From NCBI GenBank assembly GCA_903861305.1, contig CAIOTT010000025.1, positions 1-52,552 on the forward strand: DNA of 52,552 bases. The letters run 5' to 3'. This DNA is from Candidatus Omnitrophota bacterium. GTDB taxonomy: Bacteria; Omnitrophota; Gorgyraeia; Zapsychrales; Fredricksoniimonadaceae. The number at the start of each line of letters is the position of its first letter. Positions within the stretch are counted from its first letter, which is position 1. Positions 1-52,552 of this stretch are shown here, piece by piece. A program made the translations under genes and the position numbers. The notes under the pieces are model-generated. The model was not told where the DNA came from. It ran no database searches and saw only the letters and a program-made list of their open reading frames with translations.

Positions 1-1006
1 CACCCGATTTTATCCAACGGTTATTTTGTTCTTCGTCATCCTGAACGCTATCAACACCCGCCAGCGCCTGAAGGTGGCCATGTTGCTGATCGTTTTGATG
101 ATGGTTGTACTTGTGTTCCAGGGTATTTACCAAATGCACAATGAGTTGGGCTGGGCGGGGCAGCCCATTACAGCCAGGAGTGATGAGGATGGCGGGGATA
201 TAGGGCGCATCAACTGGGTCGGGATATTCAATGACCCCAATGACCAGGCGCTTGTTTTTGTTGTTGCGATCGGATTCTTGCTGCCATTTGTCTTTTCCAA
301 CATCAATGGCATCTACCGGCTCGTTGATACGGTCATTGTCGGGTTTCTGGGGTATGGCATATTCCTTACAAATTCCCGCGGCGGGATGCTGGCATTGGGG
401 GGGGCCTTGTTTATTTTCTTTGTGCGAAAGACAAAGAACTTTATTTTGGGCGGTGTCCTTGGGGGGATTGGTGGCATCCTGCTGGTAGTATTCGGGCCGT
501 CGCGCATGACGATGTTATCTTCCAGTGAAGATTCCGCGGCCAGCCGGATCGATCTTTGGTACGGAGGGCTTCAGATGTTCAAGGCCAATCCTGTCTTTGG
601 TGTCGGACAGGGAATGTTCATGGATGAAATGCCGCAAACCGCGCATAACTCGTATGTGCTGGCGGTATCCGAGCTTGGCTTCGTCGGCTTGTTTTTTTGG
701 ATCGCCATGATCTATACTTCCATGAAGGGCCTGGCGATGGTGCAGCATAATAACAAAGGTTTGTACAATTATGCCCTCGGGATCCAATCCGCGCTCGCAG
801 GTTATTGTACCGCCGCCTTCTTTTTGTCGAGAACCTACGTGATCATCCCGTTCATGCTGTGCGCCATGTCAGGTTCCATTGTGTGGCTGGCCTGGACAGA
901 AGATAAAAACACCCACATAAAGTTTGATGGCAAGGATGCCAGGAATGTGTGCTTGTTGTGTGTCGGCATAATAATGACAGTTGTTTTAATGATCAGAGGC
1001 CGGTAA
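1..1006 (+). CDS. O-antigen ligase/polymerase (Wzy/WaaL-like) membrane protein, 5'-truncated by window start
   Basis: Multi-TM protein with [11 protein letters not shown] and [24 protein letters not shown] motifs typical of O-antigen ligase family; frame is open to base 2, so the start is outside the window. Confidence 0.85.
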
Positions 1007-1022
1007 TTTGAAAGGAATAGTT

Positions 1023-1913
1023 ATGAAGCCCTATAAAGGTATTATCCTCGCTGGCGGCACTGCGACGCGGTTGTATCCCATCACACGCGGCGTGTGCAAG
1101 CAACTCCTGCCGGTTTATAACAAACCCATGATCTATTACCCCTTGTCCGTCCTCATGCTCGCGGGCATCCGGGATATTCTGATCATATCAACCTCCGCGG
1201 CCTTGCCGTCATTCAAGAATTTGTTCGGCGACGGCCAGCGTTACGGCGTCAATTTTTCTTATGCCGCGCAGGATGTGCCCCGAGGGTTGGCGGACGCCTT
1301 TATCGTGGGCGAGTCCTTTATCCAGGACAGCCCGGTCTGCCTCGTGCTGGGCGACAACATTTTTTACGGGCATGGCTTGTCTGAACATCTCCAGCAGGCG
1401 TGCCATAACAGCGGTGCGTCGGTGTTCGCCTATTATGTGAACGATCCCCACCGGTATGGCGTTATCGAGTTCGATGGCCAGCGCAAAGCTATTTCCATTG
1501 AGGAAAAACCTAAAGATCCTAAATCAAACTGGGCTGTAACCGGGTTGTACTTCTATAACAACGATGTGGTCAATATCGCCAAGGGCATCAAGCCATCGCC
1601 GCGCGGCGAGATCGAGATCACGGACATCAACAATCATTACCTTAAGCAGAACCAGTTGAATGTTATCCCTTTAGGCCGCGGGTTTGCGTGGCTGGATACC
1701 GGCACGTATGAATCGCTGATCGACGCGTCCATCTATATCAAGACCATTGAAGACCGCCAGGGCCTCAAGATCGGTTGTATCGAGGAGATCGCGTTCAAAA
1801 AGAACTTCATATCCAAGGCCCAGCTTATGGAGCTTGGGAAAGAGATCAAGACCGATTACGGCGCGTACCTTGAAAAACTGGCCGCAGGAGACCCTCATGC
1901 CTTTTCTCTTTGA
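1023..1913 (+). CDS. rfbA: Glucose-1-phosphate thymidylyltransferase
   Basis: [42 protein letters not shown]; next to rfbC/D/B. Confidence 0.97.
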
Positions 1914-2451
1914 AAAAACTGAACTTGAAGGCGTTGTCCATATCCAGCCAAGGATCTTCAGTGATTCCCGCGGATTCTTTCTGGAGACATTCAAACAGTC
2001 CGACTTTATCCAGGCAGGAATAAACGAAAACTTCGTCCAGTCCAACTTCTCGCACAGCACCCAGGATACCCTGCGGGGGCTTCATTTTCAGAAGAACCCC
2101 TCGGCGCAGGGCAAGTTGGTTTTGGCTCTTGCAGGTGTTATATTTGATGTGGCTATCGACGTCCGCAAAAGCTCTCCCACGTTTGGCAAATGGGTCAGTC
2201 GCACGTTAAGCGCAGAGAAGCGGAACATGCTTTATATCCCGGCAGGCTTTGCCCACGGGTTTTGCGTGCTTTCGGATACGGCGGATGTGATGTATTGCTG
2301 CACGCGCGAATATGCCCCGCGCGACGAGGCGGGTATTATCTGGAATGATCCCCAGATCGCGGTAACGTGGCCGGTCAGTGCGCCGCTGTTATCCGAAAAA
2401 GACACCCGTTTGCCCCTTCTGGCGCATGCGGATAACAATTTCATTTACTAA
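1897..2451 (+). CDS. rfbC: dTDP-4-dehydrorhamnose 3,5-epimerase
   Basis: [54 protein letters not shown]; internal ATG chosen (ORF track starts earlier). Confidence 0.97.
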
Positions 2452-2455
2452 GCGT

Positions 2456-3310
2456 ATGGACAATAAAAAATTCTTCATCATCGGGTCCAATGGACAGCTT
2501 GCGCGTGAATTTATCCGTGTGTTCACGCAGCGCAAGATCAACTTCGCCGCGCCCGCGGAAAATATCGTGAGCCTTACGGATGCCCCGGGACTGCAGCAGG
2601 CGATCATGGCCGAGCGCCCCGATTACGTGCTCAACTGCGCGGCGTATAACAATGTCGAAGAAGCCGAGCGTAACCCTCAGGTTGCGTTTGCCGTTAACGC
2701 GGAGGCTGTTAAAAGCCTCGCCGAATTTTGCCATAACCAGAAGATCTTTTTGATCCATTTCGGTACGGATTATGTTTTTGATGGCGAGAAAAAGAATTTC
2801 TATACCGAAGAGGACGTTCCAAATCCGCTGAATCAGTACGGCCAGAGCAAATTGCAGGGCGAACTCCATGTTCAAAAGATCATGACAGACTATCTGATCT
2901 TCCGTCTTAGCTGGGTCATCGGCCATGGCACGCAGAATTTTCTCTACAAGCTCAACACCTGGGCGGCGCAGAAGCCCGTGCTCCAGGTCAGCGCGGACGA
3001 GGTCTCGGTCCCGACATTTGTCGAGGATGTTGTTGAAGGTGTTCTGGCGGCCGTCTCAAAGAAATTGTCAGGCCTGTACCATCTGACCAACAGCGGCTAC
3101 GCCTCGCGCTACGAACTGGCCAAGAAGTATATCGAAGTCAGGAAGCTGAACAACCTGGTTATCCCGGTCCCGATGGATACATTCCCCTCGAATGTCCGCC
3201 GGGCCAAATTCACAGCCATGTCCAACGCAAAGCTGTCAAAAGAAGCCGGCATCATCATTCCCACATGGGGAACCGCGCTTATGAGATATATCAATCAATC
3301 TGGATCTTGA
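2456..3310 (+). CDS. rfbD: dTDP-4-dehydrorhamnose reductase
   Basis: MDNKKFFIIGSNGQLAREF..VLNCAAYNNVEEAE..GTDYVFDG; Rossmann SDR. Confidence 0.95.
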   Translation: MDNKKFFIIGSNGQLAREFIRVFTQRKINFAAPAENIVSLTDAPGLQQAIMAERPDYVLNCAAYNNVEEAERNPQVAFAVNAEAVKSLAEFCHNQKIFLIHFGTDYVFDGEKKNFYTEEDVPNPLNQYGQSKLQGELHVQKIMTDYLIFRLSWVIGHGTQNFLYKLNTWAAQKPVLQVSADEVSVPTFVEDVVEGVLAAVSKKLSGLYHLTNSGYASRYELAKKYIEVRKLNNLVIPVPMDTFPSNVRRAKFTAMSNAKLSKEAGIIIPTWGTALMRYINQSGS

Positions 3311-3311
3311 A

Positions 3312-3346
3312 GTCCCCTCCCCGCGAAGCGTGGGAGGGGGGAGGGG
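3312..3346. repeat. C/G-rich palindromic repeat family B, copy 1 (intergenic rfbD-rfbB)
   Basis: CCCCTCCC-CGC-GAA-GCG-T-GGGAGGGG followed by GGAGGGG. Confidence 0.6.
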
Positions 3347-3377
3347 CAATAAGTCCTTCCAACAAAACAGGAGTAAT

Positions 3378-4340
3378 ATGGTCTACGAAAAGAAAATTCT
3401 GGTCACCGGCGGCTGCGGCTTCATCGGCTCCAACCTTGTGCATTATCTGCTCAAGAAATACCCGACATACAAGATCGTCAACTTCGACGCGCTGACCTAC
3501 GCCGGCAATCCGGAAAACCTCCGCGACATCGAAAACAACCCCGCCTACAGCTTTGTTAAAGGCGACATACGCAATGGCAAAGACGTAGCGGCCGTCATGC
3601 CCACAGTCGACCACGTCATCCACCTCGCGGCCGAATCCCACGTGGATCGCAGCATCCAGGGCCCCGAAGAATTCGTGACCACCAATGTGCTCGGCACCCA
3701 GATCCTTCTCGACTATGCCAAGGCAAGCAATATCAAGAAGTTCGTCCATGTCTCGACCGACGAAGTGTATGGCAGTTTGGGGGCAACCGGGTATTTTACA
3801 GAACAGACCCCGCTGGCACCCAACAGCCCCTATTCCGCCAGCAAAGCCGGCAGCGACCTTATCGCCCGTTCCTATTATGAAACCTACAAGTTCCCGGTGG
3901 TCATCACCCGCTGTTCCAATAACTACGGGCCGTACCAGTACCCGGAGAAATTGATCCCCCTGATGATCCTCAACGCCCTTGAGAACAAGCCGCTGCCTGT
4001 TTATGGCGACGGCATGAACGTGCGCGACTGGTTGTATGTCGAAGACCATTGCGCGGCGATCAGCGAAGTGTTGCACAAGGGCACGGCGGGTGAGGTTTAC
4101 AACATCGGCGGCAATAACGAGTGGCACAACATTCATATTGTTAAGCTCATTCTTAAAGAACTTGGCAAGCCGGAGTCGCTCATTTCCTATGTGACCGACC
4201 GCCTGGGGCATGACCGCCGTTATGCGATCGATGCCACAAAGATCAAGAAGACGCTGGGCTGGGAGCCGTCGGTCCAGTTCGAGCAGGGGATCAAGAGGAC
4301 CATTCAGTGGTATCTGGATAATAGAAAGGCGTCATCCTGA
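3378..4340 (+). CDS. rfbB: dTDP-glucose 4,6-dehydratase
   Basis: MVYEKKILVTGGCGFIGSNLVHYLL..STDEVYGSLG..YSASKAGSD..RCSNNYGPYQYPEKLIP. Confidence 0.97.
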   Translation: MVYEKKILVTGGCGFIGSNLVHYLLKKYPTYKIVNFDALTYAGNPENLRDIENNPAYSFVKGDIRNGKDVAAVMPTVDHVIHLAAESHVDRSIQGPEEFVTTNVLGTQILLDYAKASNIKKFVHVSTDEVYGSLGATGYFTEQTPLAPNSPYSASKAGSDLIARSYYETYKFPVVITRCSNNYGPYQYPEKLIPLMILNALENKPLPVYGDGMNVRDWLYVEDHCAAISEVLHKGTAGEVYNIGGNNEWHNIHIVKLILKELGKPESLISYVTDRLGHDRRYAIDATKIKKTLGWEPSVQFEQGIKRTIQWYLDNRKASS

Positions 4341-4365
4341 AGCGACGCCGAAGGATATTAATCAT

Positions 4366-5835
4366 ATGAGCGAAGGTGAATCACTTACTCGTCAAGCTTC
4401 CCGCGGTGCGGCCTGGTCGCTGGCGAGTAATGTGGCGGTAAGCGCCATTAGTTTTATCGGCACGGCCATCCTGGCACGCATGCTCACGCCCAAGGATTTC
4501 GGGCTCATGGGCATGGCCGCGCTGGTTACGAGCATTGTAAGCTTGTTCGGCAATTTTGGGCTTGGCGCGGCGCTTGTTCAGAAGAAGGATGCGACGGAGG
4601 AGGACTTTTCGACCGCTTTCTGGGCGAATTGCGCGACGGGCGCTGCCTTGATGTTCATTTGCGTTATTGGATCGCCGTTGGCTAGCCTGTTTTTCCATGA
4701 AAAAAACGTACAGTGGATATTAATCCTATTATCTTTTAATTTCATGCTTGCGGCTCTTTGCTCTGTGCATAGCACGCGTATTTTAAAGCGTGTTCATATG
4801 AAGCCCATGGCTTTAATAGAAGTCGGCGGACGGATATTCCGGGTCGGGATCATGCTGGTAGCTGCTTTTTGCGGGATGAGTTTTTGGAGCATTGTTATCG
4901 GCATGATCGTTGAACGACTTTTTAAAACAGTTGCTTTTATAATCCTGGATCCCTGGCGGCCCGGATATATTTTTTCCATGCAAAAATTCAGGGAGATGTT
5001 CAGGTTCGGGCGCAATATCCTTGGCGGCGAGTTCCTGGCGTATCTTAACGTGAATATGGATTTTATCGTTACAGGCCGAGTGCTAGGGGCTGATCTGTTG
5101 GGATTTTACCAGATGGCCTATAATTTGCCGCATCTTCTTAAAGATTATGTGAGCGGCAGTATTGGAACCGTGGCTTTCCCCGTTTTTTGCAAGGTACAGG
5201 ATGATAATGACCGACTGGTGAAGGGGTACTTAAAGATCGTTAAATTCATCGCGCTGGCCACATTCCCTGTGCTTGCCGGTCTAGTATTCACTGCGCATGA
5301 TTTTATATTCGTGGCTTATGGTGAGCGGTGGCTCCCGGCTGTGGTGCCGCTGCAAATACTTTGTTTCTGCGCGGCATTTGCGTCGGTAAATTCTATTGTT
5401 GGTTTTCTTTTGTATGCAAAAGGAAGGCCGGATCTAGGTTTCAAATGGGAGTGTGTGCGGCTGCCGGCAACAATTATTGCGATCCTTATTGGTGTGCATT
5501 TTGGTGGGATTGTCGGTGTCGCCTGGGGGATGCTTGTTATTGAATTTTTCTCCATAGTAATGGTGTGGCTTATCTTCCGGATCCTGAATAACAGTTTCAG
5601 CCGATATTGGAGTGCGATCCTGCCGGCAACTGTTGCGTGTGGGGTTATGACAGGGGCACTTGTAAGCATCAATGGCATTCACCTTATAAATGGGATGACG
5701 CCATGGCTTCGATTGATCACCGAGTTTGTTGTTGGCACGGGAATCTATGTTTTAGTGATTGTTTTTGGGTTTAAGACGGTATTCAAGGAGGCTGTTGATT
5801 TTGTAAAACATTCTTCAGGTCGGACAAGCCAATAG
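4366..5835 (+). CDS. Polysaccharide flippase, MOP/Wzx family
   Basis: Multi-TM, SLTRQASRGAAWSLASNVAVSAISFIGTAILARMLTPKDFGLMGMAALV; EPS context. Confidence 0.9.
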   Translation: MSEGESLTRQASRGAAWSLASNVAVSAISFIGTAILARMLTPKDFGLMGMAALVTSIVSLFGNFGLGAALVQKKDATEEDFSTAFWANCATGAALMFICVIGSPLASLFFHEKNVQWILILLSFNFMLAALCSVHSTRILKRVHMKPMALIEVGGRIFRVGIMLVAAFCGMSFWSIVIGMIVERLFKTVAFIILDPWRPGYIFSMQKFREMFRFGRNILGGEFLAYLNVNMDFIVTGRVLGADLLGFYQMAYNLPHLLKDYVSGSIGTVAFPVFCKVQDDNDRLVKGYLKIVKFIALATFPVLAGLVFTAHDFIFVAYGERWLPAVVPLQILCFCAAFASVNSIVGFLLYAKGRPDLGFKWECVRLPATIIAILIGVHFGGIVGVAWGMLVIEFFSIVMVWLIFRILNNSFSRYWSAILPATVACGVMTGALVSINGIHLINGMTPWLRLITEFVVGTGIYVLVIVFGFKTVFKEAVDFVKHSSGRTSQ

Positions 5836-5933
5836 AAGTGTAATTGGTATTACGTTACTGCCATTCCTAAGTAGTAATTCGGTTGCGCATAATTGTCATA
5901 ATTGTTGTTTTGGTACTTTTAGAGAGGTAATAA

Positions 5934-6341
5934 ATGGGCGTTGAGCAATGTCATATCATTAATTTACAAAAGATACCGGATCCTCGGGGTAATTTGACGG
6001 TCGTTGAGAACAGCAAGAATATCCCGTTCGATATCAAGCGTGTATTTTACCTCTATGATGTTCCTGGCGGTGAGAGCCGCGGGGAACACGCCAACATTTA
6101 TACGCAGCAGTTTATTATTGCCATGAGCGGCAGTTTTGACGTCGTGGTCGATGATGGTCTTGAAAAAAAGCGGTTTTCTTTGAACAGGGCATATTACGGG
6201 CTGTATATTCCCAATATGATCTGGCGGGGGATCGAGAATTTTTCTTCTGGCGGTGTTTGTCTGGTCCTGGCGTCCACGTTTTATAGCGCCGATGACTATA
6301 TCAGGGATTACGACGATTATAAAATGAAAGTGTTGTCATGA
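5934..6341 (+). CDS. FdtA/QdtA-type sugar 3,4-ketoisomerase-like cupin (copy 1, RGEHAN variant)
   Basis: PRGNLTVVE..VFYLYDVPGGESRGEHAN..SGSFDVVVDDG..FSLNRAYYGLYIP..DDYIRDYDDY; paralogous to 7468..7875. Confidence 0.85.
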   Translation: MGVEQCHIINLQKIPDPRGNLTVVENSKNIPFDIKRVFYLYDVPGGESRGEHANIYTQQFIIAMSGSFDVVVDDGLEKKRFSLNRAYYGLYIPNMIWRGIENFSSGGVCLVLASTFYSADDYIRDYDDYKMKVLS

Positions 6342-6829
6342 AACATGTATTTCATCCAACAGCTATCGTTGAGTCAAAGAAGATAGGTGCGGGTACGCAA
6401 ATCTGGCAATATTCGGTAATTCTTCCCGGGGCGGCCATTGGAAGCAATTGCAATGTAAATTGCCATTGTTTCATAGAGAACGATGTTGTGATCGGGAACA
6501 ATGTGACCCTCAAGAGCGGTGTTTATCTCTGGGACGGGATGGTTGTGGAGGATGACGTCTTTATTGGTCCGAACGCGACGTTTACCAATGACACGCGCCC
6601 CCGTTCAAAAAAACGCCTTGAAGTCTTTAACAGGACGCTGATCAAAAAGGGGGCTTCGATCGGTGCGGGCGCGGTCATTATCGGCGGGATCACGATCGGT
6701 GAATATGCCTTGATCGGTGCCGGTTCCGTTGTCACCAAGGATGTTCCTGCGCATACGCTTTGGTATGGGAATCCAGCCAGACAAAAAGGACATGTGTGCC
6801 AACATGCGCTCACTATAAAGCCCAGATAG
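6338..6829 (+). CDS. Left-handed beta-helix (hexapeptide) sugar N-acetyltransferase, FdtC/QdtC-like
   Basis: Hexapeptide repeats (VVIGNNVTLKSGVYLWDGMVVEDDVFIGPNATFTND..GASIGAGAVIIGGITIGEYALIGAGSVVTKDVPAHTLWYGNPA). Confidence 0.9.
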   Translation: MKHVFHPTAIVESKKIGAGTQIWQYSVILPGAAIGSNCNVNCHCFIENDVVIGNNVTLKSGVYLWDGMVVEDDVFIGPNATFTNDTRPRSKKRLEVFNRTLIKKGASIGAGAVIIGGITIGEYALIGAGSVVTKDVPAHTLWYGNPARQKGHVCQHALTIKPR

Positions 6830-6910
6830 TTCCGGAAAATACTATGTCAGGCCATAGCTAATAGTATAAGCCAAGAAGGAAACACGCGGTCTTTTGAAAC
6901 TTGGTTTGAA

Positions 6911-7471
6911 ATGGAGATGGGTATGAAGGTTCAATATGTTTATGGAAAGAATATTTGCTTTCGTGATGTTTGCGAAGAAGATGCGGCCTTCATCCTCGAG
7001 TTGCGGGGGGATGATCAGCTGGGGAAGTTTTTGTCCAAGACTGAGATTGACCTGGACAAGCAAAAGTTATGGATCAGGAATTACAAGCAAAGAACGCAAG
7101 AATATTATTTCATTATCGCCGGCAAGAATGGCGAATCTTACGGCACGATCAGGCTTTACGATGTCCAGGGGGATAGTTTTTGCTGGGGAAGCTGGATCAT
7201 TAAAAAGACCGCGCCAGGGTCCATTGCGGTCGAATCAGCTTTCCTGATTTATGAATTTGCTTTTGGGAAGCTAGGTTTTAAACGATCACATTTTGATGTT
7301 CGCAAAGGGAACATTAAGGTGGTCGATTTTCATAAGAGGCTCGGTTCTCGGATCATATCAGAGGATGATCTGAATTATTATTTTAACCTTTCTTTGGCTG
7401 ATTACGCGTTGGCCAAACAGAGGTATACCAAGTATATTCCTGAGCAAGTTGAAGTGAAGGAGGCTGTATGA
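6911..7471 (+). CDS. GNAT family N-acetyltransferase (RimJ-like)
   Basis: FRDVCEEDAAFILELR..YGTIRLYD..WGSWIIKKTAPGSIAVESAFLIYEFAF..HFDVRKGNIKVVDFHKRLG. Confidence 0.8.
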   Translation: MEMGMKVQYVYGKNICFRDVCEEDAAFILELRGDDQLGKFLSKTEIDLDKQKLWIRNYKQRTQEYYFIIAGKNGESYGTIRLYDVQGDSFCWGSWIIKKTAPGSIAVESAFLIYEFAFGKLGFKRSHFDVRKGNIKVVDFHKRLGSRIISEDDLNYYFNLSLADYALAKQRYTKYIPEQVEVKEAV

Positions 7472-7875
7472 GTATTGAAAAGTGCAGGATCATTGAGTTG
7501 TCCAAGATACACGATGTGCGCGGGAATTTAACAGTGGTGGAAAATGGCAAGTTGCTGCCGTATGACATAAAGCGCGTCTATTATCTTTACGATGTTCCTG
7601 GCGGGGTTGCGCGCGGCGGGCATGCGCATGTCGCGACAGAACAGTTTCTAGTAGCCATGAGCGGCAGTTTTGATGTGGTCCTGGATGACGGTTTCCGCAA
7701 GAAGACATTCTCTTTGAACAGGGCCTACTACGGCCTCTACGTTTCGACAATGGTCTGGCGCGAACTTAATAATTTTTCGTCGGGAGCTGTTTGTTTGTCC
7801 TTGGTATCCACTTTATATTTAGAGGATGATTATATCCGGGATTATCAGGATTTTATTACAAGAGTACGTGCGTAA
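7468..7875 (+). CDS. FdtA/QdtA-type dTDP-4-keto-6-deoxyhexose 3,4-ketoisomerase (copy 2, canonical RGGHAH)
   Basis: VRGNLTVVENGK..VYYLYDVPGGVARGGHAHVATEQFLVAMSGSFDVVLDDG. Confidence 0.88.
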   Translation: MSIEKCRIIELSKIHDVRGNLTVVENGKLLPYDIKRVYYLYDVPGGVARGGHAHVATEQFLVAMSGSFDVVLDDGFRKKTFSLNRAYYGLYVSTMVWRELNNFSSGAVCLSLVSTLYLEDDYIRDYQDFITRVRA

Positions 7876-7914
7876 TGTTGTGCCCATTGAGCAATGGTGC
7901 AGAAGGGCGTATTA

Positions 7915-9402
7915 ATGCTTTTTAATTCATTTGAATTCCTTATATTTTTTCCATCTGTAACGTTGTTGTATTTCGTCTTGCCGCACCGCCATCGCTGGCT
8001 GATGCTGCTATTAGCAAGCTGCCTTTTTTACATGGCTTTTATTCCTGTGTATATCTTGATCTTGCTGATCACGATCCTTATTGATTATTTTGCCGGGATT
8101 TATATCGAAGAGTCCGAAGGGGCGCGGCGAAAGACCTTCCTTGTTATCAGCATCATTTCAACGTGCGCTGTTCTTTTTGTTTTCAAATATTTCAATTTTT
8201 TTAATGCCAATTTCTCGGCTTTGGCCGGATTCCTGCACTGGAATTATCCGGTTAATACCCTGAGCCTGATCTTGCCTATCGGGTTGTCTTTTCACACATT
8301 CCAGAGTTTGAGCTATGTCATGGAGGTTTACAACCGCCGTCAGAAAGTTGAACGCAATTTTGGCATCTACGCGCTCTATGTTATGTTTTATCCCCAACTT
8401 GTCGCGGGTCCCATCGAACGGCCGCAGAACCTCCTGCATCAGTTTTATGAAGAACATGCGTTCGATTACCGCCGCGTGACCGACGGCCTGAAGTTGATGG
8501 CATGGGGGCTGTTCAAGAAGGTCGTGATCGCGGACCGCCTGGCTGTATTTGTCAATGCTGTTTATGACAAGCCGACGGAATATCAGGGTGTCAGTCTGAT
8601 CGTGGCAACGGTATTCTTTTCTTTCCAGATCTACTGTGACTTTTCAGGATATTCCGACATCGCGATCGGGGCGGCCCAGGTCATGGGGTTCAAATTGATG
8701 GATAACTTTAACCGCCCGTATTTTTCGAAATCTATCGCGGAGTTCTGGAAGCGTTGGCATATCTCGTTGTCGACCTGGTTCAAGGATTACCTTTACATCC
8801 CCATGGGCGGGAATCGGGTGCCGGTCCCGAGGTGGTACTTGAATTTGTTCATAACGTTCCTGGTCAGTGGCCTTTGGCATGGAGCGAACTGGACGTATAT
8901 CGTCTGGGGGGCTTTGCATGGAACGTATTTGGTAGTTGGAATTGTTACGGCCGACGTGCGCCAGCGGGTTGTCTCGGTTATAGGGTTGAACAAGTGGCCA
9001 AAGGTGCATAAATATTCCCGAGTTCTTCTGACGTTTGCCCTGGTTACCTTTGCCTGGATATTCTTTCGTGCGAAGAATATTCAGGATGCCGGTTATATCG
9101 CAACGCACTTGTTTTCCGGCATCAAGGAATTCGTCATGAGCTTTTTTGCAGGCCAGCAGCAGTTTGGTGAAGGGAAATTCGGGCCCATAACACTTCATCA
9201 GCCTAAAGAAGAATTATTCCTGGCTGTAGCATCGATCATATTTATGGAATGGGTGCATTCGATACAAAGGCATGGGAAGATACGTCAAATGTTGTCAGAA
9301 AAACCGGGGTTTGTCCGGTGGAGTGTGTATTTTTCGCTTGTGTACGGGATCTTTTTTCTTGGTGTGTCAGGAAAAACACAATTTATATATTTTCAATTTT
9401 AG
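7915..9402 (+). CDS. MBOAT family O-acyltransferase (AlgI-like)
   Basis: Multi-TM; MLFNSFEFLIFFPSVTLLYFVLPHRHRW..GPIERPQNLL..FWKRWHISLSTWFKDYLYIPMGGNRV..FLVSGLWHGANWTYIVWGALHG. Confidence 0.95.
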   Translation: MLFNSFEFLIFFPSVTLLYFVLPHRHRWLMLLLASCLFYMAFIPVYILILLITILIDYFAGIYIEESEGARRKTFLVISIISTCAVLFVFKYFNFFNANFSALAGFLHWNYPVNTLSLILPIGLSFHTFQSLSYVMEVYNRRQKVERNFGIYALYVMFYPQLVAGPIERPQNLLHQFYEEHAFDYRRVTDGLKLMAWGLFKKVVIADRLAVFVNAVYDKPTEYQGVSLIVATVFFSFQIYCDFSGYSDIAIGAAQVMGFKLMDNFNRPYFSKSIAEFWKRWHISLSTWFKDYLYIPMGGNRVPVPRWYLNLFITFLVSGLWHGANWTYIVWGALHGTYLVVGIVTADVRQRVVSVIGLNKWPKVHKYSRVLLTFALVTFAWIFFRAKNIQDAGYIATHLFSGIKEFVMSFFAGQQQFGEGKFGPITLHQPKEELFLAVASIIFMEWVHSIQRHGKIRQMLSEKPGFVRWSVYFSLVYGIFFLGVSGKTQFIYFQF

Positions 9403-9408
9403 GGATCA

Positions 9409-10455
9409 ATGAAAGATCAAACGTCCTCATTTATTGTGAAAGTCGTCATTTTGGCGTTTCCTTTGATCGTATTATTGGGTTCGTATATATATTGGGACCC
9501 TTTCAAAGTGATTTATAAGTATGATTCATATTATGAGTCGGGTAAGCCGAGTTATGTCACCTTAAATAAGGGGTTCGTTTCAATCGAAACTTTTTTGCAT
9601 AATTACAGCAAGTACGCATATGACTCTTTTGTATTCGGCTCTTCACGGTCAATTTTTTATCGGGTTGCTGACTGGAAGAAATATATTCATGCGACAGAAT
9701 GTTTTCATTTTGATGCTTCAGGAGAAACGCTGTATGGGATCTATAAGAAACTAGAGTTTTTACAAAAGAATCACGTGCCGATCAAGAATGCCATAATAGT
9801 AGTCGATGCAGAGCTTTTGTCTCAAACAGTTGACCCGGAAAACTATCTTTTGAAACAGCATCCACGTATAACATCAGAACTAACGGTCTTGTTCCAATGG
9901 AGGTTCCTGAAGACCTATTTTGATCGCAAGTTTCTTTTTTCATTCCTTGATTTTAAATTACGGGGGAAGATCCGTCCGTATATGACCAGGGAGCTGGTCC
10001 TGGATGACCGGCCATTTACGTATGACCGCACGACAAATGAAGTCTCGTTTGATTATTTCGAAAAGATGATCGATAGGAATATGAATGATTATTACGGATC
10101 AAGAAAGGACCTTTTTTATTCAAGAGAACCAATTGAAAAGCGTTCAGTGGTTGTAATCGGAAAAGAACAGGAGAAGCAGCTCGTTTATATCAAAGACCAG
10201 CTCAACAAGAACGATACACGATATAAAATAATTATTAGTCCTTTATACGATCAGAAAAGAATTAACTCTAATGACTACGATGTTCTTTGTAAGGTTTTTG
10301 GGTCAAAGAACGTCTTTGATTTCTCAGGGATCAATGATCTGACGGCGTCGATGTATAATTATTATGAGACATCGCATTATCGCCCGCATGTTTGCAAGTT
10401 GATCCTTGATCGTATTTATGCAATGGATGAACAGAAGAATGAGAGGATAAAATGA
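9409..10455 (+). CDS. Membrane-anchored SGNH-like protein, probable partner of the MBOAT protein
   Basis: N-terminal [11 protein letters not shown] block, C-terminal [11 protein letters not shown]; directly downstream of MBOAT; visibly AT-richer. Confidence 0.6.
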
Positions 10456-11552
10456 TTTCATTTCTGGATGTCAAAGGCATTAACGCGCAATACCGTACCG
10501 AGATCCTCGAAGCCATGACACGGGTATTCGATCAGGGCACGTATATCCTGGGGAAAGAGGTCGAGCTGTTTGAGCAGGAGTTCGCGGCGTATTGCGGCAG
10601 CCGCCATGCTATCGGCGTGGCGAATGGGCTGGATGCCCTGATCCTCATTTTGCAGGCGTACAAGGAGCTCGGCGTGATGGCGGATGGCGATGAAGTGATC
10701 GTACCTGCCAATACTTATATCGCTTCCATCCTTGCGATCTCAAAGGCGGGAATGGTCCCGATCCTCGTTGAGCCTGACATCAAAACTTATAACATTGATC
10801 CGTTGTATATTGAGCAGAAGATCACGCAGAGAACAAAGGCGATCCTGCCGGTGCATCTTTATGGCCGTCCGGCGGATATGGACCCGGTCCTTGCCCTGGC
10901 GCGGAAATATAATCTCAAGGTCATTGAGGATGCGGCACAGGCGCATGGCGCTTTTTACAAGGGCAAGCGAGTCGGAAGCCTGGGCGATGCCGCGGGATTC
11001 AGCTTTTATCCCGGCAAGAATTTGGGTGCAGTGGGTGATGGCGGGGCGGTGACAACGAGTGATGACGCTTTGGCTGACGCTATTAAGGCTTTGCGGAATT
11101 ATGGTTCGCATAAGAAGTACTATAACCTTTACAAAGGCTATAACAGCCGGCTGGACGAATTACAGGCCGCGCTTCTCCGGGTCAAGCTGAGGCATCTGGA
11201 TGATGAGAATCAGCGGCGCAACGCTGTTGCCAGTCGTTATTCCCAGGAGATCGTCACGGCGCATATTGTGAAGCCTGAAATGAGGGTGGATGGGTCGCAG
11301 GTGTGGCATTTGTACGTGGTGCGCACGTCAGAGCGGGAGCGGTTCCAGAAATATTTATTGGATAACGGCGTGCAGACAGTGATCCATTATCCGGTCGCGC
11401 CGCATCATCAGCCGGCGTACAAGGAATGGCATGCCATGAAATTCCCGGTCTCCGAGATGATCCATCGTGAGGTCTTAAGCCTTCCGATCAGCCCGGTGAT
11501 GACGGGTGATCAGGTGAGTGAGGTCATTAAGGTTGTGAACGCGTATGCTTGA
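10452..11552 (+). CDS. DegT/DnrJ/EryC1/StrS aminotransferase (FdtB/QdtB-like)
   Basis: [82 protein letters not shown]. Confidence 0.95.
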
Positions 11553-11576
11553 CGCGAATTAATATAAGGAATAACG

Positions 11577-12626
11577 ATGAAACCATTTATATCTGTATAT
11601 ATTCCCGTGTACAACGGTGAGAAGCATATCAGGGAGTGCCTGGATAGCGTCCTTGGGCAGACTTTTAGGGATTTTGAGGTCGTCATTTGTGACGATCGGT
11701 CAAGCGATGGCACCGTCGATATTATAAAAGAATATGCGCGCAGGGACCCGCGGATCATCTTTTCTCAAAATGAAGTTAATTTCGGCTGTGTGCCCAATCA
11801 CAAGCGTTGCATATCGTACACACGCGGTGAGTGGATCAAACCTATAAATCATGACGATCTTTTGTCGCCCACTTGTTTAGAGAAGATGGCCAGCAAAACG
11901 TCGAGGAATATCCCAATAATGGCATGCCGGCGAGACTTCATATTGGCGGAAGATGTCAGTGCAACGATAAGGGCGGCGCTATTAAAGTTCACCCATGTGG
12001 ATGATTTTTTTCCCAACAAGACGGAAATTTCTGCCCAGGAGATCTCTTGCGCCGCGATCGATCATTTTAGCGAGAATTTTATCGGTGAACCCGTGGTCAT
12101 GATGATCAAACGGGATGCCCTTAACCGGTTTGATAGTTATAATCCGAACATGTCTATCATTGCTGACCTTGAATACTGGCTCCGGATCTCCAGCAACATG
12201 GGCATCGTTTATTTACCGGAAGTTTTAGCGAGCTTCCGTATTCATAATGACTCTATCACCGCGCGGTTGATCAATAATAAACAGCATTTAAGATCACGAT
12301 TTGATCAGCTGATGCTATTGCATGAATTTGCTTTTAGTCCGTATTATGCCCACTTGCGCAAAGTTGTTTTTGCGCGAAATCCTGGGATCGACCTGATAGA
12401 TATGCTGAGCCAGAGATTGCGAAAGGCGCATAAAGAGTTTTTGAGCGGGTCAAAAGTGGGCGTTAAAGATAATCAGCGTGAGTGGGATGCCTTAATGGCC
12501 ACTTATCCCATGCTGGGGGAACTTTTCAGGAACTGCAATATATTCAGGAAGATCGGGTCAATTCATAAAAAGGATCTCAAGCAAGTGATCCTGAATCGGA
12601 TCAGGAACAAGCGCCGAATTAAGTAA
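11577..12626 (+). CDS. Glycosyltransferase family 2
   Basis: FISVYIPVYNGEKHIRECLDSVLGQTFRDFEVVICDDRSSDGT. Confidence 0.93.
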   Translation: MKPFISVYIPVYNGEKHIRECLDSVLGQTFRDFEVVICDDRSSDGTVDIIKEYARRDPRIIFSQNEVNFGCVPNHKRCISYTRGEWIKPINHDDLLSPTCLEKMASKTSRNIPIMACRRDFILAEDVSATIRAALLKFTHVDDFFPNKTEISAQEISCAAIDHFSENFIGEPVVMMIKRDALNRFDSYNPNMSIIADLEYWLRISSNMGIVYLPEVLASFRIHNDSITARLINNKQHLRSRFDQLMLLHEFAFSPYYAHLRKVVFARNPGIDLIDMLSQRLRKAHKEFLSGSKVGVKDNQREWDALMATYPMLGELFRNCNIFRKIGSIHKKDLKQVILNRIRNKRRIK

Positions 12627-12681
12627 TGCATAGGCCTCTGAGTACGCACGAAAATTTATTAACTTTATAGAAATTCTAATT

Positions 12682-13728
12682 ATGCCCAAAGTCAGCGTCA
12701 TAATCCCCGCCTACAACTGCGAAAAGTACATCGCCGCGACCATTGACAGTGTGCTGGCGCAGACCTTTGCTGATCTTGAACTTGTCGTTATTGATGACGG
12801 TTCAACGGACGGGACAAAAGATGTCGTCCAGAAATACGACGCCCGGGTCAGGTATTTCTATCAGAAGAACCAGGGCGTATCGGCGGCGCGTAACCGGGGG
12901 ATCGCGGAATCAAAAGGAGACTACATCGCTTTTCTGGATAATGATGATATCTGGTTCCCTGACAAACTGGCGCTCCAGGTGCCCATCATGGAAGCTGATC
13001 CTGACGTGGCCATGGTCTTTACGGACGGCGAGAAGTTCAATGACACGGGTGTGGTGGAACCTACGTTCAAAGTCCCGCTGGAGCAGGCCAGGCTCAAGGG
13101 CGGGGTTTTGTTGAACAGGATCGCACAGATGAAGACCAACGACGGTTCTGTCATCAGGGATAACTTTTATCATGATCTGTTCCTGAAAAGTTTTGTTTTC
13201 AATTCTTCCGTTCTTATCAGAAAAAGCTGCCTTGACCAGGTGGGTATCATTGATGCGTCCCTGCTCATCAATTCAGACTATGACCTGTGGATAAGATTGG
13301 CGCTCAAGTACCCTCTTGTCTATTTGAACAGGGTTACGGCCCGCTGGCGGGTCCGTGCCGATTCACTGTCGGGTGAGATGAACATAAGGAATGCCAACTA
13401 TGACCGTTGGGATGGCCTTTTGTTCGAGAAACATCTCAAGCTTTGTCCTAAAGACCATGTCGGCCTGGCCCGCAAAAGAGCGTTTGAATGTTATCGCGAC
13501 GCAGCCGTTGATTTCTTTCAGTATGGCGACATGCATGAAGCCAGAAGGTTGTGCGTCAGGTCGTTAACGTATAATAAAAACCAGACTATCCTCTACGTCT
13601 ATTTTTTGGCTTCATTTGTTCCCAGGGACAGTATTCGGTTCATGCGCGCGCTGAAAGCCAGGTTGCGTCAAATTTTTACCGGCCGTGGCGTAGACGGCAG
13701 GGCTGGCGAAACGTCAGGAAAGAGTTAG
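12682..13728 (+). CDS. Glycosyltransferase family 2
   Basis: VSVIIPAYNCEKYIAATIDSVLAQTFADLELVVIDDGSTDGT..AFLDNDDIW. Confidence 0.95.
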   Translation: MPKVSVIIPAYNCEKYIAATIDSVLAQTFADLELVVIDDGSTDGTKDVVQKYDARVRYFYQKNQGVSAARNRGIAESKGDYIAFLDNDDIWFPDKLALQVPIMEADPDVAMVFTDGEKFNDTGVVEPTFKVPLEQARLKGGVLLNRIAQMKTNDGSVIRDNFYHDLFLKSFVFNSSVLIRKSCLDQVGIIDASLLINSDYDLWIRLALKYPLVYLNRVTARWRVRADSLSGEMNIRNANYDRWDGLLFEKHLKLCPKDHVGLARKRAFECYRDAAVDFFQYGDMHEARRLCVRSLTYNKNQTILYVYFLASFVPRDSIRFMRALKARLRQIFTGRGVDGRAGETSGKS

Positions 13729-13730
13729 CA

Positions 13731-14984
13731 ATGCCGGCTGCACGCAGGGAGATCAGTTTTTATTCAATGACCGGTGGGATGGGCGGGTCTGAAGTCTATT
13801 TAAAGAATTTATTGTTGTCCTTTGATTATAAAAATTATAAAGCGGCTCTGATCTGCAGTCCGGACGACCCGTTCTTTTTGCAGGATGACCAGCTGGAGCC
13901 ACTGATCGAACGCGGTGATATTGCGATCAAGTTTTTCGGGACGGCCAAGGCGCGAGGCAGTGAAGCTGCGGCTGCGGCGCACGCCGCTGTGCCGGCGGAG
14001 CGAAAAGAGTCCCTGAAGCAAAAGATATGGAGGCGGATCGTTCCGTCCTCGATCAAGCTGTTGATGGGCACGTTGCGTGATACTCAAAAGCTCGCACGGT
14101 ATTTCAAGGAAAACCCGGTCAACATCCTTCATGTGAACGACGCGGGCGCGGAGCCTGCCAGCATTGCGGCGCGCCTTGCGGGAGTGCCGCACATTGTCGG
14201 AACATTGCATGTTCTGCCGTACAACAAAATGCAGGATTGGGTTTCCTGCCTGATCGAATTCTTCAGCATCCGCAGCATGGATGTGGCTATCGCTGTTTCC
14301 GAGGCCACCAAAAAAGCCTGGATCCAACAAACCGGGATCGCCGCGGATCGTATCAAGGTTGTTCTTAACGGCATGGATCTTTCTGCCTTTACCCGGGAAT
14401 ACGATGTCGCCGCCGTAAGGCAAGAATTGAGTATCCCGGCAGCGGCGTATGTCATCAGCGTGCCGGCACGGTTGCACCCATTAAAGGGGCATCAGTATTT
14501 GTTTGAAGCTGTGAGCCAGATACGATCAGAACTCCCGCAGATCATGGTGCTGATCATAGGGGATGGCGTATTACGGGAAAGCCTGCAAAAGAAGGTTGAA
14601 GGGCTGGGCATCGGGCCTATGGTCAGGTTCCTGGGGCATCGTGCCGACATCGCGCGGATCATGGCAGCGTCCGATCTGATTGTCCTGCCATCGCTTTCCG
14701 AGACACTCGGGCTTGTCCTTGCCGAGGCCCAGGCGGCTGGTAAAGCGGTCATAGCGACCAATATCGGAGGTATCCCTGAAGTTGTCGAGAACGGAGTTAC
14801 GGGCATGTTGATCCCGCCGTCCGATAGCCCTGCGCTGGCACGGGCGATCGTTCAGCTGGTTCAAAACCCCGCGCAGTGTCAGGAGATGGGGAAAAAAGGC
14901 CGGGAGCGTGTCGACAGGGTTTTCCCAACGCAACGCATGGTGGCGCAAACACTTGAGATCTATCAAGGGTTGCTTGATCAGTAA
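13731..14984 (+). CDS. Glycosyltransferase family 4
   Basis: HVNDAGAEPASIAARLAGVPHIVGTLH..ISVPARLHPLKGHQYLFEA..ASDLIVLPSLSETLGLVLAEAQAAGKAVIATNIGGIPEVVENGVTGMLIPPSD. Confidence 0.95.
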   Translation: MPAARREISFYSMTGGMGGSEVYLKNLLLSFDYKNYKAALICSPDDPFFLQDDQLEPLIERGDIAIKFFGTAKARGSEAAAAAHAAVPAERKESLKQKIWRRIVPSSIKLLMGTLRDTQKLARYFKENPVNILHVNDAGAEPASIAARLAGVPHIVGTLHVLPYNKMQDWVSCLIEFFSIRSMDVAIAVSEATKKAWIQQTGIAADRIKVVLNGMDLSAFTREYDVAAVRQELSIPAAAYVISVPARLHPLKGHQYLFEAVSQIRSELPQIMVLIIGDGVLRESLQKKVEGLGIGPMVRFLGHRADIARIMAASDLIVLPSLSETLGLVLAEAQAAGKAVIATNIGGIPEVVENGVTGMLIPPSDSPALARAIVQLVQNPAQCQEMGKKGRERVDRVFPTQRMVAQTLEIYQGLLDQ

Positions 14985-15021
14985 AAATATTTTATACTTG
15001 GAAGATGTATAAGGATATGTC

Positions 15022-15942
15022 ATGAACGAACTCGTTTCTGCTGTTATACCGACATACAATTACGCTCACTTTTTGTGTGCGGCGATCGATTCTGTGCTGG
15101 CACAGACGTACAAGAACATTGAGGTCATCGTTGTTGATGATGGGTCATCGGATAACACGTCTGAGGTTGTAAAGAAATACGAAGGCAAGATCACATATAT
15201 ATATCAAAAGAACCAGGGGTTATCGGCGGCAAGGAACACAGGGATACGGGCGGCGCATGGCACGTATGTTGCTTTCCTGGATGCCGATGATATCTGGCTG
15301 GTGGACAAAATAACAGAGCAGATGCGGCTTTTTGAGAGCGGCAACAATGTGGGGGCAGTGAGCTGCCGCTTTTACGAGGTCGATGAGAGCCTGCGCGTCC
15401 TGGGGGAAAGCCGGCATAAGGATTACCCGCCCGCTGAATTAAAGAAGAGGTTGATGGCAAAGAATGTTGTCAGCGGCGGGTCCAGCGTTGTGGTGAAGAA
15501 AGCATGTTTTGACGCGGTCGGTTTATTTGATGAGAGTTTGCGTTCAGCGGAAGATTGGGACATGTGGTTAAGGATCGAGCGGAAATACATCATCAGGCTT
15601 GTAGAAAAGCCATTGCTGAAGGTGCGTGTCGGCAGTTACAGCATGAGTTCCGCGGGGAACGCCCAAAAGATGCTGGACAATGAAATGGTCGTGCTGGACA
15701 AGTATTTCGGCAGAGGGTATTCCATTTTAAAAGGGCAGTCCTTGAGCCGGCGTTATGCCGCGGCCGCGTGGGCGTTCTCTGTTCAGGGACAACACAAAGA
15801 AGCTTTGCGGTGCCTGTTCGTGACGTTTTGGTTTTACCCGCTGGCGTTATTCCAGAAAGATAAATTAGGTGTTGTGCTGACTGTTATCAGGAACGGGTTG
15901 TTTTTCAAGGATCAAAAGCGTTCGGGCGCTTTAGCACAATGA
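15022..15942 (+). CDS. Glycosyltransferase family 2
   Basis: VSAVIPTYNYAHFLCAAIDSVLAQTYKNIEVIVVDDGSSDNT..AFLDADDIW; similar to the 12682 gene. Confidence 0.95.
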   Translation: MNELVSAVIPTYNYAHFLCAAIDSVLAQTYKNIEVIVVDDGSSDNTSEVVKKYEGKITYIYQKNQGLSAARNTGIRAAHGTYVAFLDADDIWLVDKITEQMRLFESGNNVGAVSCRFYEVDESLRVLGESRHKDYPPAELKKRLMAKNVVSGGSSVVVKKACFDAVGLFDESLRSAEDWDMWLRIERKYIIRLVEKPLLKVRVGSYSMSSAGNAQKMLDNEMVVLDKYFGRGYSILKGQSLSRRYAAAAWAFSVQGQHKEALRCLFVTFWFYPLALFQKDKLGVVLTVIRNGLFFKDQKRSGALAQ

Positions 15943-15967
15943 AGGTATTGGGACCAAAGGATCATTA

Positions 15968-17650
15968 ATGTGCGGTATTAGCGGCTTCAATTGGGAAGAC
16001 AACAGTTTGATAGGTCAGATGAACGCGGCGATCAAGCACCGCGGGCCTGACGATGACGGGATCCGTGTCGGCCACGGCCTGTCGCTCGGCCATGTCCGCC
16101 TGTCGATATTTGACCTCTCCGCGCGCGGGCATCAGCCCATGCCCAACCAGGATGAGACGATCTGGATCGTTTATAACGGCGAGATCTATAACTTCAGGGA
16201 GATCAGGGATGATCTCAAGAACAAGGGCTATCAATTCCGTTCTGAATCAGACACAGAAGTTATCATTTACGCCTACCAGGAATATGGAACGGCCGCGTTC
16301 GAGAAGTTCAACGGCATCTTTGCGTTTGCTTTGCTCGACGTGAAGAAGGATTCCCTGTTTTTGGTGCGCGATCGCCTGGGGGTCAAGCCGCTGTATTATT
16401 ACGCGGATGGGAAAAAGTTGATATTTTCCTCTGAAATGAAAGCTCTGGTGCCGCACCACCTGGAGCTTCACAAAGATGAATTGAGTCTTGAAGAATACTT
16501 GCAAACCAACAATATTTCATCCGAAAGTTTCTGGCGTGAAGTTAAAGCGGTCCAGCCCGGTACATTTTTATGCCTGGACCTCAAGAAGCGGCATATGCTG
16601 GCCACGCACTATTGCCGTATCCAGGACCGGGTGGATGCCGTCAGGTACAAAAGGAACAGTCAAACTTCCGAGCGTCAGCTTGTGGATGAGCTGGACAAAT
16701 TGCTTCATGAAGTGGTCAAAGACCAGCTTTTATCGGATGCACCGCTCGGCACGATCTGCTCCGGCGGCCTGGATTCTTCACTGCTGACGGCTGTTGCGGC
16801 CCGGTATAAAAAAGACCTCAAGATCTTCAATGTCAAGGTAACTGAGTCGCTGTATGATGAATCGCCGTTCGCCCAAAGAGTGGCGGATTTTCTGAAGCTT
16901 GAGCTCACCCAGGCGGTCCTGGACAAGAAAAAGTATCTGGAACTTTACGAGCAATGTGTCGTGCAAGAAGAACTGCCGCTGGTCCATCCGAATTCTGTCG
17001 GAATATTTCTCGTCAGTAAAAAGGCCAGGGAGGCCGGGTTAAGCGTTCTTTTGAGCGGCGAAGGCGCGGATGAATTGCTGGGCGGCTATCATCATCACAT
17101 GGCGTATAAAAAGCGCTTGATCCTGGAGCAGTTCCCGCTCCTCAAGTTCCTCAAGCCCAGGCATGATGCTTATCTCGATGGTAAAGAAACGCCTTTTAGT
17201 GTTTACGAACAAGGGTATGCCGCGGAGCCGCACTTTGATAAATCCTACATGAAGGCCCGCTGGCGTTCTCTCGGCAGGTTTTATCGCGGCTATGACGTTA
17301 CGGCCAACAACAGGCAACGGCGGCTAAAAACTTTCATAGCACATGACTTGAATTATTATTTGACCCAGATCCTCAGGCGCACAGACCGTATGTCCATGGC
17401 GGTCGGACTGGAAATGCGCGTGCCCTACCTGGACAATCGCCTGGTCGATTTTTCATTGAATATACCGGTCAAATATCAGATCAAACTCCTGCAAAGCAAG
17501 TATATCCTGAAGAAAGTCGCGGAACGCTATTTGCCCAAAGATATTGTGTATCGGTCCAAAAAGGGATTTCCTTTGCCAGTAGACCAGTGGCTGGATGGGA
17601 AGAATTTCCAGGATGTTATGCTGCAAGCCTGGGAAAGGAAAAATTCATAA
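15968..17650 (+). CDS. asnB: Asparagine synthase (glutamine-hydrolysing)-type amidotransferase
   Basis: MCGISGFNWED N-terminal Cys; IKHRGPDDDG; SGGLDSSLL; LSGEGADELLGGYHHH. Confidence 0.93.
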   Translation: MCGISGFNWEDNSLIGQMNAAIKHRGPDDDGIRVGHGLSLGHVRLSIFDLSARGHQPMPNQDETIWIVYNGEIYNFREIRDDLKNKGYQFRSESDTEVIIYAYQEYGTAAFEKFNGIFAFALLDVKKDSLFLVRDRLGVKPLYYYADGKKLIFSSEMKALVPHHLELHKDELSLEEYLQTNNISSESFWREVKAVQPGTFLCLDLKKRHMLATHYCRIQDRVDAVRYKRNSQTSERQLVDELDKLLHEVVKDQLLSDAPLGTICSGGLDSSLLTAVAARYKKDLKIFNVKVTESLYDESPFAQRVADFLKLELTQAVLDKKKYLELYEQCVVQEELPLVHPNSVGIFLVSKKAREAGLSVLLSGEGADELLGGYHHHMAYKKRLILEQFPLLKFLKPRHDAYLDGKETPFSVYEQGYAAEPHFDKSYMKARWRSLGRFYRGYDVTANNRQRRLKTFIAHDLNYYLTQILRRTDRMSMAVGLEMRVPYLDNRLVDFSLNIPVKYQIKLLQSKYILKKVAERYLPKDIVYRSKKGFPLPVDQWLDGKNFQDVMLQAWERKNS

Positions 17651-17651
17651 T

Positions 17652-18998
17652 ATGCACATGAAATTATTCATGCTCATCAATTTTGTCTATGAAACCGCGA
17701 TCAAGCGGCGGAAAATGCTTGAATACCGCGCTTTTCTTGACAAAAGCCAGTGGTGGCCGCCTGAAGATCATCGGATGCATCAACTGAAGAACGTTCAGCG
17801 GTTGGTGGCGCATGCGTTCGAGCATGTCCCTTATTGGCGGGAGACGTCCCAACGTCTTGGGTTGACACACCAGGATATAAAATCCCTGGATGATATCCGG
17901 AAATTACCGATCATTGATAAAAAAGATATCCGTGCCAATAAGGACCGGATGATCGCAGATAACTGGCGGGGGAAGACCTGGTCAAAGTCCACCGGCGGTT
18001 CGACGGGAATACCACTGCATCTTGATTACACGCCGGATAGTTATGACTGGCGCATGGCCATATCGCAAAGAGGCTATGGCTGGGCCAAATGTGAGCCGGG
18101 GCGCAAGGTAGGGTATTTGTGGAGTGTTGCTATCGGCGAAGAAACGTTCTTTCATAAGATTAAAGCCACGCTGCACGACATGTTGCTGGGGCGCAAGATG
18201 TTTAATTTGTTCCGGTTGGACAGTAAATTAATGGACAGATGTGTTCAGTACATTAACCGAGCGCGGCCTGAAGGCATGATCGGATATACGACCGCTTTGT
18301 ATGCTTTTGCCAAGTATGTTAAGCAGAATCATATAAAACTGCTTTCCGTACCGGCGGTCGTAACGGGTGCCGAAAGGCTTTATCCCTACCAGCGTGAATT
18401 GATCGAGGAGGTGTTGGGGGCGAAAGTATTTAATTCGTATGGCTGCCGGGAGTTCATGCTCATCGCGAGTGAGTGCGACAGGCACGAGGGGCTCCATGTG
18501 AGCGCCGAGAATCTCCTGGTTGAGTTGCTGAAGGATGGCGAGCCTGTCCGGCCTGGGGAGATCGGCGAAGTTGTTGTCACGGACCTGCATAATTACGGGA
18601 TGCCTTTCATAAGGTACCGGACCGGTGATCTCGCGGTCAAGAGTGAAAGATTGTGTTCCTGCGGGCGGGGCTTGCCCCTGATCGATGATGTCGAAGGCCG
18701 CACGCTCGATACCATCCGGGCCTGTGACGGGCGCATGATCTCCGGGGTTTTCTTCCCGCATCTCATGAAAGAACTCAAGGGGATCGAGAGATTCCAGGTC
18801 ATCCAGGACAAGCCGGATCATTTGGAAATAAAGATCATCAGGAATGATCTGTTCACCGATGCTGAACTTCAATTCATGAAGAATGAGATCTTAAAGACTG
18901 TCGGTGCTGAAATGAGGATCGACCTCACGTATGTGGACGACATCCTGTTAACGGCGACCGGAAAATTCCGTGTAACTATTTCACAGTTGGAACAATGA
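17652..18998 (+). CDS. Phenylacetate-CoA ligase/CapK-like adenylate-forming enzyme
   Basis: WSKSTGGSTGIPLHLDYT P-loop; VTGAERLYPYQRELIEEVLGAKVFNSYGCREF; FIRYRTGDLAV. Confidence 0.9.
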   Translation: MHMKLFMLINFVYETAIKRRKMLEYRAFLDKSQWWPPEDHRMHQLKNVQRLVAHAFEHVPYWRETSQRLGLTHQDIKSLDDIRKLPIIDKKDIRANKDRMIADNWRGKTWSKSTGGSTGIPLHLDYTPDSYDWRMAISQRGYGWAKCEPGRKVGYLWSVAIGEETFFHKIKATLHDMLLGRKMFNLFRLDSKLMDRCVQYINRARPEGMIGYTTALYAFAKYVKQNHIKLLSVPAVVTGAERLYPYQRELIEEVLGAKVFNSYGCREFMLIASECDRHEGLHVSAENLLVELLKDGEPVRPGEIGEVVVTDLHNYGMPFIRYRTGDLAVKSERLCSCGRGLPLIDDVEGRTLDTIRACDGRMISGVFFPHLMKELKGIERFQVIQDKPDHLEIKIIRNDLFTDAELQFMKNEILKTVGAEMRIDLTYVDDILLTATGKFRVTISQLEQ

Positions 18999-20065
18999 AG
19001 ATCATACAGATCGTCAATAATCTCGACTGCGGCGGGCAGGAAAAAATGATCATCAGCCTCGCTGTGTCATTAAAAGCCAAAGGCCATGAGACCCAGATCG
19101 TGTGCATTGCCAATAAGGGCGAGCTTTCGGTGCAGGCAGAGCGTGCCGGGATAAAGGTCGAGTCTATAGATCAAAAGCAGGGGTTTCTGTTAATAGCGGT
19201 GTGGAAATTATGTAAAGTCCTGTGGTCCAGGAAGCCGGATCTGCTTCATTTGCACAATTCACGTGCTTTGATCTATGGAGCTATTGCGGCAAGGATTCTA
19301 AATATTCCCTGTATCTTTACACGTCACGGCAGTCGGAAGATAGCCGCTCCCAAATGGATATGGGATGGCCTTAAAAGCATTATTGTCATTTCTGTTCAGG
19401 CCAGGCTTGACTTGATAAAACAAAATCCCTGTTTGAAAAGCGACGATATTTCGGTCATTTTGAACGGTGTCAATATCAGGGAGTATGTGGCCGCTCCGGC
19501 ACGCGGCAAAGATGATCCGGGTGTTGTGACGATCGGTCACGTTGCCCGGCTTTCGCCGGAAAAAGATCAAATGACCCTCTTGAAGAGCTTCGCGAGAGTG
19601 GCGGAGGTCTTGGGGCAACAGAAAGTACGGCTGGTGATCGCCGGCGATGGCGCCTCAAGGGCCATGCTCGAAAGAGCGGCGCAGGATCTTGGCATAGCCG
19701 CGCGCGTTGAGTTTTTGGGATTCCGTGAAGATATACCAGCGATCGTGAACACGTTTGATGTATTTGTGCTTTCATCCTTGACCGAAGGGATCTCGTTGAC
19801 ACTTTTGGAAGCGATGGCCGCGTCAAAGCCGATCGTGGCAACCGATGTCGGCGGTAATCCTGAAGTTGTGGTCAGCGGCACGACGGGTTTTCTTGTACCG
19901 GCGAAAGATCCCCAGGCCATGGCTGACAAGATACTGGTTCTTTTAAAAGATCCACGGCTTGCAAAAAACATGGGTGCGGCCGGACGCAAGCATGCGGAAG
20001 AGGTTTTTAGTCTGGACCGCATGACCGATGATTATATCAAAGTTTATCGATCGGTCCTGGGATGA
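18995..20065 (+). CDS. Glycosyltransferase family 4
   Basis: MKIIQIVNNLDCGGQEKMIISLA..GHVARLSPEKDQMTLL..VFVLSSLTEGISLTLLEAMAASKPIVATDVGGNPEVV. Confidence 0.95.
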   Translation: MKIIQIVNNLDCGGQEKMIISLAVSLKAKGHETQIVCIANKGELSVQAERAGIKVESIDQKQGFLLIAVWKLCKVLWSRKPDLLHLHNSRALIYGAIAARILNIPCIFTRHGSRKIAAPKWIWDGLKSIIVISVQARLDLIKQNPCLKSDDISVILNGVNIREYVAAPARGKDDPGVVTIGHVARLSPEKDQMTLLKSFARVAEVLGQQKVRLVIAGDGASRAMLERAAQDLGIAARVEFLGFREDIPAIVNTFDVFVLSSLTEGISLTLLEAMAASKPIVATDVGGNPEVVVSGTTGFLVPAKDPQAMADKILVLLKDPRLAKNMGAAGRKHAEEVFSLDRMTDDYIKVYRSVLG

Positions 20066-20082
20066 TCAACGCGTGAGGCCAT

Positions 20083-20379
20083 ATGGAATCATCTGAAAAA
20101 ATGCTGAACACGATCTACGGCGCCATCGACGATTACAACATGGACATGCCGCCTTCCGACCAGCTGGACAAGTCTCCGGACACCATCCTGTTCGCAGACG
20201 GCGGCAAGCTGGATTCCGTGGGGTTCATCACGATGAGCACGGCGATCGAAGCCCGGATGCAGAAAGATCTTGGCGTTGTTCTTCCTGTTTTTACCCAGGA
20301 AGCTTCGTTGCGCCCGGATAAGCCCCTGGCTACGGTACGTTCGCTGGCGCTCTATCTGGCCCAAAAGATCGGGAGCTAA
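20083..20379 (+). CDS. Acyl carrier protein-like
   Basis: 98 aa with GGKLDSVGFITM (phosphopantetheine DS motif), directly upstream of a KASIII. Confidence 0.8.
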   Translation: MESSEKMLNTIYGAIDDYNMDMPPSDQLDKSPDTILFADGGKLDSVGFITMSTAIEARMQKDLGVVLPVFTQEASLRPDKPLATVRSLALYLAQKIGS

Positions 20380-20385
20380 AAAGAT

Positions 20386-21405
20386 ATGTATCCGCAACCA
20401 CTTCTTATAGACAGGATCGCGTGCCACTTGCCGCAGAAAGCTGTCACAAATGACGAGCTCGCGCGGGAAAACCCTTCCTGGATCATGGAAAAAGCTTTTA
20501 AAAGCACAGGGGTAAGCCTCCGCTTCGTGGCCGGGGCTGATGAAACCGCACTCGATCTTGCCCTGGCGGCGTGCCGGGAACTTTTTAAAGATCCCCAGCC
20601 GTTGTCCACGATCGATGCACTGATCTTTTGCACACAGTCACCGGATCATATCATGCCCTCCAATGCCTTTCTTCTTCATAAGGCGCTGGGGCTTTCCGAG
20701 GCGTGCCTGGCGTTCGATTACAATCTGTCGTGTTCGGGGTTCGTGTACGGCCTTGCGATCGCCCAGGGGTTTTTGTCCGCGGGCCTTGCCCGGAATATCC
20801 TGCTGGTGACAGCGGATACCTACACCAAATTGATCCACCCCCAGGACCGGTCGGCGCGATTGCTTTTCGGAGATGGCGCCGCGGCCACGCTTTTGACTGC
20901 TGAAAAAGGTTCTTTGCGACTGCTCGACATGGCTTGCGGCACGTCAGGCCAGCATTATGACAAATTCATCATCCCGGCCGGCGGGGCGCGGACACTGCGG
21001 ACGCCTGAAGCGGAACGTCCGATCACCGATACGAGCGGCAATGTGAGGTCCTTGTGCCACATTAATATGGATGGCATGGGCATCCTTTCTTTTGTGAATT
21101 CCAAGGTCCCGGACCATGTCCGTCAGGTCCTTGGCCGCAATGCGTTGACGGTAGATGATGTCTCGCTTTTTGTGTTCCATCAGGCCAGCCGCACCGCGCT
21201 TGATTCATTGACGCGCCTGCTGGGGCTGCCGAAAGAAAAAGTTTTCTCAAATCTTGAGATGGTCGGCAACACCGTGTCGAGTTCTATACCGATAGCGCTC
21301 AAAGAAGCCCTTGATGCGAACCGGGTCAAGAAGGGTGACAAAGTTGTTCTCTGCGGGTTTGGTGTCGGGCTTTCCTGGGGGACGGCCCTTATGGAGGCGG
21401 TATAA
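20386..21405 (+). CDS. 3-oxoacyl-ACP synthase III (FabH-like)
   Basis: Catalytic Cys NLSCSGFVYGL; FHQAS His; VGNTVSSSIPI Asn; FGDGAAATLL. Confidence 0.92.
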   Translation: MYPQPLLIDRIACHLPQKAVTNDELARENPSWIMEKAFKSTGVSLRFVAGADETALDLALAACRELFKDPQPLSTIDALIFCTQSPDHIMPSNAFLLHKALGLSEACLAFDYNLSCSGFVYGLAIAQGFLSAGLARNILLVTADTYTKLIHPQDRSARLLFGDGAAATLLTAEKGSLRLLDMACGTSGQHYDKFIIPAGGARTLRTPEAERPITDTSGNVRSLCHINMDGMGILSFVNSKVPDHVRQVLGRNALTVDDVSLFVFHQASRTALDSLTRLLGLPKEKVFSNLEMVGNTVSSSIPIALKEALDANRVKKGDKVVLCGFGVGLSWGTALMEAV

Positions 21406-21419
21406 CAGCAGAGCATAGT

Positions 21420-22190
21420 TTGCCTGTTCGGGAATCAGAATTTTACTGCGGTGACAAAGCCCTTTATGTCACGATGTATGACAGCGGCTCGTCCCGCTGG
21501 CTTGTCATGGCCCCGCCTTTATTCGAGGAGCTCGCGCGGACAAGGAAATTTTGCGTGAACGCGGCGCGCAAGATCGCCCGCGCTGGGTTCAACGTTGTAC
21601 GTTTTGATTACTACGGCACAGGCCTCAGTGAAGGCAAGTTTGAGGACTTTACCCTGTCACAGGCAGCGTGCGACCTTGACACTGTGATCGCAATGTGCCG
21701 GGAACGCGGGGCGGCGCAGGTGTCTTGCCTCGGGTTCAGGTTCGGCGCGTATCTCGCGGCCTTGCGCAACAGCAAAGATGGCGTCGGGCGGGTCATTGTC
21801 TGGGAGCCGGTGTTCGATCTTGCAGCGTATATCACGGAGGTTTTAAAGGCAACGGCTGTGGACCAGATCGTAACGTATGGCGCCATTCGTTTTGACCAGG
21901 CCGCGCTGATGGACAAGCTTGCGCGTGAAGGCCGGATCCTTGTGAATGGCTACGCGCTCAGCCTTGCGGCGGTAGAAGGGTTCCGCAACGCGCGCCCCAT
22001 CGAGCGCGCTGATTGTCAGAATATCGGTGTTGTGCTCTGGCGCCGGAGCAGTTTGAATAAAACGCCGTTCCTCGCGGAGCTTCAGCCCGTGGTGTGCACA
22101 ACGGTGAAGGCGGCGTGGGACCACATTAAATTCCTGGACCATGAGACGGGTGAACTTGTCGAAAGCACGCTCGGGTTATTGAAATGCTAA
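21420..22190 (+). CDS. Alpha/beta-hydrolase fold protein with GFRFG in place of GxSxG (resembles exosortase-associated hydrolase 2)
   Basis: VVRFDYYGTGLSEGKFEDF; CLGFRFGAYLAALR nucleophile elbow with Arg; TTG start uncertain. Confidence 0.8.
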   Translation: MPVRESEFYCGDKALYVTMYDSGSSRWLVMAPPLFEELARTRKFCVNAARKIARAGFNVVRFDYYGTGLSEGKFEDFTLSQAACDLDTVIAMCRERGAAQVSCLGFRFGAYLAALRNSKDGVGRVIVWEPVFDLAAYITEVLKATAVDQIVTYGAIRFDQAALMDKLAREGRILVNGYALSLAAVEGFRNARPIERADCQNIGVVLWRRSSLNKTPFLAELQPVVCTTVKAAWDHIKFLDHETGELVESTLGLLKC

Positions 22191-22197
22191 GGAATAT

Positions 22198-23058
22198 ATG
22201 AAAAGGACAACCGTTACATTTCCCAACAAGGAAGGGCTGAGCATCAAGGGTATTGTTTTTGAACCCGATGATGCCAGGCGCCGCAAGACGGGTGTGGTGT
22301 ATCTGCCGGGAATTGTCCTGGGGCTTACCGCGGTTCATCGCCTGGCTGTTGACGTTGCCTGCGAATTCCAGCGTGAAGGTTACCCCGTCCTTCTTTTTGA
22401 CCACTCACGCATTGGTGAGAGTGAAGGCGACCTTGTTTCAGGCCCCCATGAGGAATTTGTCACATTTATCAAGCAGGGAGGGCTGGTGGACGACACGCTC
22501 GTAGCCATGCAGTTCTTCTTGTCCCGCTGCGGCCTGGACAACATTATTCTTATCGGGCACTGCGGCGGCGCGCTCACCGCGGTTTATGTGGCTCAAAAGA
22601 GCAACAAGCTCGCCCAATTGATCCTCATCGTCCCGCCGTTGACGGGTGAGCCTTCCGAGGGCGCGGGCATGACGCAGGGCGAGGCCAAGGAATATCTGGC
22701 GCTTTATAAGAACAAGATGTTCTCGTTCGGCGCCTGGTCCCGGTTGTTTCTTGGCAAAAGCGACTATCGTCAGATGATCAAGGCCGTCAAGGCAAAGATC
22801 TTCAGGAAGAAGCCAGAGATAAGGTCCGGTGACGCCAATTTGAACAGGTCCTTTATCCAGGGGCTTGAGTCCGTCGGCGGCATGATGGATGTGAAAATTA
22901 TTTACGGCGACAAGGACCCTGAATTTGATGAATTTAAGGGCTGCCGGAATGAATTCAGCCGCTGGAAGATCCGGACAACCGTGTTCCCGGACGCCTCGCA
23001 TGGTTTTGTGACAGATGAGAGCATGCGCCTGTTGATGGAAGAATTGAAGGCGGCCTGA
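22198..23058 (+). CDS. Alpha/beta-hydrolase with Cys nucleophile elbow (resembles exosortase-associated hydrolase 1)
   Basis: LLFDHSRIGESEGD; LIGHCGGALTAVYV; IIYGDKDPEF; DASHGFVTDES. Confidence 0.82.
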   Translation: MKRTTVTFPNKEGLSIKGIVFEPDDARRRKTGVVYLPGIVLGLTAVHRLAVDVACEFQREGYPVLLFDHSRIGESEGDLVSGPHEEFVTFIKQGGLVDDTLVAMQFFLSRCGLDNIILIGHCGGALTAVYVAQKSNKLAQLILIVPPLTGEPSEGAGMTQGEAKEYLALYKNKMFSFGAWSRLFLGKSDYRQMIKAVKAKIFRKKPEIRSGDANLNRSFIQGLESVGGMMDVKIIYGDKDPEFDEFKGCRNEFSRWKIRTTVFPDASHGFVTDESMRLLMEELKAA

Positions 23059-23121
23059 ACACTGGCCTGGCGATCGTGCCATGGTTTGCCGGCTGGTTTA
23101 GCAGCAACAAGGAGGAACAGC

Positions 23122-24384
23122 ATGAACGATATTAAGGCAGTTCTATATTTGATAAAGATCGACATCCTTTACAGCGCCAGGTTCAGGCTGTTGTTGTCGT
23201 GGATGCTTTATGCTGCGAGTATCCTCATCGGGATCGTTGACCGCAAGCGTGCCGATGTATTGTTGATGAAGGCCCATCATTATTCCGATTCAGCGGCGTT
23301 CCAGTCTTTTCTTGATCCAGCAATAAAGAAGATGCTGGATCACAAGGGGTATATGCCATCCTTGATGCCTGTGGTGAACATTAAAAAGGAATTGTTCCCG
23401 CGCAAATATATGTTCATTGCCAAGCCTCATAAAGGTTCCCGTGAAAAAGGAGTGGCTTTCCTGATGTACAGCGTTTCTTTTAATGGATTTTTCAGGCAAT
23501 ACGACGCCGAGAGGTTCTTGCAGGATTATTATCTGGTCCTTGAGCCGGACTGGGCGGGGTATTGCAAACCGGAGATATTGACCTACGCAAAGATCGCCTC
23601 TCATCCCGTGATCGTGGAAGCGACGGAACAGCTGGATTTTAACTTCATCAAAAAGCTGGATTCAAACCTTGTCCCTGTGGACTTTGGCGCGAGCGACTGG
23701 CTTGATTCAAATATTTTTCATCCGATCCCCGGCGTTACAAAAAAATATGACTGCATCATGGTATGCGACTGGTACAACTATAAAAGGAATTACGTCCTTC
23801 TCAGGGCATTGTCGAAGATAAAAGAGCACAACCTGAAAGCGGTCCTGGTAAGCAATGCCACGGGCCTGCTGGATACTTTGAAAAATGTGGCGAGATATTT
23901 TGGCGTGCTGGATAACATAACTTTTGTGCAAAAGCTCACCCCCGCGCAATTGAATCTTGCCTATAACGAATCCAAGGTCAATTTATTGCTGTCGTATAAA
24001 GAAGGTTCCAACAAGACCTTGTTCGAAGGCATGTTCGCGAATATTCCCGCGATATTGATCAAGGGGAATGTCGGGGTCAATAAAACATATATCAATGAGG
24101 CGACAGGGAAACTGGTGTCCGAGGACGATCTGCCGGGGGCTTTGGTGATGTTTTCGCGTGACCACGCCAGGTTTCACCCCAGGCAATGGGTGACCGAGAA
24201 TATTTCATGCCAAAGGACCACTCAGAAATTGAATGCTATAATCAAAGAGATCGCCTTGCGCAGCGGTGAGGAATGGACCGAGGATATCAGGGTAAAAGTG
24301 AATGAAGACGGCAAGATGCGCGGGTTGCGGCTTGAGGACCCTGTCCTTGACGCCCGCCTTGATAGTTATGAGAGGAAAGCTTGA
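23122..24384 (+). CDS. Putative glycosyltransferase (GT4/GT1-like C-terminal domain)
   Basis: AGGAGG upstream of ATG; NLLLSYKEGSNKTLFEGMFANIPAILIKGNVGVNKTYINEATGKLV resembles GT donor-site region. Confidence 0.65.
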   Translation: MNDIKAVLYLIKIDILYSARFRLLLSWMLYAASILIGIVDRKRADVLLMKAHHYSDSAAFQSFLDPAIKKMLDHKGYMPSLMPVVNIKKELFPRKYMFIAKPHKGSREKGVAFLMYSVSFNGFFRQYDAERFLQDYYLVLEPDWAGYCKPEILTYAKIASHPVIVEATEQLDFNFIKKLDSNLVPVDFGASDWLDSNIFHPIPGVTKKYDCIMVCDWYNYKRNYVLLRALSKIKEHNLKAVLVSNATGLLDTLKNVARYFGVLDNITFVQKLTPAQLNLAYNESKVNLLLSYKEGSNKTLFEGMFANIPAILIKGNVGVNKTYINEATGKLVSEDDLPGALVMFSRDHARFHPRQWVTENISCQRTTQKLNAIIKEIALRSGEEWTEDIRVKVNEDGKMRGLRLEDPVLDARLDSYERKA

Positions 24385-24445
24385 TCTGCCGTGTCAAGCG
24401 CTTGGCCGTAGCGAGCGCCAAGATCTGTCAGGGGATTTTGTTGTA

Positions 24446-25093
24446 ATGTTTATAAACAACATAAAAGAACTTATCAAGCATTCGATCCAGGGCGTGTTCG
24501 GCAACAGACACCTTATTTACAGGCTTCCTGTGAATGACGCGGTCATCGCGCTTACGTTCGATGACGGTCCTGATCCCAGGCATACGCCGCTTGTCCTGGA
24601 TGTTCTCAGGCAGAACAATGTTAAGGCAACTTTCTTTTTAACAGGAAGCAATGTTGAACAGCATCCAGAACCTGCGCAACAAATTTTAAAAGAGGGGCAT
24701 TGTATCGGGAATCATGCCTATGCCCACAAGGATTTTACGCGTTTGAACTTGCGCCAGAAAAAAGAAGATATATTAATGGGGCAAAATATTTTCAATGAGG
24801 TCTTAGGAGTAACCGCAAGACTTTTTCGCCCCCCGCAGGGATGCTGGTCATTGGCGTTGCTGGTTTTTTGCATGGCACGTTCTATAAGAACGATCCTTTG
24901 GAGCGTGGACAGCCGGGATTTTGAATATAAAGGAGAGTCGTTCCTTAAGGAGCGTTTGGATAAGATGCACTTCAAGAACGGGGATATTATTTTGCTCCAT
25001 GATGACAACATGGATACCGTGAATTTTCTGCAATACCTGATCGATAAAGCAAGGCGGGAAGGTTTTTCATTTGCAACGATCGGCGATGTATGA
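24446..25093 (+). CDS. Polysaccharide deacetylase (NodB domain)
   Basis: LTFDDGPDPRHTP; KATFFLTG; GNHAYAHKDF; FRPPQG; ILLHDD. Confidence 0.93.
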   Translation: MFINNIKELIKHSIQGVFGNRHLIYRLPVNDAVIALTFDDGPDPRHTPLVLDVLRQNNVKATFFLTGSNVEQHPEPAQQILKEGHCIGNHAYAHKDFTRLNLRQKKEDILMGQNIFNEVLGVTARLFRPPQGCWSLALLVFCMARSIRTILWSVDSRDFEYKGESFLKERLDKMHFKNGDIILLHDDNMDTVNFLQYLIDKARREGFSFATIGDV

Positions 25094-26211
25094 AACTTTT
25101 GATCGTCACCAATCTTTTTCCTAATGCCAAGGAACCGAACCGCTCCACGTTCAATTTCCAGCAGTTCACGGAGCTCTCCCGGCTTTGTGAATTGAAAGTG
25201 GTTGCGCCGATCCCTTTTTTTCAGTATTCCGATGAACAGGTGCCGCTGTTCGAGCGGCTGGGGGGCATTGATGTTTACCATCCGCGTTACCTTGTTATCC
25301 CCAAAACAGGGCGCTGCACGTACGGGTTGGCATTCTTTATAGGGATATGGCATACTTTAAAGATTGTTCAGCGTTCTTTCAGGTATGATGCGATCCTCGC
25401 CGCATGGGCCTATCCTGATGCGGTGGGCGCGGCGCTGGCGGCCAGGCTGCTGAAAAAGAAATTTTTTGTGAAGGTGCATGGCAGTGATATCAATCTTGCC
25501 GGTCATTACTGGAGCCGCGTGCCCATGATCAAATGGGCCTTGTCCCGGGCGGATGGCGTGATCGCGGTGAGCCAGCCGCTCAAAAAAAAGATCGTGGCCA
25601 TGGGGATCCCGCAGGAAAAGGTTGTTGTTATTTCCAACGGAGTGGACACCGGCAAGTTCTTTCCCAGGCCCAAAGATGCTTGCCGTGAGCAGATCGGGTT
25701 AAGCCCGTCAGGCCGCTACATCCTTTATGTTGGTAATTTTTCGGCAGTAAAGGGCGTGCTGTACTTGATCAAGGCGTTCGCTTTGCTGGATACTGCACCG
25801 GATCTCAAGCTTCTCCTCATTGGCGAGGGGGAAGAAAAAGTTGCACTTGTACAGCTGGCCCGTGAATTGGGAGTGGATGAACGGGTGATCTTTGCCGGAC
25901 GCAAACCTCATCAGGATATCCCTGTATGGATGAGCGCGGCGGATGTGTTTTGCCTGCCCAGCCTTAACGAGGGTTGTCCGAATGTTGTGCTGGAGGCCAT
26001 GGCGTGCGGCGCCAAAGTGGTGGCTTCCGATGTGGGCGGGGTTCCGGATATCATTGACACGCCTGAAAAAGGGTGGCGTGCCAGGCCCCAGGACCCTGAA
26101 GACCTGGCCCAATGCCTGAACGCGGCATTGAACGCTCCGGCTCTGGCGCACGCCACGCGGGCGATGAGCTGGGCCGAGAGCGCCGCAAAGGTATACGCAA
26201 TTTTTCAGTGA
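25090..26211 (+). CDS. Glycosyltransferase family 4
   Basis: VTNLFPNAKEPNRSTFNFQQF; VKVHGSDINLAG; DVFCLPSLNEGCPNVVLEAMACGAKVVASDVGGVPDII. Confidence 0.95.
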   Translation: MKLLIVTNLFPNAKEPNRSTFNFQQFTELSRLCELKVVAPIPFFQYSDEQVPLFERLGGIDVYHPRYLVIPKTGRCTYGLAFFIGIWHTLKIVQRSFRYDAILAAWAYPDAVGAALAARLLKKKFFVKVHGSDINLAGHYWSRVPMIKWALSRADGVIAVSQPLKKKIVAMGIPQEKVVVISNGVDTGKFFPRPKDACREQIGLSPSGRYILYVGNFSAVKGVLYLIKAFALLDTAPDLKLLLIGEGEEKVALVQLARELGVDERVIFAGRKPHQDIPVWMSAADVFCLPSLNEGCPNVVLEAMACGAKVVASDVGGVPDIIDTPEKGWRARPQDPEDLAQCLNAALNAPALAHATRAMSWAESAAKVYAIFQ

Positions 26212-26229
26212 CGGGAGCCGTGAGTTTAT

Positions 26230-27390
26230 ATGTTGCAAGGCCATGATATCTTTTATTTTTCCAATGACTGGCGCGCCGACAACAAGACGAGCAGTCATCA
26301 TATCGCCGGCCAGTTGAAGAAGCACAACCGGCTTTTTTACATTGAAGCCAGCGGAATGCGCGCCCCTTCAGCTTCTGCCCATGACCTGCGGCGGATCTGG
26401 AAAAAGGCCAGCGAATTCCTGAAGGGCCCGCAGCAAGTCGAAGACAATGTCTATGTTTTTTCACCGTTGATCCTGCCGTTCCATAAATTTGGTGCTGTCC
26501 GCAAGATCAACGAATGGCTTCTGGCCGCGTCCCTGAGCGGCGTTTGCCGAAAATACAAGGTGAACGCCCCCATCCTCTGGATGGTGAGCCCACACATGTC
26601 GACGGTCATCGGCAAGCTCAAGGAGAAGCTGGTTGTTTATTATTGCGTGGATGATTTCTCGTCCCTGCCGGGCGTTAATGAAGGGTCGATCAGGAGTTTT
26701 GACCGGGATCTGACGCAGAAAGCGGATGTCGTATTCACGCCGTCATTGCCGCTGTACGAGAAGAAACGGGCGCTGAACAGCCATGTCCATCTGGCGCCGC
26801 ACGGGGTTGACCTTGAGCATTTCAGGAAGGTTTTTGATCCCGGGTTGGCGGTGCCTGAAGACATGAAACAGATCCCCAGGCCGATCATTGGTTTCTTCGG
26901 CCTGATCGAAAAATGGGTAGACCTGGAATTGATAAAGTTCATCGCTGAAAAACGCAAAAATTATTCCGTAGTGCTGATCGGGCGCGTGGTCCAGGATATT
27001 ACGATGTTCGCGGGCCTGCCGAATGTTTTTTTCCTGGGGTCCCGCCCGTTCAAGGTCCTGCCTGAATATGCGAAGCTCTTTGATGTGGCCACGATGCCGT
27101 ACGTTCTCAATGACCAGGTGTTCAACGCGAACCCGATCAAATTGCGCGAGTACCTGGCCATGGGCAAGCCAACCGTTTCGGTCACGAACCCGGAGATCCT
27201 CCAGTTTGCCGATGTGGTCAAGATCGCCAACGGTTACGACGATTTCCTGAACAAGATCGACGAGGCGCTTCGGGAAAACACACCCGAGCTTGTCGCGCGC
27301 CGTGTGGCGCGGGTGCAGGATTCATCCTGGGAAGAGCGCTTTAAGAAGATATCTTCCATTGTTGAAGATCAACTCGCGAACAAGCATTAA
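26230..27390 (+). CDS. Glycosyltransferase (GT-B type)
   Basis: SNDWRADNKTSSHHIAGQLKKHNRLFYIEASGMR; YCVDDFSSLPG; HGVDLEHF; IGFFGLIEKWVD; PYVLNDQVFNANPIKLREYLAMGKPTV. Confidence 0.85.
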   Translation: MLQGHDIFYFSNDWRADNKTSSHHIAGQLKKHNRLFYIEASGMRAPSASAHDLRRIWKKASEFLKGPQQVEDNVYVFSPLILPFHKFGAVRKINEWLLAASLSGVCRKYKVNAPILWMVSPHMSTVIGKLKEKLVVYYCVDDFSSLPGVNEGSIRSFDRDLTQKADVVFTPSLPLYEKKRALNSHVHLAPHGVDLEHFRKVFDPGLAVPEDMKQIPRPIIGFFGLIEKWVDLELIKFIAEKRKNYSVVLIGRVVQDITMFAGLPNVFFLGSRPFKVLPEYAKLFDVATMPYVLNDQVFNANPIKLREYLAMGKPTVSVTNPEILQFADVVKIANGYDDFLNKIDEALRENTPELVARRVARVQDSSWEERFKKISSIVEDQLANKH

Positions 27391-27401
27391 AAAGGACTCT
27401 T

Positions 27402-29468
27402 ATGCCAGCTGATTTTCGTCCATTCAAAGTCGCTATTGTCGGGTGCGGGAATATTGCCAAGGTCCACGCGCGGATCCTGAAAAAGTATATCCACATCGAC
27501 AACCTGGCTATCTGTGATCTTGATCTTCTGAGGCTGGAGGAGTTTGCCAAGGCATCAGGTATCAGGAACAAATTCAATTCACTGGACGCGTTGCTGGAGG
27601 GGTTCAAGCCGCAGATCGTCCATATCGTAACGCCGCCGTCCTCGCACACCCCGATCGCGGTCCAGTGTTTGAAAAAGAACGTGAATGTGCTTATCGAAAA
27701 GCCCATGTGCCTGACGCTGGATGAAGCCCGCCAGATCATGGCGGCCGAGGCCGGGAGCAAAGCCAAAGTATGCGTTGATCACATGCGCTCGTTCGACCCG
27801 ATGATCAAGCAGGCCCTAAAGATCCTGGCGGATGAAAATTACGGTCGCATCGTCAACATCAACATGACGTACACCTATGATTACCTGCAACGCATCCATT
27901 TTGACCCGGCGGCACGCTGGATCAAGAACCTTCCCGGCGGGTGCTTCTTTGACCTTTTGCCGCATATGCTCTGCCTCCTCAACGATTTCGCGCCTGGTTC
28001 CGTGTTGAGATCGAAGCTGATCCGGAAGAACGCGGACGGGCTGGTGGAGGATCTGTGGTGCTTGTTCGAATCACCCTCGACGACCGCATCCGTCCACCTG
28101 TCATTGAATATCACGCCGCTGAAGAACCTCATCGAATTTGAGTGTGAAAAGGGTTCCTTGACGGTCGATCTCAGGAATTTCATTTTGCTGGAACGGAAAA
28201 ACAACGGGCTGCCGAACGCGATCGAAAGGATCTCCGGGAACATGGCTGTCGGTTCCCAGTACCTGGGCCGGACAGTCGGCGTTGTCGGGAAGTTCCTGTT
28301 GAACAAACTGGATCCTTACGCGGGCCTGGAGTACTTGACCAGGACGTTCATGGACGCGGTCGCGCAAGATACACCCAACCCCTCAGGGGCTAAAGACGCC
28401 CGGGATGTTTTGAAGTTGACCCTTGATATTTTTGACGGGGATGCTGTCCCCCTCGTGAAAGAGGAGCGCAAGGCACTGGCTCCGGCGGATGTCCTGGTGA
28501 CGGGTGGGACGGGATTTATCGGGAAGCGTCTTGTGAAAGACCTTCTGGAACAGGGGTTGAAGGTCAGGGTCTTTTCCCACCGGCATATTTCGGCGGATGA
28601 GGCCGGTGCCCTTTTCGGAAGGCCGGTGGAGATCGTCAGCGGGAATATTTATTCCCTCGAGGATGTATTATGCGCCGTTCAAGGCGTGAGGACGATCTAT
28701 CATCTCGCCGCGGCCATGAAAGGCGACTGGAATTACCATCTTGATACGACCATTACGGGAACAAAGAACATCCTCGCCGCGGTGAAACAGAACAATATCC
28801 CTCAGCTTGTGTATGTCAGCACCCTGAATGTTTATGATGCCAAACATTATCCTGAGAACAGGATTATCAATGAAGATTTTGCGTATGAACCGGCTCCGGA
28901 AAAACGCGGCGCATATTCTCACGCCAAGCTGATGGCTGAAAAGATGGTCATTGCGTTCCGTGACCAGGAGAAGGTGAACATCGCCATTGTCCGTCCGGGA
29001 CTGGTGTACGGGCCGGGCGGCCCGAAGTTTCCCGGAGATGTGGGAAGATTGATCGGCAACAGGTTCATTATTGTTTTTGGCCTGGGGGGCCGCAAGATCC
29101 CCTTCGTGCACGTGGACAACCTGGTCAGCGCGCTCACGGCGATCGGCCGCGCACCGGAACGGTCCGCGAACGGTATTTTTAATGTTGTGGATGAAGACAG
29201 GGTGTCCCAGAGGAAGTTTATCAGTGACTATAAGAAGATCACACGCCAGGGCTTGATCCCGCTGTATGTGCCACTGTTCTTTATTGCATCTGCTTTTCTT
29301 TTTCTGGAATGGACATTACTCCTGGCTTTTCGGAAAAAGGTTTTCCTTAACTACAAACTGGATGCTATCCGTAAAAGCCCTGTGCACAGCATGGCCCGGC
29401 TTAAAGCGGCGGTCGGTTGGGAGCAGAGGATCCATTTTCAGGAAGGGATCAAGGAGCTTTTACAATGA
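27402..29468 (+). CDS. Fusion: Gfo/Idh/MocA oxidoreductase (N) + NAD-dependent epimerase/dehydratase SDR (C)
   Basis: VAIVGCGNIAKVHA..VLIEKPMCLTLDEA in N-half; VLVTGGTGFIGKRLVKDLL..AYSHAKLMAEK..VRPGLVYGPGG in C-half; one uninterrupted 688-aa ORF. Confidence 0.92.
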   Translation: MPADFRPFKVAIVGCGNIAKVHARILKKYIHIDNLAICDLDLLRLEEFAKASGIRNKFNSLDALLEGFKPQIVHIVTPPSSHTPIAVQCLKKNVNVLIEKPMCLTLDEARQIMAAEAGSKAKVCVDHMRSFDPMIKQALKILADENYGRIVNINMTYTYDYLQRIHFDPAARWIKNLPGGCFFDLLPHMLCLLNDFAPGSVLRSKLIRKNADGLVEDLWCLFESPSTTASVHLSLNITPLKNLIEFECEKGSLTVDLRNFILLERKNNGLPNAIERISGNMAVGSQYLGRTVGVVGKFLLNKLDPYAGLEYLTRTFMDAVAQDTPNPSGAKDARDVLKLTLDIFDGDAVPLVKEERKALAPADVLVTGGTGFIGKRLVKDLLEQGLKVRVFSHRHISADEAGALFGRPVEIVSGNIYSLEDVLCAVQGVRTIYHLAAAMKGDWNYHLDTTITGTKNILAAVKQNNIPQLVYVSTLNVYDAKHYPENRIINEDFAYEPAPEKRGAYSHAKLMAEKMVIAFRDQEKVNIAIVRPGLVYGPGGPKFPGDVGRLIGNRFIIVFGLGGRKIPFVHVDNLVSALTAIGRAPERSANGIFNVVDEDRVSQRKFISDYKKITRQGLIPLYVPLFFIASAFLFLEWTLLLAFRKKVFLNYKLDAIRKSPVHSMARLKAAVGWEQRIHFQEGIKELLQ

Positions 29469-29983
29469 TCATTCTGGCCGATATAAGGCGCAAATGTTCT
29501 TTTTACTTTGAGACAGTAACGTTCAAGAATCTTCTGCATACGGCCATGTCCGACGGGATATCGGCCAATGTGCTTTACCGCCTGGCACAGTTCTTCAGAA
29601 AGAACGGACTGGGGCTCATCAGTTGGGTATTGCTTGATCTGAACAAGTTCCTTAATGGCTGCATGATCGGCCGCAACGCCGAGTTCGGCCCCGGGTTTGT
29701 CCTTATGCATCCGAACGGCATTGTTATCAACGGCGGGGTAAAGGGTGGCAGTAATATTGCGATCGAGGGCGGTGTGGTGATCGGTGTCGCGCGCCAGGGC
29801 CTGCCGATCGAGCTTCCCGTCCTGGGCCATGACATTTATATTGGCGCTGGCGCCAAGATCCTTGGCGGGATCAGGATCGGCAATAATGTCAGGATCGGGG
29901 CGAACGCGGTCGTCGTGCACAATGTACCTGACGGGGCCACGGTAGTGGGCATTCCGGCAAAAGTTGTCAAGATCAGTCCTTGA
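29465..29983 (+). CDS. Serine O-acetyltransferase-like hexapeptide acyltransferase
   Basis: AEFGPGFVLMHPNGIVINGGVKGGSNIAIEGGVVIG..IYIGAGAKILGGIRIGNNVRIGANAVVVHNVPDGATVVGIPAK. Confidence 0.85.
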   Translation: MIILADIRRKCSFYFETVTFKNLLHTAMSDGISANVLYRLAQFFRKNGLGLISWVLLDLNKFLNGCMIGRNAEFGPGFVLMHPNGIVINGGVKGGSNIAIEGGVVIGVARQGLPIELPVLGHDIYIGAGAKILGGIRIGNNVRIGANAVVVHNVPDGATVVGIPAKVVKISP

Positions 29984-29994
29984 AGGGATCACAC

Positions 29995-31143
29995 ATGATT
30001 TTAATACAGGCTATTTTCTGGTTCAGCGTTTTCTTTATCGGGTATTCCTATTTTATTTATCCTTTGATACTCCTTGCCCTGGGAAAATCTCGCCTGAAAG
30101 AGATCTCCGGGTCCCCGGACCCATTGCCGTCCGTTTCCATCATTGTTGCCGCCTACAATGAAGAGTCGGTGATCCGCTTGCGGATCGAGAACCTCCTGAT
30201 GCTGGAATATCCCAAGGACAAGCTGGAGATCATCATCGCGTCCGACGGCTCCAGTGATAAAACAGCCGCGATCGCCAGGGAGTTTGAAGCCAAAGGTGTT
30301 GTTGTCTACGGGTATGAAGCGCGCCGCGGGAAAGTGAATGTTCTTAACGCGACCGTTCCAAAAGCCAAAGGCGATGTCATTGTTTTCAGCGATGCCAATA
30401 CTTTCTTCAAGTACGACACTGTCAGCAAGCTTGTCCGGCGTTTCCAGGATAAGAAGGTCGGCTGCGTGTGCGGGCTGTTGCAGTTCACCACCGCCGCGGG
30501 AAGCACCAGCGCCCACCTGGAAAGCGTTTATTGGCGGTATGAAACATTCCTCAAGATCATGGAAGGCTCTTTTGGGGCTTTGCTGGGCGCCAACGGCGCG
30601 CTTTATGCGATCCGCAAGGAGCTTTTTTTTCAGTGCCCGCCGGATACCATCATTGAGGATTTTGTCATCCCCATGAAGATCCTGGAAAAGGGCTTTAGTG
30701 TTGTTTATGACAAAGACGCTGTTGCGCTTGAAGACGCGGCCAAGCATCTCATCCAGGAAAAGAAGCGCCGCATCAGGATAGGCGCCGGGGATTTTCAATC
30801 TATAGGATTATTGGGCTCGATGCTCAATCCTTTTCGCGGCTTCCCGGCTCTTGCATTTTGGTCGCACAAGATCCTGCGTTGGTTCACGCCGTTCTTCATG
30901 CTGTTCGCCTTCACCGCCAACGTGCTGCTGCTTGAGATGCCTTTCTTTAAAGCTGTTTTTGTTGCCCAGTGCGCCTTTTATGGACTGGCCCTGCTGGGGC
31001 AAGCGCTGAGCTGGGGCGGGATCAAGGTTAAGACATTGAACCTGTTCTATTATTTCGTTTCCATGAACCTCGCGCTTTTTCTTGGTTTCCTGAATTACAT
31101 CAGCAGGACCCATACGGTCAAATGGGACAGGACGGAACGGTAA
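29995..31143 (+). CDS. Membrane glycosyltransferase family 2
   Basis: PSVSIIVAAYNEESVIRLRIENLLMLEYPKDKLEIIIASDGSSDKT; C-terminal TMs. Confidence 0.94.
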   Translation: MILIQAIFWFSVFFIGYSYFIYPLILLALGKSRLKEISGSPDPLPSVSIIVAAYNEESVIRLRIENLLMLEYPKDKLEIIIASDGSSDKTAAIAREFEAKGVVVYGYEARRGKVNVLNATVPKAKGDVIVFSDANTFFKYDTVSKLVRRFQDKKVGCVCGLLQFTTAAGSTSAHLESVYWRYETFLKIMEGSFGALLGANGALYAIRKELFFQCPPDTIIEDFVIPMKILEKGFSVVYDKDAVALEDAAKHLIQEKKRRIRIGAGDFQSIGLLGSMLNPFRGFPALAFWSHKILRWFTPFFMLFAFTANVLLLEMPFFKAVFVAQCAFYGLALLGQALSWGGIKVKTLNLFYYFVSMNLALFLGFLNYISRTHTVKWDRTER

Positions 31144-31146
31144 TTT

Positions 31147-31176
31147 ACCGGGCCGACACAAGGTCGGCCCCTACGC
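31147..31176. repeat. Short palindromic repeat family A, copy 1
   Basis: GGGCCGAC-ACAAG-GTCGGCCC + CTACGC; perfect 8-bp stem. Confidence 0.75.
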
Positions 31177-31194
31177 TCGACGGAAAAAAATCGT

Positions 31195-32538
31195 ATGGTC
31201 AAAGGTGTCGTGTTACTTTTGATGATTTTTCTTATGTGCCCTGCGTCTGTCTTTGCCTATGGGGAGGAGCGCGGCCCGGTGACACTTTATGTTTCTACAG
31301 ATGGCGGGTCACTGGGGGAGTGCATGCCCGAACACCCTTGCCGTGATATAGCCCAGGCCATGCAATTTGTGTTGCCCGGCGACACGATCGTGATCCGTGA
31401 GGGGGATTACCAGGGCTTCAGGCTGGAAAATGTTCACGCCACGCGTGAAAAGCCTTTGGTGATCAAAGGTGAAGGCAGGGTCAGGATCGCCCCTAACAAT
31501 GAATTGCGCGACGCCCGCGACAATATCGAGATAAGCAACTGCGACTGGATCACGGTCGATAATATCCAGTCATTCGACGCCAACCGGGCCGGGATCCGGA
31601 TCGACCAAAGCCATCATGTGACGGTAAGGAATTCTGTTTTTGGCAACAATACGACATGGGGTATCTTTGCCAATCAATCCAACGATCTTGTCCTGGAAAA
31701 TAACGATTGTTACGGCAGTAAAAAACAGCATGGTATTTATTATTCCAACAGCGGCGATCGCCCGCTGATCCGTGGTAACAGGGTGCACGGGAATGCGGGT
31801 GCCGGGATCCATTTGAACGGGGATCTCAGCTCAGGTGAGGGGCGTGAGGTGCCTGGCGACGGCATTATCAGCGGCGCGGTCGTAGAAAATAATATTATTT
31901 TTGACAACGGCAAAGCCGGCGGCGCGGCGGTCAATTGTGACGGGATCCATGACGCGGTCATTCGGAATAATCTTATGTTCAATAATCATGCCGCCGGGAT
32001 CACCTTGTTTTTGGGTGACGGGGCTTCCGGCGCGGCCAATGTCAAGGTTTACAACAACACCATTGATATGGCTGAGGATAGCCGCTGGGCGGTCGTTGTC
32101 AAGGATTCGGCCGGGCCTGTTTATATTGCGAATAATATTTTGATCAACCGGCGGCAAGGCCGGGGGGCTTTGGCCATCGGCGCGTCGGAATCCATGCCCA
32201 GCGTGATGGAGCGGGTGGGGATCATCGGTACGAACAAGGATCTTGAACATACCTATAGTGATCATAATGTTTTTGGCGGTGAACGCGGTATTGCCACCCT
32301 CAACGAGGGTGAATCACGGCTTTCCCTGGGTGATTGGCAGAAGAAGCAGGATCGGGATTCGATCTTTGTGCCGCTGGACAAATTGTTCATTGATCCCGCG
32401 CACGGGAATTATCATCTTTCGCCGGAGTCGCCGGCAGTTGGGCGGGGGGTGGTGGTGCCCGAGGTTGATCAGGATATTGAAGGTAAAGTCCGTTCCCAGG
32501 GGCATGGGGTTGACGCCGGAGCGTATGAGGGGCATTGA
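31195..32538 (+). CDS. Secreted right-handed parallel beta-helix repeat protein
   Basis: Signal peptide; PCRDIAQAMQFVLPGDTIVIREGDYQGF; repeated IRNNLMFNNHAAGIT..-type coils. Confidence 0.9.
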   Translation: MVKGVVLLLMIFLMCPASVFAYGEERGPVTLYVSTDGGSLGECMPEHPCRDIAQAMQFVLPGDTIVIREGDYQGFRLENVHATREKPLVIKGEGRVRIAPNNELRDARDNIEISNCDWITVDNIQSFDANRAGIRIDQSHHVTVRNSVFGNNTTWGIFANQSNDLVLENNDCYGSKKQHGIYYSNSGDRPLIRGNRVHGNAGAGIHLNGDLSSGEGREVPGDGIISGAVVENNIIFDNGKAGGAAVNCDGIHDAVIRNNLMFNNHAAGITLFLGDGASGAANVKVYNNTIDMAEDSRWAVVVKDSAGPVYIANNILINRRQGRGALAIGASESMPSVMERVGIIGTNKDLEHTYSDHNVFGGERGIATLNEGESRLSLGDWQKKQDRDSIFVPLDKLFIDPAHGNYHLSPESPAVGRGVVVPEVDQDIEGKVRSQGHGVDAGAYEGH

Positions 32539-32541
32539 CGC

Positions 32542-33639
32542 ATGTTGAATAATATTCATCTTTGGATCGGGGCGTATCTGCGGCAAAGGGTGACGCGATG
32601 CCCCCTCCCCCTACCTCCTCCCACAAAGGGAGGGGGATCGACGACCCACATTATTTTTTCCATCGTGGATCATTTTGAGCCGCGCTGGGGGGGTGTGGCG
32701 CGTGACACGGAGATCGAACGGACAGAACGCTTTCTTTCTTCTTATGGGGCGCTGGTCCAGAAGCACAGGGATCCATCGGGTGTTCCGCCGAAATATTCTT
32801 TTTTTTATCCGATCGACGAGTACACCAAAGAATGCGTTGATCGCGTGGCCGATTTCTGCCGCAAGGGGTTTGGCGAGGTCGAAGTTCATTTGCACCATAA
32901 GGACGACACCGAAGCCACCCTGCGCCAGAAGCTTTTGCACGCCGTTGATGTTTACACAAGCCACGGGCTTTTGAACACACATAAAAAGACCGGGCTGACG
33001 CAATATGGTTTTATTCACGGGAACTGGTCCTTGTGCAATTCCCGTGCCGACGGGAAGTGGTGCGGGGTGAACGAGGAGCTCAGGGTCCTTCGGGAGACCG
33101 GCTGTTACGCGGACTTCACATTGCCATCAGCCCCATCGGATACGCAGACGTCAAAGATCAACAGCATTTATTACGCGAAAAACACAACCGCTCCGCGATC
33201 CCATGACAGGGGCGTGGATGTTGCGGCGGGGAAGGCGCCTTCAGGGGACCTGATGATCATCCAGGGGCCGCTCATGCTCAACTGGCACGACAGGAAGATC
33301 GAGAATGGCGCCCTGATGGGCAATAACCCTGTGACGCCCCGGCGGGTCCGTCTTTGGGTGGACGCGGGCGTCCATGTGGCGGGGCGGCCGCAGTGGCTTT
33401 TTATCAAGATCCATAATCATGGGTGCCAGGGCGATCATTTGACCGACGGGTTCTTTGATGGCCTTGACCGGATGTTCACTCACCTGGAAAAAGGCTACAA
33501 TGACGGCAAGAATTTCCGGCTTCATTATGTGACATCACGGGAAATGTACAACATGATCAGGGCAGCGGAAGAGGGCAAGGACGGCGACCCGTCGCAATAT
33601 CGGGACCACGTGCTCCTGTCCAATGTAAAGAAGACTTAA
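32542..33639 (+). CDS. Conserved polysaccharide-deacetylase-like protein of EPS loci
   Basis: HIIFSIVDHFEPRWGG..VEVHLHHKDDT..YGFIHGNWSLCNS..IKIHNHGCQGDHL; family assignment tentative. Confidence 0.6.
   Translation: MLNNIHLWIGAYLRQRVTRCPLPLPPPTKGGGSTTHIIFSIVDHFEPRWGGVARDTEIERTERFLSSYGALVQKHRDPSGVPPKYSFFYPIDEYTKECVDRVADFCRKGFGEVEVHLHHKDDTEATLRQKLLHAVDVYTSHGLLNTHKKTGLTQYGFIHGNWSLCNSRADGKWCGVNEELRVLRETGCYADFTLPSAPSDTQTSKINSIYYAKNTTAPRSHDRGVDVAAGKAPSGDLMIIQGPLMLNWHDRKIENGALMGNNPVTPRRVRLWVDAGVHVAGRPQWLFIKIHNHGCQGDHLTDGFFDGLDRMFTHLEKGYNDGKNFRLHYVTSREMYNMIRAAEEGKDGDPSQYRDHVLLSNVKKT
32599..32640. repeat. C/G-rich palindromic repeat family B, copy 2 (inside CDS 32542)
   Basis: CCCCCTCCC-N18-GGGAGGGGG perfect 9-bp arms with CCTCCCAC in the loop. 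Confidence 0.6.
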
Positions 33640-35108
33640 TGTCAAACAAGCCCAATAAAATATTTGTCCCGTCTGTCCAGGTCCTGTATCTGATCTTCCT
33701 GTGCGCCTTATGGGCCATCCCTGTCTGGCCCCGGGGGCTGTGGTGGCTCTCTGACTTGATCGTGATCTTGCCGGTGTGGGTTTTGTTCATCCCTCCGGCT
33801 CTTTCTTTTTTAATGTCGATCAGGTCGAAAGACATGAAGGGGATCGTTATTAACATCATTTGTTGTGCGGTTATTTTCTTCGGCATTATGGGATATAACA
33901 TTATTTTGCCGGATATGGCGCAACCTTCCGCCACAGCCCCCTTTTCTTTAAAGGTGATCACAGCCAACATGGGTAACGTTACAAACCTGGATGATTTTTT
34001 TCGTATGGTGGCACAGGAAGATCCGGATGTGATCGTATTTCAGGAATTTTCTCCGGAGCTTCAAGAACCCTTGGACTCAGGGTTCATGGGCAGCGGATGG
34101 GATATAAAGATCGAACATGGACTGGCATTGGCAAGTCGTCTGAAGATCCGTTCCATGGATCTCAATGAGCGGCCTCCTTTTGGAGCTGGACGGGGGCGTA
34201 TGGCTACCTATGAACTGGAGACCCCGGTGGGCCTTGTTTACATTTTAGACGTGCATCTGGGGACCCTGCGCGAAGGTGTCGAGGCGGTCATGGAACGCAG
34301 TTTCGATGCCATAAAAGAAATGCAGCGGGTTACCGACCAACAGGAAAATCAATCGCTGATAGCGGCGAGTGTTGCCTGTGACTTGAAGCCTCTGATTGTA
34401 GCGGGCGATTTCAACATGCCGGAGTCAAGCCCGATCTTCAGGGCCTACTGGTCGAAGTATGGCGATGCGTTCGATGAAAAAGGCGCTGGCTTTGGGTTTA
34501 CCAAGCACACACGCTGGTATGGGGTGCGCATTGACCGTATTGTCCACGACAGGAATTGGCGGGCGTTGGAAGCCCGGGTCGGCCCGGATATCGGCAGTGA
34601 CCATTCCCCCGTCATCGCCCGCCTTGTTTTTACCGGGAAAGCAGTTCCTTTGGCTGATCCGCAGAAAACAGCCCCTAATGCGGGTGGCAAGGTTGCCGCG
34701 ATGGTGCCTCTCGCACAGATGGAGACCTCGGGGACGTTCCCTGACTGGGATTTGGAGCGATTCTCCATGATCAGTTTCGGTTATATCATCCCTCAGGGTG
34801 CGACTGTGGCCATGGGTGTCAAGACAGCCTGGGGCGACTGGATATGCCTGGGCGGCACGGGGACGGATCAATGTCCCGCGGCTACGATGGTGCCCGATAA
34901 AACAGTTTTCATTAACGATGGCATGCGGCATGCGGTCAAGATCAATGTCAGGTCAGGCGTGCAGGGCGTCCTGCCCATGGTGAAGTTGTTGACGGGATAC
35001 CAGTTCTTTGGGTCTGGCAAGCTTTCAGCCAGCAACCCGCTTGTGATAGATCATTTGAAGATTTTTGCACGAGATGGTAAGCTTAATAATTCAATGGAGG
35101 CAAAATGA
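33639..35108 (+). CDS. Endonuclease/exonuclease/phosphatase (EEP) family protein with N-terminal TMs and extra C-terminal domain
   Basis: VITANMGN; VFQEFSPE; VAGDFNMPESSP; GSDHSPVIARL; about 145 residues follow the EEP domain. Confidence 0.85.
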   Translation: MSNKPNKIFVPSVQVLYLIFLCALWAIPVWPRGLWWLSDLIVILPVWVLFIPPALSFLMSIRSKDMKGIVINIICCAVIFFGIMGYNIILPDMAQPSATAPFSLKVITANMGNVTNLDDFFRMVAQEDPDVIVFQEFSPELQEPLDSGFMGSGWDIKIEHGLALASRLKIRSMDLNERPPFGAGRGRMATYELETPVGLVYILDVHLGTLREGVEAVMERSFDAIKEMQRVTDQQENQSLIAASVACDLKPLIVAGDFNMPESSPIFRAYWSKYGDAFDEKGAGFGFTKHTRWYGVRIDRIVHDRNWRALEARVGPDIGSDHSPVIARLVFTGKAVPLADPQKTAPNAGGKVAAMVPLAQMETSGTFPDWDLERFSMISFGYIIPQGATVAMGVKTAWGDWICLGGTGTDQCPAATMVPDKTVFINDGMRHAVKINVRSGVQGVLPMVKLLTGYQFFGSGKLSASNPLVIDHLKIFARDGKLNNSMEAK

Positions 35109-35917
35109 AAAAACCAGGTGCTTTAGGATTGTGGGTGATCGCCGCGCTTGTGGTACTGGCATACATCCCTGCCTTTGACTGGATGATCAACCGCTGGTCA
35201 GCCCAGGACACCTATTACGGCCACGGGTTCCTGGTGCCGTTCATCAGTGCCTATATCGTATGGCTCAAAAGGAATAAATTAAAAGCGATCCCCCTTAACC
35301 CGACGGGCCTGGGCTGGCCGGTGCTGGTTTCGGGGGTTGTTATCTTTATGCTGAGCGCGGTCTGGCGGGTGTATTTTTCATCGGCTTTTTCACTTTTATT
35401 TGTCCTCATTGGGCTGATCCTCCTGTTCGCAGGGAAAGAGCACCTGAAAACCCTGACGTTCCCGCTGACGTTCTTGCTGTTCATGATCCCTTTGCCGCTG
35501 GTCGCCATTTCCGGGATCAGTTTCAAGCTCAAGATCCTGGCTTCGCAGATTTCAATGGTCCTCATTAATATGCTCGGTGTGCCGGCGATCCGCGAGGGCA
35601 GTGTGATCAAGACCATGCACGCGTATGTTGTTGTTGAAGACCCGTGCTCGGGCATCCGTTCGCTCATCTCCCTTATCGCGGTGGGTGCTTTGATGGCCTA
35701 TTTCAGCCGCCTGTCCAGAGTTCGAAAAACGATCCTTTTCTTGTCGTCGATCCCCATTGCGGTGGCCACGAACGTCATCCGTATCACCGTGGTTTCCCTG
35801 GCCAGTGAAATATACGGCATGGAATTCGCCACGGGCAAGTTCCATGATTTTATGGGAATGATGGTATTTGTCCTGGCGTTTTTGGGGCTGATGCTTGTGG
35901 CCAATATGCTGGAATAG
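35105..35917 (+). CDS. xrt: Exosortase (EpsH/Xrt family)
   Basis: Multi-TM; VEDPCSGIRSLISL (Cys), ATNVIRITVVS (Arg), TGKFHDFMGMMVF (His). Confidence 0.97.
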   Translation: MKKPGALGLWVIAALVVLAYIPAFDWMINRWSAQDTYYGHGFLVPFISAYIVWLKRNKLKAIPLNPTGLGWPVLVSGVVIFMLSAVWRVYFSSAFSLLFVLIGLILLFAGKEHLKTLTFPLTFLLFMIPLPLVAISGISFKLKILASQISMVLINMLGVPAIREGSVIKTMHAYVVVEDPCSGIRSLISLIAVGALMAYFSRLSRVRKTILFLSSIPIAVATNVIRITVVSLASEIYGMEFATGKFHDFMGMMVFVLAFLGLMLVANMLE

Positions 35918-35931
35918 TGTAGTACAACAAT

Positions 35932-35961
35932 TCCGGGCGGACATAAAGTCCGCCCCTGCGC
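35932..35961. repeat. Short palindromic repeat family A, copy 2
   Basis: GGGCGGAC-ATAAA-GTCCGCCC + CTGCGC; perfect 8-bp stem, same layout as copy 1. Confidence 0.75.
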
Positions 35962-35988
35962 TAATAGGTAAGTTTTCAGGAGTCTTGC

Positions 35989-36612
35989 ATGAACCGTTTG
36001 ACCTACACCATCGTCGTCGTGATCTTTGTTATCGCTGCTGCCGTCAGCCTTTCGTCCTATCTCCCGACACGTTTTGACACCAAAGACGCGGTGCAGGTGT
36101 CCTTTCTCCCCATGACGATCGGCTCCTGGAAGGGGAAGGATGTGCCGCTGACAAAGCGCGATTATGAGATCCTTGAAACCACGAACCTTATCATGCGCCA
36201 ATACACCAATCCGGGCGGCGGCTCCGTGCTGCTTTATATCGTTTATTCCGGGGATAACCGCAAGGTGTCGCACCCGCCGGAAGTGTGCTACATGGGCAGC
36301 GGCGCGACCATTGCGCAAAAAGCGGTCATCAATGTGACGCCGGAGATCCAGGCCAACAAGCTTGTGACGGAAATGCCGGGCGGCGGCCGTGAATTTGTGG
36401 CGTATTGGTATAAGGCCGGGGCACTGAATACCCCTAAATACTTTACCCAGCAGTTAAAGATAGCTTTTCATCGTACGTTCGGGCAAAAAACCTCGGCGGC
36501 TTTGATCCGGATCTCCACAGAGATCAAGGGTGAAAAGGAAAAAGCTGCTGAAGATCTGATCCAGAGGTTTTGCGCTCAAATGGTGCCTTTGTTGCCAAAG
36601 TACGTCCCTTAA
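35989..36612 (+). CDS. epsI: EpsI domain-containing exosortase-associated protein
   Basis: PMTIGSWKGKDVPL; YIVYSGDNRKVSHPPEVCYMGSG; after exosortase. Confidence 0.92.
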   Translation: MNRLTYTIVVVIFVIAAAVSLSSYLPTRFDTKDAVQVSFLPMTIGSWKGKDVPLTKRDYEILETTNLIMRQYTNPGGGSVLLYIVYSGDNRKVSHPPEVCYMGSGATIAQKAVINVTPEIQANKLVTEMPGGGREFVAYWYKAGALNTPKYFTQQLKIAFHRTFGQKTSAALIRISTEIKGEKEKAAEDLIQRFCAQMVPLLPKYVP

Positions 36613-36658
36613 TGAGGTGCGGGGGCATTCGGTCCGGAATGATGCCGATATGCTTAAA

Positions 36659-36678
36659 ATGTTGATTTCTGTCAACAT
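36659..36678. promoter_or_regulatory. Perfect 7-bp dyad ATGTTGA-N6-TCAACAT, candidate activator binding site
   Basis: Inverted repeat about 140-160 bp upstream of the -24/-12 element. Confidence 0.4.
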
Positions 36679-36803
36679 TAGGGTGTTGAAGGTTTGGGAG
36701 GTGATCCGGGAATGCGGCCTCCGACAATAGTATTTTCTATCTAAGTTATTTATTTTGAGTATCTTTAGTGCTCTGCATAAAAAAAGTTGGTGCTTTCTGC
36801 ATG

Positions 36804-36820
36804 TTGGCATGATATTCGCT
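36804..36820 (+). promoter_or_regulatory. Candidate sigma-54 (-24/-12) promoter
   Basis: TTGGCATG-ATAT-TCGCT versus TTGGCACG-N4-TTGCT; GG and GC separated by exactly 10 nt. Confidence 0.65.
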
Positions 36821-36841
36821 TGCTTTAATAGTACGAGCAAG

Positions 36842-36881
36842 GTTGTTCCGCCTTCGGATAGAATTAGCAAAGGCGAATAAC
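36842..36881 (+). promoter_or_regulatory. Leader hairpin GTTGTTC(C)GCCTT / AAGGCGAATAAC
   Basis: 12 base pairs (one GU) with one bulged C and 15-nt loop, starting about 10 nt after the expected sigma-54 start site. Confidence 0.45.
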
Positions 36882-36999
36882 TAAAACGTTAAAATGCTAA
36901 TTGTGGTTGGAAAACTTCTAGGAAGTTCTCTCAAACCAAACTCCCGTTAAATTATAGAAAGAAGCAAGTTTTATAAAAACCTTAAAATTTACACAGAGA

Positions 37000-37845
37000 A
37001 TGTCATTTTATACCATTCTTATCGGATTCTTATTGTTTTGTTCATTTCCTGTGGCTCAGGCAGGGGTGGTTGTTTCCAACCCTGATCAGGCCGTGGTGTC
37101 AATGAACAAACTGGACGACCTGAAGGTTGCGGCCTCTTCTATAGATGCTGATGCCAAAGGCCCTGTCCAACCGGTAAAATCACATGCCCCGGAGCCTTCA
37201 ACCCTGGCTTTATTGTTCAGCGGTATTTTGGGGGTTATTGTCAGGGTCGCCCGCAAGAGTTTTGCAGTATTCAAGCGCGGGATGGATTATGTGATCGCAT
37301 TATCAGTCCTTGTTTTTGCAGCGCCGTTGATGGCATTTGTTGCGCTGCTGGTCAAGGTTACTTCAGCCGGGCCTGTCATTTATAGCCAGACACGCGTTGG
37401 CAAGGGCGGCAAGACGTTCCGTATTTACAAATTCCGCACCATGCGCGTTGACGCGGAAAAAGGTACCGGCGCTGTGTGGGCCCAGAAGAACGACCCGCGC
37501 CTGACACCGATCGGCGGGTTTTTGCGCAAGTGCCATCTGGATGAACTGCCCCAGGTGTTCAATGTCCTCAAGGGCGATATGAGCATTGTCGGCCCGCGTC
37601 CTGAAAGGCCCGAGATCGTCAAGGACCTGAAACTTGTTATTTCCGATTATGACAAACGCCTGCAGATCAAGCCCGGGATCACGGGCCTGGCGCAGGTCAT
37701 GAACAGATACGACGAAACGATCTCTGATGTCCGCAAGAAGGTCAAGTATGACATTCTCTATATCAAGAAGATGTGCTGGCTGGTCGAGATGCGTGTTTTG
37801 GCGTTGACGTGCGTTGTGATGCTAACAGGTAAAGGTGCCAGATAG
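37000..37845 (+). CDS. Chimeric protein: signal peptide + internal PEP-CTERM sorting signal + polyprenyl-phosphate sugar transferase
   Basis: MSFYTILIGFLLFCSFPVAQAG; HAPEPSTLALLFSGILGVIVRVARK; then RGMDYVIALSVLVFAAPLMAFVALLVKVTSAGPVIYSQTRVGKGGKTFRIYKFRTM..CHLDELPQVFNVLKGDMSIVGPRPERPE. Confidence 0.9.
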   Translation: MSFYTILIGFLLFCSFPVAQAGVVVSNPDQAVVSMNKLDDLKVAASSIDADAKGPVQPVKSHAPEPSTLALLFSGILGVIVRVARKSFAVFKRGMDYVIALSVLVFAAPLMAFVALLVKVTSAGPVIYSQTRVGKGGKTFRIYKFRTMRVDAEKGTGAVWAQKNDPRLTPIGGFLRKCHLDELPQVFNVLKGDMSIVGPRPERPEIVKDLKLVISDYDKRLQIKPGITGLAQVMNRYDETISDVRKKVKYDILYIKKMCWLVEMRVLALTCVVMLTGKGAR

Positions 37846-37853
37846 GAGAAACA

Positions 37854-38645
37854 ATGACTAAGTTGATCTATAAAAACATAATGATGCTGTTTGTTGCCGC
37901 CGGATTGATGCTTGTTCCGGACTTGGCGCACGCCTTCTCGATCAATGTTGACGGGAATTTGAGCGAATGGGGTGTTACCCCGGGAGCCTGGTCGACCGTG
38001 GGCGGGGTCAGGGTTAATAATTCCGACTGGTTGCCTAATGCAGGGATCTTGTCTACTGTAGAAGATTCTGATCCGGCGGGTACGGGGTATTTGAACCCTG
38101 GTTGGGGCGGACAGCCTTTTGATGCCGAGGCCCTGTATGCCACGTACGATAGCACGAATCTGTATTTTGCCATTGCGACCGGCAAGTCACCTGATCTGGT
38201 GAGCGGTTACAGGCCCGGAGACATTGCGTTTGATTTTGGCCAGAATGGTTCGTATGAATATGGTATTAAGACCACGGGTGCTGATCAGGGCGGTGCTTAT
38301 TCGGCCAAGACCTGGGCGCAGGGGTTGTGGAATACGTATGATGTCACGGAAATGACCGCTGTGAACAATTCTCTGGGTCCCAACGTGCCCCTGGTGTATA
38401 ACAACACCTCCTATGGTTCCGATATCAGCGGGAATCATTATGTCATCGAGGGCTATATTCCCATCAGTTATTTTGGTGCTAATTGGGGTACGCCGTTCAC
38501 CATGAGCTGGACACAGACCTGCGGGAATGATGTCATCCAGCTTAATGTTGCGCCGTCTCCGGCACCGGAGCCGTCGACCATGGTTTTGTTCGGGATCGGC
38601 CTTGTCGGGTTGATGATGGTGCGTAGAAAGATAGCATTGGCTTAA
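37854..38645 (+). CDS. PEP-CTERM sorting domain protein (possible DOMON/CBM9-like ectodomain)
   Basis: Signal peptide; FSINVDGNLSEWG..; C-terminus PAPEPSTMVLFGIGLVGLMMVRRKIALA. Confidence 0.93.
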   Translation: MTKLIYKNIMMLFVAAGLMLVPDLAHAFSINVDGNLSEWGVTPGAWSTVGGVRVNNSDWLPNAGILSTVEDSDPAGTGYLNPGWGGQPFDAEALYATYDSTNLYFAIATGKSPDLVSGYRPGDIAFDFGQNGSYEYGIKTTGADQGGAYSAKTWAQGLWNTYDVTEMTAVNNSLGPNVPLVYNNTSYGSDISGNHYVIEGYIPISYFGANWGTPFTMSWTQTCGNDVIQLNVAPSPAPEPSTMVLFGIGLVGLMMVRRKIALA

Positions 38646-38705
38646 GCCGTACAGTGAGTGCGGATAGAGTGAGAATAAAATAAAAACACGTAAGGGGGTG
38701 AAGAA

Positions 38706-39317
38706 ATGAAGAAGATTGTTATGGTAACATTGGTAGGGTTGTTTCTCGCGGGAACAGCATCAACAGCAGGCGCTGTGACGCTGACTCCTGGTTTAAACGC
38801 TGTCATCAGTGGCGTTGCCAGTTTGCCGGCATATGATACAGTCGTTACTTCCGTATCCAATCCGTATACTTTTTCGTATACCGGAATGACCGGAACTGTA
38901 TCTGAGACTGTTTATCAGAATAGCACTGGGTTGTTGTTTACCTATACTATTAAGAGAGCAGCTGACGCTGTCAATGACGCTGTTGCAAGGTTGTCACTTA
39001 CAGGATTTTCCGCTTTTTCTGTAAACGCTGACTATGTGGCAGGAACTGGCATTGATGCGATCATGGCTACCCGTTCTGGTAATGGGGACACCGTAGGGTT
39101 TACCCTCGCGGGCGTCACAACAGGCACGCAAACAGACCTTCTGTGGATCCAAACGAATGCGCAGTATTACACGCCTACGATTGGACTTTTGCAGGATGGT
39201 GGTCAGGCCGAAGTGGGTCTTGTCGGGCCGACAGCAACACCTGAGCCTGGTACAGTAGCGCTGTTCAGCACAGGTCTATTAGGGTTAATGGGTTTCAGAA
39301 GGAAGAGGACCGTCTAA
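38706..39317 (+). CDS. PEP-CTERM sorting domain protein
   Basis: Signal peptide ..AGTASTAGAV; C-terminus TPEPGTVALFSTGLLGLMGFRRKRTV. Confidence 0.93.
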   Translation: MKKIVMVTLVGLFLAGTASTAGAVTLTPGLNAVISGVASLPAYDTVVTSVSNPYTFSYTGMTGTVSETVYQNSTGLLFTYTIKRAADAVNDAVARLSLTGFSAFSVNADYVAGTGIDAIMATRSGNGDTVGFTLAGVTTGTQTDLLWIQTNAQYYTPTIGLLQDGGQAEVGLVGPTATPEPGTVALFSTGLLGLMGFRRKRTV

Positions 39318-39374
39318 TTCTTTTTGAATACTTGTTCATTTAGTCCTTCTAGAAGGCAGTACCGCATGCAAAAA

Positions 39375-39410
39375 AGGGACAGGTCAGAAATGGCCTGTCT
39401 CTTTTTTTTT
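39375..39410 (+). terminator. Rho-independent terminator after second PEP-CTERM gene
   Basis: AGGGACAGGTCAGAAATGGCCTGTCTC followed by T9. Confidence 0.9.
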
Positions 39411-39437
39411 GTGCTTTCTTTTGGTATATGTTATACT
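39409..39437 (+). promoter_or_regulatory. Possible sigma-70 promoter for 39497 operon
   Basis: TTGTGC - 17 nt - TATACT. Confidence 0.4.
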
Positions 39438-39496
39438 TTCTTCACTCAGGACTACACGGAAGAGATGTGTTTGGATGTGTTTAAGTAGGACAGTCC

Positions 39497-40363
39497 ATGA
39501 AAGGGCTAGACATTATGGTTGAAAAAAGATCGGGCTTTGATACCTTCAGAAGGTCATATGCTTATGCAGCGAGAGCTTTGAAGGGGGATCCGGCTGTTTT
39601 TCTGCCATTTTTGATCTTTGCGGGCATTGAGTTTATCAGCCTTATCGGGCTTTATCTGGCGCCGCAAGCCCCGTTCCGTTCTGTGCTGGGGCCGATCATT
39701 ACCACCTTCTGGGGTAAGCAGTACCTCCATTATCCCGGAAATTTCTTTCTCTTGCCTAAATTGGCCAACCTCGCGCGCATGGTGTTGTCTGTGGTTGTGG
39801 GGTCTTTGTTGACCGGGATCGCGGTGGCGCTTCTTTACAAAAAGCCAGTGTTAACAGCGTTGAGGAAGTATGCCCATTTTCTCGTTGTGATCTTTTTGCT
39901 TCTTTTTATTTTTTACATGACCAACAGGCAGATCCACATCTTTTTGGTGAAATATTTTTCAGCGGGACATAAAAATCTTTTGATGGTGGGCGCTAATATG
40001 TGGCTGGGGCCGGTCAGTATCGCGATAAGCCAGCTGTTGGCTCTGATCATGCAGTCATTGCTTGCTTATGCCATCCCGGTCCTGATCCTGACCGATGCCA
40101 AATTTCCCGGAGCCATAGGAAGGTCGGTGGTGTGCTTTTTCCGTAATCCGCTGATCACACTTTGCCTGGTCGGGTTCCCGATGCTGATCGCGTTACCGCT
40201 GATCTTTATTAATTATAACAGCGTGTTCCTGATGGACACATTCATGCCTGAAATTGTGCTGTGGGTCGGGGTGCTCGGGGTCGTGATCAATTCCCTCGTT
40301 ATTGATCCGCTGGTCACCCTTTCAACCGCCGCGTTTTATGTGGAGAAAGAGAGCAACACATGA
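39497..40363 (+). CDS. Multi-pass membrane protein of unknown function
   Basis: Several hydrophobic segments; overlaps next gene by 4 nt. Confidence 0.75.
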   Translation: MKGLDIMVEKRSGFDTFRRSYAYAARALKGDPAVFLPFLIFAGIEFISLIGLYLAPQAPFRSVLGPIITTFWGKQYLHYPGNFFLLPKLANLARMVLSVVVGSLLTGIAVALLYKKPVLTALRKYAHFLVVIFLLLFIFYMTNRQIHIFLVKYFSAGHKNLLMVGANMWLGPVSIAISQLLALIMQSLLAYAIPVLILTDAKFPGAIGRSVVCFFRNPLITLCLVGFPMLIALPLIFINYNSVFLMDTFMPEIVLWVGVLGVVINSLVIDPLVTLSTAAFYVEKESNT

Positions 40364-41211
40364 GACCCTTATCATTCCCTGTATTCCTTGCGGTTTGTAT
40401 CTTGATGGCGGGTTGCGGCAACGGCCACGACCAGTACTCCCTGGAGCGCGGATTTTTTGCTGTCCAGAAGAAAGCACAGGCCATTATTAACAATCCAGAA
40501 GCAACGCCGCCTGCAGAATTAAAGAACGTGGTCGACGCCCTTACGGGTTTTACGAAAACGGATCCTGGAAAAAAGGTGGCTGTTGACGCAAGGTTCATGA
40601 TCGCAAGGCTTTACCTGGCGAAGAAGGAATACACCAAGGTCCGGGAAACCCTTGCCGGGGTTAGGTCGGCGTATGCGAAAGTCGGGCCGGTCTGCGCTGA
40701 AGCGATGTTCATGGACGGGCTGGCCTGGGAGGATCAGGGCGAATGGGATCGGGCGCTCACGAAGTACCAGGAGATCATGAACAGGTATCCCACGACACCT
40801 CGCGCCATTGAGCTCCCTATTTATATCGCCATGCACTACAAGGAAAAATTAAAGCCCGACAAGATGATCGAGGCGTTCCATGCGGCAGAGGTTTATTACG
40901 CGGTGCTCGCGGAAAAATACCCGCGATCCCAGATGGGTTACAAATGCAGGGTGATGACCGCCCAGGTCCAGGCCGAGCTGAAGGAATGGCCGGATGTGAT
41001 CAAGACACTTGAAACTACGATCGCGGAGTTCAAGGGGAATGTTCCGGTTGTCTCGATCAGGCTTGATATCGCCAACATTTACGGCACCAAGATGAATGAT
41101 AAAGCCACGGCGCGGACCCTCCTTCAGAAGATCATTGACGAGGATCCGAAAGCGCCTTCCGCCAACGTCGCCCGTGCGATGCTGGATAACCTTTCCAAAG
41201 AGAAGCCATGA
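40360..41211 (+). CDS. TPR-like lipoprotein
   Basis: Lipobox LMAGC; helical repeats (EQQ..KYQEIMNRYPTTPRA-like; VYYAVLAEKYPRSQMGYKC). Confidence 0.75.
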   Translation: MRPLSFPVFLAVCILMAGCGNGHDQYSLERGFFAVQKKAQAIINNPEATPPAELKNVVDALTGFTKTDPGKKVAVDARFMIARLYLAKKEYTKVRETLAGVRSAYAKVGPVCAEAMFMDGLAWEDQGEWDRALTKYQEIMNRYPTTPRAIELPIYIAMHYKEKLKPDKMIEAFHAAEVYYAVLAEKYPRSQMGYKCRVMTAQVQAELKEWPDVIKTLETTIAEFKGNVPVVSIRLDIANIYGTKMNDKATARTLLQKIIDEDPKAPSANVARAMLDNLSKEKP

Positions 41212-42728
41212 ACGAAAAAGATATCTTTGATGACGGCAAGACCTTCCTTACCTCGACGCTCCAGCGCATGATCCTCGTGCTGAAGGCGTCATCGGGGTCG
41301 CTGTTCCTTTTCAACCAGCGCGACAATGAACTGGTGCTCAGCGCCTACTACAACGCCAAGGGCTTTGTCCTCACGGATATCAAGAAACAGATCGGCGAAG
41401 GCGTGGCGGGCTCGGTGCTCAAGATCCGCCGCGCGATCCTGGTCCACGACATTGACAAGGACCCGCGTTTCAACAGCAACGGCTTTGAGCATTATCACGG
41501 CAAGTCCTTCATCTCCATCCCGCTTTTTTGCAACGATGAATTGATCGGCCTGATCAATATCACGGACAAGGTGTCCGGCGAGCCGTTCACCGAGGAAGAC
41601 CTCGCGTTCGCCGACAACGAGCTCAAGCACCAATTGCACCGCCTGGCCGACCAGCGCGCCATCATTGAGGAAAACCAGTGCCTGCGCGACAAGATCGCCA
41701 AGGCCTCGCGCGGGAAGTTCCAGAACATTACCGGGAAACACCCCCGGATGCTGAAGATCTATTCGCTCATCGAAGCCGTCGCGTCCACACGGGCCACGGT
41801 GCTCATCAACGGTGAAAGCGGGACGGGGAAAAGGCTGGCCGCCCACGCGATCCATAATTGCAATCCCGAGGAACGCAAGAAGCCTTTTGTTGAGGTCAGC
41901 TGCGGGGCGTTGACCGAAACGCTGCTCGACAGCGAGCTTTTCGGCCATGTGAAGGGGGCTTTTACCGGCGCTTTCCGTGACCGCAGCGGGCGTTTCGAGA
42001 TGGCAGACAAGGGCACGATTTTTCTCGACGAGATCGATTCCTTCACGCTGCCCATGCAGGTGAAACTGCTGCGTGTCCTGCAGGACGGCGAGTTCGAACG
42101 GGTGGGCGACGGCAAGACCATCAAGGTCGACATCCGCATCATTGCCGCGACGAACCAGAACCTGCAGAAACTCATCGAGCAGGGGAAATTCCGCAAGGAC
42201 CTCTATTATCGCCTTAATATCATCAATATCGAATTGCCGCCGTTGCGCGAGCGCGTCTCGGATATACCTCTGCTTGTCCACGACCTTATCATCAAGCACG
42301 CGAAGCAGCTTGGCAAGGATGTCCGTTCCGTGTCGGCGGAGACCCTGGAACGCCTGAAGCGCTACCCCTGGCCGGGCAATATCCGTGAACTGGAGAACGT
42401 GATCGAGCGGGCCGTCATCCTGTCCCAGGGCCCGGTCCTTGAACTGCACGACATGCCGGACCATTTCCATAATGTGGAACCATCGATCCATGTCGACGCG
42501 GAATTGTTCCCCGATGTGCCCGATGACAAGCTGCGTTCCGTCGCCAGGGATTCCGAGTACAGGCATATCCTGGACGCTTTGAACGTCGCTGAAGGCAGCC
42601 GTTCCAAGGCCGCTGAGCGCCTGGGCATCGACCGCACCACGCTCTACAAGAAAATGGTCAATCACGGGATGATCAAGGTCAAGAGGAGCCGCACCGCGAA
42701 GGCGTCAATGTTCCCGGCGGAGGCTTGA
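41208..42728 (+). CDS. Sigma-54-dependent transcriptional activator: GAF-AAA+-Fis HTH
   Basis: N-terminal GAF; GESGTGKRLAAHAIH Walker A; GAFTGAFRDRSGRFEMADKGTIFLDEID; C-terminal SRSKAAERLGIDRTTLYKKM. Confidence 0.96.
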   Translation: MNEKDIFDDGKTFLTSTLQRMILVLKASSGSLFLFNQRDNELVLSAYYNAKGFVLTDIKKQIGEGVAGSVLKIRRAILVHDIDKDPRFNSNGFEHYHGKSFISIPLFCNDELIGLINITDKVSGEPFTEEDLAFADNELKHQLHRLADQRAIIEENQCLRDKIAKASRGKFQNITGKHPRMLKIYSLIEAVASTRATVLINGESGTGKRLAAHAIHNCNPEERKKPFVEVSCGALTETLLDSELFGHVKGAFTGAFRDRSGRFEMADKGTIFLDEIDSFTLPMQVKLLRVLQDGEFERVGDGKTIKVDIRIIAATNQNLQKLIEQGKFRKDLYYRLNIINIELPPLRERVSDIPLLVHDLIIKHAKQLGKDVRSVSAETLERLKRYPWPGNIRELENVIERAVILSQGPVLELHDMPDHFHNVEPSIHVDAELFPDVPDDKLRSVARDSEYRHILDALNVAEGSRSKAAERLGIDRTTLYKKMVNHGMIKVKRSRTAKASMFPAEA

Positions 42729-44018
42729 GGCGGGGAGCTTCAGTTCTTCACGGTATTTGGCCACGGTGCGCCGGGCGATCCTGATCGCGTTCTCCTTCAG
42801 CAGTATTCCCGCCAGGTCTTCATCACTCAGAGGTTGTTTCCTGTCTTCACCCTCGATCAGTTCCTTGATCCTGTCTTTGCACAGGTTGGAGGGGGTGAGG
42901 GTGCCGTCGTCCTGTTTTATCCCGCTGGTAAAGAACTCTTTCAGGGCGATGATCCCCTGCGGGGTTTCGGCGTACTTGTTCATGATGATGCGGTAGACCG
43001 TGGATTCATGCATGCTGATCTTTTCAGCGACTTCCCTGCAGCTCAGGGGTTTCATGTTGGCGAGCCCGTTGAGAAGAGCGTCTTTCTGGATGTCGGTAAG
43101 GACCTCCAGGACTTTGCGCAGCGTGCCGTGGCGGCGTGAGATCGCCCGCAGGAGTTCGAGCGCTTCCTGCAGTTTTTCCTTTAAATATTCCCTGGTCTCG
43201 GGTGGGAGGTTCTCGTTCTTCAGGATCTGGCGGTATTCTTCGTTGATGTAGAGCGACGGCAGGTTCTCCTGGTTGATGAATATCTCCAGCGCGCCGTCTT
43301 TCTCGTCGATGAAGATGTCAGGCATCACGGTCTGGTTGTGCCCCGGAGAATAGTTCTGGCCGGGCCTGGGGTTCATGGCCGTGAGCTTTGCGACGCAGAG
43401 TTCAATGTTGGCAACGGACGTTCCCAGGTCCTTCGCGATCTGCGAGAACTTCCGCTTGGCCACGTCATCCAGGTGGCGTTCGATAACAGGCTGCAGCAGA
43501 GGGTCGTTGTCGTTGCGGGTGTTGCACTGGATCAGGAGGCATTCCCGGATGTCGCGCGCGCCGACTCCCGCCGGCTCGAAGGTCTGGATCAATTTCAGGA
43601 TGGTTTCCACATTGCCGGTGGGCAAAGACAGGGTCTCGCTGATCTCGGCGAGGCTTGCTTTCAGGTAGCCGTCGTCATCGATATTCCCGATGATCTCCTG
43701 GCCGGTCTTCATTTCTTCCGGGGTCAGGGGCGATACCGCCAGCTGGCGCAGGAGCACTTCCTGCAGGGACGGTGCTTTTATCAGCAAAGCAAAGGGATCA
43801 ATGTCGTCTTCGGGCGCAGCCTTGCCGGAATTCCCTGAGTGGCGTGAGGCGTGCCGCACGGAAGGCGCGGCCCCGGAATCTTCCAGGAAGGGGTTGTTCT
43901 CCAGCTCCTCGTTGAGCAAGCCGTTAAGGGCCGCCAGAGGCAGGCTGAGGATCTTCAATGATTGTTTGAGCTCCGGGACCATGAGTTTCCGGAGTTCGGT
44001 CTTTTGGGATAAATTCAT
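42705..44018 (-). CDS. rpoN: RNA polymerase sigma-54 factor
   Basis: MNLSQKTELRKLMVPELKQSLKILSLPLAALN..LLNEELENNPFLED; RpoN box ARRTVAKYRE near C-terminus. Confidence 0.97.
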   Translation of the reverse strand: MNLSQKTELRKLMVPELKQSLKILSLPLAALNGLLNEELENNPFLEDSGAAPSVRHASRHSGNSGKAAPEDDIDPFALLIKAPSLQEVLLRQLAVSPLTPEEMKTGQEIIGNIDDDGYLKASLAEISETLSLPTGNVETILKLIQTFEPAGVGARDIRECLLIQCNTRNDNDPLLQPVIERHLDDVAKRKFSQIAKDLGTSVANIELCVAKLTAMNPRPGQNYSPGHNQTVMPDIFIDEKDGALEIFINQENLPSLYINEEYRQILKNENLPPETREYLKEKLQEALELLRAISRRHGTLRKVLEVLTDIQKDALLNGLANMKPLSCREVAEKISMHESTVYRIIMNKYAETPQGIIALKEFFTSGIKQDDGTLTPSNLCKDRIKELIEGEDRKQPLSDEDLAGILLKENAIRIARRTVAKYREELKLPASSLRREH

Positions 44019-44157
44019 AGGGTTTCCTTCTACACAACTATAGCTCATGAGAGGCTAAAAAAACAAGGTGTTACCCGATCTGTTTCAATTTTACAACACC
44101 GCGCAAGTTCCCGGGATATTGTGGTATTATTATAAGAAAAATTGAAGGGAGCATCAC

Positions 44158-44973
44158 GTGACGCAGGTGAATAAACCGCGGGGATCAAAGGTTGTCAAGG
44201 ATCCGGACAGTATCGCTGACCCGGCCGCACTGGTCGGGATGTTCGATCATTTCAAGGTTGTTTCCGTGACCGATTTCGGCGCTTTTCTGGACTGGGGTTT
44301 TTCCAAGGACCTTTTTGTCCCCTGGGTCGAACAGCAGCGCAAGATGCGCGAAGGTGAATCCTATATCGTTTACATTTATTGCGATGACAAGGGCCGCTTC
44401 GCGGGGTCGTCCAAACTGGAGAAGCACCTCGTCGATGTCCCTGTCGATATCAGGATCGGCGACACGGTCGACCTGCTGATCTGCGAGGCGACGCCGCTGG
44501 GGTACAAGGCCATCGTCAACAATGCTTACCGGGGCCTGCTTTACAAGCAGGAAGTGTTCCAGCCCCTGAAATACGGGCAGAGGACCTCGGGCCTGGTCAC
44601 CAAGATCAGGGAAGACGGCAAGATCGACCTGGCCCTGCAGAAAACGGGGTACCAGCCGGTGAGCGATCTTTCGAAAAAGATCCTGGACCATCTGCAGGCG
44701 TCCGGCGGCTCAAGCCCTCTGACGGATAAAACTCCGCCGGAGGAGATCTACCGTTTGTTCGGCATCAGTAAAAAGAAATTCAAGATGGCCATTGGCCTTT
44801 TGTATAAAGAACGCCAGATCACGATCGAACCCTTGGGCATCAAACGCGCGGCACCTGCTGCGCCGACGGTTGCTGCGCTGAAGCCGTCCTTGCCTGAGAA
44901 AAAAATACAGGGACCGGGGGGCACAAAACCGGTCTTCCCTGCGCAGAAGGCGCGCGGGAGGGCTTTAAGGTGA
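44158..44973 (+). CDS. cvfB: S1 RNA-binding domain protein, CvfB family
   Basis: FKVVSVTDFGAFLDWGFSKDLFVPWVEQ; YRGLLYKQEVFQPLKYGQRTSGLVTKIREDGKIDLALQ; GTG start. Confidence 0.85.
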   Translation: MTQVNKPRGSKVVKDPDSIADPAALVGMFDHFKVVSVTDFGAFLDWGFSKDLFVPWVEQQRKMREGESYIVYIYCDDKGRFAGSSKLEKHLVDVPVDIRIGDTVDLLICEATPLGYKAIVNNAYRGLLYKQEVFQPLKYGQRTSGLVTKIREDGKIDLALQKTGYQPVSDLSKKILDHLQASGGSSPLTDKTPPEEIYRLFGISKKKFKMAIGLLYKERQITIEPLGIKRAAPAAPTVAALKPSLPEKKIQGPGGTKPVFPAQKARGRALR

Positions 44974-44993
44974 TCGTTGTTGACGGCTCACGG

Positions 44994-45093
44994 AGCGGCT
45001 TGCGGATAGGCTTCGCCGCGCAGAGTTCGGGCTTTTTCTAATAGGAAAGGAAAGCCCTTCACAATGCGCGGCTGCGCATATCCTCCAGCCGCT
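44994..45093. repeat. 100-bp imperfect inverted repeat between cvfB and antiporter gene
   Basis: 29-nt arms: AGCGGCTTGCGGATAGGCTTCGCCGCGCA versus reverse complement of right arm AGCGGCTGGAGGATATGCGCAGCCGCGCA (23/29 identical), with inner GGGCTTT/AAAGCCC. Confidence 0.7.
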
Positions 45094-45133
45094 TTCTACG
45101 CAGGGGGATCCTTGCGAAGTTTTTGGAGGTTGT

Positions 45134-46330
45134 ATGGAAACTATGTTCGCTACGGCGGCGCTTTGGTTGGGGCTTGCGGTCCTGGCCGCTGTTATCGCGT
45201 ATCACTTGAAGATGTCCATCGCTTTGGTGGAGATATGCCTTGGCGTCGTTGCGGCGGCGGCCATGGGGCATTTTTTCGGGCCTGACGCGCTGGGCAATAA
45301 TGCCGAGTGGCTGCGTTTTCTGGCGTCGACGGGCGCGGTGCTCTTGACGTTCCTCGCCGGCGCCGAACTTGATCCGCGTGTCATGCGCGCAAAATTGGGC
45401 GAGGTCAGCACTGTCGGTATTGTTGGTTTTTTAGCGCCTTTCCTGGGCTGCGCGGCGGTGGCGTATTTTATCCTTCACTGGGATGCCCGGGCCAGCTGGC
45501 TTGCCGGGCTTGTCCTGTCCACCACATCCATGGCGGTGATCTATTCGGTGATGGTCGAGACCGGCCTCAACAAGACCGAGTTCGGCAAGGGGATCCTGGG
45601 GGCGTCGTGCGTCAATGACCTCGGGTCGGTCCTGGTGCTGGGGATCCTCTTCGCGCCTTTCACGTACAAAACGGCCGTCTTTATCAGTGCGGCCGTGGCC
45701 GGCCTTGCCGCATTCCCGTGGGTCACGGCGCTGCTGACGAGGGTCTATGGCCAAAGGACCGCGGCGGTCAGGGTCAAGTGGCTGATGTTCGTCCTTTTCG
45801 GGCTGGGGGCGCTGGCGTACTGGGCCGGGAGCGAGGCGGTGGTGCCCGCGTATATCGCGGGGATACTCCTGGCTGAATTCGCGGCGCGCGAGGAACACTG
45901 GGTCCGGCGCCTGCGGACGCTGACGGTCGGGTTCCTCACACCGTTCTATTTCCTGCGCGCAGGGACGCTCGTTTCGCTCAAGGCCCTGGCGGCCGCTCCG
46001 GGTGTCCTGGTATGCCTGCTGGCCGGGAAGGTCGTCTCCAAGATATTCGGGATCTATCCTGTCATTGCCGGTTTTCGCCGGGAATGTTCGGAGCGCTGGT
46101 TTTACACGCTCATGATGTCCACGGGGCTCACGTTCGGGACGATCGCGGCGCTATACGGGCTTGCCCACGGCATCGTGACGCGGGAACAGTATTCACTCCT
46201 GGTCGCGGCGGTCATTGCCAGCGCTGTTGTCCCGACTTTGATCGCGACGTCCGTTTATCTGCCCCGGCATCTTCTTGCCGGCGCCCCTTCCAGTCCCGGG
46301 GCATCATCCGGTGCTGTGGATGAGGGATGA
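45134..46330 (+). CDS. Cation:proton antiporter (CPA2/KefB-like)
   Basis: 12-TM-like; FLAGAELDPRVMRAKLGEV; STTSMAVIYSVMVETGLNKTEFGKGILGASCVNDLGSV. Confidence 0.88.
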   Translation: METMFATAALWLGLAVLAAVIAYHLKMSIALVEICLGVVAAAAMGHFFGPDALGNNAEWLRFLASTGAVLLTFLAGAELDPRVMRAKLGEVSTVGIVGFLAPFLGCAAVAYFILHWDARASWLAGLVLSTTSMAVIYSVMVETGLNKTEFGKGILGASCVNDLGSVLVLGILFAPFTYKTAVFISAAVAGLAAFPWVTALLTRVYGQRTAAVRVKWLMFVLFGLGALAYWAGSEAVVPAYIAGILLAEFAAREEHWVRRLRTLTVGFLTPFYFLRAGTLVSLKALAAAPGVLVCLLAGKVVSKIFGIYPVIAGFRRECSERWFYTLMMSTGLTFGTIAALYGLAHGIVTREQYSLLVAAVIASAVVPTLIATSVYLPRHLLAGAPSSPGASSGAVDEG

Positions 46331-46381
46331 GCCGGGCCTGAAAGACGCTTCGACCGCTCTTTTCTCCCTATATATTTCAAC

Positions 46382-46410
46382 TTGACGAAAAATAGGGTGT
46401 GGGATATACT
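46382..46410 (+). promoter_or_regulatory. Sigma-70 promoter for glmU operon
   Basis: TTGACG - 17 nt - TATACT, about 90 nt upstream of glmU ATG. Confidence 0.7.
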
Positions 46411-46500
46411 ATCGGACTCTGTGAGGAAAAGGTGTTTCACAGGGCGGTTTTCTGCCATGTGCTGCGCTGTTTTTACGACGGAGACAAGAGCTGGAGTATT

Positions 46501-47766
46501 ATGCCGGAATTGCGGACGATCATCCTGGCTGCGGGCAAAGGCCAGCGGTTCAGATCGGAAAAGCCGAAAGTTTTGCATCAATTGGCCGGAAAGCCTGTCC
46601 TGCATTATGTGCTGGATGTCGCGCAGGCGCTGGGTTCTTTGAGAACATACGTTGTGGCCGGGCATAAGGCCGAGCTCGTGGCCAAGTCCGTCGGCGATCG
46701 TGCCACGGTCGTCCTGCAGAAAGAACAGCTGGGCACCGCGCACGCGGTCCGCTGCTGCGCGCAGCACTTCAGCCATGTGAAGGGCGAAGTCCTTGTGATG
46801 TGCGGAGATACGCCGCTGCTCGACAAGGCCGTCATCCGCAGGCTTGTCGCGGCGCATCGCAGGAACGGCAATGCCGCTACGGTCCTGACCACGCAGCTTG
46901 AGGACGCCTCGGGATATGGCCGCGTGATCCGTGATGCCGGCGGCAAGTTCGCGGCGATCCGTGAGCACAAGGATTGTACCGCCGATGAGCTCAAGGTCCG
47001 CGAGATCAATACCGGCGTTTATTGTTTTGACGCGTCGAAGCTTTTCGCCTCGATCCACGAGATCAAGCAGAACGCGAAGAAAAAAGAATTTTATCTGACG
47101 GATATCATCGAACTTTTCCTGGCGCAGGGCGGCAAGGTCGGTGCTTTTCTCAGCGATGACTGGACCGCGAACCTCGGGCTTAATACCCGCGCGGAACTGG
47201 CGCAGGCCGAACAGATCCGGCGCGCGAAGGTGATCGGACGTTTGATGGCGGGAGGGGTTACGATCGTTGATCCCGCCACGACATATATTGAGGATGATGT
47301 GGTGATCGGGCAGGACACGGTGATCTACCCCTGCACGTATATCCACACCGGTGTCCGCATCGGGCGTGACTGTTCCGTGGGGCCGTTCGCGCGGCTGAGG
47401 CCCGGCACGAAGCTTGGCCGGGGCGTGTGCATCGGGAATTTTGCCGAAGTCTCGCGTTCCGTGCTTGGTGACGGCGCGATGATGAAACATTTCAGTTTTC
47501 TGGGTGATGCCGAGGTCGGGGCGGGCGCCAATATCGGCGCGGGTGCCGTGACCGCGAATTACGACGGGAAGAACAAGAACAAGACGAAGATCGGCAAGCG
47601 CGCTTTCATCGGGTGCGACGCGGTCCTCGTCGCACCGGTATCGGTGGGTGATGGCGCTGTGGCCGGCGCGGGCAGTGTCGTGACGCCGTCCCGGGGTATC
47701 CCGGCCGGCATGGTCGGTGTCGGTGTCCCGGCAAGGGTGATAAAAAAGGCAACTAAACATGAGTGA
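46501..47766 (+). CDS. glmU: Bifunctional UDP-GlcNAc pyrophosphorylase/glucosamine-1-P N-acetyltransferase
   Basis: LRTIILAAGKGQRFRSEKPKVLHQLAGKPVLHYVLD; C-terminal hexapeptide repeats. Confidence 0.96.
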   Translation: MPELRTIILAAGKGQRFRSEKPKVLHQLAGKPVLHYVLDVAQALGSLRTYVVAGHKAELVAKSVGDRATVVLQKEQLGTAHAVRCCAQHFSHVKGEVLVMCGDTPLLDKAVIRRLVAAHRRNGNAATVLTTQLEDASGYGRVIRDAGGKFAAIREHKDCTADELKVREINTGVYCFDASKLFASIHEIKQNAKKKEFYLTDIIELFLAQGGKVGAFLSDDWTANLGLNTRAELAQAEQIRRAKVIGRLMAGGVTIVDPATTYIEDDVVIGQDTVIYPCTYIHTGVRIGRDCSVGPFARLRPGTKLGRGVCIGNFAEVSRSVLGDGAMMKHFSFLGDAEVGAGANIGAGAVTANYDGKNKNKTKIGKRAFIGCDAVLVAPVSVGDGAVAGAGSVVTPSRGIPAGMVGVGVPARVIKKATKHE

Positions 47767-48706
47767 GATCTGCGTTATATCAGGCAATGCGAACCAGGAA
47801 CTCGCGCAGAAAATATGCGCGTGCCTCGATACGCCGCTGGCAGAGGTCCTGTGCGGCCGTTTCAGCGAGGGCGAGATCCGTATCCAGATCGTCGAAAATG
47901 TGCGCGGCAAGGACCTGTTCATTGTCCAGCCGACGTGCCCGCCGACGAATGATAATCTGATGGAGCTGTTGATCCTGATCGACGCGGCCCGCCGCGCTTC
48001 GGCCAAGCGGATCACCGCGGTCGTCCCGTTCTACGGGTACGCACGCCAGGACCGCAAGGACCAGCCGCGCGTGCCGATCACGGCCAAGCTTGTGGCGAAC
48101 CTCATGACCGCCGCGGGTGTCGACCGTTTGCTGTGCATGGACCTTCACGCCAGCCAGATCCAGGGGTTCTTTGATATCCCGGTCGACCACCTTTACGCGA
48201 TCAATACGCTGAGCGAATATTTCGAGCAGATGAACATCAAGAACCTTGTGGTCGTTTCTCCGGATGTCGGCGGCATCCGCATGGCGCGCGCGTATGCCAA
48301 GCGCCTGGGGGCGGGGCTGGCGATCATCGACAAACGCCGCAATTCCCCCGAAGAGACCGAGGTCATGAACATCCTCGGCAAGGTGAAGGGCAAGAACGCG
48401 GTCCTGGTCGACGACCTGGTCGCCACGGGCGGGTCGCTCGTCGAGGCTGTCCATGCGCTCAAAGAGGTCGGCGTCGACAAGGTTTACGCCGCGGTCAGCC
48501 ACGGCGTCCTCTCGGGGTCGGCCGTCGAAAAACTGAACGCCTGCAAGGACCTCGAGGAGCTCATCATGACCGACAGCATCCCGTTGAGCAAAGCAAAACG
48601 TGTTTCCAAGATCAAGCAGTTGACCGTCGCGCCGCTTTTGGCCGAGGCGATCAAGCGTATCCACAATGAACAGTCGATCAGTTGCCTGTTCGAAGTAAAA
48701 AATTAA
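47759..48706 (+). CDS. prs: Ribose-phosphate pyrophosphokinase
   Basis: GRFSEGEIRIQIVENVRGKDLFIVQPTCPPTNDNLMELLILIDA..YARQDRKDQPRVPITAKL..VLVDDLVATGGSLVEA. Confidence 0.98.
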   Translation: MSEICVISGNANQELAQKICACLDTPLAEVLCGRFSEGEIRIQIVENVRGKDLFIVQPTCPPTNDNLMELLILIDAARRASAKRITAVVPFYGYARQDRKDQPRVPITAKLVANLMTAAGVDRLLCMDLHASQIQGFFDIPVDHLYAINTLSEYFEQMNIKNLVVVSPDVGGIRMARAYAKRLGAGLAIIDKRRNSPEETEVMNILGKVKGKNAVLVDDLVATGGSLVEAVHALKEVGVDKVYAAVSHGVLSGSAVEKLNACKDLEELIMTDSIPLSKAKRVSKIKQLTVAPLLAEAIKRIHNEQSISCLFEVKN

Positions 48707-48724
48707 CAAAGGCGGTTAGGTGTT

Positions 48725-49453
48725 ATGGAACAGATTGAATTGAGTGTTGAAACAAGGAATATCAAAGGCAGCGGGGCAGTCAGCCGCTTGCGCAAAAAGG
48801 GCATCCTCCCGGCTGTCATTTACGGTGAAGGCGACGCGCCCCAGACGGTGCAGCTTGCCGCGAAGGATTTTGACAAGATCATCCGCCATCATGAGGCCGC
48901 CAGCGTCATTTATCACCTGCAGATCCTCGAAGCGGGGAAAAAGCAGAAAGAGCTCATGGCGCTCATCAAGGAGGTCCAGCATGATCCGGTGAGCGATTTC
49001 GTCACGCACCTCGACTTCCTGCACATCTCGATGGACAAGGAAATTGCCATCAAGGTGCCGGTGGTCCTCAAGGGTACGGCGATCGGCCTCAAGAAAGAAG
49101 GTTCCACGCTCGAGCATCTGTTGCGCGAGCTTGAGATCATCTGTCTGCCGAAGAATATCCCGAACCATTTTGAAGTGGACGTTACGAAGGTTGACACGCA
49201 TGTGTCGATCCACGTGCGCGACCTGGCCCTTCCGCAGGGCGTGCGCACGAAGGTCGATCCTGACGCGGTCATTGTTACGCTCACGTTCGCGACCCGCGAG
49301 GTCGAGGCAGCGCCTGCGGATGCTTCCGCGCCGACGCCCGAGCTTGAGGTCATCAAGGAAAAACCGAAGGATGCGGCTGCACCGGGTGCCGCGCCTGCGG
49401 CGGGTGCCAAGGCGGCAGCAGCGCCTGCGGCAAAACCTGACGCGAAGAAGTGA
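48725..49453 (+). CDS. rplY: 50S ribosomal protein L25 (Ctc-type)
   Basis: GSGAVSRLRKKGILPAVIYGEGDAP..VQHDPVSDFVTHLDFLHI; Ala/Pro-rich C-terminal tail. Confidence 0.95.
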   Translation: MEQIELSVETRNIKGSGAVSRLRKKGILPAVIYGEGDAPQTVQLAAKDFDKIIRHHEAASVIYHLQILEAGKKQKELMALIKEVQHDPVSDFVTHLDFLHISMDKEIAIKVPVVLKGTAIGLKKEGSTLEHLLRELEIICLPKNIPNHFEVDVTKVDTHVSIHVRDLALPQGVRTKVDPDAVIVTLTFATREVEAAPADASAPTPELEVIKEKPKDAAAPGAAPAAGAKAAAAPAAKPDAKK

Positions 49454-50043
49454 GAACGCGTTTGATCGTCGGCCTCGGGAATCCGGGCCGGCAGTACGAA
49501 AGAACTCGGCACAACTGCGGTTTTATGGCCGTCGAGAAATTGGCAGGCCTGGCAGGGGCCGCGTTCAGGAAGTGCCGTTACGCTGCGGCGCTGGTGGCTG
49601 AAACGCGCGAAGGGGACCAGCGGACGCTTTTTGCGCTGCCTCAGACGTTCATGAACGATTCGGGGCTCGCGCTCCGCGATATGGCAGCATTTGACAAGGT
49701 GGCGCTGGACGATGTGCTGGTGGTGTGCGACGAGTTGAGGATCGGCATCGGACAGATGAGGCTCAGGCTCGACGGGTCGGACGCGGGGCATAACGGCCTC
49801 AAGTCCATCGCGGCGCACCTGGGTACAGAACGTTACGCGAGGCTCAGGATCGGCATCGGTCCTTTGAAGGCGATGCCCGCGGCGGATGATCAGAGGGATT
49901 TCGTGCTCGGAGCATTCAGCGCGGCGGAAATGAAGATAATCGGAAATGTTCTGGAAAGCGCGTGTGATTGCTGCCGTTTATGGCTCACGGGCGATACGGC
50001 CAGGGCAATGACACTGTATAACAAAAGGAAGGGCGATGAATAA
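49450..50043 (+). CDS. pth: Peptidyl-tRNA hydrolase
   Basis: RLIVGLGNPGRQYERTRHNCGFMAVEKLA; LPQTFMNDSGLAL; GSDAGHNGLKSI; GTG start. Confidence 0.97.
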   Translation: MRTRLIVGLGNPGRQYERTRHNCGFMAVEKLAGLAGAAFRKCRYAAALVAETREGDQRTLFALPQTFMNDSGLALRDMAAFDKVALDDVLVVCDELRIGIGQMRLRLDGSDAGHNGLKSIAAHLGTERYARLRIGIGPLKAMPAADDQRDFVLGAFSAAEMKIIGNVLESACDCCRLWLTGDTARAMTLYNKRKGDE

Positions 50044-50326
50044 GTACGAAATGATCTACATTGTGGACTCACGCTTGTCCGACGGGGACAAGGGCGAGGT
50101 GGCCAAGCTGGTGGCCGAGATGATCGCGAAAGCGGGCGGCAAGATCCTCAATTCGGCGGTATGGTTCGAGCGCCAGAGGATGTCGTTCCCTATCAGGAAA
50201 GTGTGGGAAGGCACGTATTACCTTCTGAACATCGAAGGCAAGGCAACTGAAATGGCCAAATTGCGCCGCGAACTCCAGATCAGTGAGAAGGTCCTGCGCT
50301 TTTTGATCATCAGGGTCGAGAAATAA
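50036..50326 (+). CDS. rpsF: 30S ribosomal protein S6
   Basis: MNKYEMIYIVDSRLSD..RMSFPIRKVWEGTYYLLNIEG; rpsF-ssb-rpsR order. Confidence 0.95.
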   Translation: MNKYEMIYIVDSRLSDGDKGEVAKLVAEMIAKAGGKILNSAVWFERQRMSFPIRKVWEGTYYLLNIEGKATEMAKLRRELQISEKVLRFLIIRVEK

Positions 50327-50343
50327 CAGCGGGGGGATGGGCG

Positions 50344-50787
50344 ATGGCGAGCCTGAACAAAGTCCTTTTGATCGGCAACTTGACCAAAGACCCTGAGCTC
50401 CGGTATACCCCTAACGGCACGGCGGTCGCCAATTTGCGCATCGCGGTCAACCGCAAGTTCAAGGACCGTACGGGGGAATTGAAAGAAGACACGTGTTACG
50501 TGACGATCACGGCGTGGGACAAGCTCGCCGAGATCTGCAACGAGCATTTGAAAAAAGGCAGTCCGATCTTTGTGGAAGGGATACTCCAGTCGCGCTCGTG
50601 GGATACTCCCGATGGACAGAAACGCAGCGCCATTGATGTCCGCGCGGAACGTATCCATTTTCTCGGCGGCACGCATGGCGGCCGGGGTCCTGACGCGGGT
50701 GCCAGGGCGGAAGGCCCGGTGACGGGGGAAGTTGATGTGACAGGTAATGACGCCGTGCGTCCGGAAGACATGGCTTGGGAAGAATAA
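50344..50787 (+). CDS. ssb: Single-stranded DNA-binding protein
   Basis: [37 protein letters not shown]-terminal acidic tip EDMAWEE. Confidence 0.97.
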
Positions 50788-50800
50788 TAAGGAGGATACA

Positions 50801-51067
50801 TTGGAAAGGCCACTCAAAAAGAAGTTTGACAAGAAGAACAAGAAGCCGCGCCGGGTCAGCAGGACCCCGAGGTTCCTTGTTGAATTGCCGGAGGTCATCG
50901 ATTATAAGGATATCGCCACCCTCCGCAAGCTCCTGAGCGAGCGCGGGAAGATCCTGTCCCGCCGCTTTACGGGGGTCAACGCGAAGAACCAGCGCTTGCT
51001 GTGCGACGCGATCAAGCGGGCCAGGTACCTCGGATTGCTGCCGGTCGGTTCCGCGAAAAGAAAGTGA
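50801..51067 (+). CDS. rpsR: 30S ribosomal protein S18 (probable TTG start)
   Basis: [56 protein letters not shown] at 50791 before TTG. Confidence 0.93.
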
Positions 51068-51071
51068 AACA

Positions 51072-51100
51072 CCGTGCCCCCGACGGGCATGGTATTTTTT
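51072..51100 (+). terminator. Terminator-like hairpin between rpsR and rplI
   Basis: CCGTGCCC-CCGAC-GGGCATGG followed by TATTTTTT. Confidence 0.7.
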
Positions 51101-51152
51101 AATTTGAAACCCCGGGAAAAATGTCACCGGGGCCATTGAAGTGGAGTTAACG

Positions 51153-51596
51153 ATGGAAGTCATTCTGAGTCATGATGTGGCCAACCTGGGCAAGGCTGGC
51201 GAAGTGGTCAAGGTCAAGGACGGGTTCGCGCGCAATTATCTCATCCCGCGCCAGGTTGCCATGGCTGCGACGAAAGAGAACCTGAAGAACGCCGCGAAGG
51301 TCAAGGCCAAGGCGGTCGAGCTTTATGAGGTCAAGCGCAAGGCGGCGGAAGCCGAGGCCGAGAAGCTCGGGAAAATATCGTGCACGATCACGGTCGAAGT
51401 GAACGATCAGGAAAAGCTTTATGGTGCTGTTTCAGAGACCGACATTTTGAATGCGCTGGAGCAGGAAGGCTTCAAGGCCGGGCGCCATGATCTTGTGCTC
51501 GAAAAGCCTGTCAGCGAGCTCGGCATTTTCGAGATCGGCGTGAAACTTCATCCGGACGTCACAGGGAAGTTCCGGTTATGGGTCACGAAGAAATAA
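51153..51596 (+). CDS. rplI: 50S ribosomal protein L9
   Basis: MEVILSHDVANLGKAGEVVKVKDGFARNYLIPRQVA. Confidence 0.97.
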   Translation: MEVILSHDVANLGKAGEVVKVKDGFARNYLIPRQVAMAATKENLKNAAKVKAKAVELYEVKRKAAEAEAEKLGKISCTITVEVNDQEKLYGAVSETDILNALEQEGFKAGRHDLVLEKPVSELGIFEIGVKLHPDVTGKFRLWVTKK

Positions 51597-52552
51597 GGGT
51601 CCCACCGCAGAACCAGGCGGCTGAACGCGCTGTCCTGGGGGCCATGCTTCTGGATGAAGACGCTATCGGGGCTGTTATCGAAAGCCTCGATAGCTCTTTT
51701 TTCTATGACGCCTCCCACCAGAAAATTTTCGAGGGTATCGTCAAGCTTTACGGCGACCGCAAGAACGTGGATATCATCACGCTCGCGGACCGCCTCAAGA
51801 GCGACGGTGTCCTGGAGTCCGTCGGCGGGGCCGCTTTCCTTGCGGAACTCGCGGATTCCATCCCAACGTCCGCGAACGTCCTCCATCACGTCGAGATCGT
51901 CAAGGAAAAAGGCGTAAAGCGCAAGCTTATCAGGAGCGCGACCGAGATCGTGTCCCGCTGTTATGAGGAGGGCGCCGAAGCGGGCATCCTTGTCGATGAC
52001 GCCGAGCGCCTTATCTTTGAGGTGGCCCACGCGCGCGAACGCCAGCAGGCTTACGCCGTGAAGGACCTTGTCAAGGGGACGATGAAGCTCATCGACGCGC
52101 TGTACCACCGCAAAGAGACGATCACCGGAGTCCCGACGGGATTTTACGAGTTTGACGAGAAGACATCGGGGTTCCAGCGTTCCGACCTGGTCATTGTCGC
52201 GGCGCGCCCGTCGATGGGCAAGAGCGCTTTTGCGGCCACGGTCGCTGAGTACGCCGCTTTGGAAAAGAATGTCGGCGTCGCGTTCTTCAGCCTTGAAATG
52301 TCGAAGGAACAGGTGGCCATGCGCATGCTCTGTTCCCAGGCGCGGGTGGATGCCTCCAAGGTGCGCACCGGAAGGCTCGCTTCCTCGGACTGGCCGCTCT
52401 TGACAAAAGCCGCGGCGAAGCTTTCCAAGGCGCCTATTTTCGTGGACGATTCCCCGGCCATTTCCCCCCTCGAGCTTCGCGCCAAGGCGCGCCGCCTGAA
52501 GACGGGGCAGAATATCGGCCTTATTGTCGTTGACTACCTCCAGCTGATGCGG
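51578..52552 (+). CDS. dnaB: Replicative DNA helicase, truncated by window end
   Basis: Open frame to window end, absent from ORF track: MGHEEIRVPPQNQAAERAVLGAMLLDED..GVPTGFYEFDEKTSGFQRSDLVIVAARPSMGKSAFA..IVVDYLQLM. Confidence 0.96.
   Translation, partial: MGHEEIRVPPQNQAAERAVLGAMLLDEDAIGAVIESLDSSFFYDASHQKIFEGIVKLYGDRKNVDIITLADRLKSDGVLESVGGAAFLAELADSIPTSANVLHHVEIVKEKGVKRKLIRSATEIVSRCYEEGAEAGILVDDAERLIFEVAHARERQQAYAVKDLVKGTMKLIDALYHRKETITGVPTGFYEFDEKTSGFQRSDLVIVAARPSMGKSAFAATVAEYAALEKNVGVAFFSLEMSKEQVAMRMLCSQARVDASKVRTGRLASSDWPLLTKAAAKLSKAPIFVDDSPAISPLELRAKARRLKTGQNIGLIVVDYLQLMR

Follow-up and report, generated by a model that had tools for sequence, protein, structure and literature searches.

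Tandem alpha/beta-hydrolases with arginine and cysteine elbows as a candidate carrier-protein-dependent acyl-transfer unit

The closest described relatives of the protein pair considered here are the NCBIfam families TIGR03101 and TIGR03100 (exosortase A system-associated hydrolases 2 and 1), which occur as a tandem in exopolysaccharide (EPS)/exosortase loci with an acyl carrier protein (ACP) gene directly upstream. A functional study of the pair was not found in the open-access literature, subscription papers lying mostly outside the search. The sole open-access paper found to name TIGR03100 describes Bcam1334, a TIGR03100-like protein of a B. cenocepacia exopolysaccharide cluster, as a guessed quality-control hydrolase, by analogy with AlgL, PelA and PslG (PMC3584217), and the 2006 paper on PEP-CTERM/EpsH (PMC1569441) does not mention the genes of the pair.

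NRPS/PKS thioesterase domains and the trans-acting acyltransferases GrgF and DcsB share a fold with the second member of the pair and take carrier-bound substrates. GrgF is probably a Cys-nucleophile enzyme, a property not used as evidence here. Polyhydroxyalkanoate synthase (PhaC) carries out acyl-thioester chemistry with a Cys elbow (GxCxGG), an Asp and a His, and Cys alpha/beta-hydrolases such as this one favour acyl transfer. LuxD (PF02273), another protein of acyl-ACP chemistry, keeps a catalytic Ser and works in the lux fatty-acid reductase system.

The DNA analysed (‘the window’, 52,552 nucleotides from an Omnitrophota genome) holds a long polysaccharide cluster, all on one strand, that includes an exosortase, EpsI and PEP-CTERM proteins. 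A run of genes on the + strand within it contains AsnB (15968) and the tandem hydrolases, P1 and P2; the principal features of the cluster are as follows.

17595–18998, + strand: PaaK-like AMP-forming ligase, a probable acyl-activating enzyme (DVU_1553/PaaK family matches)
18995–20065, + strand: GT4 glycosyltransferase between ligase and ACP (TIGR03088-like, 235 bits)
20083–20379, + strand: divergent ACP-like gene with Ser motif LDSVGF (hhalign/hmmsearch to carriers of related loci)
20386–21405, + strand: beta-ketoacyl-ACP synthase III (KAS III; PRK09352, 252.8 bits; Cys-His-Asn in place)
21420–22190, + strand: P1, alpha/beta-hydrolase fold, predicted non-catalytic (ORF of 256 aa, TTG start; TIGR03101-like)
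22198–23058, + strand: P2, alpha/beta-hydrolase, predicted acyltransferase/thioesterase (ORF of 286 aa, ATG start; TIGR03100-like)
35105–35917, + strand: exosortase (TIGR02602, 181.9 bits, above the cut-off of 105.55)
35989–36612, + strand: EpsI-type exosortase-associated protein (TIGR02914, 97 bits, above cut-off)

The ACP-like gene gave no match in a Pfam search. When it and its homologue from a related locus (L006) were aligned by hhalign with the carriers of related loci, probability was 85 (E 6e-6), and hmmsearch of the single sequence against a profile that excluded the window gave a weak match (E 0.016). KAS III is an extra copy, an ordinary above-cut-off fabH lying elsewhere in the genome; its nearest solved structure is 3gwa, and CorB is among its matches. 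The ACP–KAS III–P1–P2 module, with a PaaK-like ligase (E 1.5e-165 to that of the window) and a GT4 in the cluster, recurs in another Omnitrophota genus (G053).

P1 and P2 are homologous over their full length to TIGR03101 and TIGR03100, respectively, and stand in the same tandem. These families, named in the initial annotation, were indeed the top NCBIfam matches, but at scores far below both curated cut-offs (P1, 95.5 bits against 202.75; P2, 66.6 bits against 168.45). The non-Ser elbows that it ascribed to them are the rule in above-cut-off members (GLRxG and GLCDGA): P1 resembles these in its Arg elbow and adjacent TIGR03100-type partner, and P2 in its Cys elbow and His (GLCDGA ... H). Because above-cut-off members (L052, L054) carry the same Arg and Cys elbows, of GLRxG/GLCDGA type, the non-Ser state is general to the pair rather than a local loss. 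The suggested exosortase-cluster link held as regards the presence of an exosortase and of an ACP-like gene in the operon, one gene (KAS III) from the pair and thus near it as in XrtA loci. It did not hold for XrtA itself: the exosortase exceeds the generic TIGR02602 cut-off but reaches only 184.3 bits against the cut-off of 208 for exosortase A (TIGR03109), and the window locus lacks the ligase (TIGR03098) and decarboxylase (TIGR03099) of XrtA loci, both of which adjoin the pair in the control XrtA genomes G632 and G656. PaaK-like ligase and KAS III stand in their place. In a further Omnitrophota genome (G188), the genes near the pair include an ACP and a ligase similar to TIGR03098 (498.9 bits, below cut-off). 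The chemistry upstream, with KAS III and a PaaK-like ligase here and a TIGR03098-type ligase elsewhere, thus varies, the constant part of such loci being the carrier protein and the Arg/Cys pair.

Residues of particular interest in the pair are encoded at the following positions.

21528–21530, + strand: Glu37 of P1, near-invariant (47/49 pairs)
21738–21740, + strand: Arg107 of P1, codon AGG, at the nucleophile elbow (sequence, alignment)
22561–22563, + strand: Cys122 of P2, codon TGC, predicted nucleophile (sequence; alignment to solved structures)
22915–22917, + strand: Asp240 of P2, codon GAC, probable triad acid (Asp in 39/49 pairs; model)
22999–23001, + strand: His268 of P2, codon CAT, predicted catalytic His (His in 49/49 pairs; model)

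The ORF translations place Arg107 (LGFRFGA, within VSCLGFRFGAYLAA) and Cys122 (IGHCGGA, within IILIGHCGGALTAV) where a nucleophile Ser would be expected, confirming what had been read at these elbows. AlphaFold (AF2) models were built from alignments of window and related-locus sequences. In that of P1 (pLDDT 86.7, pTM 0.88), R107 sits exactly between strand 100–106 and helix 108–115; Glu37 lies in the loop after strand 3, the usual site of the oxyanion loop. His235 of P1 (AWDHIK) falls opposite the catalytic His of P2 in the alignment but is unconserved in the family, and its loop (231–241) is modelled at pLDDT <50. In the model of P2 (pLDDT 76.5, pTM 0.74), C122 lies between strand 115–121 and helix 123–134, and D240 and H268 are in loops after strands 230–237 and 259–263, respectively, so placed that the three occupy the canonical positions of nucleophile, acid and His. 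The Asp and His candidates proposed for the second hydrolase are thus retained, and R107 and C122 occupy the elbows in the single-protein models.

When the P2 profile is aligned with solved PET46/MHETase-type esterases, its Cys falls on their nucleophile Ser and its His on theirs. Foldseek neighbours of both proteins are Ser esterases and lipases, the nearest folds being those of feruloyl/cinnamoyl esterases and PET46; GrgF (6lzh) is among both sequence and fold matches of P2, and DcsB is also among its matches. With a Cys elbow and canonical Asp and His, P2 has the make-up of a Cys-nucleophile alpha/beta-hydrolase, as does PhaC, from which it differs in negligible sequence similarity and in context, PhaC lacking such a pseudo-hydrolase twin. 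P2 matches TIGR01836 only weakly (13.2 bits, E 0.033; cut-off 365.3), and membership of the PHA synthases was rejected on this ground. P1 weakly matches Pfam Acyl_transf_2, the family of LuxD (21.5 bits), and differs from LuxD in lacking the Ser. Most likely, P2 acts on acyl groups bound to a carrier, as an acyltransferase or thioesterase of Cys-Asp-His type, and P1 is a pseudo-hydrolase, a non-catalytic partner of P2 with perhaps a carrier-docking role.

Searches with family models and window proteins, of relatives, the phylum Omnitrophota, GTDB contigs, Pseudomonadota, Planctomycetota and the lineage to which one ‘Deltaproteobacteria’ MAG belongs, gathered 49 pairs from Omnitrophota, Pseudomonadota, Planctomycetota and the ‘Deltaproteobacteria’ lineage; counts refer to paired homologues and not to hydrolases at large. 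The elbow of the upstream member was R in 39, G in 10 and S in none, and the equivalent of Glu37 was kept in 47/49. Downstream members had Cys and His in 49/49 and Asp in 39/49. The Cys of the originally noted pattern is thus constant and its Arg is not strictly so, the family pattern being Arg-or-Gly plus Cys. Ser elbows that appeared when Arg-family proteins were first aligned (L013, L046, L049 and L050), and others in L110, L113, L119 and L120, belonged to unpaired proteins, read as ordinary hydrolases, and were rejected as exceptions.

The Arg/Gly member preceded the Cys member throughout, no reversed case occurring among the 49 pairs, and the ORFs usually overlapped. About 15 pairs were natural fusions (including L061, L066, L012, L014, L016 and L072–L075); L011/L085 (Bosea) appears frameshifted and was not counted. 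Constant adjacency, fixed order and natural fusion suggest that P1 and P2 may form a heterodimer. The two members also co-diverged (Mantel r 0.86), a value confounded by shared ancestry. Among fused pairs L012, L014, L016 (Bosea) and L072–L080, the first elbow was often Gly (GQGLGG) and a carrier was usually missing nearby. In two proteins of ~1110 aa, a flippase-like domain is followed by Gly-type and Cys-type hydrolase domains, a fusion that would link the pair to glycan export:

L074, 5864–9196, + strand: flippase and two-hydrolase fusion (PF13440)
L075, 6460–9813, − strand: flippase and two-hydrolase fusion (PF13440)

Evidence from the phylum of the window is thin, and the other phyla carry the argument, because a TIGR03101 scan found the pair in 3/334 Omnitrophota genomes and 55 relatives, searched with the Cys protein, yielded one further member; tblastn of plasmids gave a single weak match. 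Nor is the partnership universal, since some planctomycete Cys members (L128–L135) stand alone, no Arg partner or carrier protein being encoded close by. Members of this clade have a GxCSGGN elbow and, in most, GANHNF, and their role may differ.

Profile searches of 12–19 kb loci found an ACP or PCP within the locus in 23/25 unfused pairs, although the divergent ACPs of the window and of L071 were themselves seeds of the carrier profile behind this count. Whole genomes, by contrast, hold few PP-binding genes: matches numbered 3 in that of the window (G000, 1.7 Mb), 3 in G632 and 13 in G464. Rhizobial fusions differed, with a carrier nearby in 4/14 and absent in most. In XrtA-type loci, a carrier gene lies immediately 5′ of the Arg member (L052–L055, L057–L059, L062, L081 and L082). 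In five other loci (L008, L009, L063, L068 and L076), the protein directly 5′ of the pair is of NRPS type and ends in a PCP; a Pfam scan reported no thioesterase domain in those of L008, L009 and L063. A PCP-ending NRPS-type protein is also found upstream in L010, beyond two radical-SAM genes. In a further locus the Arg-type hydrolase is itself part of the NRPS protein:

L015, 5137–7878, + strand: fusion of an A-PCP protein and an Arg-type hydrolase, the latter exactly at the place a TE domain would occupy, with its Cys partner encoded by the gene that follows

The position of the pair in NRPS loci thus resembles that of NRPS/PKS thioesterase domains after a terminal PCP, from which it differs in comprising two separate subunits, one predicted to be dead, and in often accompanying a free-standing ACP rather than an assembly line. 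Lone Arg members (L124–L126) adjoin an ACP. A docking role for P1 is suggested because the Arg member adjoins the carrier gene, is fused behind a PCP and survives beside an ACP without a Cys partner.

Our preferred reading, held with moderate confidence, is that the pair works as an acyl-transfer unit of two components that depends on a carrier protein, with P2 catalytic and P1 a pseudo-hydrolase. The PaaK-like ligase (17595) would activate an acid, the ACP (20083) would carry the acyl group, and KAS III (20386) would possibly extend the chain or hand it over ahead of P2. Cys122, activated by His268 and Asp240, would then take an acyl, aminoacyl or peptidyl group off the phosphopantetheine of the carrier as a Cys-thioester, and P2 would pass it to an acceptor, here probably a sugar or lipid-linked exopolysaccharide precursor; release to water is a possible alternative to this transfer. 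P1 (Arg107; Gly in some relatives) would dock the carrier and/or shape the active site of P2, with no chemistry of its own. Gene context suggests acyl-ACP as the substrate of P2. Residues, fold, conservation, gene order, fusions and the setting among carrier proteins are observed, and from there on Cys catalysis, acyl transfer in preference to hydrolysis, docking by P1, the acceptor and the product are inferred. Counted against this reading are the incomplete conservation of Asp240 (39/49), the divergence of the window ACP, unrecognised by Pfam, the lack of a nearby carrier in most rhizobial fusions, and the lone Cys clade L128–L135.

Hydrolysis would be the main chemistry were P2 instead an editing (type II) thioesterase for the clearance of misloaded carriers, with P1 a decayed duplicate or mere chaperone. 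Its fold neighbours are esterases and thioesterases, a carrier-protein context suits editing and transfer equally, and the weak match of P1 is to an acyl-ACP thioesterase family, that of LuxD. We nevertheless regard editing as unlikely: an invariant Cys is unusual for plain hydrolysis, judged by what is generally known of Cys alpha/beta-hydrolases, location where TE-less NRPS lines end and fusion to a flippase suggest a product-forming step, and a conserved Arg, Glu37 and repeated fusion speak against decay of P1. It is still less probable that the pair serves as an esterase of finished polysaccharide, in deacylation or quality control, as proposed for the related gene in B. cenocepacia (PMC3584217) and as the similarity of fold to feruloyl/cinnamoyl esterases and PET46 might suggest, given that both ORFs begin directly in the fold without a signal-like segment and so look cytoplasmic, that the link to carriers and NRPS ends is constant, and that the catalytic serine is absent.

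Very little weight is given to a Claisen-type joining of two acyl chains by P2, perhaps with KAS III, in the manner of the chain fusion by GrgF (gregatin) or of the KAS III-like CorB/MxnB (pyrone antibiotics) (PMC12304814, PMC8902786): GrgF and CorB do occur among the matches of P2 and KAS III, respectively, but such matches are generic to the fold, and most related loci have an AMP ligase or NRPS and no KAS III. Equally hard to credit is the proposal that the elbow changes mark proteins that no longer act as enzymes and serve in binding, or that another residue is the nucleophile, since Cys122 and His268 show no variation in 49/49 pairs, drawn from several phyla, and have canonical geometry in the model, even if P1 has clearly lost the nucleophile and the position of its His shows no conservation.

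Beyond the window, the acyl-transfer reading admits a wider and more tentative form, to which we give rather less than even weight: that an Arg/Gly hydrolase and a Cys hydrolase make up a general ‘split thioesterase’, an enzyme of release or transfer with two subunits, so far described only as ‘hypothetical hydrolases 1 and 2’, in which the pseudo-hydrolase would recognise the carrier and the Cys hydrolase would transacylate, in exosortase-type, TE-less NRPS and flippase-linked EPS systems of at least three phyla. Hydrolases 1 and 2 have been catalogued as companions of exosortase A; the residue pattern now assigns to them a definite chemistry that can be tested, acyl transfer by Cys with the help of a dead twin, and wider sampling shows that the pair occurs independently of exosortases and accompanies carriers, including those at the ends of thioesterase-less NRPS lines. 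Were this so, it would explain the route by which ACP-made acyl or aminoacyl groups reach exopolysaccharides, and would provide a new type of release enzyme to be sought in natural-product clusters that seem to have none.

Unusual domain combinations were seen elsewhere in these clusters. A WcaJ-type sugar-phosphate transferase of the window (37000–37845, + strand) has an N-terminal extension with a signal-like start and, ahead of the catalytic domain, an internal PEP-CTERM-like stretch (APEPSTLALLFSGILGVIVRVARK), possibly a fusion of sorting signal and transferase. A 688-aa ORF (27402–29468, + strand) comprises a Gfo/Idh/MocA-type oxidoreductase half and an SDR epimerase half. Just 5′ of the ACP in L006, a 1035-aa protein (2677–5781, + strand) combines an endonuclease/exonuclease/phosphatase domain, which resembles window 33639–35108, with a GH127-like domain.
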